Assembly (NCBI GenBank): GCA_021208685.1
Contig: JAJOJJ010000032.1
Span: 1 to 64,000 of the forward strand
Source: Saccharospirillaceae bacterium
Lineage (GTDB): Bacteria > Pseudomonadota > Gammaproteobacteria > Pseudomonadales > Oceanobacteraceae
Length of the DNA stretch: 64,000 nt
Direction of reading: 5' to 3'
The translations under genes and the position numbers were made by a program. This document shows, piece by piece, positions 1 to 64,000 of the stretch; positions within the stretch are counted from its first letter, which is position 1, and every line of letters starts with the position of its first letter. Below the pieces are notes generated by a model. That model made no database searches. It was not told the DNA's origin and saw nothing but the letters and a program-made list of their open reading frames with translations.

Positions 1-2
1 TT

Positions 3-175
3 GCCGGCTCCTACGATTTATAACACTTTCGCGGGCATGGCCGGCTCCTACGATTTATAGCAACTTTCGCGGGCATGGCCGGCTCCTACGATTTATAGCA
101 ACTTGCGCGGGCATGGCCCGCTCCTGCAATTTATAACAACATTCGCGGGCGTGGCCCGCTCCTGCCATTTATTAC
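3..175. repeat. REP-like tandem array, 38-bp unit, about 4.5 copies
   Basis: Units start near 3, 40, 78, 116 and 154. The first is 37 bp, the next three are 38 bp, and the last is partial. Each unit carries an imperfect palindrome of the form GCGGGC-ATG-GCCCGC followed by CTCCT and an AT-rich spacer. The hairpin is best preserved in the fourth unit; the first three read GCCGGC on the right arm. The layout resembles Pseudomonas-type REP elements. The array lies just downstream of galU and may protect or end its transcript. No RAYT transposase is visible here. Confidence 0.85.
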
Positions 176-181
176 GGCTTT

Positions 182-1069
182 TTACAGGTTTTTGATCCAT
201 TCACTGAAGGCTTTGCCTTCTTTTTCATGGCGCATGCTGTACTCAACGAAGGCTTTCATATAGCCCAGCTTGCCACCACAATCATGCGATTTTCCGGTCA
301 TGTAAAAGGCATTCACAGCTTCATTTTTCATTAGGGTAAAAATGGCATCAGTCAGCTGAATTTCGTCACCGGCTCCCGGTGCAGTATGCGCCAGAATATC
401 CCAGATAGTGGCTGGTAAAACATATCGTCCCACAACGGCAAGATTGGAGGGTGCTTCTTTTATCGCGGGCTTTTCAACAATGGTTGAAATAGCAGCACTT
501 TGCCCTGGTTTGATATCCGCTCCGGAAATATCCACGATGCCATATTTGTCAACGTCCTGTTGAGCAACGGCTTCAACCAGAATCTGGCTTGCTCCTGTCG
601 CTTCATATTCGCGGATCATGGCGGCCAGGTTTTCCTGCTCCAGATCGGCACTTGCATCATCAATCAGCACATCCGGCAACACTACGGCGAAAGGAGCATC
701 ACCAACCAGCGGCTTCGCGCAGAGCACCGCATGACCAAGACCTTTGGCCTGCCCCTGACGAATATGCATGATGGTTACACCTTTTGGTGTTATCGAGCGA
801 ACCTCATCCAGCAACTGACGCTTTACCCGCGCTTCCAGCGTTGATTCCAGTTCGAAGGAGGTATCAAAGTGGTTCTCGATAGCATTTTTTGAGGAATGTG
901 TTACCAGGATAATTTCGGTAATACCCGCGGCGGCACACTCATTAACCACATACTGAATCAGAGGCTTATCCGCCAGAGTCAGCATTTCTTTGGGAATTGC
1001 TTTACTGGCAGGCAGCATTCGCGTTCCAAGCCCCGCGACAGGAATTACGGCTTTGGTCACTTTTGTCAT
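182..1069 (-). CDS. galU: UTP--glucose-1-phosphate uridylyltransferase
   Basis: Makes UDP-glucose from UTP and glucose-1-phosphate in the cytoplasm, feeding LPS, capsule and osmoprotectant synthesis. The 295-residue protein opens with the nucleotide-binding signature [11 protein letters not shown] (residues 13-23) followed by PKEM, and has a VEKP segment near residue 198, as in GalU. Length is normal for the family. It sits downstream of rfaH on the same strand, separated by 176 bases that hold a perfect ops sequence, so RfaH-dependent elongation is a reasonable inference. REP-like repeats lie on both sides of the gene. Confidence 0.97.
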
Positions 1070-1077
1070 AAATAGAT

Positions 1078-1097
1078 ACGGGTCTGGCCCACTCCTG
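1078..1097. repeat. isolated REP-like remnant upstream of galU
   Basis: The bases match the fourth unit of the array at 3-175: GGG, TGGCCC and CTCCTG are shared with the same spacing and a few substitutions between. It lies in the galU leader, so galU is bracketed by copies of one repeat family. Confidence 0.5.
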
Positions 1098-1178
1098 ATG
1101 TTCTGTTCCGTTAGTGCTCAGTGTTCGTGTATGTGTTGGGCAAAACAGTATCTGCTAAACAGACGCCTGACGTTCAGA

Positions 1179-1190
1179 CACGCTACCGCC
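1179..1190 (-). promoter_or_regulatory. ops element (RfaH recruitment site)
   Basis: On the minus strand this reads GGCGGTAGCGTG, identical to the Escherichia coli ops core as I know it. RfaH binds ops in the non-template strand of a paused transcription complex and then suppresses termination. The site is about 55 bases after the rfaH stop and about 110 bases before the galU start, in the right orientation to be transcribed into the galU leader. A TTGACT sequence overlapping the rfaH stop could be a -35 box, but no convincing -10 follows it. Confidence 0.75.
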
Positions 1191-1245
1191 CTAGGGTTAT
1201 TCGCGAATGTTCCCTGGTATCGCATCATTTAAACTGCTTTTTAAG

Positions 1246-1740
1246 TCAAACCAGCGCTAATTCGCTTAATTCAACCAGTAACTCGCTTTGCTGGCCGAGT
1301 AAGGTCAGCATAATCAAAGCTCTTTCTGAGCCATCATATTCCTGAAAGATGGCTTCATAATGTTTAAAGGGACCACTTTGTAAGGTGACCTTTTGCCCTT
1401 TTTTATACAGTGGATCATTGTCATTGCAAGCCGTACGTCGCTGCAAGTCATCAACCAGTAAAGTGTTAACGACTGCCGGTTGAGAACCAAAATACAGCAA
1501 GCCGCGAGCTCCAAGCGTCGAGCGTACTTTACTCAGCAGCGGATTTTCCGGATCGGACTTAAGGAACAGATACCCGGGAAACAGCGCTTCCTGACGAAGC
1601 ACGCGTTTACCCTGCACAACGCATTCGCGTTTAAAAAAGGGAAGGAAAACCTGCGCTCCCTGCCGTTCAAGATGATTAAGGGCACGCTGCTCCTGCCGGG
1701 GTTTGGTCAGAACAACGTACCATTGCGAAACCACGTCCAT
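1246..1740 (-). CDS. rfaH: transcription antiterminator RfaH (NusG paralogue)
   Basis: A 164-residue NusG-family protein. An N-terminal NGN domain begins with QWYVVLTKPRQEQRA and contains LFPGYLFL, and a short KOW-type C-terminal domain follows. Length and motifs (LERQ, RGKR-like basic stretch, FPGYLF) fit RfaH rather than the general factor NusG. RfaH boosts long polysaccharide operons that carry an ops site. It starts 15 bases after pyrF, so it is probably the last gene of the ihfB-lapA-lapB-pyrF transcript. An ops sequence follows it, ahead of galU. Confidence 0.9.
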   Translation of the reverse strand: MDVVSQWYVVLTKPRQEQRALNHLERQGAQVFLPFFKRECVVQGKRVLRQEALFPGYLFLKSDPENPLLSKVRSTLGARGLLYFGSQPAVVNTLLVDDLQRRTACNDNDPLYKKGQKVTLQSGPFKHYEAIFQEYDGSERALIMLTLLGQQSELLVELSELALV

Positions 1741-1755
1741 GTTAGTCGAAACGCC

Positions 1756-2493
1756 TCAGCCAAGACCTGCCAGAATGTGCTCGCATGCAAGCGCCGGATC
1801 GGCAGCCTGAGTGATGGGCCGGCCAATAACCATATAACTGACACCGGCAATCTGTGCTTCCCGTGGTGTCAACACCCGACGCTGGTCACCCTGCTCAGAA
1901 CCTTCCGGACGAATCCCGGGTGTCACCGTTAAAAACGGTTCTTGGCATGCAGCACGAATCAAAGCAACTTCCTGAGCGGAACAAACAACACCGTCCAACC
2001 CTGAGCGCTCTGTCAACTTTGCCAGTCGCTCAACCTGAATCCGGGGATCAACATCCAGGCCAATATCCGCCAGATCTGCGCGCTCCATCGACGTAAGTAC
2101 AGTGACGCCAATCAACAGAGGTTTATGCGATTTTTTCTCAATTTCATTACGGGCGGCTTCCATCATCCGCCTGCCACCTGAAGCGTGGACATTCACCATC
2201 CATACGCCTAATTCTGCAGCAGCTCCTACCGCTTTTGCACAGGTATTGGGAATATCGTGGAATTTCAGATCAAGGAAAACATCAAATCCCAGCTTGTGCA
2301 GAGACTCGATAATGGCAGGACCGGCAGCTGTGAAAAGCTCTTTACCGACTTTGACGCGGCATTGTGCGGGATTCAACAGACTTGCCATAGCGAGCGCCTG
2401 TTGTGGATGCGGGTAATCGAGTGCGACAACAACGGGTGAACTGACTGCGCCAACAGAACGGCGGCTTTCAGAAAAAGTATATTGTTCGGTCAT
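1756..2493 (-). CDS. pyrF: orotidine 5'-phosphate decarboxylase
   Basis: Last step of UMP synthesis. The 245-residue TIM-barrel protein carries the signature [12 protein letters not shown], with catalytic Asp75, Lys77 and Asp80. A phosphate-binding segment, TPGIRPEGS, lies near residue 190. There is an N-terminal extension of about 15 residues compared with short family members. Its ATG overlaps the lapB stop as ATGA, indicating translational coupling. The lapA-lapB-pyrF order is common in gammaproteobacteria. Confidence 0.97.
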
Positions 2494-3668
2494 AAATCGA
2501 GCTTCGCTTTTGGCAATTGCGGCACAAAAGAATTAATGGTCGACCAGTCCTTACAACTAGGACAGCGCCAGTGAAATTCCTTGGCCTTAAATCCACAATT
2601 TTTACAAACGAACTTAGGCTCGTTTTCAACAATGCGGCGGAGAATATCATACACAAGTAGCAACTGCGACTTATCCAGCTGCTGTTTATGCCGCACGACC
2701 AGTTCCACCAAAGCGAAGAAGCCCAGATTGGATGGTTGCGCAGCTAATTCTGACAATAACGTTGTCATCGCCTGCTTTATTCCATGTACTTCCACCTCAC
2801 ACTCAGCCTTGGCAACCAAGGCAGGTACATACTGAGAGCCTTGCCACTGTTTTGTCAGATGAGTAACCAGACCACTGCCATCATGAACATCGCGGAACGA
2901 CTCAACCATGCGTTCAAGGACCATTACAATCGCCTGAGTATCGACGTCCACGGCCTTCAGATAACAACGGATGGCTTCACGCGGCTCTTTCTGCCCATAG
3001 GCAAGATCGCCCTGAACGACAAAAGCCCGCGCGCAACGATGATCTATTTTCAGCGCCTGACGGCAGAACTGCTGCGTTTCCAGATAATCACCACGAGCGG
3101 AGGCTTTTTCCGCCAGTTCGCACACCGCATGGGCAACACGGCGGTTAAGCAATGCATTGCCAGCGAGTTTCTTTTCCCGGTAGAGATCGAAAATACGCTG
3201 CCACTCCCCCTCCTCCTCATAGAGCTCCACCAGATATCGGGAAGCCTGTTCCTGTACACGGCCACGCGCACCTAACAGTTCAACAAATAAGCGTTCGGCA
3301 CGATCCAGCAAACCGGCATAGGAGTAATCAACCGCCAACTCAAGTTCGAGCAACATTTGGGTATTCCGGGAGAGATCGGTGCGGGCAAATAATGCCTGAT
3401 GAAGGTGAATTGCCCGGTCGGCCTCACCTTTCTCGCGCAATGAACGACCCAGCTTAAGAAAAAGATCGATGGCATCATCATCCAGCTGAGGGATGTTGAG
3501 GAGGCGCTCAAGCGATGCATCGTTGGCTTCCGCCAATAAAAACTCAACGCTGGGAATCCAGTCAGGAGGGGTCTCCTTTTTAACCTGACGGGCAAAGCGG
3601 TAACCAAGCGTCCAGCCGATGGCAATTCCCAACAGCAGCAGCACATAAACCAGTGCAGAATCCATCAT
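2490..3668 (-). CDS. lapB: LPS assembly protein LapB (YciM)
   Basis: A 392-residue inner-membrane-anchored protein that controls LPS synthesis by promoting FtsH turnover of LpxC. The N-terminus has one membrane segment (about residues 6-24), followed by TPR repeats. The C-terminal rubredoxin-like zinc site has Cys355, Cys358, Cys369 and Cys372 in CKNC and CPSC. It starts six bases after lapA. Two adjacent ATG codons are possible starts. Galactose/UDP-glucose and O-antigen-related genes (galU, rfaH, a wzz-like gene) lie within 12 kb. Confidence 0.95.
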
Positions 3669-3674
3669 AGGCGC

Positions 3675-3956
3675 CTACGGCAGTTTATTCAGGCGTTGTT
3701 TGGTGTCTGCAAGTTCTTTACGTAACTGGCGCAGTTGCAATTTTTGCCGGGCATTGATGACCACACCACTGAATACCCCGACAATGGCACCGAGCAATAA
3801 CACAACACCCAACCAGAGAGATAAGGGCAGAGTAACAGGCGAGCCAAGCAGAAAGTTCAGCTCAACCAACAAACTGTTTTGCGCAGCAAACGCCAGCGTA
3901 TAGGCCAAAACGACAATAAAAAGTACAACACTCAGGCCTACTTTCAGCGTTTTCAT
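3675..3956 (-). CDS. lapA: lipopolysaccharide assembly protein LapA
   Basis: A 93-residue protein with two predicted membrane segments (about 6-25 and 45-67). These are separated by the family motif AAQNSLLVELNFL, and a charged helical tail runs to the end. It matches LapA (YciS, DUF1049), the partner of LapB in envelope homeostasis. It lies directly upstream of lapB and 26 bases downstream of ihfB, the usual arrangement. Confidence 0.93.
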   Translation of the reverse strand: MKTLKVGLSVVLFIVVLAYTLAFAAQNSLLVELNFLLGSPVTLPLSLWLGVVLLLGAIVGVFSGVVINARQKLQLRQLRKELADTKQRLNKLP

Positions 3957-3982
3957 AGCATCGACTCCATATACCGGAATAC

Positions 3983-4276
3983 TTAATCGTCTTCCGGACT
4001 GTCATTCACCTGATCACGCAGCTCTTTGCCGGGCTTAAAGTGAGGAACAAACTTTCCTTTAAGATCGACCGTTTCCCCGGTTTTAGGATTACGACCCATC
4101 CGTGGTGCACGGTAATGCAGTGAAAAACTGCCAAAACCACGAATCTCAATCCGCTCCCCTGACGACAGGGTCTGCGACATATGATCAAGCAAAGTTTTGA
4201 CCGCCAGTTCGACATCTTTCGAGGACAACTGCGGCTGTCGGGTTACGATTTTTTCTATCAGCTCAGATTTTGTCAT
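3983..4276 (-). CDS. ihfB: integration host factor beta subunit
   Basis: A 97-residue DNA-bending histone-like protein that pairs with IhfA. It begins [10 protein letters not shown] and has the family signature region [21 protein letters not shown], with the Pro-bearing RNPKTG loop that intercalates DNA. The start is at 4276 rather than at an in-frame ATG 51 bases upstream, because AGGAGGGA sits at the right distance and homologues begin here. It probably heads the ihfB-lapA-lapB-pyrF-rfaH operon, behind the rpsA terminator. Confidence 0.96.
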
Positions 4277-4322
4277 GGCTTTTCCCTCCTTGAGAACGAA
4301 GCATGGCAATAAACCTAGCCAA

Positions 4323-4351
4323 ATCATGCAGTTAGCTCAACCCTTTTGCAA
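4323..4351 (-). promoter_or_regulatory. candidate sigma-70 promoter for ihfB
   Basis: On the minus strand TTGCAA (4351-4346) and CATGAT (4328-4323) are 17 bases apart, upstream of the ihfB ribosome site. The boxes match the consensus only partly. The 4277-4618 gap otherwise holds the rpsA terminator, a 9-bp inverted repeat and no gene I can support. Confidence 0.4.
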
Positions 4352-4498
4352 GTGTTGATTGTTTGTACAATCGATTTCAGTGAAATCTGACCCAAATCTG
4401 TAACAAACGATCACAAGCAGACACCGCACCAGGCAGCATCCATAGGACAACCACTTCAACGCCGGGCAAATCGTCCGCCAAGGGTGGCCAGCCCCCCA

Positions 4499-4521
4499 AA
4501 GTTTTGTCAGGAACAAAACTT
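4499..4521. other. 9-bp perfect inverted repeat between rpsA and ihfB
   Basis: AAGTTTTGT, a 5-base spacer, then ACAAAACTT. The stem is AT-rich and lacks the GC stem and U-run of an intrinsic terminator, so it could be an operator or an RNA hairpin in an ihfB leader. Function unknown. Confidence 0.4.
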
Positions 4522-4568
4522 AACGCACGCAGTGCGGCCAGCAGTTGGCTGCCATGGATAGCAGCCAT

Positions 4569-4594
4569 AAAAAAACCCGCCGAAGCGGGTTTTT
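4569..4594 (-). terminator. rho-independent terminator of rpsA
   Basis: Read on the minus strand, a 6-bp stem ACCCGC/GCGGGT with a TTCG loop is followed by a run of seven T. It begins about 25 bases after the rpsA stop and separates rpsA from ihfB. Confidence 0.93.
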
Positions 4595-4618
4595 CAGATC
4601 GGTTTAACGCATCAAGAC

Positions 4619-6307
4619 TTAGTCTTTCTGGTTCAACTGCTCTTTGATCAGGTCACCAATGGTGGTCGGACCTGTCATTTCGGCATCAGCCTTAGCACGC
4701 TGTTCTTTCAGAGCCGCTTTGTCTTCTGCATTGTCTTTCGCTTTAACAGACAAACTGATTCCACGGTTCTTACGATCTACGGCAGTGATAACGGCTTCAA
4801 CGGTGTCGCCTTCGTTCAGCACGTTACGGGCATCTTCTACCTTGTCACGGCTGATATCAGACGCCTTCAGTACGCCCTCAACACCTGGAGCGATTTCGAT
4901 GACAGCGGCTTTCGCGTCAACAGAGATCACTTTACCGGTGATCAGAGTGCCCTTGTCGTTTTCAGCAACGTACTCAGAAAACGGATCGCTTTCCAGCTGC
5001 TTAACGCCCAGAGAGATACGCTCACGCTCAGGGTCGATAGACAGGATTACAGTTTCCAGTTCATCGCCTTTCTTGTAATTACGAACGGCTTCTTCGCCGC
5101 TGTCATTCCAGGAAATATCAGACAGGTGAACCAGACCGTCGATGCCACCATCCAGACCGATAAAGATACCGAAGTCAGTGATGGACTTGATCTTACCGGA
5201 GATCTTGTCGCCTTTATTGAACTTGGTACCGAACTCTTCCCATGGGTTCATGGTGCACTGCTTGATACCCAGAGAGATACGACGACGCTCTTCGTCGATA
5301 TCCAGAACCATAACTTCGATTTCGTCGCCAACCTGAACCACTTTGCTTGGGTGGATGTTTTTGTTGGTCCAATCCATTTCGGATACGTGAACCAGACCTT
5401 CAACACCCTCTTCCAGCTCGGCGAAACAGCCGTAGTCCGTCAGATTAGTTACGCGTGCTTTAACACGGGCGTGCTCTGGGTAACGCTCGTTGATGTTCAC
5501 CCATGGATCATCACCCAGCTGCTTCAGACCCAGAGAAACGCGGTTGCGCTCACGGTCGAATTTCAGCACTTTAACGTCGATTTCGTCACCAACAGCAACG
5601 ATTTCGCTTGGGTGCTTGATGCGTTTCCACGCCATGTCAGTGATGTGCAGCAGGCCGTCAACACCGCCCAGATCGACGAAGGCACCGTAGTCGGTCAGGT
5701 TCTTAACGATACCTTTAACAGACTGGCCTTCCTGCAGGTTAGCCAGCAGTTCTTCGCGTTCCTGGCTGTTAGCAGCTTCCAGAACGGCACGACGGGATAC
5801 AACCACGTTGTTACGCTTGGCATCCAGCTTGATAACTTTGAATTCCAGCTCTTTGCCTTCCAGGTGCAGAGTGTCGCGTACCGGACGTACGTCAACCAGA
5901 GAACCTGGCAGGAAGGCGCGGATGTTCTTCAGATCAACAGTGAAGCCACCTTTGACTTTACCATTGATGATACCCATAACCATTTCATCAGCTTCGAAGG
6001 CTTTTTCCAGCTCAATCCAGCTTTCTGCGCGTTTCGCTTTTTCACGAGACAGGCGGGTTTCACCGAAACCATCTTCAACGGCTTCCAGGGATACCTGAGT
6101 GGTGTCGCCGATAGCAACTTCCAGCTCGCCTTTTTCATTCAGGAACTGGCTGCGCGGGATAACAGCTTCAGATTTCAGGCCAGAGTTAACGGTAACCCAA
6201 TCGCTGTCGATATCGACAACGGTACCGGTAACAATGGAACCTGGCTGCATGTCCAGTTCTTTAAGGGATTCTTCAAATAATTCTGCAAAGCTTTCGCTCA
6301 TGCTCAT
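4619..6307 (-). CDS. rpsA: 30S ribosomal protein S1
   Basis: A 562-residue protein with six S1/OB repeats, the usual size for gammaproteobacterial S1. It binds mRNA on the 30S subunit and helps initiate weakly structured or SD-poor messages. The start [16 protein letters not shown] matches the family. Two ATG codons (6307 and 6301) are possible; 6307 lies nine bases after a weak AGG. The 162-base cmk-rpsA gap leaves room for the separate promoters and autoregulated leader typical of rpsA. A strong terminator follows. Confidence 0.98.
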
Positions 6308-6469
6308 GAGTATGTACCTATCTCGTTAAGGCGCGCTTCCGTGGGGTAATTAATGGAAGACAACGCGTACCAAATGGCCAGACATTCGGGGTTAGTCAAA
6401 CATAAAAACCTGTGCGTTTTCTCATTTTCCCGCCGCGGGGACAGAGCCGGCTAACGCACCGGTTTCATC

Positions 6470-7153
6470 TCAGATCAGTCCAGTCGTTCGGACAAGATTC
6501 ATTACCTGATCGCATACTTCCTCAATGCTCATTGAGGTGCTGTCGATCAGCACAGCATCTTGCGCGGGCTTCAATGGGGCAACAGATCGGTTACTGTCAC
6601 GCTCATCTCGGGCTCGGATGTCTTCGATAAGGGCGGGTAAACTAGCACTAAATCCCTTTTCAAGCAACTGCTTGTAACGGCGCTGACCGCGCTCTTCGGC
6701 GCTGGCGGTGAGGAAGACCTTAACCGGTGCATCCGGGAAAACCACGGTACCCATATCGCGGCCATCAGCAATCACCCCGGGAGCCGTACGGAAATCACGC
6801 TGGCGCTGCAGCAGTGCATCACGCACCGCCGGTAATGCCGCTACCTGGGAGGCCAGACTGCCGACGTCTTCAGTGCGGATTGAATCGGTCACGTCATCCC
6901 CTTCCAGAATGACCCTCACCCCCACCGGAGTCGGCTCAAAGCGCACATCCAGGCTACCCGCGACCGCAGCAACCGCCGCATCATCATCCAGCGCCAGACC
7001 TTTACGGCTGGCGGCCAGACCGGTAATACGATACAGCGCACCACTGTCAAGCAACTGCCAGTTCAGTGTCTGCGCCAATCGTGCACAGACCGTTCCCTTA
7101 CCGGCACCGGATGGACCATCAATAGTAATGACGGGGGCAGAAGAAGCGTTCAT
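6470..7153 (-). CDS. cmk: cytidylate kinase
   Basis: Phosphorylates CMP and dCMP using ATP. The 227-residue P-loop protein has GPSGAGKGT at residues 13-21 and the family segment [13 protein letters not shown] near residue 130. It starts 11 bases after tyrA-aroA and precedes rpsA, as in many gammaproteobacteria. Confidence 0.97.
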
Positions 7154-7164
7154 TCGGTTTCCTT

Positions 7165-9423
7165 TTACTCAGCGGGTTGGCTGGTCACGTTCAGTTGCAG
7201 ACCGGCATTATTCGCCAGGCCAACGAAGTCGGGGAACGAGGTCGCCACGTTAGCGCAGTCCAGTATGGTAATTGGCTCCGCCGCACGTACTGAGGCAATC
7301 GCAAAACTCATGGCAATACGATGATCGTGATGGGTAACGATTTCACCACCGCCAAAGACAGGCGCGCTCATTCCCTGACCGCCTTTCCCCTGAATCACTG
7401 CGCCATCATCGGTGCCTCTGGCGTCAATACCCAGTGTCACCAATCCATCGACCATGGCCTGAATACGATCGCTTTCTTTAACCCGCAATTCTTCCGCGCC
7501 AGTCAGAACGGTTTCACCTTCAGCACAGGCAGCAGCAATAAACAGCGCAGGGAATTCGTCGATCGCCAGCGGAACCTGATCTTCAGGAATCTGGATGCCT
7601 TTTAATTGCGCACTGCGAATGCGGATATCGGCCACCGGCTCACCGCCCACCTCACGTTCGTTCAGCACCTCAATATTACCGCCCATAGCGCGCAGGATAT
7701 TGATCACGCCGATACGGGTCGGGTTGATACCTACGTGCTCAAGGGTGATATCGGAACCTTCGGCAATGCTCGCGGCAACCATAAAGAAGGCTGCCGATGA
7801 GATATCCGCAGGCACGTCAATGCTGGTTGCGGTCAGTTTGCCGCCAGACTTCAGCGTAACGGTGCTGCCGTTAACCTGAACGTCATAACCAAAGCCTTTC
7901 AGCATACGCTCGGTATGATCGCGGGTTGGCGCAGGTTCAGTCACCGAGGTTTCTCCGTCGGCATACAGACCGGCCAGCAGCACACAGCTTTTTACCTGAG
8001 CACTGGCCATCGGCAGATCGTAGTGGATGCCTGTCAGCTTACCGGCACCGAATACTTTGATTGGCGGACGACCAGCTTCAGCGGTTTCGACCACGGCACC
8101 CATCTGCTTCAGCGGATCGGCCACGCGTCCCATCGGACGCTTGGAGAGTGATTCATCACCGCTCATTTCCACATCAAAGGTTTGTCCCGCCATTAATCCG
8201 GCCAGCAGACGCATGGAGGTACCGGAGTTGCCCAGATACAGCGCATTCGGTGGTGGCTGCAGGCCGTGCAGGCCCACTCCATGAATGGTTACCCGGCCAC
8301 GATGCGGACCTTCGATCACCACCCCCATATCACGGAACGCCTGCAGCGTTGCCAGACTGTCTTCCCCTTCCAGAAAGCCACTGACTTCGGTTGTACCCTC
8401 TGCCAGTGAACCCAGCATGATGGAGCGGTGTGAAATGGATTTATCTCCGGGAACGCGGAAGCTGCCGCTCAGCGAACCGGCAGGTGATGCGATATAGGTA
8501 ACAGATGCGGTTTTCATAGGTTCAACGTAGGCCCTGCGGGCGAGTATTTTAGAAAAATGGTCGCGCGCTACTTTAGCACGGGTCAGCACCCCCATCACGG
8601 TGGTGGTGTCTTCCTGTTCAATCGCGCGGCGTAAAAAATTCAGATCATGCTGAAACAGATCCAGGGTTTTCAGAATCTGTTCTTTATTGGCGGAAAAGAT
8701 ATCCCGCCACATGACCGGGCTGCTGGCGGCAATGCGGGTAAAATCACGGAATCCACCGGCAGCATAGTTAAAGATCTCTTTGTTTTCGTGGCTGTTGGCC
8801 AGAGTATCGACCAGAGAATACGCCAGCAGATGCGGTAAATGGCTGGTTGCTGCCAGTACTTCATCGTGGTGACAGACGTCCATATCCTCAACATCAGCCC
8901 CCACCGCTTCCCAGGCGGCACGCACCAGACGCAACGCCGTCTGATCGGTATGTGGTTGCGGGGTGATGATGACTTTATGACGCACATACAGATTTTCATC
9001 AGCGGCGTTCACCCCGCTGCGCTCGGAACCGGCAATCGGATGACCCAGCACAAAGCGGTTAAAATCTGCACCAAATACCGCTTCAACATCACGGGCAACG
9101 GAGCCTTTCACCGAGCCAACATCGGTCAGTATTGCCTCGTCACGGATAGCAGGCGCAATATCCTGCAGCACCTGACGCACGGCAAGAATCGGCACGGAAA
9201 TGATAATGAGGTCTGCATTGCAGACGGCATCCGTAATTTCCGTGCTGAAATCATCAATCAGACCAATCTGTAACGCCTGTTGCATAGAATCCAGATTACG
9301 GTCGTAACCGTGAACTTCGCCGACGCAACCACGAACGCGCAGGGCTTTGACCCAGGAACAGCCAATCAGCCCGAGACCAATGACGGTGACCCGGGGAATG
9401 TACAGAGAATGCTTTTTGCTCAA
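7165..9423 (-). CDS. tyrA-aroA: fused prephenate dehydrogenase / EPSP synthase
   Basis: A 752-residue fusion of two shikimate/aromatic enzymes. Residues 1-300 are a TyrA-type dehydrogenase: the NAD motif GLGLIG is at 16-21 and HPIAGSE at 128-134. From about Met303 a complete AroA domain follows, with GDKSISHR at 326-333 and [11 protein letters not shown] at 397-407. The position equivalent to E. coli AroA Pro101 is Leu406. The same fusion is known in Pseudomonas, so it is a lineage trait, not an assembly artefact. It overlaps hisC by four bases (ATGA) and lies 11 bases before cmk. Confidence 0.96.
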
Positions 9424-10547
9424 GACAACACCGCAGTCAGGGCGTTAATAAACGTGGCGTTTTCCGCTTCAGTACCAATCGAAACCCGCAAATGTTGTGG
9501 CATTTCGTAATTGGCAACCGGCCGCACAATGACCCCTTTCGCTAACAGTTTTTTATAGACATCCATGGCATTCAGCGCATCCGGTATGCGGAAGGCAATA
9601 AAATTAGCGACCGATGGAATAAAACTCAGACCCAGCGTTTCAAAAGCAGCCGTCAGTTGCTGCATACCGGCCTTATTGGCCGCCACACTCTGCGCAACAT
9701 AGTCGTTGTCCGACAACGCAGCGGCCGCGGCAGACAGGGCAAAGGAATCAACGTTAAACGGCGGGCGCACGCGGTTCAGTAAATCCGCAATCTGCGGACT
9801 GGAAATACCATAACCAACGCGCAGCGATGCCAGTCCATAAGCCTTGGAGAAGGTACGGGTCACCACCAGATTCGGATAACGGCTCAGCAGCTGAATACCA
9901 TTGGGATATTCGGCTTCATCAACGTATTCAAAATAGGCTTCATCGAGTAAGACCAGCACGCGCTCCGGTACGTTATCGAGGAACGCGGTCAGCTCGTCTT
10001 TTTTCAGCCAGGTACCGGTTGGGTTATTCGGATTGGTAACAAATACAATGCGGGTTTTATCGCCGATCAGCGCCAGCATGGCGTCGAGGTCGTGACCAAA
10101 ATGTTTCGCCGGTGCCGCCAGAGTCCGGGCTCCGACCATGCGTGCAACCAGTTCATAGATAGCAAAGGCGTGCTGAGATACGACGATCTCATCGCCGTCA
10201 TTGACAAAAACACGGGTAATAAAATCGAGAATATCGCTGGAGCCGTTACCCAGAGTAATCTGATCAGCCCGTACTGGGTAAGAATCGGTACTCAGTGTGT
10301 TGCACAGGGCTTTTTTCAGCTCAAAACCAGCACCATCGGGGTAACGGGTGAGGTCTGCAAGCTCAGCCTGAATGGCCGCCAGCGCTTTCGGGCTTGGGCC
10401 CATTGGGTTTTCGTTACTGGCCAGTTTGACGATGTCGGCTTCATTCAGACCGAGTTCGCGCGCCAGTTCATCAATAGGTTTACCCGGCTGGTAGGGCATC
10501 AGGCCACGAACGCCTTCCACTGCCAGCTGCTGAAAATCGACTGCCAT
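9420..10547 (-). CDS. hisC: histidinol-phosphate / aromatic aminotransferase
   Basis: A 375-residue class I/II PLP aminotransferase. The PLP lysine is Lys235 in FSKAYGLASLR, and DEAY lies near residue 202. Its place between pheA and tyrA-aroA suggests a HisC2-like role in aromatic amino acid transamination in addition to or instead of histidine synthesis. The start is at ATG 10547, preceded by AAGGCAGG. An in-frame ATG at 10622 would overlap the end of pheA and adds a tail not seen in HisC. Confidence 0.93.
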   Translation of the reverse strand: MAVDFQQLAVEGVRGLMPYQPGKPIDELARELGLNEADIVKLASNENPMGPSPKALAAIQAELADLTRYPDGAGFELKKALCNTLSTDSYPVRADQITLGNGSSDILDFITRVFVNDGDEIVVSQHAFAIYELVARMVGARTLAAPAKHFGHDLDAMLALIGDKTRIVFVTNPNNPTGTWLKKDELTAFLDNVPERVLVLLDEAYFEYVDEAEYPNGIQLLSRYPNLVVTRTFSKAYGLASLRVGYGISSPQIADLLNRVRPPFNVDSFALSAAAAALSDNDYVAQSVAANKAGMQQLTAAFETLGLSFIPSVANFIAFRIPDALNAMDVYKKLLAKGVIVRPVANYEMPQHLRVSIGTEAENATFINALTAVLS

Positions 10548-10588
10548 AGTGCCTGCCTTACAATGCGTTAATGGTGGTGAAAAGCCGC

Positions 10589-11680
10589 TTACAGCACGGC
10601 TTTCGGATAGGAGCCCAGCCATTTGAAATCCAGCGCAACATTGCGCAGATCATCAATTAACGGCGCAATGCTTGCGTCGTTACGGTGGCCTTCAAAATCG
10701 ATAAAAAACACGTAATTCCAGGTACCGCTGCGGGCCGGACGGGTTTCAATCCGCGTCAGACTGATACCGGCCTTATGGAAAGGCTCCAGTACCTGATACA
10801 GCGCCCCCGGCTGGTTGCGGCTGGATACCAGCACCGAGGTTTTATCATCACCGCTGGGCGTGGTTGCCTGACGGCCAATGATCAGGAAGCGCGTGGTGTT
10901 ATCCGGACGATCCTCGATATTCGCCGCCTGAATCCGGAGCTGATACAACTCCGCCGCCGCTTCACTGGCGATGGCTGCCGCATTAACCTCTTTACTGGCG
11001 CGACGTGCTGCTTCGGCATTGGAGCTGACGGCAATGCGCTCAACATTAGGATAATTCTGATCCAGCCAGCGGCGGCACTGCCCGAGCGACTGGGCGTGGG
11101 AATAAATGCGCTCCACCGGCTGGCCACCTTCCTGCACCAGCAAATGATGATGGATGCGCAGTGTGACTTCGCCACAGATCTGCAGACTGGAATCAAAGAA
11201 GCTGTCGAGAGTATGCGTCACCACGCCTTCGGTGGAATTTTCTACCGGTACAACACCATAATTGGCCGCACCACTTTCCACCTCACGGAATACATCGGCA
11301 ATCGACACCTGACCGCGACACTGTACGGCATGGCCAAAATGCTTCACTGCCGCCTGCTGGGTGAAGGTACCTTCCGGCCCTAAATAGGCAACCTGCAAGG
11401 GTTCTTCCAGCGCCAGACACTGCGACATAATTTCGCGAAACAGGCGCGCCATGGCCTCATCCGGTAAAGGGCCCTGATTACGGTCCATCACTTTGCGCAG
11501 CACCTGAGCTTCGCGCTCAGGCCGGTAAAACACCACGAGCTCGCCTGGCGATGCGTATTTCTGCTTAACCTCTGCCACCTGCTGTGCGCAGTGGGCGCGC
11601 TGGTTAATCAGATCCTGAATCTGCTGATCCAGCGCATCAATCTGCTGACGCAGCTGATCCAGCTCTTGTGCTTCGCTCAT
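10589..11680 (-). CDS. pheA: bifunctional chorismate mutase / prephenate dehydratase
   Basis: The P-protein of phenylalanine synthesis, 363 residues. Residues 1-90 form the AroQ chorismate mutase helices, and prephenate dehydratase follows with VAYLGPEGTF at 97-106. The catalytic TRF lies at 263-265. A C-terminal ACT domain (about 280-360) carries GALYQVL and LTRIETRP, the likely phenylalanine-sensing site for feedback control. It sits between serC and hisC. Confidence 0.97.
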   Translation of the reverse strand: MSEAQELDQLRQQIDALDQQIQDLINQRAHCAQQVAEVKQKYASPGELVVFYRPEREAQVLRKVMDRNQGPLPDEAMARLFREIMSQCLALEEPLQVAYLGPEGTFTQQAAVKHFGHAVQCRGQVSIADVFREVESGAANYGVVPVENSTEGVVTHTLDSFFDSSLQICGEVTLRIHHHLLVQEGGQPVERIYSHAQSLGQCRRWLDQNYPNVERIAVSSNAEAARRASKEVNAAAIASEAAAELYQLRIQAANIEDRPDNTTRFLIIGRQATTPSGDDKTSVLVSSRNQPGALYQVLEPFHKAGISLTRIETRPARSGTWNYVFFIDFEGHRNDASIAPLIDDLRNVALDFKWLGSYPKAVL

Positions 11681-11731
11681 AGTGTTCTGCCGTTTTCTGT
11701 CTGTTTAGCCATGATCTGCAGCCGGCGTCAC

Positions 11732-12826
11732 TTAACCGTGACGCTTGGCGAAATCACCCATAAAGCCGATCAGGGCATCAACCGCCTGCTCCGATACGGC
11801 GTTATAAATAGAAGCGCGCATCCCGCCAACACTGCGGTGACCGGCCAGATTCAGCAGACCTGCCGCTTCGCTTTCCGCCAGAAAGGTTTTATCCAGCGCG
11901 GCATCTGCGAGGGTGAAAGGTACGTTCATGAGAGAGCGGTTCGCTTTCGCCACCGGGTTGGCATAAAAATCGTTGCCGTCGATAAAGCCGTAAAGCTTTT
12001 CCGCTTTGCGACGGTTTACCGCAGCCATTGCCTCCAGGCCCCCCTGCTCTTTCAGCCACTCAAACACCAGACCGGCCAGATACCAGCTGTACGTCGGTGG
12101 CGTGTTGTACATCGAATCGTTATCGGCACACACCTTGTAATCAAACATGGTCGGCGTCCCTGCAATGGTATTACCCAGCAGGTCTTCACGCACAATCACC
12201 ACGCACAGTCCGGCCGGGCCGATGTTTTTCTGCGCACCGGCATAAATCAGGCCGAATCTGGACACATCCAGCGGCTCAGACAAAATGGACGATGAAAAGT
12301 CAGCCACCAGTGGTGTATCGCCTACCTCAGGAATGTAATCAAAGGCTACGCCACCGATGGTTTCGTTCGGGGTGTAATGCACGTAATTGGCGCTGGCACT
12401 CAGCTGCAGTTCATGCTGAGACGGCGCCGAGGTGAAATGATTGTGCTCAGTCGACGCGACCACATTAACCCGACCGTAACGCTGCGCTTCCGCAATCGCT
12501 TTAATCGACCACTGCCCGGTATTCACATAATCAGCCACATAATCGGCAGGTGAGGCACCACGGAACAGGTTCATCGGAATCATGCTGAACTGACTGCTGG
12601 CACCGCCCTGCATAAACAGCACTTTGTAGTTGGCCGGAATGGCCAGCAGGTCGCGTAAATCCTGCTCGGCTTTCTGAGCCACCGAGACATAATCCTTACT
12701 GCGGTGACTCATCTCCATAATGGACAAGCCCTTGCCCTGCCAGTCCGCGAGTTCCTCACGCGCACGTTCCAGAACCGCCGTTGGCAATGCCGCAGGCCCC
12801 GCACAGAAGTTATATGCTCGACTCAT
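11732..12826 (-). CDS. serC: phosphoserine aminotransferase
   Basis: Makes phosphoserine from 3-phosphohydroxypyruvate and also serves pyridoxine synthesis. The 364-residue PLP enzyme opens with YNFCAGPAALP and has the PLP lysine Lys200 in YAGAQKNIG. It heads the serC-pheA-hisC-tyrA/aroA-cmk-rpsA run. A terminator-like hairpin lies only about 24 bases upstream of its ATG, so expression probably needs readthrough from gyrA-wzz or a promoter inside the wzz-like gene. Confidence 0.97.
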   Translation of the reverse strand: MSRAYNFCAGPAALPTAVLERAREELADWQGKGLSIMEMSHRSKDYVSVAQKAEQDLRDLLAIPANYKVLFMQGGASSQFSMIPMNLFRGASPADYVADYVNTGQWSIKAIAEAQRYGRVNVVASTEHNHFTSAPSQHELQLSASANYVHYTPNETIGGVAFDYIPEVGDTPLVADFSSSILSEPLDVSRFGLIYAGAQKNIGPAGLCVVIVREDLLGNTIAGTPTMFDYKVCADNDSMYNTPPTYSWYLAGLVFEWLKEQGGLEAMAAVNRRKAEKLYGFIDGNDFYANPVAKANRSLMNVPFTLADAALDKTFLAESEAAGLLNLAGHRSVGGMRASIYNAVSEQAVDALIGFMGDFAKRHG

Positions 12827-12849
12827 TTTGCTTTGAACTCACTGATAAC

Positions 12850-12880
12850 AAAAAGGCGCGGCCTTGTTAAAAGCCGCACC
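12850..12880 (-). terminator. probable terminator of the wzz-like gene
   Basis: On the minus strand GGTGCGGC pairs with GCCGCGCC (one G-T wobble) around a 10-base loop, followed by five T. It lies between the wzz-like gene and serC. Confidence 0.65.
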
Positions 12881-12913
12881 GGAAAAAGAACATTCAGAGT
12901 TTACATCGCCGCG

Positions 12914-14011
12914 TTATCCGCGGGACTTCAACATTCCCGGCAGGCGACGACGGCCGCCTTTGGACTTCCGGCGACGAACCTGCGCAGCCGCCAATAACGC
13001 AAACATCACACCCGCCATACCGCCAGCAACGCCGCCGAGCGCGACAATCATCAGCTTGCGTGGTTTGATCGGTTTCAACGGCAATACCGCTGACTGATCC
13101 AGCTGCACAAAACGGACGCTGTCCCAGTTAACATGCACTTCCTGCAGATTCTGAATTGTCCAGTTCAGCTCCGGTAAACCGGGTATAAATTCATCTTCAT
13201 CACGCTCGTCCCGGCCACGCATTTGCGCCAGTTCGGCATTGAGAACGGTTTGTCCCAGCATAAATAAAGGCGGCTGAGAACCCAGCAAAGCGTTGTTGTT
13301 GCCGGAATAAAACGGCATGTTCTGCTTAATAGACGCGGCGATAGAAGAGGCTTCTTCCAACTGCAGCATGCGTTGCTTCTTTTCAGCCTGATAGGCAGTA
13401 CGTAAACCTTCCGCCTCAAGATGTAAGGCATCCAGTCGTGATTGTTTGCTCAGTTCCAAAGCACTCTGCACCTCGGCCAGATAACGCTGCAGAACAAAAT
13501 CACTGTATCGATTAAGCAGTGTTGTGGCCCACTGCGGGTTTTTTAATTCAAATTTAATCCGCAACAGAACATCAATTTCTTTTGCACCGGGATCGGCATA
13601 AGTAAAACGATCTGAGAACTTGCTGAAGTTCTGTTCCGGAGTAAATTTTTCGTCATAAATAAGTTCCCGCAGAGTTGCATCATTCTCGGTCAGCAGCTCA
13701 TTATAAAAGGCGCGTTTGGTGTTGCCAGAGCGCGCCAGAGCACGAACTTCCTTAAAGGCCATCTCGCTCGTTAATGAAAAAACACCCTGCAGGCGCGGTT
13801 GATTCAACTGCAGTAACTCCGCCTCCCTGACCTCTTTGTAGACCACCTCCGTCTGATAGACAGGGCTTGCATTAAAGGCATAGATAAGGGCAAAACAGAG
13901 CGACAGCGCCACGGTACCGACCAGCCAGTACCATTTGTCTTTAATGTCATCGATGAGATCAAACAGATCAATTTCGTCATGACTGACAGCATGTGATGCA
14001 TCCATACTCAT
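12914..14011 (-). CDS. Wzz-like polysaccharide chain-length determinant
   Basis: A 365-residue protein with the PCP/Wzz layout. A cytoplasmic N-tail with EIDLFDLIDDI is followed by a first membrane segment (about 31-48), a long helical periplasmic part, and a second segment (about 320-345) after LPLKPIKPRK, the Pro-rich pattern of Wzz proteins. It probably sets O-antigen or exopolysaccharide chain length. It starts five bases after the gyrA stop, an unusual place; Pseudomonas has wzz next to ihfB instead. No glycosyltransferase cluster is nearby. The family call is firm; the polymer it acts on is unknown. Confidence 0.85.
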   Translation of the reverse strand: MSMDASHAVSHDEIDLFDLIDDIKDKWYWLVGTVALSLCFALIYAFNASPVYQTEVVYKEVREAELLQLNQPRLQGVFSLTSEMAFKEVRALARSGNTKRAFYNELLTENDATLRELIYDEKFTPEQNFSKFSDRFTYADPGAKEIDVLLRIKFELKNPQWATTLLNRYSDFVLQRYLAEVQSALELSKQSRLDALHLEAEGLRTAYQAEKKQRMLQLEEASSIAASIKQNMPFYSGNNNALLGSQPPLFMLGQTVLNAELAQMRGRDERDEDEFIPGLPELNWTIQNLQEVHVNWDSVRFVQLDQSAVLPLKPIKPRKLMIVALGGVAGGMAGVMFALLAAAQVRRRKSKGGRRRLPGMLKSRG

Positions 14012-14016
14012 AAAAC

Positions 14017-16656
14017 TTATTCGTCCTCAGTATTCAATCCAGAGTTTTCTTCATTCATATCCAGATCAGCCGCAACGTCTTGCTCCGCAGCCACATCGCC
14101 TTCTGCCAGCGCATCGTCATCGTCTTCGGCATCACAGATGCGCTCGACGCCAACCAGTTTTTCTTTATCAGAGACTTTAATCAGGGTAACGCCCTGAGTG
14201 TTGCGGCCCAACACGGAAACCTCATTCACACGGGTACGAACCAGTGTGCCCTGATCGCTGATCAGCATCACTTCATCACCGTCAAATACCTGCACAGCAC
14301 CGACCAGCGGGCCATTTCGCTCACTGGTTATCATGGCGATAACCCCCTGAGTACCCCGGCCTTTGGTCGGGAATTCGCTCACGGCGGTCCGTTTGCCGTA
14401 ACCTCGTTGAGAAGCGGTGAGAATGGTGCCACCGTCTTCCGGAATAATCAGTGCAATCACCCGCTGCCCCTCTGCCAGCCGGATACCACGCACACCCCGC
14501 GCAGTACGGCCCATGGCACGCACATCGGATTCTTTAAAGCGTACGGCCTTACCAGCATCCGAAAGCATCAGAATATCCTTGCTGCCATCGGTAATAGCGA
14601 CACCCACCAGATGATCACCGTCATCCAGTTCACAGGCTATCAGACCGGATGAGCGCGGACGGCTGAACTGATCCAGCGTGGTTTTCTTCACCGTACCGCG
14701 TGCCGTCACCATAAAGACATAGCGGTCTTCGCTGTATTCCGTAACCGGCAGAATAGCGGTAATACGCTCACCCTCTTCGGACATATTCAGCACATTCACA
14801 ATCGGCCGTCCGCGTGCGTTGCGGCTGGCCTGCGGAATATCGTAAACGGTGAGCCAGTAGACCTTACCGGCATCGGTAAAGCACAGCACAGTGTCATGAC
14901 TGTTCACCACCAGCAGGCGTTCGATAAAGTCTTCATCTTTAACCGAGGTGGCCGATTTACCTTTACCGCCACGCTTCTGCGCCTGATAAGCATCCATTGG
15001 CTGAGTTTTGGCATAACCACCGTGCGACAACGTCAGTACCAGGGTTTCTTCCGGAATCAGATCGGCCATCGTCAGGTCGCGCTTAACCGCCATGATTTCG
15101 GTTTTACGGGCATCACCGTATTCTTCGCGTACCGCTTCCAGCTCTTCGCGGATCACCTGCATCAGGCGCTCTGCACTGCCCAGAATGTCCAGATACTCGG
15201 CGATTTCGGTCAGTTTCAGCTGGTACTCTTCAATCAGTTTTTCGTGTTCAAGGCCGGTCAGTTTCTGCAGGCGCAGATCCAGAATCGCCTGAGCCTGAGC
15301 AGGAGAGAGATAGTATTTGCCATCGCGGAAGCCGAATTCCTGCGGTAAGTCATCAGGACGACAGGCATCCGGACCGGCACGCTCAAGCATATCCAGCACA
15401 TCACCCGGCGCCCATGGCGTGGCAATCAGGTTATCTTTGGCCTCGGCCGCCGTCGGGGATTTTTTGATCAGTTCAATCACCGGATCAATGTTGGCCAGCG
15501 CCAGCGCCAGGCCTTCGAGCAGATGACCACGCTCACGCGCCTTACGCAGATCATAAATCGTACGGCGGGTTACCACTTCACGGCGGTGTTTAACAAAGGC
15601 TTCGAGCAGCTGTTTCAGGTTCAGGATTTTCGGCTGACCATCAACCAGCGCCACGGTATTAATACCGAACACGCCCTGCAGCTGGGTCTGGGCGAACAGG
15701 TTGTTGAGCACCACTTCCGGCATTTCGCCACGGCGCAGCTCCACCACAATCCGCATACCGTCTTTATCCGACTCGTCACGCAGTTCGGTGATGCCTTCAA
15801 GCTTCTTCTCTTTAACCAGCTCGGCGATCTTTTCGATCAGGCGGGCTTTGTTCACCTGATACGGGATCTCGGTGAAAATAATCGACACCTTGCCGTTGCG
15901 CTCGTCTTCTTCAAAATGATGACGCGCACGCAAATAAATACGGCCACGACCGGTGCGGTAGGCTTCAACAATGCCATCACGGCCATTAATAAAGGCACCG
16001 GTGGGGAAATCCGGACCCGGGATGTATTCCATCAGACCATCGACATCCAGCTCCGGATTATCGATCAGCGCCAGACAGCCATTCAGCACTTCGGTGAGGT
16101 TATGTGGCGGGATATTGGTTGCCATCCCCACCGCGATACCGGACGAACCATTGACCAGCAGGTTCGGGATACGGGTCGGCATGACCGCCGGAATCTGTTC
16201 GGTACCGTCATAGTTCGGCACCCAGTCGACGGTTTCTTTATCAATATCAGCCAGAATGTCATGGCTGATTTTTTTCATCCGCACTTCGGTATAACGCATG
16301 GCCGCCGCAGAGTCGCCATCGACCGAACCAAAGTTACCCTGACCATCGACCAGCGTGTAACGCATGGAGAAGTCCTGCGCCATCCGCACGATGGTGTCAT
16401 ACACCGCAGAGTCACCGTGTGGGTGATATTTACCGATCACGTCACCGACCACACGCGCCGATTTTTTGTAAGGCTTGTTCCAATCGTTACCGAGGACATT
16501 CATCGCGTGCAGCACACGACGGTGTACAGGCTTCAGGCCATCGCGTACATCCGGCAATGCGCGTCCGACGATAACGCTCATGGCGTAATCGAGATAGGAC
16601 TGCTGCAGTTCATCTTCAATGTTAATCGGAAGAACTTCTTTGGCTAACTCACCCAT
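14017..16656 (-). CDS. gyrA: DNA gyrase subunit A
   Basis: An 879-residue type IIA topoisomerase subunit that breaks and rejoins DNA with GyrB. The active-site tyrosine is Tyr122 in [10 protein letters not shown]. The quinolone-resistance region reads GDSAVYD with Ser83 and Asp87, the sensitive wild-type residues in E. coli numbering. The C-terminal half has the repeated beta-pinwheel blades and ends in an acidic tail. The gene is divergent from mtaD across 260 bases. Confidence 0.98.
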
Positions 16657-16794
16657 AAATACTCGGCCCGTGTTCTGCGGATCACCCTTTTATGGTCATT
16701 TTCAGGTGATTCTGTCCTTGTTGTTGACCACCTCCCCGGATGCACAAGACGCTGTGCTGACACCGTCCGGACGAGGCTGCCAATAAAGTGCCGA

Positions 16795-16803
16795 ATCATA
16801 CCA
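16795..16803 (-). promoter_or_regulatory. candidate extended -10 promoter of gyrA
   Basis: On the minus strand TGGTATGAT matches the extended -10 form TGnTATAAT. It would give a gyrA leader of about 130 bases. No good -35 box is visible, which extended -10 promoters can tolerate. Confidence 0.4.
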
Positions 16804-16870
16804 TAAATCAACAAGATACCTAGCGAGTCCGGCAACAGTCTGAAGACGAGACGGGAGAGGTGGGCGCGTT

Positions 16871-16876
16871 TATAAT
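16871..16876 (+). promoter_or_regulatory. candidate -10 box for the mtaD operon
   Basis: A perfect TATAAT lies 41 bases before the chosen mtaD ATG. The matching -35 region is poor. If used, transcription starts downstream of the earlier in-frame ATG at 16860, supporting the start at 16917. Confidence 0.4.
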
Positions 16877-16916
16877 GCCGACCTTTATGCCGTTAAACCA
16901 AGAAGGAAGCCGAGCC

Positions 16917-18227
16917 ATGCAGGCCGACCTGAGAATCAATGCCCGCTGGGTGATCCCCATGACCGGTAACCATGCCAGCCTGCTGCATTGTCAGGCGCTG
17001 TTTATCAAAGATGGACGGATTGTCGCCGTGCAGGATCAGGATGCCGTCAGCCTCGAGGCGACCGAAACCCTCGACCTGCCTCATCATGTGTTGCTTCCCG
17101 GGTATGTGAACGCTCACGGCCATGCGGCAATGTCATTGTTTCGCGGCATGGCCGACGACCTCGCTTTAATGACCTGGCTGCAGGAACACATCTGGCCAGC
17201 CGAAGGCCGCTGGGTGGATGACGCCTTCGTTCGTGATGGTACCCGCTTAGCCATTGCCGAAATGCTGAAGTGCGGCACCACAACCTATGCCGATATGTAT
17301 TTTTATCCGGGCTCTGGGGTGGAAAGCGCCCTCGAAGCCGGTATCCGCAACGTCAGCTTTACTCCGGTACTGGACTTCCCCACCAACTTTGCCCAGAACG
17401 CCGATGAGTACATCAAAAAAGCCCTGGCTGTACGCGACACCTATAAACACCAGCCATTGCTGACTCTGGGCTTTGGCCCGCACGCACCCTACACCGTTTC
17501 CAACGGTCCGCTACAGGACATCACCACACTGGCCGATCAGCTGGACATGCCGATCCAGATCCATCTGCACGAAACCGCCTTTGAAGTGGCGCAGAGCATG
17601 GAGCAGTTCGGTTGCCGGCCAACCCAGCGTCTGGCCGAGCTGGGCTTTATGACCGAGCGTGTAAGCTGCGTGCACATGACCCAGATCAGCGCCGACGACA
17701 TCAGCGTCCTGCAACATAGCGGCGCTTCGGTGGTGCACTGCCCGGAATCCAACCTGAAACTGGCGTCCGGCTTCTGTCCGTCCGCACAACTGCTGAGCCG
17801 TCAGATTAATGTCGCCCTCGGTACCGACGGTGCGGCCAGCAACAACGATCTGAACCTTCAGGGGGAAATGAAAACCGCCGCCATGCTGGCCAAAGCGGTC
17901 GCCGGCGACGCCGCCGCCGTACCCGCCGCACAGGCGCTGTATATGGCGACCATGGGCGGTGCCAAAGCACTGGGGCTGGACGACCAGACCGGCTCGCTGA
18001 CGCCCGGCAAATGGGCGGATCTGCAGGCCGTTGACCTGTCGCAACTGACGCAGCAGCCCCTTTACGATCCGATCTCTCAGCTGGTTTACACCGACAGCAG
18101 CCGCGCCACCAGCCATGTCTGGGTTGCCGGTAAATTACTGCTGAACAAAGGCGAACTGACCACTCTGGACGAACAACAGATACTGCACGATGCCCATCAG
18201 TGGGCTGACCGTATCCGCCAGTCCTGA
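16917..18227 (+). CDS. mtaD: 5'-methylthioadenosine / S-adenosylhomocysteine deaminase
   Basis: A 436-residue amidohydrolase (TRZ/ATZ family) that deaminates methylthioadenosine and probably S-adenosylhomocysteine. The metal ligands are in NAHGH (His67, His69), in HLHET and in [12 protein letters not shown]. The start at 16917 follows AAGGAAG; an in-frame ATG at 16860 has no ribosome site. In Pseudomonas the same gene stands beside ubiG, and that is the case here (31 bases apart). The shared theme is turnover of SAM by-products near a SAM-dependent methyltransferase. Confidence 0.92.
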
Positions 18228-18258
18228 ACCAACGAATAATTTTTTGCAGGAGCCGAGC

Positions 18259-18978
18259 ATGGAACAGACACCGAACGTTGATCGCGCCGAAATTGCCAAA
18301 TTCGAAGCACTCGCCTCACGCTGGTGGGATCTGGAAAGCGAATTCAAGCCGCTGCACGACATCAACCCACTGCGCACCAACTACATTGACCGTTACGCCC
18401 CACTGGCCGGTAAAGCGGTACTGGATGTCGGCTGTGGCGGCGGCATTCTGAGTGAAGGCATGGCCAACCGTGGCGCGGCTGTTACCGGAATAGACATGGG
18501 TGAGGCCAACCTCAACACCGCCAAACTGCACGCGCTGGAATCCGGCGTAAAGATCCGTTATCAGTGCATTCCGGTGGAACAACTAGCGGCGCAGCAACCC
18601 GAGAGTTTCGATGTGGTGACCTGTCTGGAGATGCTGGAACACGTACCGGACCCGGAATCCATCATCCGCGCCTGTTACCAACTGGTGAAACCGGGCGGTC
18701 AGGTATTTTTCTCTACGATTAACCGCAATCCGAAAGCCTATGCCTTTGCCATTCTCGGCGCCGAATACCTGATGCGCCTGCTGCCGGCCGGCACCCACGA
18801 TTACCACAAGTTCATCAAACCCAGCGAACTCACCCGCTGGTGCCGCAATGCTGGTCTGGAAGTGCAGCACATGACCGGCATGGTCTATAACCCGCTGACC
18901 AAAATCTACAAACTGAAAGACAACGACGTCAGCGTGAATTACCTGATGGCAACGCGCAAACCGGACAGCAGCCTATGA
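18259..18978 (+). CDS. ubiG: ubiquinone biosynthesis O-methyltransferase
   Basis: A 239-residue class I SAM methyltransferase that carries out both O-methylations of ubiquinone synthesis. Motif [15 protein letters not shown] starts near residue 54, and the family segments RWWD and [11 protein letters not shown] are present. The start is at 18259 behind GCAGGAG; an in-frame ATG 69 bases earlier lies inside mtaD. Its stop overlaps mupP by four bases. Confidence 0.96.
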
Positions 18979-19664
18979 GCCTGACCCGCCCCAAGGCCAT
19001 CCTGTTTGATCTGGATGGCACGCTGGTCGATACCGCCCCGGATTTTTATGATGTGGTCAACAGCCTGCGTAAAGAGCAGGGAAAACCGGCACTGGCCAAC
19101 GGGACAATCCGCGAGCAGGTATCGAACGGCGGCGCAGCACTCACGCGCCTGACCTTTGATTATCCGGATCAGACAGGACGCGATCTGGCCACTGCACCGC
19201 AGATATTTCTCGACCAGCGGCAACAAATTCTCGACCGTTATCTGCAGAGCATCGGCCTTTTAAGCGGCTATTTCCCCGGCTTCCCGGAGGTGATTACCAC
19301 CCTTGAACAACAGGGCATCCGCTGGGGCATTGTCACCAACAAACCGCGGCTGTATACCGAAGCGCTGCTGGCGAAACTCGCCATTCAGGGGGATGTAGTG
19401 GTGTGCCCGGATGATGTAACGAAATCCAAACCTCACCCCGAGCCATTGTTGAAAGCCGCCGCCGATCTTGGTTTGCAGGCCGCCGATTGCTGGTATGTCG
19501 GCGACCATATCCGTGACATTGATGCCGCCCGCGCTGCCGGCATGATCAGCATCGCCGCCACCTTCGGTTATATCGAAAGCGGCGATCATCCTGAACACTG
19601 GCAGGCGGATCTACAGATCAGCCACCCCCATGACCTGATCACCCTGCTGCAGGCAACGCTCTGA
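18975..19664 (+). CDS. mupP: N-acetylmuramic acid 6-phosphate phosphatase MupP (HAD family)
   Basis: A 229-residue HAD phosphatase with motif [11 protein letters not shown] (Asp12, Asp14), motif II near VTNKP, and motif III/IV in KPHPEPLL and [11 protein letters not shown]. In Pseudomonas the gene at this position between ubiG and a short-chain reductase is MupP, which removes phosphate from MurNAc-6-P in peptidoglycan recycling. On sequence alone it could be annotated as phosphoglycolate phosphatase (Gph), so MupP rests on synteny. It is coupled to ubiG through ATGA. Confidence 0.8.
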
Positions 19665-19702
19665 GCGTTAAGACAGGTTAATAAGTAACCTCAGCACAGG
19701 AC

Positions 19703-19729
19703 AAAGCGGCAAACGATGATTGCCGCTTT
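19703..19729. other. 10-bp perfect hairpin after mupP
   Basis: AAAGCGGCAA pairs with TTGCCGCTTT around a 7-base loop. Only three T end the stem, so termination would be weak. It lies in the 106-base gap before the SDR gene. Confidence 0.45.
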
Positions 19730-19770
19730 GCCGCTGACAAAAACCATCCATTGCACAAGAAGGTAGACCC

Positions 19771-20532
19771 ATGGAAACCGCCCCGAACTCATTGACTGGC
19801 CGCATTATTCTGGTAACCGGCGCTGGCTATGGCATCGGCCGGACAGCCGCTCTGACCTATGCACGCGCCGGGGCCACCGTTTTACTGCTCGGACGCACCC
19901 AGCAGGCCCTGAACGATACCTACGACCTGATTGACGCTGAAAACCTGCCGCAGGCCGCGGTTTTGCCATTCGACCTTGAGCAGCAAGATGAAGAACCGTT
20001 CCGCCAGCTGGCCGGGCTGATTGACGAAAATTTCGGTCACCTTGATGGTGTATTGCTCAATGCCGGAGTGCTGGGTCAGCGCACCAGCCTGGAAAACTAT
20101 GACTGGAACACCTGGCAAAAAGTGATGCAGATTAACGTAAACGGCCAGTTCGCCCTGATGAAGCATCTGCTGCCCCTGCTGCGCAAAGCTCCGGCGGATG
20201 CCTCTGTCATTTTTACCAGCAGCAGTGTCGGCCGTGAAGGACGCGCCTACTGGGGCGCGTATTCGGTGTCTAAATTTGCCACCGAAGGCTTAATGCAGGT
20301 GATGGCGCAGGAACTGGAAAACACCAGCAATATCCGCGTGAACTGTATTAACCCGGGCGGTACCCGCACCAGCATGCGTGCCGCCGCCTATCCGGCGGAG
20401 CACCCAAGCAAAGTACCGGAAGCTGATACTATTATGCCGCTTTATCTGCATCTGATGAGTCCGGAATCCATTGGTACCCATGGTCAGAGTCTGGACGCGC
20501 AGGGAGCAAATGCCTGGCAATCCGCCTCCTGA
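19771..20532 (+). CDS. YciK-type short-chain dehydrogenase/reductase
   Basis: A 253-residue Rossmann-fold oxidoreductase with the cofactor motif TGAGYGIG (16-23), LNAG near residue 96, and the catalytic Tyr164 and Lys168 in YSVSK. It resembles E. coli YciK, whose substrate is unknown. As I recall, the same gene follows mupP in Pseudomonas. A well-spaced AGAAGG precedes the ATG. Confidence 0.9.
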   Translation: METAPNSLTGRIILVTGAGYGIGRTAALTYARAGATVLLLGRTQQALNDTYDLIDAENLPQAAVLPFDLEQQDEEPFRQLAGLIDENFGHLDGVLLNAGVLGQRTSLENYDWNTWQKVMQINVNGQFALMKHLLPLLRKAPADASVIFTSSSVGREGRAYWGAYSVSKFATEGLMQVMAQELENTSNIRVNCINPGGTRTSMRAAAYPAEHPSKVPEADTIMPLYLHLMSPESIGTHGQSLDAQGANAWQSAS

Positions 20533-20564
20533 AACCTCTCAGGCCGCCTTCAGCGGCGGCAAAA

Positions 20565-20590
20565 CCCGGCGGCATATCTCTGCCGCCGGG
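20565..20590. other. strong GC hairpin after the SDR gene
   Basis: CCCGGCGGCA and TGCCGCCGGG form a perfect 10-bp stem with a 6-base loop, about 30 bases after the stop. No U-run follows. It may stabilise the 3' end or act with Rho. Confidence 0.5.
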
Positions 20591-20827
20591 CCGCACGAGG
20601 GACAGTCTTTCTGCGACGCCTGATCATTTTTAAGACGAATTCTGTTGATTGAAGACCATCACCGCACACAAAGCGTCTGATTTCTGCCCTTTATTCCTGA
20701 TCAATCAGTCATTTTATTGGCAAACAACCAAAGCCAGACATCGTCAAATTGCCAACTTCCTGCCACAAACAGCAAAATTAAAAACGTAAGTCATTGTTTT
20801 TAAACATAAAATACAACTGAAAAATAC
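20591..20827. other. AT-rich intergenic region upstream of a GGDEF gene
   Basis: No gene is supported here. The stretch is much more AT-rich than its surroundings and ends at a sigma-54-like promoter. The 11-mer at 20693-20703 (ATTCCTGATCA) recurs inverted at 20849-20859. The region could hold IHF or enhancer-protein sites, but I cannot assign one. Confidence 0.4.
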
Positions 20828-20843
20828 TGGCACAGAAATAGCT
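20828..20843 (+). promoter_or_regulatory. candidate sigma-54 (-24/-12) promoter
   Basis: TGGCACAGAAATAGCT matches TGGCACRnnnnTTGCW at every fixed base except one (A for the second T of TTGC). It lies 40 bases before the GGDEF start, with GG and GC in correct register. Confidence 0.55.
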
Positions 20844-20882
20844 TTCACTGATCAGGAATCATTTACCTGTACGAGGTAACTC

Positions 20883-21839
20883 ATGGTCAGTCCGTTACAC
20901 AGCAACGGCCGGGCAGAACTCCAGGATGACAAGATTGTATCCAGTATCGGAGATCTGGCACCCAAGCCCGACATACGCCCGGAAGTGCTGCTGAAGCTGT
21001 CAGGCAAACTGCAGACAACCTTAGAACTGGCACAGCTGCTGGAAATTTTCTTCAGTGAAATTCAGCAAGCGGTTCTGGTGGATGGCATCAGTTTCAGCTA
21101 CAGCGCTCAGAATCTGTTGCTCAGCTTTGGCCGAAACAGCGTCCACAGCGCCAGTTATCGTTTGCAGACGCAGCAGGATTATATGGGCGACCTGATATTT
21201 CACCGCTCTACCCGCTTTCGCGAGCATGAGCTGGCCAATCTGGAAGGTCTGCTCACCACGCTGGTCTACCCGATGCGCAATGCCCTGCGCTACCACGAGG
21301 CGCTGGCAGCGGCGTTCCGCGATCCTCTGACCGGAGCCGGTAACCGCGTAGCACTGGATAAAACCCTGCAACGGGAAATTGAACTGGCCAAACGCCATGG
21401 CCAGCAATTATCCATCCTGATGCTGGACCTTGATCACTTCAAACTGGTCAACGACGAATTCGGCCACAGCATGGGAGACAAAGTACTGAAAGAAGCGGTT
21501 GCCTGTATTACCGGCTGTATCCGTCAGACCGACATGTGCTTCCGCTATGGCGGAGAGGAATTTCTGGTCATGCTCAGCAATGCTGAACACGCCGGAGCAC
21601 TGCGTATCGCTGAACGTATCCGCATGGGCATCAGCTCGCTGACGTTCAGCAATGAAAAAGGCCGCTTACAGGTTACGACCAGTATCGGCTGTGCAACGCT
21701 GATGATGGAAGACAGCATGGACTCCATGATACAGCGCGCCGACAAAGCTCTGTATCAGGCCAAACACCATGGCCGCAACCGGGTTGTGTGCGACACCGAT
21801 GACGAGCTGGATGCACCGCCATTCACCAGTCTGCTGTGA
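20883..21839 (+). CDS. diguanylate cyclase (GGDEF) with I-site
   Basis: A 318-residue soluble protein. Residues 1-140 form a sensory-like domain of unknown type, without a membrane segment. Residues 145-305 form a GGDEF domain with an intact GGEEF active site (223-227), the metal Asp in LDLDHFK, and an inhibitory RxxD site (Arg214-Asp217) five residues before GGEEF. It should make c-di-GMP from GTP with product feedback. In Pseudomonas a GGDEF gene also lies near rluB. A sigma-54-like promoter precedes it, and a bidirectional terminator separates it from rluB. Confidence 0.9.
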   Translation: MVSPLHSNGRAELQDDKIVSSIGDLAPKPDIRPEVLLKLSGKLQTTLELAQLLEIFFSEIQQAVLVDGISFSYSAQNLLLSFGRNSVHSASYRLQTQQDYMGDLIFHRSTRFREHELANLEGLLTTLVYPMRNALRYHEALAAAFRDPLTGAGNRVALDKTLQREIELAKRHGQQLSILMLDLDHFKLVNDEFGHSMGDKVLKEAVACITGCIRQTDMCFRYGGEEFLVMLSNAEHAGALRIAERIRMGISSLTFSNEKGRLQVTTSIGCATLMMEDSMDSMIQRADKALYQAKHHGRNRVVCDTDDELDAPPFTSLL

Positions 21840-21853
21840 GTGCGCAAGGCATG

Positions 21854-21880
21854 AAAAAGCCGCTCATCGAGCGGCTTTTT
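21854..21880. terminator. bidirectional terminator between the GGDEF gene and rluB
   Basis: AAAAAGCCGCTC/GAGCGGCTTTTT with a 3-base loop gives a U-run on both strands and serves the two convergent genes. Confidence 0.93.
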
Positions 21881-21901
21881 CATACCGGATCGGTTCACCG
21901 C

Positions 21902-22771
21902 TCAGTCGGTTATTTTCTTCTGCCGCGGCTTAGGTGCCGATGTCTTGCGGGGACTGGCCTGCTGACGGATTTTCTGACGCTTGGCCACACGCTGGAACTG
22001 TTCCTTCTCTCGTCCGATCATGCGCTTGGTCTGTTTACGCTCAATTCCCACCAGATCGGCCAGATCATTCACCTCGCGCTGACCCAGCTCAACCCAGGTT
22101 CCTACCGGAACATTGGATGGCATAAAGATACAGCCATAACGCACCCGTTTCAGACGACTGACAGCAATACCCTGGCTCTCCCAGAGACGGCGGACTTCAC
22201 GGTTCTTGCCTTCCATCAGGACCACATGGAACCACTTGTTCTGGCCCTCACCGTCGAAGAATTTTACGTCCGTAAAGCGGGCCATACCGTCATCCAGCAT
22301 GACACCTTCTTTCAGGCGTTCGATCATGGCCTCATCAACATCGCCACGCACACGAACCGCGTATTCACGGTCAACACCGGACGATGGATGCATCAGTTTG
22401 TTGGCCAGTTCACCATCGGTAGTAAACAGCAGCAAACCACTGGTGTTAATGTCCAGACGGCCAATGTTTACCCAACGCTCACCTTTGGTTTTTGGCAGGT
22501 GGTCAAATACCGTTGGCCGGCCTTCCGGATCTTTCAGCGTGCAGACTTCACCGACCGGCTTGTTATACGCCAGCACGCGACGCGAACGTCCGGCATCTTC
22601 CAGAGGGATCTGACGGCCATCAACACGGACATCGTCATAGCGGCTGGCACGATCGCCGAGCTTGGCGATGACACCATTAACACTGACACGGCCTTCGCCG
22701 ATCCAGCGTTCAACTTCACGGCGGGAGGCCACACCGGCCAATGCCAGCAATTTTTGGATACGTTCATTCAT
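21902..22771 (-). CDS. rluB: 23S rRNA pseudouridine synthase RluB
   Basis: A 289-residue RsuA/RluB-family enzyme. It has an N-terminal S4 RNA-binding domain (1-60) and a synthase domain with catalytic Asp107 in [12 protein letters not shown]. RluB modifies U2605 of 23S rRNA in E. coli. The C-terminal 50 residues are Lys/Arg/Pro-rich and probably disordered. It follows scpB by three bases, as in many gammaproteobacteria. Confidence 0.92.
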
Positions 22772-22774
22772 GAT

Positions 22775-23848
22775 TTATCGGTCTTCTTTTTCCGCAGCTG
22801 CGTCAGGGGCATCCGGCCGCACCGCGTCAGGGGTTTGGTTAAATAAACTCGGTACGTCCTGAGTTTGTTGAACAGCAATATCGCCAGCATCATCGCTGAA
22901 TTCTTTGCCGTCGGTTCGTGTGTGTTCTGTTCCTTCGCGAACGTCAGAGTCTTCGTTCCCGCTCGCTTCTGCAGCCTGTTCTGTATCAGCAGAATCAGGT
23001 TCGCCGCTGTCAGCATCCTCTGCGACGCTGCGTTCTTCTTCTGCGGCCCGCTGTTCCAGCCGCTGCAGCAGATCGCCGATGCTGCGCGTTTTCGGTTCCG
23101 CGCTATTATCCGCCTCGCCATCATCATCGTCATCCCGCGCAAACAGATTACTTTCTACACGGGCGACCAGATCGGCGGCTCTGGCCAGATCTTCTTCGGT
23201 GGCAGCCAGCACATCGGCACCACGCTGCGCCACTTCGTCATCGCTGCGGAAAACAAAGTCTTTCGCCGGTTCTTTTCGGGCTTCGGCATCATCACCCAGT
23301 TCCAGCTTGCGGTTGGCGTCATCCAGCTCGCGGATGTCACTCAGACTGGGCAGCTCTTCGAGACTCTTTAAGCCAAAATAATCCAGAAATTCGCGTGTTG
23401 TTGCGTACATCGATGGCCGACCCGGCACATCGCGATAACCCACAACCCTGATCCATTCACGCTCGAGCAGTGTTTTCATGATGCTGGAACTGACGACTAC
23501 CCCGCGTACATCTTCGATATCGCCACGGGTAATAGGCTGACGATAGGCAATCAGCGCCAGGGTTTCCAGTAATGCACGCGAATATCGCTGTGGCCGCTCA
23601 TCCCACAACCGCGCCACCCAGGGGGCCACTTCGGTGCGTACCTGCAGGCGAAAACCGGAGGCTACTTCCACCAGCTCAATACCACGTCCCAGAAGGTCCT
23701 GCTTCAGTTCGGTCAGCGCGGTGGTTAATTCCGCCGGTAACGGAATGCGGTCTTCATCGAACAGACTTTGCATACGCTCCAGCGATAACGGGCCGCCAGC
23801 CGCCATCAGCGCAGCTTCAAGAATATTTTTTAATGGCGGTTGCGGCAT
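22775..23848 (-). CDS. scpB: segregation and condensation protein B
   Basis: A winged-helix kleisin partner of the Smc-ScpA complex for chromosome condensation. The first 180 residues are the ScpB fold, with LALIAYRQPITRGDIE and GRPSMYATT. The 357-residue length is well above the usual 180-250: residues from about 190 form a strongly acidic tail rich in Asp, Glu, Ala and Ser, probably disordered. Its ATG overlaps the scpA stop by one base (TAATG). Confidence 0.93.
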   Translation of the reverse strand: MPQPPLKNILEAALMAAGGPLSLERMQSLFDEDRIPLPAELTTALTELKQDLLGRGIELVEVASGFRLQVRTEVAPWVARLWDERPQRYSRALLETLALIAYRQPITRGDIEDVRGVVVSSSIMKTLLEREWIRVVGYRDVPGRPSMYATTREFLDYFGLKSLEELPSLSDIRELDDANRKLELGDDAEARKEPAKDFVFRSDDEVAQRGADVLAATEEDLARAADLVARVESNLFARDDDDDGEADNSAEPKTRSIGDLLQRLEQRAAEEERSVAEDADSGEPDSADTEQAAEASGNEDSDVREGTEHTRTDGKEFSDDAGDIAVQQTQDVPSLFNQTPDAVRPDAPDAAAEKEDR

Positions 23849-24774
23849 TACAGCTCTCCATCCGGCTGATACGAGGGCGCGCCTGCGGCACTGTGTTCCC
23901 GGGCGCGCAAGTGAATCGGGCCGAAAGTATCCTGCTGCACGATGTCGATCAAGGATTCTTTCACCAGTTCGAGAATCGCCAGAAACGTGACCACGACACC
24001 CAGCTTACCTTCACTCGGGTCAAACAAAGCGCGGAACAACATAAAGTGTCCGCCCTGCAGCCGCGCCAGTACATCACTCATACGTTCACGGGTGGATAAT
24101 TGTTCGCGCTGAATTTCATGATGCTCAAACCGTTCTGCGCGGCGCAGCACTGCGGCAAAGGCCAGCATCAGTTCGCGCATATCCACGTCCGGGTGAACCC
24201 GCTCCTGAATGCGTTCGGGGGCGTCGACTTGCGGCAGAAAGATATCGCGTTCCAGCCGTGGCAGTTCGTCGAGGTTTTCTGCTGCGGTTTTAAAGCGTTC
24301 GTATTCCTGCAAACGGCGCAGTAACTCGGCGCGCGGATCGTCTTCTTCCTCGTCGCCATTCCCTTCGCGGTTACGCGGCAGCAGTACGCGGCTTTTGATT
24401 TCCGCCAGCATGGCCGCCATCACCAGATATTCACCGGCCAGTTCCAGCTGCATGGCGTGCATCATATCGATGTATTCAATGTACTGATCAACGATCTCAG
24501 AAACGTTTACGTCAAGAATATCGAGGTTCTGCTTACGGATCAGATACAGCAGTAAATCCAGCGGTCCTTCGAACTGTTCAAGAATCACTTCCAGAGCATC
24601 CGGCGGGATGTACAGATCCAGCGGCAGCTGGGTCATGGGTTCACCCTGCACCAGTGCGAACGGCATTTCCTGCTGGCCGCTTTTTACCCGCATCCGCCCT
24701 TTCGGCTGTTCAGGCAAAGAGGCTGCGGCCACCTCAGTCGGCAGCGTGTTTTCGGCTGGCTCGTTGGTACTCAT
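23848..24774 (-). CDS. scpA: segregation and condensation protein A (kleisin)
   Basis: A 308-residue kleisin that bridges Smc heads. The conserved start of the domain is FEGPLDLLLYLIRKQNLDI near residue 68, followed by EYLVMAAMLAEIKSR and the acidic NGDEEEDDPR loop. A poorly conserved 60-residue N-tail precedes it. It is coupled to scpB and lies downstream of trpS. Confidence 0.93.
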   Translation of the reverse strand: MSTNEPAENTLPTEVAAASLPEQPKGRMRVKSGQQEMPFALVQGEPMTQLPLDLYIPPDALEVILEQFEGPLDLLLYLIRKQNLDILDVNVSEIVDQYIEYIDMMHAMQLELAGEYLVMAAMLAEIKSRVLLPRNREGNGDEEEDDPRAELLRRLQEYERFKTAAENLDELPRLERDIFLPQVDAPERIQERVHPDVDMRELMLAFAAVLRRAERFEHHEIQREQLSTRERMSDVLARLQGGHFMLFRALFDPSEGKLGVVVTFLAILELVKESLIDIVQQDTFGPIHLRAREHSAAGAPSYQPDGEL

Positions 24775-24900
24775 CGGTCACCCAATCCCATTGTTTCCCG
24801 AACGTCAATGCTGATCCGCGCACGCGGCAGTCCTTGCCTGATCGCCGCCTTCGGCCAGAGGGCGGCAGTAATTCGGGGTGTGTTGCGCACGCTGACAGTG

Positions 24901-25917
24901 TCAGGCCAGCTTGAAAATGCCAACCGCTTCGCGCACCTGTTCCAGCAGTGGCTGGCTGATGGCACGGGCTTTGGCGGCACCTTTGTGCAGTTCGGCTTCA
25001 ATGTCGGCCGGACGTGCCAGCAGATCGTTGTAGCGTTCACGCGCGTCACCGATTTCGGCGTTGATCAGACCAAACAGTTGTTTCTTGGCGTCACCCCAGC
25101 CAATGCCGTCGGCGAATGCCTGACGCATGTCAGCGGTTTGCTCAGCCGTGGCAAACGCCTGCCAGATCTGGAACACGGTGGAGGAATCCGGGTCTTTCGG
25201 CTCCCCCGGCTCCAGCAGGTTGGTTTTGATTTTGTTGATGTGTTTCTGCAGCTGCTTCTCGCTCAGGAACAGCGGAATGGTGTTGCCGTAGCTCTTACTC
25301 ATTTTGCGGCCATCCAGACCCTGCAGTACCGACACCTGCTCATCGACCTGATAATCCGGCAGCGTCAGCAGCGGCTCGTTCTTGCAGTAAATGTGGTTAA
25401 AACGTCCGGCAATATCACGTGCCATTTCAACATGCTGAATCTGGTCTTTACCCACCGGCACTTTGTTGGCGTTAAACATCAGAATATCGGCGGCCATTAA
25501 CACCGGATAACTGAACAGGCCCATGGTAATGGCTTTATCGGCATCTTCGTTTTCGGCCAGGTTGGCATCGACGGCGGCTTTGTAAGCATGAGCACGGTTC
25601 ATCAGGCCTTTGGCACAGACACAGTTCAGAATCCAGGTCAGTTCCGGAATTTCACGGATATCGGATTGGCGATAGAACACGGAATTATTGGTATCAAGAC
25701 CCAGTGCCAGCCAGGTGGCGGCAATTTCCATGGTCGACTGATGCACGGCTGCCGGGTCCTGACATTTGATCAGGGCATGATAATCGGCGAGGAAATAAAA
25801 CGTTTCGTTAGCCTGATCCTGACTGGCGGCAATGGCCGGACGGATTGCGCCGACATAGTTACCCAGATGCGGGGTGCCTGTGGTGGTAATACCGGTTAAT
25901 ACACGCTGCTTGCTCAT
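24901..25917 (-). CDS. trpS: tryptophanyl-tRNA synthetase
   Basis: Charges tRNA-Trp. The 338-residue class I enzyme has the HIGH-equivalent TPHLGN (15-20) and KMSKS at 205-209. An in-frame ATG 45 bases earlier exists. I chose 25917 because homologues start with the short MSKQRVLTG form and a CAGGG lies before it. It belongs to the leftward rnm-yciO-trpS-scpA-scpB-rluB run. Confidence 0.95.
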
Positions 25918-26022
25918 ACTGCCCTGCTTGATGACATTCGGAATCTGAAAACGCGCCATCATACCGGTTTTAGCGGCGCGTTTCAGTCTCTGTAAGCCGT
26001 TGTTGTCAGCCGTTTTCCAGAC

Positions 26023-26643
26023 TCAGAGAAAATCGCTGGCGTCGCCCACGCCCTGACGCAGCACGACCGGTATTTCATCGGTCATATCAATGACGGTGGT
26101 CGCTTCAAAGCCGCAGTGGCCGCCATCAATCACCAGCTCCAGTTCATGCTCCAGCGACTGGCGGATATCGTAAGGATCCGACAGCGGCAGCTCGTCACCG
26201 GGCATAATCAGCGAGGTGGTCATCAGCGGCTCGTTCATTTCTTCCAGCAACGCCATGGCGATCGGATTGTTGGGCACCCGGATGCCAATGGTGCGCTTTT
26301 TCGGATGCATCAGCAGACGCGGAACTTCGCGCGTGGCTTCCAGAATAAAGGTGAATGCCCCCGGCGTGTGCGCCTTCAGCATACGGTATTTGGTGTTGTC
26401 GACTTTGGCGAACAGCGACAGCTCCGATAAATCGCGGCACAGCAAAGTAAAATTATGCTTCGGTGGTAACTGCCGCAAACGCTGCACCCGATCGGTGGTT
26501 TTTTTATCACCAATGCGGCAGGCAAGTGCATAGGCACAGTCAGTAGGGATGACCGCCAGACCACCATTACGGATAATTTCTGCAGCCTGTTTGATCAGCC
26601 GCGCCTGAGGGTTATCAGGATGAATCTGGAAAAATTGGCTCAC
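26023..26643 (-). CDS. yciO: YciO/Sua5-family protein
   Basis: A 206-residue YrdC-fold protein, related to L-threonylcarbamoyladenylate synthase (TsaC/Sua5). It opens with the substrate-binding region IPTDCAYALACRIG and KKTTDRVQRLRQLP. It lacks the C-terminal Sua5 domain and matches the YciO subgroup, whose role in tRNA t6A synthesis is uncertain. In Pseudomonas and E. coli it lies close to the rnm (yciV) gene, as here. Confidence 0.88.
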   Translation of the reverse strand: MSQFFQIHPDNPQARLIKQAAEIIRNGGLAVIPTDCAYALACRIGDKKTTDRVQRLRQLPPKHNFTLLCRDLSELSLFAKVDNTKYRMLKAHTPGAFTFILEATREVPRLLMHPKKRTIGIRVPNNPIAMALLEEMNEPLMTTSLIMPGDELPLSDPYDIRQSLEHELELVIDGGHCGFEATTVIDMTDEIPVVLRQGVGDASDFL

Positions 26644-26711
26644 TGAAGCTCCTTAAAAGCCTGTTAACAGCAACGCTCACAGCTGCTCAGGTTAATCAAT
26701 CGGTAACAGAA

Positions 26712-27548
26712 TCAGACCCAGCTCTGCCAGACAGGGGTAACATCCGCCGGAAACGCCGGCATCACGCCCAGATCAAGTCCGAAACGGTTCGGACCATGGA
26801 AATCACTGCCGCAGGAACCCAACAGATCAAATTCCCGGGCCAACACCGCCATTTGCCCGCGCTGATTGTTATCCATCTGCCCATACGCGACTTCCAGTCC
26901 GCGCCCACCGGCCTCGACAAAATCAGCCAGACAGGCACGCAGCTTAGTTCTGGTCATATTATAAAGATGGGCGTGGGCCATGACCGCAATGCCACCGGCA
27001 TCGGTAATCCATTGCACCACGGTTGCCATTTCCGGCCAACTGGCTTTAACGTCACCGGGTTTACCGGCACCGAGATATTTATTGAAGGCTACCGCCATCG
27101 ACGGCACCAGACCCTTATCAATCAGATACTGGGCAAAATGAGGGCGGCCTATGGATTCACCCCCCGCATACGCCTGTACTTCCTGCAGATTAATTTCGTG
27201 CTTAAGGCGTTTACCGACACGCTCCGCAATCACCTGTGAGCGACTGCTGCGGGCTTCCGTCTGTGTCTGTTCCGCCACACGCATGGCCGGAGCATCGGGG
27301 TCAAAATTAAGACCCACAATATGAATGGTAACACCGCCCCAGATGCAGGACAGTTCAATTCCGGAAATAAGCCGCACACCAAGTTCCTGCGCCGCAGCCA
27401 GACCGAGCCGATAACCTTCGGCGGTATCGTGATCGGTAATCGCCAGGGTTTTTACACCGCGCTCTGCTGCCCGCGCAACCAGTTCAGCCGCTGGCAATTT
27501 GCCGTCGGAAGCGGTGCTGTGGCAATGAAGATCGATTTCTGAGTTCAC
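26712..27548 (-). CDS. rnm: PHP-domain 5'-3' exoribonuclease RNase AM (YciV)
   Basis: A PHP phosphoesterase with the metal motifs DLHCHSTASDGKL, ITDHDT and GIELSC near the N-terminus, MAHAHLYN, and GSDFHGPN near the C-terminus. E. coli YciV matures the 5' ends of 5S and 23S rRNA and degrades pAp. Only GTG starts are available: 27560 and 27548 are both possible. I prefer 27548 because GGGGTGA lies at a workable distance. It heads the leftward cluster, divergent from the yciI-like gene. Confidence 0.85.
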   Translation of the reverse strand: MNSEIDLHCHSTASDGKLPAAELVARAAERGVKTLAITDHDTAEGYRLGLAAAQELGVRLISGIELSCIWGGVTIHIVGLNFDPDAPAMRVAEQTQTEARSSRSQVIAERVGKRLKHEINLQEVQAYAGGESIGRPHFAQYLIDKGLVPSMAVAFNKYLGAGKPGDVKASWPEMATVVQWITDAGGIAVMAHAHLYNMTRTKLRACLADFVEAGGRGLEVAYGQMDNNQRGQMAVLAREFDLLGSCGSDFHGPNRFGLDLGVMPAFPADVTPVWQSWV

Positions 27549-27747
27549 GTGGACGCTCACCCCTGGTTACGCCATAATCACTACATTGTAATGACACCGA
27601 AGCCACTAAGCGAATGAAGTTACTCTTCAGCCTGTGAAGATTTCCGGGTCGGCTTGTAATTCTTCGGTTTACCGGGGCGGTCGTGCGGCTGATGATCCGC
27701 CACCCGCTGTTTTTATTTCACTGCATGAATCAATAGGAGCTGTAAGC

Positions 27748-28047
27748 ATGTGGTACGCCATTATCAGTCAGGATGTCCCTGACAGTCTGGAAAAGCGCCT
27801 GTCTGTGCGTCCGGCACACCTGCAACGGTTGCAGGATTTAACCGCCACCGGGCGCCTGCTGATTGCCGGCCCACACCCGGCAATTGACAGTGAAGACCCG
27901 GGCAGTGCCGGTTTCAGTGGCAGTCTGGTTGTGGCTGAATTTGCTTCTCTTGCAGAGGCTCAGGCCTGGGCTGATGCCGATCCTTATGTCAGTGCTGGTG
28001 TATACCAGCAGGTAACGGTTAAACCGTTCCGCAAAGTCCTTCCCTGA
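27748..28047 (+). CDS. YciI-like protein
   Basis: A 99-residue ferredoxin-like dimeric protein of the YCII family, starting [13 protein letters not shown] with the conserved RPAHLQRL and [10 protein letters not shown] segments. The histidine and aspartate (RxxH, ADPY) form the proposed active site; the reaction is unknown. The start at 27748 follows AATAGGAGC; an in-frame ATG 114 bases earlier has no support. Confidence 0.9.
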
Positions 28048-28071
28048 ACGGAAAAATAAAAGGTATTTATT

Positions 28072-28734
28072 GTGAAAAAAATTCTGCTTGCACTTTCTTT
28101 GCTGGCGATAACCGCTGCTGCCACTGCCGTCGAAAAGCGTTACGTTACCGACACGCTGTGGCTGCAACTGCGCTCCGGCCCGAGTCAGGAGTTCCGCATT
28201 CTTAAAGCTCTGCCAAGTGGCGAACATCTGATATTTATCGAAGAAGATGCAGAAACTGGCTACACCAAAGTACAGACCGACAAAGGGGTTGAAGGTTATG
28301 TTTTAACCCGTTTTCTGGAGATGGAACCTGTTGCCAAAGAAAAATTAATTCTTGCCAACCGTGAACTGGAAAAAGTAAAAGCCGAGCTGGATACCACCAA
28401 AGCTCAGCGTGCTGAATTTCAGAGCGAAGTTGAAAAACTGAAAAGCGACCGCTCCGGTCTTGGCCGTGAAAATGGCGATCTGGAAAAAGAACTGGAACGC
28501 ATCAAAAGCATTTCCGCCAACGCTCTTGCACTGGATGAGAAATCGAAAAAACTGACCATGCGCAATCAGGAGCTGGAAATTCAGGTCGAAGCCCTGACCG
28601 CCGAAAATGCCCAGCTGCAGGATAACCGTCAGCAAACCTTTATTCTGTACGGTGGAGGTCTGGTCATCATCGGTATTCTGGCGGGTCTGATTCTGCCGTC
28701 AATCCGCGCTAAACGCAGCAGTGGCTGGTCGTAA
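28072..28734 (+). CDS. TIGR04211-type SH3 domain protein (YgiM-like)
   Basis: A 220-residue envelope protein with a GTG start behind AAAAGG. It has a signal peptide (about 1-19), a bacterial SH3 domain (about 23-85) with LRSGPSQEF, a long coiled coil (about 90-185), and one C-terminal membrane segment (about 191-213) with a basic end. This is the layout of YgiM. It is presumably a periplasmic wall-associated anchor; its partner is unknown. A strong terminator follows. Confidence 0.87.
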   Translation: MKKILLALSLLAITAAATAVEKRYVTDTLWLQLRSGPSQEFRILKALPSGEHLIFIEEDAETGYTKVQTDKGVEGYVLTRFLEMEPVAKEKLILANRELEKVKAELDTTKAQRAEFQSEVEKLKSDRSGLGRENGDLEKELERIKSISANALALDEKSKKLTMRNQELEIQVEALTAENAQLQDNRQQTFILYGGGLVIIGILAGLILPSIRAKRSSGWS

Positions 28735-28746
28735 TAATCAGCAGAC

Positions 28747-28776
28747 GAAAGGGAGCAAAAGCTCCCTTTCTTTTTT
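28747..28776 (+). terminator. rho-independent terminator
   Basis: GAAAGGGAGC/GCTCCCTTTC with an AAAA loop followed by six T, just after the SH3 protein gene. Confidence 0.93.
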
Positions 28777-28789
28777 GGCAGAGCAGCGT

Positions 28790-29080
28790 TTAATCCGCAC
28801 CAGCATCAAGCTCGCAATGACCTAAAGAAGTTTCCGGAGCAATCGAATCACGTAACAACCGCTTTAATTCGGTAATGTCGGGAAAACCGCCCTGCTGTTT
28901 ACGATCCCACAGGCATTCGTTATTCGCCCAGACCTGAAACTGCCCGGATTCACCAACCACCAATTCGATGGCGGCAAGCTTACCCTGAAACGTCGAAAAC
29001 AGCTCCTGTGCATACCAACCCGAACGTAATGCCCATTTACAGCCTTCACAAAACACGATTCTTACTTTAGCTTTAGCCAA
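28790..29080 (-). CDS. SelT/SelW/SelH-family redox protein, Cys form
   Basis: A 96-residue thioredoxin-like Rdx protein starting with a TTG codon behind GGGGGAAA. The CxxC motif is Cys11-Glu-Gly-Cys14; selenoprotein W has Sec at one of these positions, and here both are Cys. The family segment FQVWANNECLWDRK is clear. A role in redox control is inferred from the family; no partner is known. It is convergent with the SH3 gene. Confidence 0.85.
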   Translation of the reverse strand: MAKAKVRIVFCEGCKWALRSGWYAQELFSTFQGKLAAIELVVGESGQFQVWANNECLWDRKQQGGFPDITELKRLLRDSIAPETSLGHCELDAGAD

Positions 29081-29152
29081 TAGTATTTCCCCCTATGAAC
29101 CATTTAACGGATTCCGGCACTAAGCCGGGTACTTTTCCTGCGGAGATCATTA

Positions 29153-29752
29153 ATGCAACGTCTGATAAAAACAACCCTGCAAAGCGCCGCCCTCAGCCTG
29201 TCTGTACTGCTGGCACCGCTGAGCCTGCAAGCCGAAGAAACCACCGGCCAGGTGCATATCCTGATGAAAACCAGTGCCGGTGATATTGAGCTGGAACTGA
29301 ATCGCAGCAAAGCACCACTCAGCGTTGATAATTTTTTAACTTACGTTGAAAGCAAGCATTATGATGGCACCATTTTTCACCGTGTTATCCGGGATTTTAT
29401 GATCCAGGGCGGTGGTTTCAGTGCCGACATGCGCCAGAAAGCAACTCTGCCACCGATTAAAAATGAAGCGGAAAATGGTCTGAAAAATACCCGTGGCAGC
29501 ATTGCCATGGCGCGTACCAGCGTTATCGACAGCGCGACCAGCCAGTTTTTTATTAACGTCAAAGACAACACGTTCCTTGATCATGGAGCACGGGATTTCG
29601 GTTATGCGGTATTCGGCAAAGTGGTTAAAGGAATGGAGGTGGTCGACCGTATTGCTACCAGCCCTACCGGCGCCCGTGATATTCCCAATGAGACCATCCT
29701 GATTGAATCGGTCAGCGTCATCAGCAACGGCGATGCAGCAGAAAGCCAATAA
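29153..29752 (+). CDS. ppiA: periplasmic peptidyl-prolyl cis-trans isomerase (cyclophilin)
   Basis: A 199-residue cyclophilin with a signal peptide (cleavage after about SLQA, residue 27). It has the core motifs [15 protein letters not shown] and [10 protein letters not shown], matching the small bacterial PpiA/PpiB type. The signal peptide places it in the periplasm, where it would help fold envelope proteins. Some catalytic-pocket residues differ from eukaryotic cyclophilins, as usual for bacteria. The gene symbol is by analogy. Confidence 0.88.
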
Positions 29753-29870
29753 GCGCGTTAACGTCACGGAATAGTCACCCTACCGCCACTATCGGTATGG
29801 CGACCATTCCGGCTGACACCTCAGGCAAGTAACCACAGTGCTCAGTTAAGGTATATGGCCACAAAGCTTC

Positions 29871-29897
29871 TTGTCTGCCCTGTTCAAGCGGTAAAAT
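29871..29897 (+). promoter_or_regulatory. weak candidate promoter for mnmC
   Basis: TTGTCT and TAAAAT are 15 bases apart, shorter than ideal. Transcription would begin near 29904, which would favour the later GTG start of mnmC at 29932. Confidence 0.25.
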
Positions 29898-29931
29898 AGC
29901 CCCTGTGTGCCCATCAACCCTGAGAATTTCT

Positions 29932-32043
29932 GTGTCTTCCAGCCCATCGGACCGTCCGGCCAACCTCACGACATCGGATAAAAACCAAGGACCTTCCGCA
30001 CCCGAACTGCGTTGGAATGACGCAGGTCTGCCACTGTCCTGTGAATTTGATGATCCCTATTTTTCGGTTGATAACGGTCTGGAAGAAAGCCGCTATGTTT
30101 TTTTACAGCACAACGGCTTGCCACAACGCTGGCTCGGATGGCAGGGCAATTTCAGTATTATCGAGACAGGTTTCGGTACCGGACTGAATTTCCTGATCAC
30201 CTGGGAACACTGGCGCCAGACCGCCAAATCCGACACGGCCTGGCTGCACTTCACCAGCATCGAAAAATTTCCCCTGACACTGCAGCAGCTGCAACAGGCA
30301 CTGGCTCTGTGGCCGCAACTCAGTGAACTGAGCGCCCAACTGTTTGCTCAGTATCCTCTGCCGGTTGCCGGCTTCCATCGTCTGGTCTGGCCGGAAGAAC
30401 GCCTATCCCTGACGCTGATCTTTGCCGATGTCAGAGAAGCTCTGCCGCAGTTAAGCGGCCCGGTACATGCGTGGTATCTGGATGGCTTTGCGCCCGCCAA
30501 AAATCCGCAGATGTGGTCAGATGACCTGTTCCGCGCAATGCGCCGCTTAAGTCAGCGTCAGCCAGCGCAATATCATGGCGAGCAGCCCGCAAGCGTCGCA
30601 ACCTTCACCTCGGCGGGCATTGTTCGCCGTGGTCTGCTGGGGGCCGGATTTAATGTGAAACGGGTACCCGGTTATGGCCGAAAACGGGAAATGCTGGCCG
30701 GCAGTTTTAACCGCCGCCAGGGGCCGGAGCAATCACCCTGTTTTACCCACTCTCCCTGGCTGCTGCAGCAAAACGGCTTGCCCGATGAGGCAGAGGTCGT
30801 TGTCATCGGCGCCGGACTGGCCGGAGCGACCACGGCCCGTGCGCTGGCCGAACGAGGCCTGAAAGTAGAGGTCATGGATGCCACAGGGATTGCCCAGCAG
30901 GCTTCCGGCAACCCTCAGGGCGGACTTTATGTCAAACTCGCCGCTGGCGATAACGCCATTCATACCGACTTTTATCTGGCAGCCTTTCAATATGCCCTGC
31001 CCTACATGCGCCGCTATTTAGGCGCAGGTGATGCAGATAACCCCTATTGGTCACAGTGTGGCGTGCTGCAACTGGCGTATGATGACAAAGAAGCTCTGCG
31101 GCAACTGAAATTCAGCCAGACCCGCCGATTGCCGCAGGAGCTGGTTCACCCGCTGAATCAGGAACAGGCATCAGCCATTGCCGGAAACCGGCAAAATACC
31201 GGCGGACTGTTTTTCCCTCAGGCAGGCTGGGTCAGTCCGGCAGACTTATGCCGCATCCTGCTGCAACACCGCAATATCCGCTTTACCCAGCGTCAGGCCA
31301 CAGCACTGGAAACGACCGTTTTGACACCCGCGACCTCCGGCTGGCGGGTACGATGCAGTGACGGCACATCACTTAACAGCAGCCAATTGGTACTGGCCTG
31401 TGCTTATGCCGCCAAGACATTGCTGCCTGACGCGTATCTGCCGCTGAAACGCATTCGCGGGCAGCTCAGTTACTTATACGCTGAGCAGGCTCCGGCACTC
31501 ACCACTGTACTCTGTGGCCGCAGCTACATGGCACCGCCACGCCATGGCCAGCTGTGCCTGGGAGCAACCTACAACCTGCGGGATGAAGAGACTCAGCTGC
31601 GGGACAGCGACCATCAGACCAACCTTGATCACCTGCCGGATTTTGGCCCGCAATGGCGGGACCTGCATCAGCAACAGGAAATGAAACTGGTGCTGGGCGG
31701 GCGGGTTGGCTTCCGCTGTACCACACCGGATTACCTGCCGATGGTCGGAGCGGTGCCACAGAGCCGGGAATTTATCCAAAGTTTCAGCGGGCTGGTCCAC
31801 AACGCCAAGCGAATTCCGGCCAGAACAGCACCACAGTATCCCGGGTTATGGCTGAATATTGGACATGGCTCACGCGGGTTAGCGTCAGCTCCACTCTGTG
31901 CAGAGCTGCTGGTACAGCAGATAACAGGGGCTCCCCTGCCCGTCGCACTGGATGTTGCTGAGGCGTTATGGCCGGGGCGATTTTTACTGCGGGATATGGT
32001 GCGGCGTAAATTACCGCCTGAACTGGCTCAGATTGAGCAGTAA
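29932..32043 (+). CDS. mnmC: bifunctional tRNA mnm5s2U34 methyltransferase / FAD oxidoreductase MnmC
   Basis: Finishes the mnm5s2U wobble modification. The N-terminal MnmD half has DPYFSVDNGLEESRYVFL and the SAM segment IETGFGTGLNFL. The C-terminal MnmC1 half starts with the FAD motif VIGAGLAGATTARAL (about residue 270) and has a DAO fold. Both halves are complete. Two GTG starts are possible, 29905 and 29932. The extra residues are not conserved and the second lies after a GAGAA, so I use 29932, giving 703 residues. Confidence 0.92.
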   Translation: MSSSPSDRPANLTTSDKNQGPSAPELRWNDAGLPLSCEFDDPYFSVDNGLEESRYVFLQHNGLPQRWLGWQGNFSIIETGFGTGLNFLITWEHWRQTAKSDTAWLHFTSIEKFPLTLQQLQQALALWPQLSELSAQLFAQYPLPVAGFHRLVWPEERLSLTLIFADVREALPQLSGPVHAWYLDGFAPAKNPQMWSDDLFRAMRRLSQRQPAQYHGEQPASVATFTSAGIVRRGLLGAGFNVKRVPGYGRKREMLAGSFNRRQGPEQSPCFTHSPWLLQQNGLPDEAEVVVIGAGLAGATTARALAERGLKVEVMDATGIAQQASGNPQGGLYVKLAAGDNAIHTDFYLAAFQYALPYMRRYLGAGDADNPYWSQCGVLQLAYDDKEALRQLKFSQTRRLPQELVHPLNQEQASAIAGNRQNTGGLFFPQAGWVSPADLCRILLQHRNIRFTQRQATALETTVLTPATSGWRVRCSDGTSLNSSQLVLACAYAAKTLLPDAYLPLKRIRGQLSYLYAEQAPALTTVLCGRSYMAPPRHGQLCLGATYNLRDEETQLRDSDHQTNLDHLPDFGPQWRDLHQQQEMKLVLGGRVGFRCTTPDYLPMVGAVPQSREFIQSFSGLVHNAKRIPARTAPQYPGLWLNIGHGSRGLASAPLCAELLVQQITGAPLPVALDVAEALWPGRFLLRDMVRRKLPPELAQIEQ

Positions 32044-32046
32044 AGA

Positions 32047-32244
32047 TCAGATGACACGCCTGATGCGCTGGCGCCTCTCGGCTTCCAGTTTTGCCTGCTC
32101 CGCATCCTCACGGATCTGACGCATGACGGCGGCAAGCTCGGCACAGCAGCGGCGTACTTCGGCCAACTGAGCCTTCATTTCATCAATTTCACCGATGGCG
32201 CTGCGCAGGCGTCGTTTAAGTTGTTGCTGCTTAAGATCGTCCAT
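32047..32244 (-). CDS. small coiled-coil protein of unknown function
   Basis: About 65 residues, almost entirely charged amphipathic helix (MDDLKQQQLKRRLRSAI, then Glu/Arg/Ala-rich heptads), with two adjacent cysteines (RRCC) in the middle. I do not recognise it. ATG 32244 overlaps the end of the YheU-like gene by 14 bases and follows GGTGGTG; an ATG at 32265 is also possible. The overlap suggests coupling with the upstream gene. Confidence 0.5.
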   Translation of the reverse strand: MDDLKQQQLKRRLRSAIGEIDEMKAQLAEVRRCCAELAAVMRQIREDAEQAKLEAERRQRIRRVI

Positions 32245-32593
32245 AGTCACCACCAGACCAGCCATGACGGCGTAATACGCGGGTCATTTCAATGTGGCAG
32301 GTCTGCTGGATGGGGTCAAACAAAAGTGTGGCACTGCCATCGGCCAACTGGGCTTTAACCTGAGCTTTTTTATCCTCAAGACAGAGGTCGTAATCACCGT
32401 AATCCGTGCCTTCACGACAGACAAAGTCTTCCAGAATGCCGTCCAGTGCTTGTGCGCTCAACTGTTGGTACGGAATTTCCAGAATACCTTCCTGCGGCGC
32501 ATCCGCACCACAAGAGCCATCCTCATCGGCGTACTGATCATCGCAAGGCGGTACGGACTCAAATGGCAAAACCGGCCTCCCGTTCCCACTCAC
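32231..32593 (-). CDS. YheU-like (UPF0270) protein with N-terminal extension
   Basis: Residues 38-108 match the YheU family: IPYQQLSAQALDGILEDFV, REGTDYGDYD and a closing beta part. YheU proteins are normally about 70 residues; here about 35 Pro/Asp/Cys-rich residues precede the domain. The GTG start at 32593 overlaps the upstream gene by 35 bases, so a later start is possible. YheU has no known function. Confidence 0.75.
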   Translation of the reverse strand: MSGNGRPVLPFESVPPCDDQYADEDGSCGADAPQEGILEIPYQQLSAQALDGILEDFVCREGTDYGDYDLCLEDKKAQVKAQLADGSATLLFDPIQQTCHIEMTRVLRRHGWSGGDYGRS

Positions 32594-33002
32594 AACTCAT
32601 ACGCAGGTCTTTATCCGACGGCATATGGCCCTGATCGGCATTCCAGTTGAAAGTGTGCTTCCCGGACAACTCAGTTTCCAGATGAACGGTGGCCGATACC
32701 CAATACATGCTCTTCAGCAGGGTTTCAAATTGGCGCAACCAGTGTTCCCACTCGTACTCCACTGCTTTATAAGAAGCCGCAAAGTGAATTAATTGGGTGT
32801 GATAAGTGCCACTGAAGACATCGTCTCCGGGCATTGAGAACATCTCCCGGCACAACAGAGACCAGTCATCATCAACCCCGAGCGGCAATGATTGAATGGC
32901 ACTCCAGTTGGCGCGGCGATGCAGACGAGCACTGAACTCATCGGTAGCCGGTATATGGCGGATCACGCCGTAAACGATGGATTCCTGATCGAATTGTGAC
33001 AC
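32559..33002 (-). CDS. conserved-looking hypothetical protein
   Basis: 147 residues with a GTG start behind AAGGAT. It is a soluble alpha/beta-looking protein rich in Trp, His and Glu (YEWEHWLRQFETLL, MYWVSATVHLETELSG). No signal peptide, membrane segment or known motif is visible, and I do not recognise a family. It overlaps the YheU-like gene by 35 bases and so heads a three-gene overlapping set. Codon use looks like that of its neighbours. Confidence 0.65.
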   Translation of the reverse strand: MSQFDQESIVYGVIRHIPATDEFSARLHRRANWSAIQSLPLGVDDDWSLLCREMFSMPGDDVFSGTYHTQLIHFAASYKAVEYEWEHWLRQFETLLKSMYWVSATVHLETELSGKHTFNWNADQGHMPSDKDLRMSCEWEREAGFAI

Positions 33003-33054
33003 GCAAAATCCTTACAACTGAATGCTGCGGCCATCATAGCGGAATTACAGAGAA

Positions 33055-33084
33055 ACAAAAACGGCGCCGGAGCGCCGTTTTTGT
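33055..33084. terminator. terminator after phaC
   Basis: ACAAAAACGGCGC/GCGCCGTTTTTGT with a 4-base loop. On the minus strand the U-run ends phaC; the mirror A-run allows bidirectional action. Confidence 0.9.
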
Positions 33085-33104
33085 AAGCCAGTCATCAGAT
33101 TTGA

Positions 33105-34910
33105 TTACTTATGCAGCACATCAATGATGCGTTGTTTAACGTAACGCCCGGGAGCATCTTCGATCACGGCAAGTTTACCGCTGCCGGGCTGACGAACTCC
33201 GGTTTGCTCACAGCCACCCTGAGCCATTACCCATTGTTGCCAGTCGAGCCACCATGACCCTTCATGCTGCTCTGCATTCCGATACCACTCTTCAGGATCT
33301 TCAGGCAGATTCTCATTCGTCCAGTAGCCATATTTATTAGCCGAAGGTGGATTAACAACGCCGGCAATATGACCCGAACCTCCCAGTACAAAGCGGTTTT
33401 TACCGCCCATTAACAGCGGACCTTTATAGGTTCCCTGCCACAGGGCGATATGATCCTGAGCGGTTGACAGGAAATACGTTGGAATACTGATCTCACTCAG
33501 GTCTATTTTTTCACCATTTAATTCCAGCGCATTTTTTTGTACCAGTTTATTTTCCAGATACATATTGCGCAGATAGAAAGAATGCATGGCTGCTGGCAGG
33601 TTAGTGCTGTCGGTATTCCAATACAACAGATCAAAAGCCGCCGGACGCTCACCTTTCAGATAATTATTAATAAAGAATGACCAGAACAGGTCATTTTCCC
33701 GCAGGGTATTAAAACTGAAAGCCATTTGCCGGCCATCGTAATAGCCGAGTAAATTCATCTGTTTTTCCAGCGCCGAAATAGCCGTTTCGTTAATAAAGAC
33801 ACCAATTTCACCGGGTTGGGAAAAATCGGTCAGAGTGGCCAGGAATGTTGCTGATTTAATCGGTTCCTGTTTCTTTTTCTTCAGATAAGCCAGCGTTGCC
33901 GCCAGTAAAGTACCGCCCAGACAATAACCAATAGCGTTGACTTCTTTTTCACCCGTTGCCTGCTCAATCGCATCCAATGCAGCAATCGGTCCTTCGAGCA
34001 TGTAATTGTCAAAGCCTTTATCACGCAAGGACGGGCCAGGGTTGATCCAGGAAATGCAGAACACCGTATGCCCCTGATCAACCAGCCACTTCAGGTAGGA
34101 GTTCTTTTCGCGCAGATCAAGAATGTAATATTTGTTGATAAATGGCGGAATCACCAGCAGCGGGCGCTGATACGTCTTGTCGGTGGACGGTGTGTACTGA
34201 ATCAGCTGAATGAGATCATTCTGGTAGATGACTTTGCCCGGCGTCGTAGCAAGATTACGGCCAACCTGAAATGCACTGGTATCGGTCATGGCAACATTGA
34301 GAGCGCCTTTAACACTGGCTTCCAGATCTTCGCCCAGCTGCTCCATGCCGGTATACAGGTTAGCTCCGCCGCTTTCCAGTGTTTTACGGATGACTTCCGG
34401 ATTGAGCGCAGCGAAATTAGTAGGCGCCAGAGCGTTTACATACTGGCGCACAAAATACTCTACCTTCTGATGCGCATGCTCACTCATGCCATCCGTATCT
34501 TTAACCATCTGCATCAGGGTACTTCCCTGCAACAGATACAATTGTTTGATGTAGTCAAACAGCGGATTTTCACTCCACTGCGGGTCGTTAAAACGCTTAT
34601 CGCTTTTCTCCGGGGTAATAACCGGATCGGCATCCTTTCCTAAAAATCGCAACACCGTATGCTGATATAATTCCTGCTGCTTTTTCAGCAGCTCCATCTG
34701 ATAGCCCATCAGCTTGGCGGGATTTTCCAGCATGTGTTCGCCCAGCTCACGAAACGCCTCACTGAAATCCGTCAGCACAGAAGCCGCAGGATCATCCGCG
34801 CTTGTCGGCTGATTTACGGCCTTCTCCAGCAAACGTCCATACTGTTCCGCCACACGGGTGGTCATATCATAAAAATCACTAACGGCTGTTTCTATGCTTT
34901 CCATTGGCAT
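33105..34910 (-). CDS. phaC: class I poly(3-hydroxyalkanoate) synthase
   Basis: Polymerises hydroxyacyl-CoA into PHA storage granules. The 601-residue protein has the PhaC N-domain and an alpha/beta hydrolase core. The lipase-like box is GYCLGG with catalytic Cys330; the other triad members are Asp486 (AQDHIALW) and His514 (GGSGHIAG). Size and the lack of a PhaE/PhaR partner indicate class I. A phasin gene lies directly upstream. phaA and phaB are not in the window, so precursors must come from genes elsewhere. Confidence 0.96.
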   Translation of the reverse strand: MPMESIETAVSDFYDMTTRVAEQYGRLLEKAVNQPTSADDPAASVLTDFSEAFRELGEHMLENPAKLMGYQMELLKKQQELYQHTVLRFLGKDADPVITPEKSDKRFNDPQWSENPLFDYIKQLYLLQGSTLMQMVKDTDGMSEHAHQKVEYFVRQYVNALAPTNFAALNPEVIRKTLESGGANLYTGMEQLGEDLEASVKGALNVAMTDTSAFQVGRNLATTPGKVIYQNDLIQLIQYTPSTDKTYQRPLLVIPPFINKYYILDLREKNSYLKWLVDQGHTVFCISWINPGPSLRDKGFDNYMLEGPIAALDAIEQATGEKEVNAIGYCLGGTLLAATLAYLKKKKQEPIKSATFLATLTDFSQPGEIGVFINETAISALEKQMNLLGYYDGRQMAFSFNTLRENDLFWSFFINNYLKGERPAAFDLLYWNTDSTNLPAAMHSFYLRNMYLENKLVQKNALELNGEKIDLSEISIPTYFLSTAQDHIALWQGTYKGPLLMGGKNRFVLGGSGHIAGVVNPPSANKYGYWTNENLPEDPEEWYRNAEQHEGSWWLDWQQWVMAQGGCEQTGVRQPGSGKLAVIEDAPGRYVKQRIIDVLHK

Positions 34911-34946
34911 GTTTCCTGTATTACCTGCATTCAGAAACGATTAAGC

Positions 34947-34977
34947 AAAAAAGGCCACCCGGAGGTGGCCTTTTGTT
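34947..34977 (-). terminator. terminator between phasin and phaC
   Basis: On the minus strand GGCCACC/GGTGGCC with a 4-base loop is followed by six T, so much phasin mRNA should end before phaC. Confidence 0.88.
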
Positions 34978-34987
34978 TTACAACAGA

Positions 34988-35380
34988 TCAGGCTGCTGAT
35001 TTAGGTTTTGCGGCAGCTGGCTTAGCAGTCGTGGCAGAGGCAGCGGCAGTGGTGCGTGCTTCTTCCATAATGCCTTCAATCTGGGATTTGAACTCCATCG
35101 CCATGTCAGAAAATGCTTTCGCATCGTCCATGACTTTTTTGTTCAGAGCTGAAGCAGTTTCAGCCTGAGTAGCGGTGAAAGTGCGCATGCTTTCTGCGTC
35201 TTTAACTTCAGCAGCTTTTTTCATCTGCTCAAGACCAATGTCTGCATACGACTTGATGGCGTTCAGTTGGAACTCCGTCATCTTTTCCATATTTTCGACA
35301 AACAGACTGTTAAATTTAGCCATGGGTGCGTACATGGTTTTAGCCTGCTCTGCGAATGCATTAAGAATATTCTCTTGCAT
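34988..35380 (-). CDS. phaP: phasin family protein
   Basis: 130 residues, mainly amphipathic helix, ending in a flexible Ala/Lys/Pro tail (TAKPAAAKPKSAA), as in PHA granule-associated phasins. Phasins coat granules and set their number and size. AAGGAGCAAG precedes the ATG. It is followed by a terminator and then phaC, which allows phasin to be made in large excess. The symbol is used in the generic sense. Confidence 0.88.
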   Translation of the reverse strand: MQENILNAFAEQAKTMYAPMAKFNSLFVENMEKMTEFQLNAIKSYADIGLEQMKKAAEVKDAESMRTFTATQAETASALNKKVMDDAKAFSDMAMEFKSQIEGIMEEARTTAAASATTAKPAAAKPKSAA

Positions 35381-35570
35381 AGTCTTGCTCCTTCAAAAGT
35401 CTAATAGCAGTTGGTGTGAATCCATACTAGGACATTTTATCTTACACCTAAATGACAGCAGCGCATTCAGTTGAAAATTTATTGACCAATATCAGCATTT
35501 ATCATGACAACGGATCAGTAAACCGAACAATGAGGCCAATGACTGGCGCTGATTGCCCTAGAGCAATCAC

Positions 35571-35837
35571 TCAACCCTGATTGTTATTTTTATCAGCAGA
35601 GGATACTGACACACCTGACATCATGTTCAGCATCATTTTCTGGAATTGCCCCATAACATTCATGCCTTCAGTGAACATTGGCTGATACAGACTTAAGGCA
35701 TCATAACCCTCTTCACCGGATTTCATCTTTTCCAGCATGCTGGTAAACAGTTCCTGTTGAAACTGCTGTACATCGGGCAACCCCATCGCACGCCGTAATT
35801 CTTCAGGTGTAAGATCGAAAGTGACATTAATTTTCAT
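35571..35837 (-). CDS. small DUF6489-like protein
   Basis: 88 residues beginning MKINVTFDLTPEELRRAMGLPD, followed by helices with several Met-rich turns (GQFQKMMLNMM) and a polar tail. The N-terminal pattern (short strand, then TPEE-RR-xGLPDV) resembles what I remember as DUF6489. Function unknown. Its place immediately upstream of the phasin and phaC suggests a granule-related role, but this is only context. A GGAAT precedes the ATG. Confidence 0.7.
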   Translation of the reverse strand: MKINVTFDLTPEELRRAMGLPDVQQFQQELFTSMLEKMKSGEEGYDALSLYQPMFTEGMNVMGQFQKMMLNMMSGVSVSSADKNNNQG

Positions 35838-35905
35838 TGTTTATTCCCTGTTGTTATATTTGGTGATTCTGAGTACTTCCTGCTGATTATGTTGCCTGCA
35901 GACAT

Positions 35906-37060
35906 TCAAGGCTCTGCTGCCCTGAGCCCTTTCCAGGCAACCAAAGCCCCCAGCAATGCTGCCAATGTAGCCAGAAAAAAAACCTGACTGCCACCCCATT
36001 GCTGCCAAAGACTGCCACTGACCCAGGCGCCGATGGCACCGCCAACACCAAAGCCAACACTGGAATAGAGCGCCTGAGCCCTGTCCTGCAATGGCTGGGG
36101 AAACAGATGCTGAATATAGCGCATGGAGATCGCATGCATCGCTGCAAAGCTGAATGCATGGCCAAGCTGAGCGAACAACAGCCAACCCCAGAAATCCACC
36201 AGGCTGCCAATCATTGTCCAGCGCAGCGCCGTCACCAATAAACTGATTACACACCAGACCCGCCAACTGAAAAAGTTGACCAAACGGTGAAATTTCCAGA
36301 ATAAAAAAACTTCGGCGATGACTCCGAGTGACCACAGGAAGCCAATCTGAGCGGGTTTATAGCCATGATTTTCAAGATAAATGCTGAAAAATGTATAGTA
36401 AGGCCCATGGCTGATCTGCAGCAAAATATTCATCAGAATAAATACCTGCACCGGACGCGACTTCACGGCATTTAAAAACTGTCCGGGGGCGCTTCGTTTC
36501 AGACCGGAACCTTCAGGTTCCGGCAACGTCAGGCTGTTAATGCCAATCAGTGCCATCAGTGTCAGCATCAGCAGCGGCAGCCAGCTGACGGACACCATAC
36601 CGAACAGATAGCCCGCCCCCAGCACGACCAGCACAAACCCAATGGACCCCCACATGCGGATCTGGCCATAGACTTCAATCTGAGTACCGCAATGCTGCAA
36701 TGTCATGGCCTCGTACTGGGGCAACATCGCGGCCCAGAAAAAGCCGTACAGCATCATCACCACCGCCATCATCCAGAAGCTGTCAGCCCACCAGATCAGA
36801 GAAAAGCACAGCATGGTCAGCACCCCCGCTGTTCGTACCATCTGCATTGGCGTGCGGAAATAACGGCTCCAGTAAGCCCACAGATTAGGAGCAAGAATAC
36901 GCATCAGACCAAAGCAGGCCATTAACTGGCCAATTTGCTCCGGATTAAAAGAACGATTCTGCAGGAACAGCCCCCAGTAAGGCGCAATGCAGCCCAGCAG
37001 GGCAAAATAGAGGGCGTAAAAAAAAGAGAGCCGTTTAAACGGTAAAGCGGAAGACTTCAT
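35906..37060 (-). CDS. MFS transporter, HcaT/PPP-like
   Basis: A 384-residue protein with about 12 membrane segments and the MFS_1_like pattern of the 3-phenylpropionate permease HcaT: FYALYFALLGCIAPYWGLFL at the start and GPYYTFFSIYLENHGY in the middle. The substrate cannot be read from sequence. It is separated from aroC by a terminator. Confidence 0.85.
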   Translation of the reverse strand: MKSSALPFKRLSFFYALYFALLGCIAPYWGLFLQNRSFNPEQIGQLMACFGLMRILAPNLWAYWSRYFRTPMQMVRTAGVLTMLCFSLIWWADSFWMMAVVMMLYGFFWAAMLPQYEAMTLQHCGTQIEVYGQIRMWGSIGFVLVVLGAGYLFGMVSVSWLPLLMLTLMALIGINSLTLPEPEGSGLKRSAPGQFLNAVKSRPVQVFILMNILLQISHGPYYTFFSIYLENHGYKPAQIGFLWSLGVIAEVFLFWKFHRLVNFFSWRVWCVISLLVTALRWTMIGSLVDFWGWLLFAQLGHAFSFAAMHAISMRYIQHLFPQPLQDRAQALYSSVGFGVGGAIGAWVSGSLWQQWGGSQVFFLATLAALLGALVAWKGLRAAEP

Positions 37061-37101
37061 GGCGTTGAACGCTCAGCCTCATGCCTGAAATGCGGTTATA
37101 C

Positions 37102-37126
37102 AAAAAAGGCCGGCAGAGCCGGCCTT
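37102..37126 (-). terminator. terminator of aroC
   Basis: On the minus strand AAGGCCGGC/GCCGGCCTT with a 3-base loop and a T-run, shortly after the aroC stop. Confidence 0.93.
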
Positions 37127-37130
37127 CATC

Positions 37131-38231
37131 TTATTGCTTTGCCACAGCGGCAATGACCGGCGTTGTACAGTGCACATCCGCATTCTGACCACGATGGCGC
37201 AGCAGGTGATCACACAGCACCATCGCCATCATGGCTTCGGCAATCGGTGTGGCGCGGATGCCAACACAGGGGTCATGACGGCCCTTGGTGATGACATCGA
37301 TCGGGCTGCCATCGGAATCGATGGAACGGCCAGGAATAATCAGACTGGAGGTCGGCTTCAGTGCAATATGAGCAATGATGTCCTGACCGGTGGAAATACC
37401 CCCCAGCACACCACCGGCATGATTGCTTAAAAAGCCGTCCGGCGTCATTTCATCGCGGTGTTCAGTGCCTTTCTGTTCAACACAGGCAAAACCATCGCCA
37501 ATCTCAACGCCTTTTACCGCATTAATGCTCATCAGCGCGTGCGCCAGTTCAGCGTCCAGACGATCAAAAATCGGCTCGCCTAACCCCGGAAACAGACCGG
37601 TTGCAACCACCGAGATTTTCGCCCCGACGGAGTTACCTTCTTTACGCAGCGCGTTCATGTAGGTTTCCATCTCCGTCACCTTGGTGGCATCCGGGCTGAA
37701 AAACGGATTCTGCTCTACCTGATCCCAGTCAAACTGTTCAATTTTAATCGGGCCCAGCTGGCTCAGATAACCACGCACCTGAATGCCTTTGGTCGCCAGC
37801 ACTTTCTTGGCAATGGCACCTGCGGCTACGCGCATCGCCGTTTCACGGGCGGACGAACGGCCGCCGCCCCGGTAATCACGGAATCCGTACTTCTGCGTAT
37901 ACGCATAATCGGCATGGGCCGGACGGAACGTCTTGGCAATGTCGGCGTAATCTTTCGAGCGCTGGTCGGTATTTTCAATCAGCAGGCCAATGGGTGTACC
38001 GGTGGTTTTGCCTTCAAACACTCCGGACAGAATTTTGACCACGTCGTCTTCACGACGCTGGGTGGTATAGCGTGAGGTACCGGGCTTGCGGCGATCCAGA
38101 TCAAGCTGCAGATCAGCCTCGCAAAGCTCAATACCCGGAGGGCAGCCATCAACGACAGCCACCAGCGCCAGGCCATGACTTTCACCGGCGGTGGTAACGG
38201 TGAAACTTTTGCCAAAGGTATTTCCGGACAT
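37131..38231 (-). CDS. aroC: chorismate synthase
   Basis: Last step of the shikimate pathway, FMN-dependent. The 366-residue protein has the family signatures GESHG near residue 17, [11 protein letters not shown] near residue 125, and the FMN-site segment near the C-terminus (CTTPVI end region). Length is normal. It follows prmB, the same order as in E. coli. It uses the EPSP made by the tyrA-aroA fusion about 30 kb away. Confidence 0.97.
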
Positions 38232-38270
38232 AATCAGTCTCTTATTTCAGGGCCTGCATTGGGCCATCAA

Positions 38271-39200
38271 TTAATTCAGTAAATCCAGGTCGCGCGCCTG
38301 CAGCACAAACACGCCGTGTCCGCCGTGTTCAAACTCCGGCCAGACAAAAGGTAACTGCGGATAGGCAGCGACCAGTGCCGGCCAGCTGTTACCGACTTCC
38401 ACCACCAGCAGACCATCGTCGGTCAGATACTGACGGGCTTCTTTTAACATGATGCGTACCAGATCAAGGCCATCTTCCCCGGCCGCCAGTGCCAGTTCCG
38501 GCTCGTGGTGGTATTCCTCCGGCAGGCAGCTCATATCATCGGCGTCGACGTAGGGTGGGTTGGATACGATCAGATCGTATTGGCCACTGGCGGCCGCAAA
38601 CAGATCCGACTGCAGTGCTATTACCCGGTCTTCCAGCTGGTGACGCTGAATGTTTTCTTCAGCCACCTCCAGCGCCCCGAACGACAGATCAAGCAGCTCA
38701 ACCTCCGCCTGCGGGAATTTTTTTGCCATGGCGATGCCAATGCAGCCACTGCCGGTGCATAAATCAAGAATACGCCGCGGTTCAGGCTGGCCTTGTACAA
38801 AATGACCCTGCCACCAGGGAGCAAAACCCTGATCAATCATCTGACCGATCGGCGAACGGGGTATCAGTACCCGCTCATCCACCACAAAAGGCAGATTACA
38901 AAACCAGGCCACGCCGGTTAAGTAAGGGGCCGGTACACGCTGTTCAATTCGGGTCAGGATCAGATCAACAGCAGCCTGACGCTCCACCCGGGTCAGCCGG
39001 GCGTTACGCCATTCGTTGGCCAGGTTCCACGGCAGATGCAGTGCATGAGTCACCAGCAACAAGGCTTCATCCCAGGGATTGTCGGTGCCGTGACCATAGT
39101 AAATACCCGCTTCTGACATACGGCTGACTGACCAGCGGATCACGTCCTGCAGGGTGTTAAGTTCATCAACGGCACATTCGGCGTGATGCTGTAAATCCAT
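38271..39200 (-). CDS. prmB: ribosomal protein L3 N5-glutamine methyltransferase
   Basis: A 309-residue SAM methyltransferase with motif [14 protein letters not shown] (about 145-157) and the catalytic NPPY (214-217). It modifies a glutamine of ribosomal protein L3. Its place next to aroC distinguishes it from PrmC, which lies with prfA. The HemK-type N-terminal helical domain is present. Confidence 0.94.
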
Positions 39201-39309
39201 AAAAGAAGAAGCTCTGTGAGATGAATCGGGCAGAAAGTGCGCTAGTTTACCTATTTTACCGGTTCAGGGCATCTTTCCGCCGGATGATCCGGCACCAGTG
39301 GCAGGCCAT

Positions 39310-40236
39310 TCAGCCCATGCGCTGACCGTACAGACTACTGTTACCGGCTTCGAATGCATCCAGCGCCTGATCCGCGATATTACGCCCGAGCGCGATCATT
39401 TCTTCTGCACGGTAGAATTCGTATACCTCACAGCAGTTGAGCGGGATTTTAATCAGTAAGTCCGGCGGATACCCGGCAATTTTGTACTGAGTCAGCGATG
39501 CCGACATCACCTCAAATACCTGGTTCAGAATATCAAGTTTTCCCAGACTCTCGTCAGCGTCTTTGCGGGCATTGGTCTTATGCTCAAACCACTGACTGGC
39601 CTTATCCACCAGTGTGTTAAACCAGTCCTGTTTTGCTTTGCGCCCGTTCTCCGGGTCGGTCGCCAGCTCTTTGGGGACCGGGACTTCGGCATTCAGATCC
39701 ACGGCGATGATGAAATCGGCATGAGCAGAGACACAGGGGGTGATCGGCAGAGGGTTCAGCACCGCACCGTCCACCAGCAAACGACCGTTGTTTGCAACCG
39801 GTGACAACAAACTCGGAATGGCTGCCGATGCACGCACAGCGTCCTGCAGCGATCCACGCTGAAACCAGATTTCCTTTTTATTGGTGAGGTCGGTAGCCAC
39901 TGCGGTAAACGGAATCGGCAGATCTTCAATGTTACGGCCATTCAGCATTTCACTGAGGATGTTAAACACCCGGTCGCCACGAATAACTCCGCCCGACAGC
40001 AAACTCAGATCCAGCAGTTTGAGGACATCCAGATACTTCAGGCTGCAGACCCAGTTGCGGTAAACATCGAGCTGACCGGCACAGTAAAACCCACCAACGA
40101 CAGCCCCCATAGAACACCCCGACACCATAACGATGTCATACCCACGCGCTTCCAGCGCATCAATTACCCCGATATGGGTATAACCACGGGCCGCACCACT
40201 GCCAAGCGCCAGTGCTACTGTTTTTTTCATGCTCAT
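39310..40236 (-). CDS. patatin-like phospholipase, RssA type
   Basis: A 308-residue serine hydrolase with an oxyanion loop GSGAARG (12-18), nucleophile Ser42 in GCSMG, and the dyad Asp156 in VDGAV. It resembles RssA/NTE-type bacterial patatins, probably cytoplasmic lipid acyl hydrolases. It overlaps the DUF4892 gene by four bases (ATGA), so its translation may depend on the reading frame of that upstream gene. Confidence 0.88.
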   Translation of the reverse strand: MSMKKTVALALGSGAARGYTHIGVIDALEARGYDIVMVSGCSMGAVVGGFYCAGQLDVYRNWVCSLKYLDVLKLLDLSLLSGGVIRGDRVFNILSEMLNGRNIEDLPIPFTAVATDLTNKKEIWFQRGSLQDAVRASAAIPSLLSPVANNGRLLVDGAVLNPLPITPCVSAHADFIIAVDLNAEVPVPKELATDPENGRKAKQDWFNTLVDKASQWFEHKTNARKDADESLGKLDILNQVFEVMSASLTQYKIAGYPPDLLIKIPLNCCEVYEFYRAEEMIALGRNIADQALDAFEAGNSSLYGQRMG

Positions 40237-41094
40237 CTCCCTGGCCAGAATACAAAACGTAAAGCCGGCTGCAGACGGTTATCCGGTGCCGGTGTGAGGG
40301 CGCCGTGACCGTCGATATTCAGTTCATACTGACCATCAAAGGTTGCCAGCCGTAATTGTTCTGCCAGACGCTGAGAACACTGGATATTGTCGCTCATATG
40401 GCTGGCATCGTAGCAATGGACCAGCAGATACAGACGGCGTTTCATACCCGGCGTAAGATTTTTCAGATACTCAATCAGGGCACCGCTCTGCTGCTCGTCA
40501 ATACGGCCATTGGCCGTCACCAGTCCGGGTAACCAGCCCTGACTGCTGATCAGCGCCTGCTGAATCAATGTGTTCATATCTGCCTGTTCCTTCACCGCTC
40601 CGGTGGTGGTGAGAACATCCAGATTGACCATTACCTGTTTTGAGCCACGTTCGATGATGTACAGCACGTACACTGTTTTTTCCTGACTGGTGGCATCTTC
40701 GCGCAAAGTGACGCTGTAGAACTGATTCTGTTCACGCCCCCCCCAGCCGGGCATTACCGAATATTTCGTTAGCCCAGAACGGATTGCTGCCACAGTCAAG
40801 CGCACGACACTGATAAAGCACCGCGCTGTCTGCCAATTGCCGCGTAAAATGCTCAATCACCGTGTCCAGTGGCACCCGATCCTGCACCGCCCACACCCGC
40901 CGCCAGAGGTTGCCGTCAAGCCGCCGCTCAAGCTCGCCGAACGTCGTGGCCTGATTACGTTTAAGACCCGATAACACCAGACGGTAATTGGTAACCTCCT
41001 GCGTTTTATCATCCTGCAGGGCAGCCTGGGGAAATCCCTCCAGAGCCCACAGTGGTGACATCATCAGACCCGCTAACAATAACAACCAGCGCAT
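40233..41094 (-). pseudogene. DUF4892 gene interrupted by a frameshift at a G8 run
   Basis: Two frames together form one DUF4892-type envelope protein. The first (41094-40732) has a signal peptide (MRWLLLLAGLMMSPLWA) and ends with CRALDCGSNPFWANEIFGNARLG, a family hallmark, then a premature stop. The second continues with the beta strands and the OmpA-like C-terminal part to 40233. They meet at eight G on the minus strand (plus 40737-40744). Seven G would restore a 286-residue product. It could be a true null allele, a phase-variable switch or a sequencing error. The last codons overlap the patatin start. Confidence 0.8.
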
Positions 41095-41232
41095 TGATCA
41101 CTCCTTCTGTTGATAGTGCCCAAGAGTAACACGGCCTTCACCCGGGCCATATGCTGCCAATGCAGCCGTGCCCTTTAAACCCCGCCCTCCCGGCTGTTAC
41201 ACTCGGCCGCGCCCTTTTTCAGAGTCAGAACC

Positions 41233-43152
41233 GTGTTAATGAATTCCCCACTCCGTCCCCTGATATTCCTCTGCCTGCTGATACTTGTTGGCTGCCAGTC
41301 CATGCTGCCGGTTCAGAACGATGATGGACAGGCACCGCGCTACAGCCCGGAACAGCAACAGCAGGCCAATACCGCTGCTGATGAGTTATTTAATGAGTAT
41401 TACCAGTTCGCCATTGAGCAGAGCCCGGTACTGCGCAGCCGTCTGGGCATCAGCGGACAGTTCGACTGGGACGATATTTCTCCCGAAGCCCGCGAACAAC
41501 AGGTCATTTATTACCAGAACCTGCGTAACCGTCTGCATGCCATTGATGAAGAAGCACTGTCAGCCGATCATCAGGCCAGCTACCGCACACTGTTATCCGA
41601 GCTGGAGTTTCATTTACTGATGGTACCCTTTGAGCCTCATCAGTATGCATTCAGTCAGATGGGCGGCTGGCACACGCTGGTGGCCGATGTATTGATCAAC
41701 AACCACCCGATCAGCAGCGTGCCCGAGGCCCGTGATTACATCAGCCGTCTGGAAGCCATTCCGGCACTGTTCAAACGCTGGAATGAAAATATCCGCAACG
41801 CCGAGGAGGATGGCATCCTTCCGCCGGCGTTTGTTTATCCAGCCGTTGTTAGCAGCATGGAGGCCATCATTACCGGCATTCCATTCGATAATGGCCCGGA
41901 ACCTTCGCCATTATGGGCCGACTTCAACAGTAAGCTCGACCAGCTCAACCTGTATCCGTCAAGCCGCAAATTGCTGGAACGCCAAGCGCGCTCAGCGCTG
42001 CTGCAGAGTGTTCAGCCAGCCTACCGCAGTATGCTGACACTGGTACGCGACCTGCAGCAACGTGCCCCGGAGCATCAGGCTGCCCTCAATCTCACGGATG
42101 GTCTGCGCTATTACCAGTTATTATTGGCGCACTACACCAACAGTCCGTTTGATGCCGATCATATTCACCAGCTCGGTCTCACTGAAGTCACCCGCATCCA
42201 GCAGGAAATACTGACCCTGATGCCGGTTCTCGGCTACCCGTCCGCCGGAAGCCAGAATGCTCAGCAACCGTTGCGCGACTTTTTTCAGTGGATGGAAGAG
42301 CGCAGCTACCGATTCCCCGACAATCAGCAGGGCCGGGATGAATTTATTGGGTATCAGAAAAATAAAGTACGGCAGATGGCCGAGCGCCTGCCCTACTTTT
42401 TTACGCATCTGCCGGTCAGTCCGATTGTGGTGAAAGCGGTGGAAGATTACCGCCAGAGCAACGCGCCGATTGCCTTTTATGAAGCGCCCTCAATGGACGG
42501 TACCCGTCCGGGCATATATTACGTTAATCCGGCACGCATGAACGATCTGCCGCGTTATCGTCTGGCGGCCCTTGCCTTCCACGAAGCCCTGCCTGGCCAC
42601 CACATGCAGATTGCCTTAACTCAGGAAAACGAACAGCTGCCGGATTTCCGCCGCACTCTCGGCTACAGCGCGTTCAGCGAAGGCTGGGCCTTATATGCCG
42701 AAAAACTGGCGGCTGAAATGGGCGCTTACGAATCGGCAGAAGAGGAATATGGCCGACTGATCATGGAACTGTGGCGTGCCATGCGTCTGGTGCTGGATAC
42801 CGGCTTACACGCCAAAGGATGGAGTCGTGAACAGGCTATTCATTTCCGTCTGGAAAATACACCCTTTTCCCGCGCCGACAGTGAAGCCGCCATTAACCGC
42901 TATCTGGTCATGCCTGGTCAGGCAACCTCATACAAAATGGGCGAGTTACGCATTCTGTCCATTCGCCAGCAGGTCAGAGATATTCTTGGCAGTCGCTTCG
43001 ATCTTGCCAGCTTCCATTCCGCCCTTCTCAGTCAGGGTGCACTGCCACTGGATGTATTACAGGAATGGATGATCCGCTGGGCCAAGCAACAGAAACAGGG
43101 GGCTGAGCTTACGGCAAAGCCCGCAACGGACAACACCAGGGAAACCCCGTGA
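41233..43152 (+). CDS. DUF885 lipoprotein, putative zinc peptidase
   Basis: A 639-residue protein with a lipoprotein signal (LILVGC, Cys21). It has the DUF885 zinc-site motif HEALPGHH (His450, Glu451, His456, His457), with a downstream SEGWALYAE supplying a further ligand. DUF885 proteins are probable metallocarboxypeptidase-like enzymes, mostly uncharacterised. A GTG start at 41233 or ATG at 41239 are both possible. It is divergent from the DUF4892 gene. Confidence 0.9.
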   Translation: MLMNSPLRPLIFLCLLILVGCQSMLPVQNDDGQAPRYSPEQQQQANTAADELFNEYYQFAIEQSPVLRSRLGISGQFDWDDISPEAREQQVIYYQNLRNRLHAIDEEALSADHQASYRTLLSELEFHLLMVPFEPHQYAFSQMGGWHTLVADVLINNHPISSVPEARDYISRLEAIPALFKRWNENIRNAEEDGILPPAFVYPAVVSSMEAIITGIPFDNGPEPSPLWADFNSKLDQLNLYPSSRKLLERQARSALLQSVQPAYRSMLTLVRDLQQRAPEHQAALNLTDGLRYYQLLLAHYTNSPFDADHIHQLGLTEVTRIQQEILTLMPVLGYPSAGSQNAQQPLRDFFQWMEERSYRFPDNQQGRDEFIGYQKNKVRQMAERLPYFFTHLPVSPIVVKAVEDYRQSNAPIAFYEAPSMDGTRPGIYYVNPARMNDLPRYRLAALAFHEALPGHHMQIALTQENEQLPDFRRTLGYSAFSEGWALYAEKLAAEMGAYESAEEEYGRLIMELWRAMRLVLDTGLHAKGWSREQAIHFRLENTPFSRADSEAAINRYLVMPGQATSYKMGELRILSIRQQVRDILGSRFDLASFHSALLSQGALPLDVLQEWMIRWAKQQKQGAELTAKPATDNTRETP

Positions 43153-43263
43153 GGGCACACCTCTGAATCATTCTGCACAGCGTTGTCTGAACGCTGCAGC
43201 AGGAATGCTTTTGATCAGCGAACAGCCCTGCCACCAACGCCCTGCAGGGCTGGCTGAATGTTT

Positions 43264-44121
43264 TCAGTAACGCAGCTCGATACCGGCCTGCCAGTAGCGA
43301 TCATCGGCCGGGGTTGCCTTAACCACCGCACCGGTTGTATCCGTTGCCACAATACGGCGATGCCGCATCTGGCCCAGCTCGGCTTTCAGCCATAACGCAC
43401 CACGCCAATGAAACTCGCCACCCAACCCCAGCTTCCAGTTGGTGTAATTGGCCTTAAACGTATCCGTCTGACCTTTCACTTCCTCAACCCAGACCCCCCC
43501 GGCCGGCCGTAAATGAACATAGGACGATACATCATTACTCCAGCGTGTCTGGATTTTGGTTTGCGGAAAACCCAGCAATACTTCGGTATCGTCTGTTGGC
43601 TTGTCAGCCATGGCGATTAGCGGGCGTGGATTAAAATCACCAAACTCCCGGTTAACGGTGATACCAAATTGCCAGAACGCGCCGCTGCGACGATAAATGC
43701 GGCCAATCAGATCGGCATTGATCGCCAGACTCTCACTGTCGAGCACATTTAAATCGGTCATAAATCCCGGTTCTGCGTGCAATAAAAACTCAGCGCTTTT
43801 CCCACGTTTCTGACGATATTCCAGCGGCAAAGAAATCCAGAAATATTCGTTTTGTAAGGCCGTGGTTCCGGTCCAGCGGAATTTACTCATATCCAGATGA
43901 AACGACGAGCTGACCTGCTCGGCCCCCCGTGTTTTACGTTCCAGCGGCAGCGTCAGACTGACTTCACTGCGGCCAAATTCAGAGCCTGCACCATTTTCCG
44001 GTGCCGCCGGACCTTCGTTAGCCCAATACAAACCGTCGGCAACAGCCCATCCGCTGCATAAGCAGGCAGCCAGCAGTGCCGCTATTTTACGTCCATTAAT
44101 CATCATCGGAATAAAGGTCAT
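43264..44121 (-). CDS. putative outer-membrane beta-barrel protein
   Basis: About 285 residues with a signal peptide ending near CSGWAVADG. Alternating hydrophobic/polar strands (SSFHLDMSKFRW, FWISLPLEYRQK) follow, and the protein ends in Tyr (WQAGIELRY), all typical of an outer-membrane barrel. I do not recognise the family with confidence. ATG 44121 has a good AGGAAG ribosome site and overlaps the end of the upstream gene by 26 bases, so the two are probably translated together. Confidence 0.65.
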   Translation of the reverse strand: MTFIPMMINGRKIAALLAACLCSGWAVADGLYWANEGPAAPENGAGSEFGRSEVSLTLPLERKTRGAEQVSSSFHLDMSKFRWTGTTALQNEYFWISLPLEYRQKRGKSAEFLLHAEPGFMTDLNVLDSESLAINADLIGRIYRRSGAFWQFGITVNREFGDFNPRPLIAMADKPTDDTEVLLGFPQTKIQTRWSNDVSSYVHLRPAGGVWVEEVKGQTDTFKANYTNWKLGLGGEFHWRGALWLKAELGQMRHRRIVATDTTGAVVKATPADDRYWQAGIELRY

Positions 44122-44767
44122 TATATGCTTCCTGAACGCTGGCATAACTGGCCAGCGCGCCTGTCGATTGCTCATTTTTACGGACTTTATCCAGTGCTGT
44201 GAGTACGTTGAGAACATTATCAAAGCCTTCAATAATATCGGCCGGTGCTTCTGCCTCTTTCAGCAGGTCAGTGTAGTTGGCAACAAAGTCGTATGCTTCG
44301 GTTTCTGCCCTGCGCTGTGCGGGTGTGACGCTTTCATCCATGCGTCCAATGACCTCCACGACATTCAGCAAGGATTTGGCGGCTTCGCTGTCACCGTCCA
44401 CCGCTTCATTAAGAATAAAACGGTTAAGGAAATTGGACGCTTCAGCAATGGCGGACACCTTTGGCGTTTGCCCACCCAATGCCTGTAAATCACCATTGGA
44501 TAAAAAGCCATCTTCATAAAGACGCTGGGTCAGTGCCGGAATCTGGCTCGAATTAATGGTTCCGGAAAAAAATTCGGCACTGATACGGCTGAGCTTTTCT
44601 GCGCGATAAGAAAATGAGACTTTATCAATGCTGTCGCTGCTGGCCGCAGAACGGTTGCTGGCAGACGGGTTACTGTCGCTATTCTGCGCAGCGGTTGCTG
44701 AAGCAACCTGTTTACCCAACATGGCCAACAGGTTCTGATAACCGGACGGGGAATTATTGATATCCAC
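44096..44767 (-). CDS. hypothetical helical protein coupled to the barrel gene
   Basis: About 223 residues. A Ser/Ala/Asn-rich linker (about 20-45) precedes a helical body with repeated Ala/Leu/Glu patterns and an acidic end (YSDDD). No signal peptide is visible, and I recognise no family. The GTG start at 44767 lies six bases after GGGAGGA; an upstream TTG is less likely. Its end overlaps the start of the barrel gene. Confidence 0.6.
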   Translation of the reverse strand: MDINNSPSGYQNLLAMLGKQVASATAAQNSDSNPSASNRSAASSDSIDKVSFSYRAEKLSRISAEFFSGTINSSQIPALTQRLYEDGFLSNGDLQALGGQTPKVSAIAEASNFLNRFILNEAVDGDSEAAKSLLNVVEVIGRMDESVTPAQRRAETEAYDFVANYTDLLKEAEAPADIIEGFDNVLNVLTALDKVRKNEQSTGALASYASVQEAYNDLYSDDD

Positions 44768-44847
44768 CTGACATCCTCCCAAAGAGACTGGAAAGAAAAC
44801 AGCAATTACCAGGCCAGACGAATAATCCGTTTAATAATCAATAATAT

Positions 44848-44878
44848 ATAAAGAAAAGCGGCAATCACTCGCCGCTTT
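44848..44878 (-). terminator. terminator of the DUF3422 gene
   Basis: On the minus strand AAAGCGGC/GCCGCTTT with an 8-base loop, followed by TCTTT. Confidence 0.75.
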
Positions 44879-44895
44879 GTGTCAGCTTTTTGCCG

Positions 44896-46269
44896 CTATG
44901 AATCCTGGCCATCCGCACCCGGAGCCGCACCGGGCTCACGGGCACGGCGGGTAATATGCTGGCGCAGACTGTGTACGCCCCAGTACACAGCCCCCAGCAC
45001 GACGGGTAAGGCAATGCCTTTCAAAAGATCGCCGTTGATATTCAGACCCGCCGCTTTCAGCGCGGTAAATGCAATACCAAGCAAAGACAGGATGTAGTAA
45101 CCAATAGCCACCACCGACAATCCTTCCACCGTTTGTTGCAGCCTCAGCTGTAACTGACTGCGACGGTTCATGGAGGACAGCAAATGCTGATTCTGCTCCT
45201 GAATCGACAGGTCAACACGGGTGCGCAACAGACTGGTGGTCCGGTTAATCCGGCGCGATAAATCTTCCAGCCGGTCACGCACCGAATTACAGGTTTTAAT
45301 ACCCGGTGTCAGACGCCGTTCAAGAAACTCACGCAGGCTCTGCATGCCTTCAATCGGACTTTCTTTCAGTTGCCGCAGACGGTCACGCACCAGATCGTGG
45401 TAGGCCACGGCGGCTGAAAAACGGAAGTTGGTATCGGAACGATGACGTTCCACTTCCGCCGCCAGTTGCGATAATTCCTGCAGCAGCCCCCGTTCGTCCT
45501 TACCGGAATCAATATCGGAAATGCTCTGATTCAGTGTCGCCAGACTGTCTTCAATACGGCTTAATTCACCGCCCATCTGACGCGCAATCGGCAACGCCAT
45601 TAAGGACATCAGGCGATAGGTTTCCAGCTCAAATAAGCGCTGCACCAGACGCCCGGTCTGATACGGCGTCAGCTGCTGCGTTGTGACCGCCGTCCCTTTA
45701 TTGCACACCACGATGCGGCCAAAACCATCGGAGTGCAGCTTAAACGCCGTCCACACCTGGGCTTTATCATCGGCCACCCAGGCGCCGGAAACCCGTTGCC
45801 CCTCAAACCAGCGCTGGATCTGTTTATCGTCCGGCAGGCGGTCAACCAGAGCCAGATTCACTGCAACAACCAGCTCGCCGGGCATCGCCGCCAACCAGTC
45901 TTTCGGCACAAAACTCAGCGCATCCGTCGCAAAAGGTTCCACGTCGGGGCAGATAAAGGTGAAATTGGCGAACTCCAGATGGCGCTCCCAGCGCAGCTCA
46001 AAACCACCGAAATCCTGATACAGGCAGGACGATTCCGGGGCGGGTGCGGGTACGCTGAAACGCCGGCAAAGATCGACCACATGAGCATACAGATCATCAC
46101 TGTTATCATTCAGCAGAAGCGTGAAGTGAGCCACCTGGCAGTTGCCTTCGATAATCGGCGAGGGGCGGTTGTGCAACTCTTCATACAGAGCCGAACGCCA
46201 TGGATGCACCTTCAGCGCGACCGAGGGTGCGGCAATGTCCGGGGCCTGATCCGTTAAGGCGTTTTTCAT
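44896..46269 (-). CDS. DUF3422 family membrane protein
   Basis: A 457-residue protein whose opening (HPWRSALYEELHNRPSP) and central coiled coil match DUF3422. It has two membrane segments near the C-terminus (about 390-442). The long N-part would face the cytoplasm. No function is established. The start MKNALTD at 46269 is preferred to the ATG two codons earlier. It follows the YihY gene by about 80 bases. Confidence 0.88.
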   Translation of the reverse strand: MKNALTDQAPDIAAPSVALKVHPWRSALYEELHNRPSPIIEGNCQVAHFTLLLNDNSDDLYAHVVDLCRRFSVPAPAPESSCLYQDFGGFELRWERHLEFANFTFICPDVEPFATDALSFVPKDWLAAMPGELVVAVNLALVDRLPDDKQIQRWFEGQRVSGAWVADDKAQVWTAFKLHSDGFGRIVVCNKGTAVTTQQLTPYQTGRLVQRLFELETYRLMSLMALPIARQMGGELSRIEDSLATLNQSISDIDSGKDERGLLQELSQLAAEVERHRSDTNFRFSAAVAYHDLVRDRLRQLKESPIEGMQSLREFLERRLTPGIKTCNSVRDRLEDLSRRINRTTSLLRTRVDLSIQEQNQHLLSSMNRRSQLQLRLQQTVEGLSVVAIGYYILSLLGIAFTALKAAGLNINGDLLKGIALPVVLGAVYWGVHSLRQHITRRAREPGAAPGADGQDS

Positions 46270-46350
46270 AATCACATCCTATGTCAGCGGTCTGTCTGGC
46301 GTGGATTCTACCCGGGCAACCGGCACAAGCAACCGTGCAGAGGTCAGGGT

Positions 46351-47634
46351 TCAGGCCGGTTCACATTGTGGTGCGGCAGCCGGTAACAACTCGCTCAATG
46401 GCACATCCAGCCTGCTGCTGCACTGTTCAAGCCACTGCTGCTGCCAGTTCTGCAGAGCACGGAAGGCTGAGCCATGGATATTGTCAGATAACGGCTGCTG
46501 TAATTGCTGCAGGGTCAGCGTGCGGAAAAATGACGCCAGGCTCAGCTGGGATAAATCAGCAATCCATACCCATTGCTGATCCTGCGTCTGGGTCGCCCAG
46601 CCCTGCTGCTGAAACTCCTGCAACAGACGCCCGACATCCGCAGCCGGCAGATCACGGGCCAGCCGGCACAGACGGGCCTCATCCGCTAACTGGCCGCTCT
46701 GCTGCGTCTGCCACAGCGTCTGTACCAGCAACAGGCGCCGCCATAACACCGGTAAACGACGTTTCTCACTGCGCACATGGCTCAGGCTGTAGCTCAGCTC
46801 TGCGCCCAGCAATAACAGCATCCAGGCCAGATAGACCCACAGCAGAAACAGCGGAACCGCAGCAAAGGCGCCGTAAATCAGCTGATAGGATGGAAACATC
46901 CCGACCGCTTTGGCAAACAGAAACTTACCCGCCTCAAACACGGTGGCCACCAGCACCGCAGCCAGTAACGCATTTCGCCACGGCACCCGGCAATTCGGCA
47001 CCAGCATATACAACGCACAAATCGCGCCGCTGCTGAACAGCCAGGGCAACAACCGTACCGGCAAAGCAATCTGGCCGGTTAAGGCACCGGCATCCCGCCA
47101 CAATGGCAGTGCTGCCAGCAGCGAGCTGGCGGCAAAAGCAGCGCCAAACAGCAGCGGCCCAAGGCTGAGTACTGCCCAGTAACGGAAAAAGGTCTGCAGG
47201 CCGGAACGCGGCTTGTCGACATTCCAGATACGGTTGAATTGCATTTCAATGGTGCGCAGCAGCATAAAGGCGGTGATGAACAGAAACACCACGCCCACCC
47301 AGGTCAGCTTGCGCGCCTGCTGACTGAACTGCACCAGATAGGCAGAAATGGTTTCGCTGCCCTCTGGCATCACATACGCCAACAATTCGCCATGGGCCTG
47401 ATCCCCCCAGCTCTGCAGTTCCGGAATAGCGCTGAGGATGGCATAAGTCACGGTGATCACCGGCACCAGCGCAAACAGCGTGGTGTAGGTTAACGCGGCG
47501 GCATCACGGCGGCGCTCTTCACCTTCAAAGCGTTTCAGGGTCTGCCACAGAATCCGTCCGGTCAGGTGTAAACGCCGCCAGAAGCGGCGTAAAGGGGTAA
47601 AAATCGCGGCCGTTTCTTGTCCGCTGACTGTCAT
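46351..47634 (-). CDS. YihY/BrkB-family inner membrane protein
   Basis: A 427-residue protein with six membrane segments and the family motifs DAAALTYTTLFALVPVITV and FVxxxYxxW-like LFLLWVYLAWMLLLLG. A soluble C-terminal winged-helix-like part (about 300-427) follows. It was once called ribonuclease BN, a name now given to another enzyme. The start at 47634 is chosen over an ATG 36 bases upstream. It is divergent from the arsC-like gene; I recall the same three-gene neighbourhood in Pseudomonas. Confidence 0.88.
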   Translation of the reverse strand: MTVSGQETAAIFTPLRRFWRRLHLTGRILWQTLKRFEGEERRRDAAALTYTTLFALVPVITVTYAILSAIPELQSWGDQAHGELLAYVMPEGSETISAYLVQFSQQARKLTWVGVVFLFITAFMLLRTIEMQFNRIWNVDKPRSGLQTFFRYWAVLSLGPLLFGAAFAASSLLAALPLWRDAGALTGQIALPVRLLPWLFSSGAICALYMLVPNCRVPWRNALLAAVLVATVFEAGKFLFAKAVGMFPSYQLIYGAFAAVPLFLLWVYLAWMLLLLGAELSYSLSHVRSEKRRLPVLWRRLLLVQTLWQTQQSGQLADEARLCRLARDLPAADVGRLLQEFQQQGWATQTQDQQWVWIADLSQLSLASFFRTLTLQQLQQPLSDNIHGSAFRALQNWQQQWLEQCSSRLDVPLSELLPAAAPQCEPA

Positions 47635-47834
47635 AGGCAATTTCCCGTTGATCTGAGCGCAGCCAGACACAAAAATACCGGCTTTTTACGCAAGCTTTTC
47701 CTCAGCGCGGACATCCTTTGTTAAGATACCGGCCAATTCAGTCCGTGAGACGAAGCTGCCCGACAGGCTCTTCACGGCCGCCAGACATCATCCGCTGCCG
47801 GTAATACCGGACCATGACACAGGACACGCAAAGC

Positions 47835-49137
<1,303 letters not shown>

Positions 49138-49208
49138 CAGCAAGTCATCGCTATGAAACTGACGGTGGATTGATCTGAAGAAATAACGCTTTTAGTGCAG
49201 ACTATGCG

Positions 49209-49232
49209 GCGGGAGTCCGGGCAGACTCCCGC
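49209..49232. other. 9-bp perfect hairpin between convergent genes
   Basis: GCGGGAGTC/GACTCCCGC with a 6-base loop and no U-run on either strand. It may be a weak terminator or a single repeat element, distinct from the array at 3-175. Confidence 0.4.
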
Positions 49233-49243
49233 GAGCCGGAGGA

Positions 49244-49474
49244 TTATTCGTCGTCCCAGTCACCATCCGTCGTATCATCGGCAATTTCAGTGGTGACCGG
49301 CTCGCCACATTTAGCGCACTTGCCCTCAATAAAGATAACGCCTTCCTGCTCGAACTCCACCGGCTCAACCATGCCCAGATCGGCTTCCATACAGTTGTTA
49401 CACCAGGTCTGGCTCAGGAAAGCATCCTGATCGTCTTTATCACGTGCGTAAAAATCGCGTTCGGTTCGTTCCAT
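49244..49474 (-). CDS. small acidic zinc-ribbon protein
   Basis: 76 residues with two CxxC pairs (Cys25/Cys28 and Cys53/Cys56) spaced as a zinc ribbon, and a very acidic C-terminus (DDTTDGDWDDE). I do not recognise a named family. The start at 49474 follows GGAG with an eight-base gap; an upstream in-frame ATG would overlap the chemoreceptor gene. Role unknown; a nucleic-acid or protein-binding adaptor is possible. Confidence 0.75.
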   Translation of the reverse strand: MERTERDFYARDKDDQDAFLSQTWCNNCMEADLGMVEPVEFEQEGVIFIEGKCAKCGEPVTTEIADDTTDGDWDDE

Positions 49475-49578
49475 TGTGTTACTCCGGTTGTAATACTGAA
49501 TGACCACATGATAGTCATGAAAATATCGGGATATTTCCCAAAAACAATGGCGGTCTATTCTACGCTGTATAACAAAGC

Positions 49579-51912
49579 ATGAATATGGACCTGCCAATGA
49601 ATATCAAGAAGCAACTGACTCTGACCATCGTCACGAGTACCCTTGGTGCAGTGATCCTGACCGCACTGATTGGCAGTCTGACGTCCATCAGCACCGCTGA
49701 AAAAGGTGCCGACGCTCAGGTCATGCAGGCACTCATCAGTCGCCGGGATCTGAACAAAGCCAGTATCGAACGCTATCTGGCCACACTGGAATCCCAGCTC
49801 ATTACCTTAAGCAGCAGCCCGCTGATACAACAATCTGCTGTTCTGCTGAGAACGGCATTCTTCGACTATCCGCTGCAGTACGGTGAATCGCTGGATGAGC
49901 AACCGCTGAAAAACTACTACAGCAAGGATTTCAGTGCAGCCTATGCCGCCCTGAACGATGGCAAAAGCGCTCCGCAGCAGCAGATTTACCAGCAAATGAG
50001 CGATAATGCCCGCTATCTGCAAAGTGCCTATATTGCCGCTAACCGCCATCCGCTGGGAGAAAAGTCAGAACTTGATGCCCTTGGCAATGGCACCGAATAC
50101 GACGAACTGCACCGCACTATTCACCCCTATCTGCGCCAGTTTCAGCAACGCTTTGGCTATTACGATGTGTTTATCGCCGATGCCGACAGCGGACACATCA
50201 TTTATTCTGTATTCAAAGAACTGGATTTCGCCACATCGCTGCGCACCGGGCCTTACAAAGACAGCGGCATTGCCGCTGTGTTTAATAAAGCCATGACGCT
50301 GCCTGAAGGCGAAGTTGCCTTCAGCGATTTTGCTGTATATCTGCCGTCCTACAATGCTCCGGCATCCTTTATTGCCACCCCTATTTTCACCGATGGCCAG
50401 CGCAGCGGCGTTCTCATTTTTCAGATGCCGGTCGATAAAATCAACGGCATCATGACCAACGACAACCGCTGGGCCGACGTCGGCTTTGGCCAGTCCGGTG
50501 AAAGTTATCTGGTCGGGCAGGATATGACACCGCGCAGTCAGAGCCGCTTTTTAATTGAAGACAAAGCCGCCTACCTGCAGGCTCTGCAACAGGCCGGCAT
50601 CCCCCAAACGCTGCTGAATGAAATTGACGAACGTAATTCCTCCATTGGCCTGCAGCCAATGGATACGTCGTCCGTGAAAAAAGCCTTAGAGGGCGAAAGT
50701 GGCGTACAGATCATCAATGATTACCGTAATATTCCGGTGCTGTCGGCCTACACCTATATCGACTTTGTGGGTGTTCGCTGGGCACTGATCAGTGAAATTG
50801 ACCGCGACGAAGCCTATGCCGCCGTCAGCACAATGACCACAACCCTCATACGCAACAGCATCATTCTGGTGATGGTGATGGCCGTGCTGATGACCCTGGT
50901 CGGAGTCTGGAGCGGTAACCGCGTCACCCGCCCCATTGTCAGCGTCATCAATCGCATCCGACAGGTGGCAGAACGGCGCGAGCTGAATGCCACGTTTAAT
51001 GAAAAAGGTGCGGCTGAATTTGTGCAGCTTGGTCAGGCACTTAATCAGTTATTCCAGCAGCTGCGCTCCTTTTTCGGCGAAATGCAGCAAACAGCTGACA
51101 CCCTGAACAATCATGCACAGCAGTTGCGAAGTGCCAGTAACGCCACAGCTGATCAGGTCACCCGGCAGAATGAAGAAGTCAATTCAGCCGCAACGGCCAC
51201 CACGGAAGTCAGTGCATCGGTCAGTGAAGTGGCCAGTCATGCCGAGCTGGCCGCTGAAAACATGCGCAACACCCGTAACCGGGTAAAAGAAAGCCACGAA
51301 ATGTCTAACACGGCCCGCACCACCATTAATAAGCTGCAGCAGAATATGAACCTGTCCATAGCCGGAATGGAACAACTGGCGCATGAGAGTGAAGGCATTG
51401 GCGCGGTACTGGATGTTATACAGACCATTGCCGAACAGACCAACCTGCTGGCACTGAATGCCGCCATTGAAGCCGCGCGCGCCGGAGAACAGGGACGCGG
51501 GTTTGCGGTCGTTGCAGACGAAGTGCGGACGCTGGCATCCCGCACGGCGCAGAGCACTGAAGAAATCCGCAGCAAAATCCAATCGCTGCAGCAGTGCGTC
51601 AGCAGCGCTCAGCAGGCGATGACCACCTCACAGACAGGCACCAGCGACAGTCTGGAAAAAGTCGAAGGAACGGCCAGATTAATGGACGAAGTATCCGCAC
51701 TGATTGATCAGATGGAAGAAATGAGCGCACAAATCGCCACCGCCGCCGAAGAACAGAGCAGCGTAACGACAGAAATCAGCCGCAATATTACCCACGTAAA
51801 AGATCTGTCCGACAATATACTGGAAGCGACGGCGACCATTCAGAATTCAAGCAGCGATCTGGACAGCATAACCGTCACCATCCGTAATCAGATCGGAGCC
51901 TTTAAATTCTGA
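49579..51912 (+). CDS. methyl-accepting chemotaxis protein
   Basis: A 777-residue chemoreceptor. A first membrane segment (about 13-33) is followed by a large periplasmic part (about 35-415, dCache-like; [17 protein letters not shown] and [11 protein letters not shown] are typical). A second segment (about 424-447), a HAMP domain (about 448-500) and a signalling domain follow, with the hairpin tip [20 protein letters not shown]. There is no C-terminal NWETF pentapeptide. The ligand is unknown. It is divergent from the zinc-ribbon gene. Confidence 0.95.
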
Positions 51913-51935
51913 TGTTCTGACGGCCACCGTGATTT

Positions 51936-51966
51936 GTCGCGCAGCGTCCGGCTGCCGCTGCGCGAC
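51936..51966. other. 11-bp perfect inverted repeat after the chemoreceptor gene
   Basis: GTCGCGCAGCG pairs with CGCTGCGCGAC around a 9-base loop. No U-run follows on either strand. It stands alone in the 190-base gap before the GST gene. Confidence 0.5.
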
Positions 51967-52103
51967 GCAAAAACGCTCCCCTACGCTCTGAAATATTATC
52001 ACCTCGCGGTAAAAAATATCCGTCTGGCACAAATAGCTCTGCGCAATCATGACCTTTATCTGCATCCTTGAGGCTGACATAAACCGCCGTCCACGGAGCC
52101 ATC

Positions 52104-52772
52104 ATGATCACACTGCATCATCTGAATAACTCACGCTCGCAACGCATTATTTGGTTACTGGAAGAATTAGGTGTTCATTACGACATCAAGCGTTACGAGC
52201 GCGATGCAAAAACATCACTGGCACCCGCCAGCCTCAAAGCCATTCATCCGCTGGGAAAATCGCCGGTGATCACCGACGGAGAGCAGACCATTGCAGAATC
52301 CGGCCTGATTATCGAATATTTAATCCGCAACTACGGTAAAGAACGCTTTCTGCCGGAAGAAGGCTCAAGCGCCTACTGGCAGTATCTTTACTGGCTGCAC
52401 TATGCCGAAGGCTCGCTGATGCCGTTAATGGTGATGTCGCTGATTTTTAATAAAATCAAAACGGCTCCCATGCCATTTTTTGTTAAGCCAATTGCCCGTG
52501 GCATTGCCGATAAAGTCATGAATAGCTACGTTGGCCCTAACGTACTGAATAATCTGCGCTATATCGAACAGCACCTGAACAGCCATCCATGGTTTGCCGG
52601 TGAACAAATGACCGGTGCCGACTTTCAGCTGATTTTTCCCCTTGAAGCGGCACTGAACCGCGGCAGCTCAGCCAGCGATTATCCAAATATCAGCGCCTGG
52701 GTAAAACGCGTGCATGCACTGCCCACCTACCAGACAGCACTGCAGAAAGGCGGGCCTTACGATTACGCCTGA
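52104..52772 (+). CDS. glutathione S-transferase
   Basis: A 222-residue GST with the thioredoxin-fold N-domain (LHHLNNSRSQRIIWLLEEL, and the ES glutathione-site pair in IAESGLIIEYL) and an all-helical C-domain. It resembles the DCM/GST-like group used for detoxification. The substrate is unknown. It lies upstream of cti; both may answer solvent or membrane stress, but no shared promoter is visible. Confidence 0.9.
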   Translation: MITLHHLNNSRSQRIIWLLEELGVHYDIKRYERDAKTSLAPASLKAIHPLGKSPVITDGEQTIAESGLIIEYLIRNYGKERFLPEEGSSAYWQYLYWLHYAEGSLMPLMVMSLIFNKIKTAPMPFFVKPIARGIADKVMNSYVGPNVLNNLRYIEQHLNSHPWFAGEQMTGADFQLIFPLEAALNRGSSASDYPNISAWVKRVHALPTYQTALQKGGPYDYA

Positions 52773-52876
52773 ACGCAGAAAATCTGCCGGACAGCGCTGC
52801 AGACAAACCGGGATATCGCTGTCATGCCTTGCCGGGCACCGCTATAATCGATGCAGATTGTTTATCTGGAGCGCTT

Positions 52877-55333
52877 ATGTCCGGTTTTCTGCAACGCCGT
52901 TTTGTACGTTTATCTGTCTTTCTTAAACCCGGTCTGCTGGCATTAATCCTTGCCGGATGCGCCAGCGTCGGCCTGGGTCTGAACGCTGACGAGCTGTTTG
53001 GTAAAACCGTTATCACCGACCGCCGTGTGGCCGCAAACAGCGAACCTGCACGCCACTACCGGGAAGAAATTCTTCCCGTACTGGAGAACCGCTGCGTGGT
53101 TTGCCACGGCTGCTATGACGCGCCCTGCCAATTAAAATTATCCTCCGCTGAAGGCATCATGCGGGGGGCGAACAAAACCAAGGTCTACGACGGCACCCGG
53201 ATTTTAGCCAGTGAACCCACCCGTCTCGGCATTGACGCCCAAACCACAGAACAATGGCGCACCAAGGATTTTTTCCCGGTGCTGAATGAACGCTCACAAA
53301 CGGCAGACATAAATCTGCAGAACAGCGTGCTGTATCAGATGCTGGCATTAAAAGCGAACAATCCGATGCCAGCGGACAAAATTCTCGACGATGACGATTT
53401 TGAACTGGGTCTGGATCGCCATCAGCAATGCCCGACTCAGCAAGAATTTGCCCAATTTGCAGATGAGCACCCACTGTGGGGCATGCCCTACGCCCTGCCC
53501 GCACTCAGTCATGATGAATACGCCAAACTCACTGGCTGGATTAAAAGCGGCGCAGCGCTGGCTGCCGATCTTCCTTTGCCGGACGCCATACAGGCTGAAA
53601 TTGAACACTGGGAAGCGTTCCTGAATCAGGATGATTTAAAACAGCAACTGGTCAGCCGTTATATTTTCGAGCATTTATTTCTGGCCAGCCTGTATTTTTC
53701 CCCGGAACCGCTGTTCCGTAACCAACAGCCACACAAACGTCCGGAATATTTTTTCAAACTGGTTCGCTCCGCCACGCCTCCCGGATTACCCATTACCCCG
53801 GTGGCGACACGCAGACCCTACGACGACCCGCAGGTAAAACGGGTTTATTATCGCCTGCTGCGTGACAGCAGCAGTGTCGTAGCCAAAACCCATATGCCGT
53901 ACCGTCTGAACAATGACCGGATGGACTGGATCAAAGCGCTGTTTATCAAACCGGAATACAGCGTTGACCACCTGCCTGACTACAAGCCGGAAACGGCGGC
54001 GAATCCATTTATCGCCTTTGCACAATTACCCGTTAACGCCCGCTATCGTTTTATGCTGGAAGAAGCGGAATACATTATTACCGGTTTTATTAAAGGGCCG
54101 GTCTGTCGCGGTCAGGTTGCCCTGAATGTAATCGACGACCATTTCTGGGTATTTTTCGTTGATCCGACCCTGCAGGAAGATGCGGGCTACAGCCAGTTTC
54201 TGATGGATCAGAGTGAACATCTGCGCCTGCCGGGCGAAGCAGAAAGCAACTCCGGCATTATTGCCAACTGGTTACACTACTCCGGTTTGCACAATGAATA
54301 TCTGGATGCCAAAAATGCGGCTCTGGCCAAAAAATTTCCGCAAGGTCAGGCCGTCGATCTCAATCTTATCTGGCGTGGTACAGACAGTGTGTACAGCAAC
54401 CCGGATTCGGCGAACAGCGATATCCGTAATGCCAATGCTGCATTAACCATTTTCCGCCATTTTGACAGCTCAACCGTGATTAAAGGCATGGTCGGGCAGC
54501 ATCCCAAAACGGCATGGGTGATTAACTACTCATTACTGGAGCGCATTCATTATCTGCTGGTCGCTGAGTTTGATGTCTACGGTAATATTGGTCACCAGCT
54601 GATGACCCGCCTGTATATGGATTTTCTGCGCATGGAGGGAGAATTTAATTTCCTTACCCTGCTGCCACAGCAAGAGCGTCTGCGTCTGGCGGATTACTGG
54701 TACCGTGATACGTCTGACAGTGTTAAAAAACATCTGGTCAACTACCAGAATCATATTCTGACCGATCCGGCCATCGAATATCGCAGCCAGAATCCACAAG
54801 CCGAATTGTACGAAAAACTGCGTCAGCGCCTGCAACCGGTTCTCGAAGATCAATACGAGCTTGCCCGCCGTGTTACGCCACAGGATCTGAATATGCTTAA
54901 TCGTATTAATCTGATCAAAGGTAAGGCGGCCACCGTGATGCCGGAAATATCCTTACTGCTGGTCGAGAATATGCAGGGCAGCAGTCAGATATTCACGCTG
55001 ATACGCAACAGTGGCCACAGCAACCTGACCGGACTGCTGTATGAAGAAGATAATCGCCTGCCGGCGGAAGATTATCTGACGCTGGTGCCCGGCATTATCG
55101 GCGCCTATCCGTCAGCGTATTACCGGGTATCGTCATTCCGTCTGAACGATTTTGTCACGGCCATCAGCGGGCTGAAAGACGAAGACGATTACGAAAAGCT
55201 GGCTGACCGCTTTGCGGTACGCCGCACCGATGCGCAATTCTGGGCGCACAGTGATCAGGTGCATGAATGGTATTTACGCCATGATCCGCTGAATGCCGGA
55301 CTGCTGGATTACAACCGGCTGGAAAACCGCTGA
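52877..55333 (+). CDS. cti: fatty acid cis/trans isomerase
   Basis: A periplasmic haem enzyme that turns cis-unsaturated phospholipid acyl chains into trans forms to stiffen the membrane under solvent or heat stress. The 818-residue protein has a signal with a possible lipobox (LAGC, Cys28) and the cytochrome c site CVVCH (Cys73, Cys76, His77) followed by GCYDAPCQL. The start at 52877 follows CTGGAGC; an in-frame ATG 48 bases earlier has no support. Found mostly in Pseudomonas, Vibrio and marine relatives. Confidence 0.94.
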   Translation: MSGFLQRRFVRLSVFLKPGLLALILAGCASVGLGLNADELFGKTVITDRRVAANSEPARHYREEILPVLENRCVVCHGCYDAPCQLKLSSAEGIMRGANKTKVYDGTRILASEPTRLGIDAQTTEQWRTKDFFPVLNERSQTADINLQNSVLYQMLALKANNPMPADKILDDDDFELGLDRHQQCPTQQEFAQFADEHPLWGMPYALPALSHDEYAKLTGWIKSGAALAADLPLPDAIQAEIEHWEAFLNQDDLKQQLVSRYIFEHLFLASLYFSPEPLFRNQQPHKRPEYFFKLVRSATPPGLPITPVATRRPYDDPQVKRVYYRLLRDSSSVVAKTHMPYRLNNDRMDWIKALFIKPEYSVDHLPDYKPETAANPFIAFAQLPVNARYRFMLEEAEYIITGFIKGPVCRGQVALNVIDDHFWVFFVDPTLQEDAGYSQFLMDQSEHLRLPGEAESNSGIIANWLHYSGLHNEYLDAKNAALAKKFPQGQAVDLNLIWRGTDSVYSNPDSANSDIRNANAALTIFRHFDSSTVIKGMVGQHPKTAWVINYSLLERIHYLLVAEFDVYGNIGHQLMTRLYMDFLRMEGEFNFLTLLPQQERLRLADYWYRDTSDSVKKHLVNYQNHILTDPAIEYRSQNPQAELYEKLRQRLQPVLEDQYELARRVTPQDLNMLNRINLIKGKAATVMPEISLLLVENMQGSSQIFTLIRNSGHSNLTGLLYEEDNRLPAEDYLTLVPGIIGAYPSAYYRVSSFRLNDFVTAISGLKDEDDYEKLADRFAVRRTDAQFWAHSDQVHEWYLRHDPLNAGLLDYNRLENR

Positions 55334-55372
55334 GGTCTTTTTCTGTGGCCGTCGCTGATCAGGAAAGCATCA

Positions 55373-56413
55373 TCAGGCAAACAACAGGCGTTGTTTGCTG
55401 TCACTGGGAGTCAGGCCCGACCAGCGTTTGAATGCACGGCGGAAATTGGTGGTGTCATTAAAATTCAGATAATGCGCCACCTGTTCATTGGTCCAGCCAT
55501 TAATATGAAATAAATACAGACAGACATGCAGCCGTGTCTGATCCTGCAACTGCTGAAAGTGGCAATGGTGCTTTTGCAGTTTCCGCTTAAAGGTTGCCGG
55601 GCTCATGGCAAAAGCCTGAGCCACTTCAGTCAGACTCTGCGGTGCACGCAACTGCTGAGTCAGATAGTGGTACACCGCCTCATTAAATCCCTGCATGGGC
55701 AATGTCCCGCTGACCTGTTGCTGAGCTTCACGCAAAGCGACCTGAAATGCGGTTGCAGAACCGCGTGGCCAGGCTTTTTTCAGCCAGTGCTTTTCAATCA
55801 TCATCACATCCACACCCAGAGAAAAGTGCAGATCCGGCCCCAGATACACCTGATACTGTTCATCCTTCTTTGGCTGCGCATAGCTGAAACCGTAACGCCA
55901 GGGCAAGGACTCCTGCGCCAGCCAACGGCTCATCGCCGTCAGGCCAGTCATCGCAGTTTCTACCATAAAACGCCGCTCATCCTGCACACCACAGGCGTCC
56001 AGCCACTGCACGTAACAATAGCGTTCATCCTGATAAATACGCGGAACCAGCAGCGGCGATAAAAAACGCCGGTAATCAATCAGCGTTTGTAAAGCGCGTT
56101 CAAGATCCGGAGCGTGCGCGAGAAGCTGACTGAAAACCCCATAATGTCCCGGCCACAGGCTGCTTCCCCAGCGAAAACTCAGATCATCGTCAGGTAATAA
56201 TTTTACGCCGTTGGTGATCAGCTGTTGCAATTGCGCCGGAGAAATAAAATGACTGCCGGTGAGAATATCGTCATAAAACAGTCCGCTGCCGCGCAATATT
56301 TTATGGCTGGAAATATCACGCGCCAGCAGCAGATCAATCAGCAAAGCCGGCTGATGGTGAGCGGCTATCATCCGCTCGTCGCGTTCATACCAGCGACCGG
56401 GGTTCATCGTCAT
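55373..56413 (-). CDS. AraC-family transcriptional regulator
   Basis: A 346-residue regulator with an N-terminal Arabinose_bd-like domain of the OruR/ArgR type (about 20-205) and a C-terminal double HTH (about 245-340) with AFAMSPATFKRKLQKH and the closing FNDTTNFRRAFKRWSGLTPS. The ligand is unknown. Its ATG overlaps the stop of the upstream GGDEF gene (ATGA), so both are made from one transcript that starts beside a Pho-box-like site. cti lies downstream, convergent. Confidence 0.9.
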   Translation of the reverse strand: MTMNPGRWYERDERMIAAHHQPALLIDLLLARDISSHKILRGSGLFYDDILTGSHFISPAQLQQLITNGVKLLPDDDLSFRWGSSLWPGHYGVFSQLLAHAPDLERALQTLIDYRRFLSPLLVPRIYQDERYCYVQWLDACGVQDERRFMVETAMTGLTAMSRWLAQESLPWRYGFSYAQPKKDEQYQVYLGPDLHFSLGVDVMMIEKHWLKKAWPRGSATAFQVALREAQQQVSGTLPMQGFNEAVYHYLTQQLRAPQSLTEVAQAFAMSPATFKRKLQKHHCHFQQLQDQTRLHVCLYLFHINGWTNEQVAHYLNFNDTTNFRRAFKRWSGLTPSDSKQRLLFA

Positions 56414-57321
56414 GCCGCCAGAAAGCAGCGTTGCTGATGCTGTGCGGTCAGCAACGCCTGATTAACCCGCTCAATGCTTTGTGCAGGCAGATCACCGGGA
56501 CGACACTCTGTCAGACCAATGCTGATGCGCTGATACAGCGTCTCACCGCTGTGGCTGTGCTTAAAGGCAAAATGCCGTACGGCCAGCTCCAGCTCATGCG
56601 CCAGTTGCAATGCAGCCTCTCCCGGTGTTCCGGGTAACAGCAAGGCAAAACGATCACCGGCGTAACGGCAGATAAGATCGCTCTGACGCAGATTCAGCAA
56701 CAGAATTTCAGCAATTTCACGCACCAGACGATCGCCTTCCCGGTGGCCGAAACGGCGGTTAACCGCGCTGAAGTCGTTAATATCGACCATCATCAGCGTC
56801 ATCGGCTGGCAACTGTTTAAATGCTGCTGTAACTGTTCTTTTAGATAATCCGCACGCCCAAGCTGAGTCAGACCATCAATAAAGCGATGCTCACGGAATA
56901 AGCGTTCACGCTTGGCCAGCTGACGGTTAATCGACAACTGTTCACTGTGCCAGTGGAATAATCCATAGGTTAATAAAGCAATACCGAAAGGCATCGCCAC
57001 CGATTCCAGCCAGGCATCCCACCATTGTTCGGCCGGGATACGGATAAATTCATCCAGGTTATCCTGCCACATCGCCAGAAAGATGAAACCCAGCCCCAGG
57101 GTTAACAGATCGGTCACACGCCCCGCCGGGCGACTGCCCAGAATCAGCAACATCCAGATGGCCACCGCCACCGCACTGCCGCCTTCCCCTAAAACATCCA
57201 GCCAGTCAATCTCGCGCCAGTGTTTGGCATCACCGACCAGCGTTGAGGCAATAACCGATCCCAGCGCCAGACCAAAAATCAGGAACAATTTACGGCGGTG
57301 TAAAAATAAGGTGGAAAACAT
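56410..57321 (-). CDS. membrane GGDEF protein with degenerate active site
   Basis: 303 residues. Membrane segments lie near residues 10-30, 48-62, 68-85 and 108-124, followed by a GGDEF domain (about 145-300). The signature reads AGDRF (221-225): Gly to Ala and, more seriously, catalytic Glu to Arg. The I-site RxxD (Arg212-Asp215) and the first metal Asp (180) remain. It may therefore bind c-di-GMP as a sensor rather than make it. It is coupled to the AraC gene and has a Pho-box-like repeat about 50 bases upstream. Confidence 0.88.
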   Translation of the reverse strand: MFSTLFLHRRKLFLIFGLALGSVIASTLVGDAKHWREIDWLDVLGEGGSAVAVAIWMLLILGSRPAGRVTDLLTLGLGFIFLAMWQDNLDEFIRIPAEQWWDAWLESVAMPFGIALLTYGLFHWHSEQLSINRQLAKRERLFREHRFIDGLTQLGRADYLKEQLQQHLNSCQPMTLMMVDINDFSAVNRRFGHREGDRLVREIAEILLLNLRQSDLICRYAGDRFALLLPGTPGEAALQLAHELELAVRHFAFKHSHSGETLYQRISIGLTECRPGDLPAQSIERVNQALLTAQHQQRCFLAA

Positions 57322-57368
57322 AAACAGCCATTCTCAGAAATAATGCCGGGCATAACTAACAGGGCTTT

Positions 57369-57386
57369 ATGACAGAAACATGACAA
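57369..57386 (-). promoter_or_regulatory. Pho box facing the GGDEF-AraC operon
   Basis: On the minus strand: TTGTCAT, 4-base spacer GTTT, CTGTCAT. The Pho box is two CTGTCAt repeats with a 4-base spacer; 13 of 14 repeat bases fit. Its near end is about 48 bases before the GGDEF ATG. Confidence 0.65.
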
Positions 57387-57616
57387 GCAGCCATTCGGCA
57401 ATGAATCACTCCGGGGGTCAATTCAGCTCAGTCATGAGAGACACTTTTTTTAAGCCACCCCTGAATAATTCAGCGGTTTTCCAGCAACACACTGCCGTGC
57501 CTGCCGCGCTTGCCTGATGGTTGGCTCGGGTTGAGCTTTCAGCCAAGGGTTAAATCAGATCATTACCGGGCTGAAAACACGGTCTGAGCGCTGTTTCAGA
57601 GCCCATTCCCGAACAT

Positions 57617-57634
57617 CTGTCACAGAAACGTCAC
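57617..57634 (+). promoter_or_regulatory. Pho box facing the receptor-phytase genes
   Basis: CTGTCAC, AGAA, ACGTCAC: a first half with a full consensus match (CTGTCAY) and a second with two mismatches, at exact Pho spacing. It lies 113 bases before the receptor ATG. A further CCGTCAC at 57647 is out of phase. Confidence 0.6.
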
Positions 57635-57747
57635 ATGCTCTTTCTACCGTCACGCCACCTGTTGCCCACCAGAGCCTGTCGACACTGATCAAACAGTCTC
57701 TGGGGCAGATATAAAAACGATCGATCAAGAACGACATGGAGACGAGC

Positions 57748-60489
57748 ATGAATTTTTGCATTAAGCCACTGGCGGCGGTCATAGCCCTGAGCTGTGCGGC
57801 ACTGGCTCAGGCTGATGGCAGCCTCGAAGGCCGGGTCAGCGACACCCAGAATCAAACCGTATACAGCGGCGCCGTAATCCGCCTGGAAATGCCGGGTAAC
57901 AGCAACATGAGCCGTGAAGTGCTGGCCAGCAAAGGCGGCCGTTTCCGTTTACCGCAGGTTCCGGCCGGTGATTACCTGCTGAGCGCGGTCGTCGGCGGTA
58001 AGACCGTTGACAGCCGCACCATCACCATCCGCGATGGCGAAACCCTGACCGCCAATATTGTGCTCAACAACCAGCAGCAAGACGTGGAAGAAATTCTGGT
58101 CATTGGTCAGGCAGCACAGATGCAGCGCGCTCTTGACCGCCAGCGTTACGCCGACAACATGATCAGCGTCATTAATGCCGATGCCATCGGACAATTGCCG
58201 GATGCCAACGCCGCTGAAGCCTTGCAACGGGTACCGGGTTTATCCATCGAGCGTGATCAGGGTGAAGGCCGTTTTGTCCGCATCCGTGGCATCAGCTCTG
58301 ATTTAAACAGCGTCAGCGTAAACGGCACGCAAATTCCGGCACCGGAAGCAGGCAGCCGCTCCGTCGCTCTCGACGTTATTCCATCCAACCTGCTCAGCTC
58401 TCTGGTCGTTACCAAAACCCTGACACCCGACATGGATGCCAACGCCATTGGTGGTGCGGTTGAAATTAACAGCATTTCCGCACTCGACCGCGAAGGCGCC
58501 TTTTATTCCGCGTCGACCCAGCTGAGCTATGACGAGCAAAGCGAACAAACCAATCCGGCCTATTCCGTTGCCGGTGGCAATACCTTTGATTTCGGCGACG
58601 ACCGCCGCCTGGGGGTTGCCGCAGCGCTGAGTTTTGATAACCGCAAATTCGGTTCCGACAACGTTGAGACCGGCGGCGCCTGGGATTTTGAAGACGGTGC
58701 CAAACTTGAAGAGATGGAACAGCGGGAATACAGCATTGAACGTGAGCGTATTGGTGCCGCCCTGAACCTGGATTACGAGCACGGCGTTAATCACAGTTTT
58801 TATATGCACAACCTGTACAGCAAATTCAGCGACAGCGAACAGCGGCTTGCCACGACAACCGAATTTGCCGATGCCATTGCCATCGGTGAAAGCAGCGATG
58901 CTGAAGTTATCCGTTCATTAAAAGACCGGGAAGAAACACAAAAAATCATGTCATCCACACTGGGTGCCATGCATTTCCTCGGTGACTGGACCATCGAATA
59001 CAAAGCCGGTCTCAGCAAAGCCTCCGAAGATGAACCGGACAGCATTGGTGGCGCCGATTTTGTCAGCACAGATGACATTACCGGCCTCAGTTTCAGCAAC
59101 AGCCGTCAGCCGCGCATCAATGCACCGGCTGCTTTCTATGATGCTGCGCAATACGAACTGGATGAAATTGAACGCGGCCGCAGCATGACCGAAGACAAAC
59201 AAACCATGGTGCAGCTGGATATCACCCGTGATTTTGATCTGGCCGAATACCCTGCGCTGGTGAAACTGGGTGCCAAAAGCCAGAAGCGTGAAAAAACTCA
59301 GGACGTTGATACCTGGAAATACAAAGACCTGTCAGAAGACAGCTCGGTTTCCATGAGCGATTTCGCCACCGGCGAGCGTGATTACAGCCTGGGACGTTTC
59401 GGCCCGGGAATTTCCGTGAATAAAGTCCGCAATCTGATGGCCACTCTGGATCGTGCCGATGCCTTTGATGAGGAAGATTCAACGCTGGAAGATTACGACA
59501 TCAACGAAGACATCAATGCCGGTTACCTGATGGGCCGTATTGATGCCGACGAACTGCGGGTAATTGCCGGTGTGCGTTATGAGCAAACCAACATCAGCGC
59601 AAAGGGTAATGCCCTGAATCAGAGCGACGAACTGGTCACCGTTAAAAATGACAAAGACTACAGCCACGTTCTGCCATCCGTACAGGCACGCTGGCAGCTG
59701 GCCGACAGCACTCAGGTGCGTGCCGCCTGGACCAATGCCGTCGTTCGTCCGACCTTTGAACAGATGCGTCCTAATTTTACCGATGACGGCAGCGAAGCAG
59801 AGCTGGGCAACCCGGAACTGAAGGCACTGGAAGCGGCTAACTTCGACCTGGGTATTGAACACTTTATGGGCAGTGCCGGTACCGTGTCGGCCTTCCTGTT
59901 CCGCAAAAATATCGACAATTTCATCTACGAAACCGATCTGGCAGGCTCTGCGGAATATGCGGCCTATGACGAAGTGATCACCTACCGTAATGGCGATCAG
60001 GCAACACTGAATGGTCTGGAACTGGCATTTTCCCACAAGCTGGAAATGTTACCGGCACCCTTCAATGGATTACTGCTTGCCGCCAACACCACCTTTACCC
60101 GTTCAGATGCAACCGTATCGGGTTATGACAGCGGCACCCTGCTGCAGCGTGATATCAGCCTGCCTAATCAATCAGACCTCACCGGTAACTTTATTATCGG
60201 TTACGAGAACGAGCGTCTGAGCATGCGTCTGGCAACCAACTATAAATCGGAATATCTGGCCGAAGTCGGCAATCTGGAAAACAGCCAGGGCGATGTTTAC
60301 CAAAGCGCCCAGACCCAGCTCGATTTTAATGCCTCTTATAAAATGACCGAACAACTGAAACTCAGTTTTGAAGTCGCCAACATCACCGACGAACCGTATT
60401 ACACCTACGTCAACAAAGAACGCTACAACGCACAGTATGAAGACTACGGTCCGACCTACCGTGTGGGTATCAGTTACACCAGTTTCTGA
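57748..60489 (+). CDS. TonB-dependent receptor, phytase-linked
   Basis: A 913-residue outer-membrane receptor. A signal peptide (cleaved near AQADG) is followed by a carboxypeptidase-regulatory-like beta domain (about 25-108), a TonB box region VEEILVIG (113-120), the plug domain (about 125-250, with RVPGLSIERDQG and VRIRG), and a 22-strand barrel ending in Phe (GISYTSF). This layout matches TonB receptors for phosphorylated or complex substrates. The start at 57748 has a GGAG; an ATG 12 bases earlier is weaker. The phytase gene downstream suggests phytate or its products as ligand. Confidence 0.9.
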   Translation: MNFCIKPLAAVIALSCAALAQADGSLEGRVSDTQNQTVYSGAVIRLEMPGNSNMSREVLASKGGRFRLPQVPAGDYLLSAVVGGKTVDSRTITIRDGETLTANIVLNNQQQDVEEILVIGQAAQMQRALDRQRYADNMISVINADAIGQLPDANAAEALQRVPGLSIERDQGEGRFVRIRGISSDLNSVSVNGTQIPAPEAGSRSVALDVIPSNLLSSLVVTKTLTPDMDANAIGGAVEINSISALDREGAFYSASTQLSYDEQSEQTNPAYSVAGGNTFDFGDDRRLGVAAALSFDNRKFGSDNVETGGAWDFEDGAKLEEMEQREYSIERERIGAALNLDYEHGVNHSFYMHNLYSKFSDSEQRLATTTEFADAIAIGESSDAEVIRSLKDREETQKIMSSTLGAMHFLGDWTIEYKAGLSKASEDEPDSIGGADFVSTDDITGLSFSNSRQPRINAPAAFYDAAQYELDEIERGRSMTEDKQTMVQLDITRDFDLAEYPALVKLGAKSQKREKTQDVDTWKYKDLSEDSSVSMSDFATGERDYSLGRFGPGISVNKVRNLMATLDRADAFDEEDSTLEDYDINEDINAGYLMGRIDADELRVIAGVRYEQTNISAKGNALNQSDELVTVKNDKDYSHVLPSVQARWQLADSTQVRAAWTNAVVRPTFEQMRPNFTDDGSEAELGNPELKALEAANFDLGIEHFMGSAGTVSAFLFRKNIDNFIYETDLAGSAEYAAYDEVITYRNGDQATLNGLELAFSHKLEMLPAPFNGLLLAANTTFTRSDATVSGYDSGTLLQRDISLPNQSDLTGNFIIGYENERLSMRLATNYKSEYLAEVGNLENSQGDVYQSAQTQLDFNASYKMTEQLKLSFEVANITDEPYYTYVNKERYNAQYEDYGPTYRVGISYTSF

Positions 60490-60502
60490 TCGTCAGAACA
60501 CC

Positions 60503-60530
60503 GCCGGGCCCGTCAGGGGTCCGGCTTTTT
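60503..60530 (+). terminator. terminator-like hairpin between receptor and phytase genes
   Basis: GCCGGGCCC pairs with GGGTCCGGC (one G-T wobble) around a 5-base loop, then five T. It would cut phytase mRNA relative to receptor mRNA unless the phytase gene has its own promoter. Confidence 0.6.
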
Positions 60531-60606
60531 CCCGTTCCGGACTGCGGTTCAGTCGCGATATCAGACGTTTCAGATGCTTAACGATTGAAAGAGAAAGACA
60601 CCATTT

Positions 60607-62565
60607 ATGACTAAACAAACCATGAACAGCACGCTGAGTGCAGCCACCCTTTCGCTGTTGCTTACCGCCTGCAGCGGTCAGGACATTCCCGATCACACCG
60701 GGCAGCAGCAGCGCCAGCCTTCAGCAACCCTGACCGCCAGCCCATTGTCTGTCGGCGGTGAACAGGCACTGCTGCCTGACGGCGACAACACCGTGCTCAG
60801 CGCCGGACCAGACAGCGGTATTCAACTGCACCGTCAAGAAGCGGATGGCCGTTTAACCCTGCTGGATAAAAAGGACATTCCGGCTGAATTTATCGATCAG
60901 CGTCGTGATCAGCTGGGCACGCTGTTTGTCAGTATCGATCAGGAAAATAATCGCCCGGTCAGCTATCGCATTCATAACCAGCGCATTACCGATCTGGCTT
61001 TTGGTCAGCCTCTGACCTACCCAATTGAAGGCATCTGTCTGTATCAGCCGGCCGGATCACCCTTGCAGTTATTTGTACTCGACGAGCAACAAATGGCGCA
61101 CCAGTTGCTGATTAAAAGCAACGGCAGCGAATTAACCCAACAGGAAATCCGCCGTTTTCCGTTGCCACCCAACAGTGAATATTGCGTGGTCGATGATATC
61201 AGCGAGCAGCTGTTTGTCAGCGAAGAGAATGTTGGCGTCTGGGCCTATAACGCCCGCGCAGAAAGTGAAGTGAGCCGACAGGTGGTTGATCTGGTGCAGC
61301 CGTGGGGGCAACTGCATCACAACAGTGGCCCGTTAGCCATCAGTCAGGGGCAACTTTTTATTGCCGAACTGGGCAGCAATATTCTGCACCACTATCCGTT
61401 ACCACAAGCAGGCAGCTCGCAGACAACAGGGGCTGGTCGCGCGGTTATTCTTGACCAGTCACTGGCCGCCGACAGCCTGCGTACCGCCATTAACGGCGAT
61501 GGTACAACCCGCCTGATTATTCTGGATGATGACAGCAGCCAGTTATTCAGCAGCAATATTCAGTTGCCACAACAGGCACGCAAGCAGGACGGCATTCCTA
61601 ATATCGCAGCCCGTGCAGAAACCATACCCGTGCGCAAAACCGGCGATGCTGCCGATGATCCGGCCATCTGGGTAAATACTCACACCGCGGAAAACAGCCG
61701 TATTTTAGGCACCAATAAAAAATTCGGTCTTTATGTTTATGACCTTCAGGGTCAGGAGCTGCAGGAACTGCAGGCCGGACGGGTGAATAATGTCGATATC
61801 CGCCAGGGATTTACCTTTAAAAACCAGCCGGCGGATATTGCCGCAGCCAGCCAGCGTGACCGCCAGGCAATTGCCTTATTCCATATTGACCCAATGAGCG
61901 GACATGTCAGTGCCACCACAGAAATTTCCACCACACTGGATAATGTCTATGGCCTGTGCATGTATAAAAACCGCAAAGAGCAGATCTTTGTTTTTATTAA
62001 CGATGAAGACGGACGCTTTGAACAATATGAAATTACCGACTCGGCCAATGGCTGGCGTGGCAAAAAGGTGCGCGAATTCCGTGTGAATTCCCAACCGGAA
62101 GGCTGTGCTGCTGATGATATAAAACATCAGTTATTCCTCGGCGAAGAAAATGTCGCCATCTGGACTATTGGCGCCGAAGCCGATGCCGGAACAACGCTGA
62201 CTCAGCTTGCAGCAGCCTCCGACATGTTGGTCGCCGATATCGAAGGGATGGATATTTACCGTAACGAAAAAGAAGCCTATCTGGTCGTTTCCAGCCAGGG
62301 GAACGACAGCTACGTGCTTTATCAGGCCGAGGCACCCTATGACTATATTGGCCGCTTCCGCGTGGGCATTAATGCTGAAAAAGGCATTGATGGTGCTTCC
62401 GAAACCGATGGCCTGACCGTTACTTCAGCCAATCTGGGCGCGGACTACCCACAAGGTATGCTGGTTGTGCAGGATGGCCGTAATTTCCTGCCGGAAGAGA
62501 ATCAGAATTTTAAATATGTAAACTGGCAGGATATTCAGGCGCTGATGCAGAGAAAACAGCCCTGA
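60607..62565 (+). CDS. two-domain beta-propeller phytase lipoprotein
   Basis: A 652-residue lipoprotein (lipobox LTAC, Cys22). Residues 340-650 are a beta-propeller phytase (3-phytase) domain: GDAADDPAIWVN (346-357), GTNKKFGLYVYDL, GRVNNVDIR, and DIEGMDIY near 544. It is Ca-dependent and releases phosphate from phytate. Residues 45-320 are a diverged copy: CVVDDISEQLFVSEENVGVW (193-212) repeats CAADDIKHQLFLGEENVAIW (500-519), but the DDPAIW part is lost. Two-domain phytases of this kind are known. It follows the TonB receptor gene. Confidence 0.93.
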   Translation: MTKQTMNSTLSAATLSLLLTACSGQDIPDHTGQQQRQPSATLTASPLSVGGEQALLPDGDNTVLSAGPDSGIQLHRQEADGRLTLLDKKDIPAEFIDQRRDQLGTLFVSIDQENNRPVSYRIHNQRITDLAFGQPLTYPIEGICLYQPAGSPLQLFVLDEQQMAHQLLIKSNGSELTQQEIRRFPLPPNSEYCVVDDISEQLFVSEENVGVWAYNARAESEVSRQVVDLVQPWGQLHHNSGPLAISQGQLFIAELGSNILHHYPLPQAGSSQTTGAGRAVILDQSLAADSLRTAINGDGTTRLIILDDDSSQLFSSNIQLPQQARKQDGIPNIAARAETIPVRKTGDAADDPAIWVNTHTAENSRILGTNKKFGLYVYDLQGQELQELQAGRVNNVDIRQGFTFKNQPADIAAASQRDRQAIALFHIDPMSGHVSATTEISTTLDNVYGLCMYKNRKEQIFVFINDEDGRFEQYEITDSANGWRGKKVREFRVNSQPEGCAADDIKHQLFLGEENVAIWTIGAEADAGTTLTQLAAASDMLVADIEGMDIYRNEKEAYLVVSSQGNDSYVLYQAEAPYDYIGRFRVGINAEKGIDGASETDGLTVTSANLGADYPQGMLVVQDGRNFLPEENQNFKYVNWQDIQALMQRKQP

Positions 62566-62570
62566 TTTGA

Positions 62571-62601
62571 TAGGGGCCTGATCGTTCAGGCCCCTATTTT
62601 T
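62571..62601 (+). terminator. terminator of the phytase gene
   Basis: TAGGGGCCTGA/TCAGGCCCCTA with a 4-base loop followed by TTTTT. It also divides the phytase gene from the convergent yegD-like gene. Confidence 0.93.
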
Positions 62602-62603
62602 CA

Positions 62604-63983
62604 TCAGCGGTAAATCCGCTCCGCCCATTCCGTCAGCCCCGATGCCACACTGCCAAAGTGATCTCCATCCAACAACGGAATATCACCCAATACCCGCGCA
62701 ACAGCCTCACGGATAACCGGCGAACGGGCACTGCCACCGGTAACAAAAATAAGATCCGGCTGTACCCCGGCCTGGGCAACCGCTTCCTGCATTAACGCCA
62801 TAATGCGCTGCAGCGGACGCTCAATGGCCTGCTCAAACTCTGCGCGCTGAATATCGGTACTCAGCCCGGCTTCAACATAATCCAGTGCCACACCGATGTT
62901 ATCGCTGTCGGATAAGGCAATTTTTGCATGTTCAGCGCTGCGCACCAGCTGCTGATTCTGCTTGTTATTACGCAGGCGGATTAAACGGGCAATGAATTCC
63001 GGCTGCACACAATCACGCTGTAATTGCTCAAGGTAGAGTCCGGTTTCGAGGCTGCTGAAACGGCCAAGAGCGCCGACATCATTGGTGCATACGGCATCCA
63101 GAAAGGTTTTGGTGGGCATGGGCTTGCCGCTTTTTAATGGCGAGTTCATACCAAACAGGGGCATCAGTTGTTTGCCCGCCAGCTGAATATCCAGATCGTT
63201 ACCGCCGATCCGTTCACCACTGTGACCGAGAAAATCCGCTTTGCGCTCGCTGCGCCCACGGTGATCCGGCCCCATCCGCACCATCGCACAATCCGACGTA
63301 CCACCGCCGATATCAACCACCAGCACGGTTTTATTATCCGTCAGACTGCGTTCAAAACTCAGACCCGCAGCGATCGGCTCGTATAAAAATTCAACCTGCT
63401 GAAAACCACTGCGTTTGGCTGCGGCGGTTAAAATAGCCAGTGCCTGCTGATTGCTTTGTCCGGCACTGTTATCGCTGATGCGTGAGCCCTGAAAATTCAC
63501 CGGTCGGCCAATCACGGTATGGGTCAGTGTTTTTCCGCAAGCCCGCTCAGCACGCTGTTTTACCGCCTGCATCATGGCGGTGACGATATCCTCAAAAAAG
63601 TGCACGAACTCCGGCCGCAAGCCGCTGGCGCCTAAAAAGGATTTCGGCGATTTGACAAAATAGCCTTCTTCCGGATCGGCAAAATAATGGCCAAAGGCTT
63701 CATGGCCGACAAACATCACCGGATCATCGTTGTTTAATTCCAATTCACGACGTACCCGCAACGCCTGTTGCAGTTGTACTTTGCGACGGCTCAGAAACTC
63801 ATCGCGCAGCACGGCATCGGATAACTGCAACCCGACCTGTTCACAGATTAATTCGCGGCCAAGCGCATAGAGTGCCGACGGCATAAAGGTTTTATCGCCA
63901 TCAACCGGCAGCAGATTGATATGATCCTCTGTCATCACACCGATAGCACAATTGGATGTGCCATAGTCAAAACCACAGATCAT
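62604..63983 (-). CDS. yegD: YegD-type Hsp70-family protein
   Basis: A 459-residue actin-fold ATPase with phosphate loops GFDYGTSNCAIG (4-15) and VVDIGGGTSDCAM (about 222-234), and an adenosine segment FVTGGSARSPVI near the C-terminus. It lacks the DnaK substrate-binding half and matches YegD. Client and partner are unknown. A stop near 62604 and ATG at 63983 give the full family length. Confidence 0.92.
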   Translation of the reverse strand: MICGFDYGTSNCAIGVMTEDHINLLPVDGDKTFMPSALYALGRELICEQVGLQLSDAVLRDEFLSRRKVQLQQALRVRRELELNNDDPVMFVGHEAFGHYFADPEEGYFVKSPKSFLGASGLRPEFVHFFEDIVTAMMQAVKQRAERACGKTLTHTVIGRPVNFQGSRISDNSAGQSNQQALAILTAAAKRSGFQQVEFLYEPIAAGLSFERSLTDNKTVLVVDIGGGTSDCAMVRMGPDHRGRSERKADFLGHSGERIGGNDLDIQLAGKQLMPLFGMNSPLKSGKPMPTKTFLDAVCTNDVGALGRFSSLETGLYLEQLQRDCVQPEFIARLIRLRNNKQNQQLVRSAEHAKIALSDSDNIGVALDYVEAGLSTDIQRAEFEQAIERPLQRIMALMQEAVAQAGVQPDLIFVTGGSARSPVIREAVARVLGDIPLLDGDHFGSVASGLTEWAERIYR

Positions 63984-64000
63984 AAAAAACCCCGCTGCCA

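Follow-up and report, generated by a model that had tools for sequence, protein, structure and literature searches.

Locus Organization

The window, i.e., the whole stretch of 64,000 nt that was analysed, carries on its minus strand the genes of a membrane protein with a degenerate GGDEF domain (pseudo-GGDEF protein; 303 aa, 56410-57321) and of an AraC-family regulator (346 aa, 55373-56413). The two ORFs overlap by ATGA, in agreement with the earlier note. On the plus strand, the genes of a TonB-dependent receptor (57736-60489; TIGR01782) and a beta-propeller phytase (60607-62565; PF02333) follow. A fatty acid cis/trans isomerase gene (PF06934, 52829-55333) is convergent with the AraC gene, and its homologue adjoins the pair in several close relatives too. 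A gene for an Hsp70-like protein (match to PF00012, 62604-63983) is convergent with the phytase gene.

The intergenic region between the divergent genes has two predicted promoters. The one of the pair consists of the Pho box TTGTCATGTTTCTGTCAT (57369-57386, minus strand) and, 10 bp beyond it, a -10-like hexamer TAGTTA (57353-57358). With 13 of 14 bases matching the Pho-box consensus, the left-facing repeat claimed previously was found there. The promoter of the TonB-phytase genes is of the same build, with the Pho box CTGTCACAGAAACGTCAC (57617-57634, plus strand, 12/14) and the hexamer TACCGT (57645-57650), again at 10 bp. Two proposed AraC boxes lie between the Pho boxes, both on the plus strand: O1, GGGTCAATTCAGCTCA, at 57415-57430, and O2, GGGTTAAATCAGATCA, at 57547-57562, 132 bp from O1.

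Conservation of the Gene Pair

A scan for the GGDEF protein, with one genome per species, gave 248 related stretches. Among the best 80 of these 248, the AraC gene follows directly on the same strand in 80/80 loci; the scan used six patterns, of which CRYAGDRF favours degenerate members. In 16 of the 80, there is a 4-nt overlap between the GGDEF stop and a start codon in the AraC frame. All four genes (GGDEF, AraC, TonB, and phytase) lie within the available DNA in 71 of the loci. Cultured carriers of the pair include Oceanobacter kriegii DSM 6294 (L045) and Cellvibrio mixtus J3-8 (L059). Among the remaining nine, six are cut by contig ends on that side (L048, L054, L056, L071, L083, and L096), L113 has the phytase without TonB, and in L072 and L075 the pair is unlinked. 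The pseudo-GGDEF and AraC genes are thus confirmed as a conserved gene pair, which is a larger pattern than the earlier note stated. The phytase of L113 and the TonB receptor of L160 (11369-13876, two ORFs) are broken into ORFs, possibly by decay or assembly error.

The Pseudo-GGDEF Protein

The GGDEF domain (PF00990) covers residues 148-298. Its motif is AGDRF (residues 221-225; 56647-56661, minus strand) in place of GG[D/E]EF, and the catalytic Glu expected at position 4 of an active diguanylate cyclase is missing. The tetrapeptide RQSD (residues 212-215; 56677-56688, minus strand) has the RxxD form of the I-site in degenerate GGDEF receptors of c-di-GMP, and would be suited to the same role. 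A ruined A-site combined with an intact I-site, as described earlier, is therefore what the protein has.

The conservation of these sites was followed in an alignment of 108 rows, composed of the 80 loci of the scan, the window, and 27 rows from an AraC query, 13 of which repeat scan sequences over the last 200 residues. Over these 200 residues, 95 of the 108 rows are distinct, and 60 representatives are left at 75% identity. Motif residue 4 is Arg in 108/108 homologues and in 60/60 representatives; the Glu that it replaces is the metal-binding one, Glu371 of PleD. Residue 1 is Ala in 105/108 (58/60 representatives), and the Arg and Asp of the I-site are each retained in 106/108 (58/60). The nucleotide pocket is partly retained, with Asp180 in 92/108, Asn188 in 82/108, and Asp197 in 103/108. 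In later surveys, 21 of 24 pair loci were readable; the ORF step missed L135, L136, and L138. Arg at motif residue 4 was present in 20 of these 21 (Cys in L147), and RxxD in 18 of 21, with alterations in L183, L185, and L148. Together with L031 and L032, these are the loci with a lost or altered I-site.

The membrane half of the protein is encoded at 56887-57321 (minus strand). The AF2 model, computed from an alignment of 66 sequences, has helices at residues 2-29, 40-63, 68-89, and 100-145, followed by the GGDEF domain. Mean pLDDT is 92.5 and pTM 0.64, so that the relative orientation of the two halves is uncertain. An N-in topology fits the loop charges: the loops TM1-2 and TM3-4 are acidic, and the loop TM2-3 and the stretch after TM4 are basic. 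Residues D42, E46, R64, D87, D90, E106, and E127 are invariant across the 108 aligned rows. No Pfam family matched the membrane half of the window protein at E up to 1, and it does not qualify as a MASE or 7TMR-DISM domain; the membrane halves of 40 members gave scattered weak matches alone, the best at E 0.001. A Foldseek search against PDB was uninformative on this domain because the 50 matches listed of 551 were all GGDEF-containing proteins.

Weak matches to the membrane domain were also found outside the pair. Two in G742 and one in G568 were rejected as pair members, being cyclases with intact GGEEF and no adjoining AraC gene in the stretches read, and so was the match in G514, a histidine kinase likewise without an adjoining AraC gene in the stretch read. 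Weakly related membrane domains with a D..DE-type motif were seen in L150 (7592-8497), L151 (8104-9018), L153 (7958-8857), and L152 (5407-7731). Possibly, such domains on intact-GGEEF cyclases and a histidine kinase represent a wider sensor domain that has no name yet.

The AraC-Family Regulator

The second protein of the pair has the two-HTH DNA-binding domain of the AraC/XylS family (PF12833, HTH_18, E 7.3e-14) and an Arabinose_bd domain (PF12625, E 5.6e-23), and its AF2 model has pLDDT 95.0 and pTM 0.93. This is the sole DNA-binding family detected in the pair. The protein stayed below the NCBIfam equivalog cut-offs of QhpR (104.4 of 250 bits), CypR (97.9 of 500), and GliR (85.5 of 570). 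The AraC profile had matches at E<=1e-50 in 46 of the 135 genomes of an order sample. The GGDEF partner was present in 13/13 genomes with a match at E<=2.4e-69, and the next four matches checked (G054, G833, G883, and G835) are without it. The AraC proteins of G054 and G833 were rejected as orthologues, as these genomes gave no GGDEF profile match and the fetched stretches had no phytase or TonB gene.

Co-Occurrence with Phytase

The search for co-occurrence with phytase and TonB loci proposed in the earlier note was carried out with a profile of the membrane half (A1) and with phytase PF02333 over the same genomes, so that loci were not hand-picked. In the sample of relatives, A1 was found in 28/55 and phytase in 31/55 genomes, and all 28 A1 genomes have phytase. 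Of the 34 genomes that belong to the family of the window, A1 and phytase are both present in 27 and both absent in seven. In the class sample, A1 is present in 4/369 and phytase in 10/369, with phytase in 4/4 of the A1 genomes. The phylum sample has A1 (E<1e-30) in 20/398, phytase in 42/398, and both in 19, a count which omits four weaker A1 matches (E 1e-7 to 1e-10) in three phytase-less genomes, treated as paralogues. The three surveys pooled give 49 distinct pair-bearing genomes, 48 of them with phytase, and in 47 the distance from GGDEF to phytase is up to about 7 kb. In G007 the two genes are on two contigs, one of which (L171) begins just ahead of the boxes described below. The lone phytase-less genome is G768, where the genes divergent to the pair are those of a TonB receptor and a metallophosphoesterase.

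According to the earlier note, its hypothesis would have to be given up if the pair occurred elsewhere without phosphate genes and without the Pho-like site, and no such case was seen among the 49 genomes. A general module without a phosphate link is excluded by these surveys and by the distant phytase operons of the unlinked genomes. L072 and L075 are not counter-examples, since each of these genomes has a phytase operon with the same boxes elsewhere. Phytase without the pair exists as well, in 23 of the 42 phytase genomes at phylum level, and the pair is accordingly an extra layer.

Metallophosphoesterase (acid-phosphatase-like) genes were noted in L086 (5890-6879), L167 (10999-11970), L168 (11019-11990), and L149 (12979-14445). 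Such genes are inserted in the TonB operon or replace the phytase gene; in L086, L167, and L168 they lie between TonB and phytase. The phytases adjoining the pair have long frames of 584-779 aa, and many pair-less phytases are short, of about 360-420 aa; apparently, the pair accompanies two-domain phytases.

Pho Boxes and Promoters

Seven Pho-box sites with up to one mismatch were found in the 4.0 Mb genome of the window. Besides the site of the pair's promoter, one of the seven is located about 50 bp upstream of a gene of family PBP_like_2, which by our reading is PstS-like. The other five have no obvious phosphate gene downstream, and a single Pho site is for this reason weak as proof. A chance Pho box is ruled out by comparison across species: of 73 homologous intergenic regions, 64 had a best score of 11/14 or more, vs. 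5.8% of dinucleotide shuffles, and the other nine had no Pho box of 11/14. At 12/14 or better, a box was present in 30 of 48 non-redundant regions, and among controls in the same 48 regions the reversed, two scrambled, and two wrong-spacing patterns gave 0-3 and an inverted-repeat pattern 10. Most loci have two divergent Pho boxes, one per promoter.

On the TonB side, the positions 10 bp past the Pho box are conserved as T (0.88) and A (0.97), with the hexamer-final T at 0.84. On the pair side, A is conserved at 0.91, and the other bases are weaker. A Pho box followed at 10 bp by a -10 hexamer is the layout of a PhoB promoter. Judged by promoter Pho boxes conserved among relatives, both operons would belong to the Pho regulon, though in L072 and L075, the two genomes with an unlinked pair, these boxes are weak or out of position. 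An identical 17-mer, TGTCATAAAAAATTCAT, occurs in six intergenic regions (L042, L044, L045, L065, L072, and L075), in one orientation in four loci and in the opposite one in two; it resembles a variant Pho-type site.

A Conserved 16-bp Box

A 16-bp word, GGGTCAWWTYRGCTCA, is recurrent in many regions of the promoter alignment. To limit circularity, a matrix of this box was trained on 29 Alteromonadales loci alone and tested on other clades by where its best match fell along the full length of each locus (about 7-21 kb, or 64 kb in the case of the window). In 41 of the 45 loci held out, this match was intergenic, vs. 0.8 expected by length; success per clade was 15/15, 13/13, 8/9, 5/6, and 0/2, the last being Acinetobacter-type loci. 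With 30 random seeds and the same training, the median was 7/45. Nine seeds reached 22-41, of which seven converged on the 16-bp box and two on the Pho box. With the final matrix, the best match of the locus is in the intergenic region in 74/74 cases, training members included. A pattern of the window-type box has two perfect matches in the 4.0 Mb genome, both at this locus, two sites with one mismatch, and 22 with two mismatches. The reversed pattern gave no match, and as it differs in dinucleotides this was not used as evidence.

A second copy above 9 bits on the same strand was found in 63 of the 74 regions and an opposite-strand match in three. Distances between the boxes cluster at 85-87, 98-100, 107-111, 119, 130-132, 142-144, and 151-153 bp, and values of 66, 95, 149, 182, and 191 lie outside. 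The period of about 10.75 bp (42 non-redundant loci) exceeds 2000/2000 jitter trials, and for unique spacings p is 0.002. The box nearest to TonB is 32, 42-43, 53-54, 64-65, or 74 bp from the TonB-side Pho box in 31 of 35 loci, with gaps of 14, 26, 151, and 163 in the other four. Periodicity relative to the Pho box, computed without the two outlier gaps (151 and 163), exceeds the jitter null for both O1 and O2. At cluster level p is 0.023 for O2 and 0.089 for O1, and the phasing of O1 is accordingly weak. O1 is upstream of the pair-side Pho box in most loci. In 11 Alteromonadales loci it coincides, at offset -39/-40, with the expected -10 of the promoter that drives the pair, a position that points to autorepression in these loci.

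The distribution of the box points to the AraC protein as the likely binder. In the two unlinked genomes (L072 and L075), the promoter of the pair has one box, and the distant TonB-phosphatase-phytase operon has two, 111 bp apart. In the four pair-less phytase loci inspected (L154, L155, L158, and L159; 64 kb), there was no match above 9 bits. Furthermore, the box variant GRGGCA of Cellvibrio and Gilvimarinus covaries with a Phe-to-Leu change in the last HTH helix pair of AraC (residue 324); this residue ranks first among the AraC columns and above every GGDEF column, and the covariation is supportive at most, as it comes from five loci of one clade. The box was in place at 20 bits or more in the untrained pair loci L149, L157, L160, L171, L182, and L183 and as a weaker match in L156 (13.9 bits) and L185 (12.4 bits); no box was in place in L169, which has the pair and phytase without TonB. 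From these sequence comparisons, the 16-bp box is a likely AraC operator.

Proposed Mechanism

The link of the pair to phosphate and phytate is well supported by the co-occurrence, the box data, and the Pho boxes, as far as genome comparison can tell. Probably, the pair is a dedicated local regulator of a phytate (phosphate-ester) uptake operon, layered on PhoB. Low phosphate would make both divergent operons available via PhoB, with the Pho boxes about 10 bp upstream of -10 serving both promoters. The AraC protein would sit on the direct 16-bp boxes O1 and O2, whose spacing to one another and to the TonB-side Pho box follows the helical turn; from there it may form a DNA loop and/or reach PhoB and RNA polymerase at the TonB promoter. 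The co-translated pseudo-GGDEF protein is predicted to make no c-di-GMP and would act as the switch protein that gates AraC, responding to c-di-GMP at the I-site and/or to a periplasmic cue at the acidic membrane face. This membrane partner would decide between an AraC loop and AraC beside PhoB, and the phytate genes would be on only when a second signal joins the phosphate shortage. Binding of c-di-GMP, contact between the two proteins, and the nature of the signal are what we infer here.

The hypothesis of the earlier note, in which phosphate starvation induces a c-di-GMP-binding membrane sensor that acts with the AraC protein on the phytate genes or on adhesion, stands in part. Co-occurrence, the Pho boxes of the two promoters, and an operator-like box that is shared even when the operons are unlinked all uphold the tie to phytate. 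Adhesion as a target received no support, as none of the locus genes seen points there.

A bolder proposal, tentative and rather less likely than not, is a new type of two-protein sensor, in which a membrane pseudo-diguanylate cyclase, equipped with an unnamed four-helix sensing domain, would respond to a periplasmic cue together with c-di-GMP and directly gate a DNA-looping AraC protein between two PhoB promoters. The cue is perhaps phytate, lower inositol phosphates, or their calcium, at the invariant acidic cluster. If so, the response to phosphate starvation would pass through a substrate-specific AND gate, and this would extend across Gamma- and Betaproteobacteria.

It is rather unlikely that AraC responds on its own to an inositol phosphate or breakdown product and regulates the phytate operon, with the pseudo-GGDEF protein being a co-induced c-di-GMP receptor for another process and no gate. 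The regulator does have a ligand-type N-terminal domain of its own, and the cis evidence all concerns AraC, but the GGDEF gene adjoins it in 80/80 loci, including the two genomes where both have left the phytase operon. Very improbable is a GGDEF protein that still alters the c-di-GMP pool by residual activity or in heterodimers with active cyclases and thereby directs phosphate starvation to adhesion or biofilm. The partly kept pocket (Asp180, Asn188, and Asp197) and the phosphate-controlled c-di-GMP signalling reported for Pseudomonas fluorescens (PMC3032545) would suit it; against it, the residue of the metal-binding Glu is Arg throughout the alignment, and the partner genes are those of phytate use, not adhesins. 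Least probable of all is a 16-bp box bound by another transcription factor that the pair merely accompanies, for although AraC as the binder rests on sequence and the covariation at residue 324 on five loci of one clade, the box is missing from 4/4 inspected pair-less phytase loci and occurs at both sites in the unlinked genomes, and no DNA-binding family other than AraC was detected in the pair.

Phytate accounts for an important share of stored organic phosphorus. With a dedicated regulator that is conserved and has a defined candidate operator, a second layer of control above PhoB becomes open to direct test, and the fixed Arg in the dead GGDEF site invites a structural explanation. The pair also suggests a route by which c-di-GMP-type proteins may control nutrient genes via an AraC partner.

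Comparison with Known Systems

As the earlier note supposed, no described system with this pairing was found in the open-access full-text literature (most subscription journals lie outside this coverage), and a GGDEF-AraC pair by phytate genes is apparently undescribed. The AraC protein of the arabinose operon binds direct-repeat sites at phased distances, compatible with DNA looping, and the window protein resembles it in its phased direct-repeat candidate sites; the match between the two is limited to the HTH and ligand-type domains. Unlike those of arabinose AraC, the sites here are flanked by a Pho-box promoter at either end, and a membrane pseudo-GGDEF protein accompanies the regulator. 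The RapA/LapD system of P. fluorescens reportedly has adhesin release as its output and not transcription via an AraC partner, as is proposed for the pair. There, low phosphate acts via a c-di-GMP pathway with an inner-membrane receptor (PMC3032545).

The AraC-type effectors CuxR and VfmE are described as binding c-di-GMP themselves via an RxxxR motif (PMC9045272). The present regulator would be like them in being tied to c-di-GMP, with the c-di-GMP-type site on a separate membrane protein instead. In Caulobacter, TonB receptors and phytase are listed in a PhoB regulon (PMC11208175), and the window TonB receptor and phytase likewise stand behind a Pho box; the terms AraC and GGDEF are absent from that paper.

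The nearest likeness on the GGDEF side is E. coli CdgI, which has a degenerate A-site, an intact I-site, and a membrane-type N-terminal domain, and binds c-di-GMP as purified protein (PMC5635695). The window protein shares the dead A-site, the kept I-site, and the presence of a membrane half, and differs in the sequence of its membrane domain, which has no Pfam match. In the same source, E. coli PdeR and DgcM are reported to contact the transcription factor MlrA directly; unlike the partner in the window, MlrA is not presented there as a linked AraC-type gene, and no phosphate genes are involved (PMC5635695). PdeR, DgcM, and MlrA are a precedent for proteins of the GGDEF family acting on a transcription factor.
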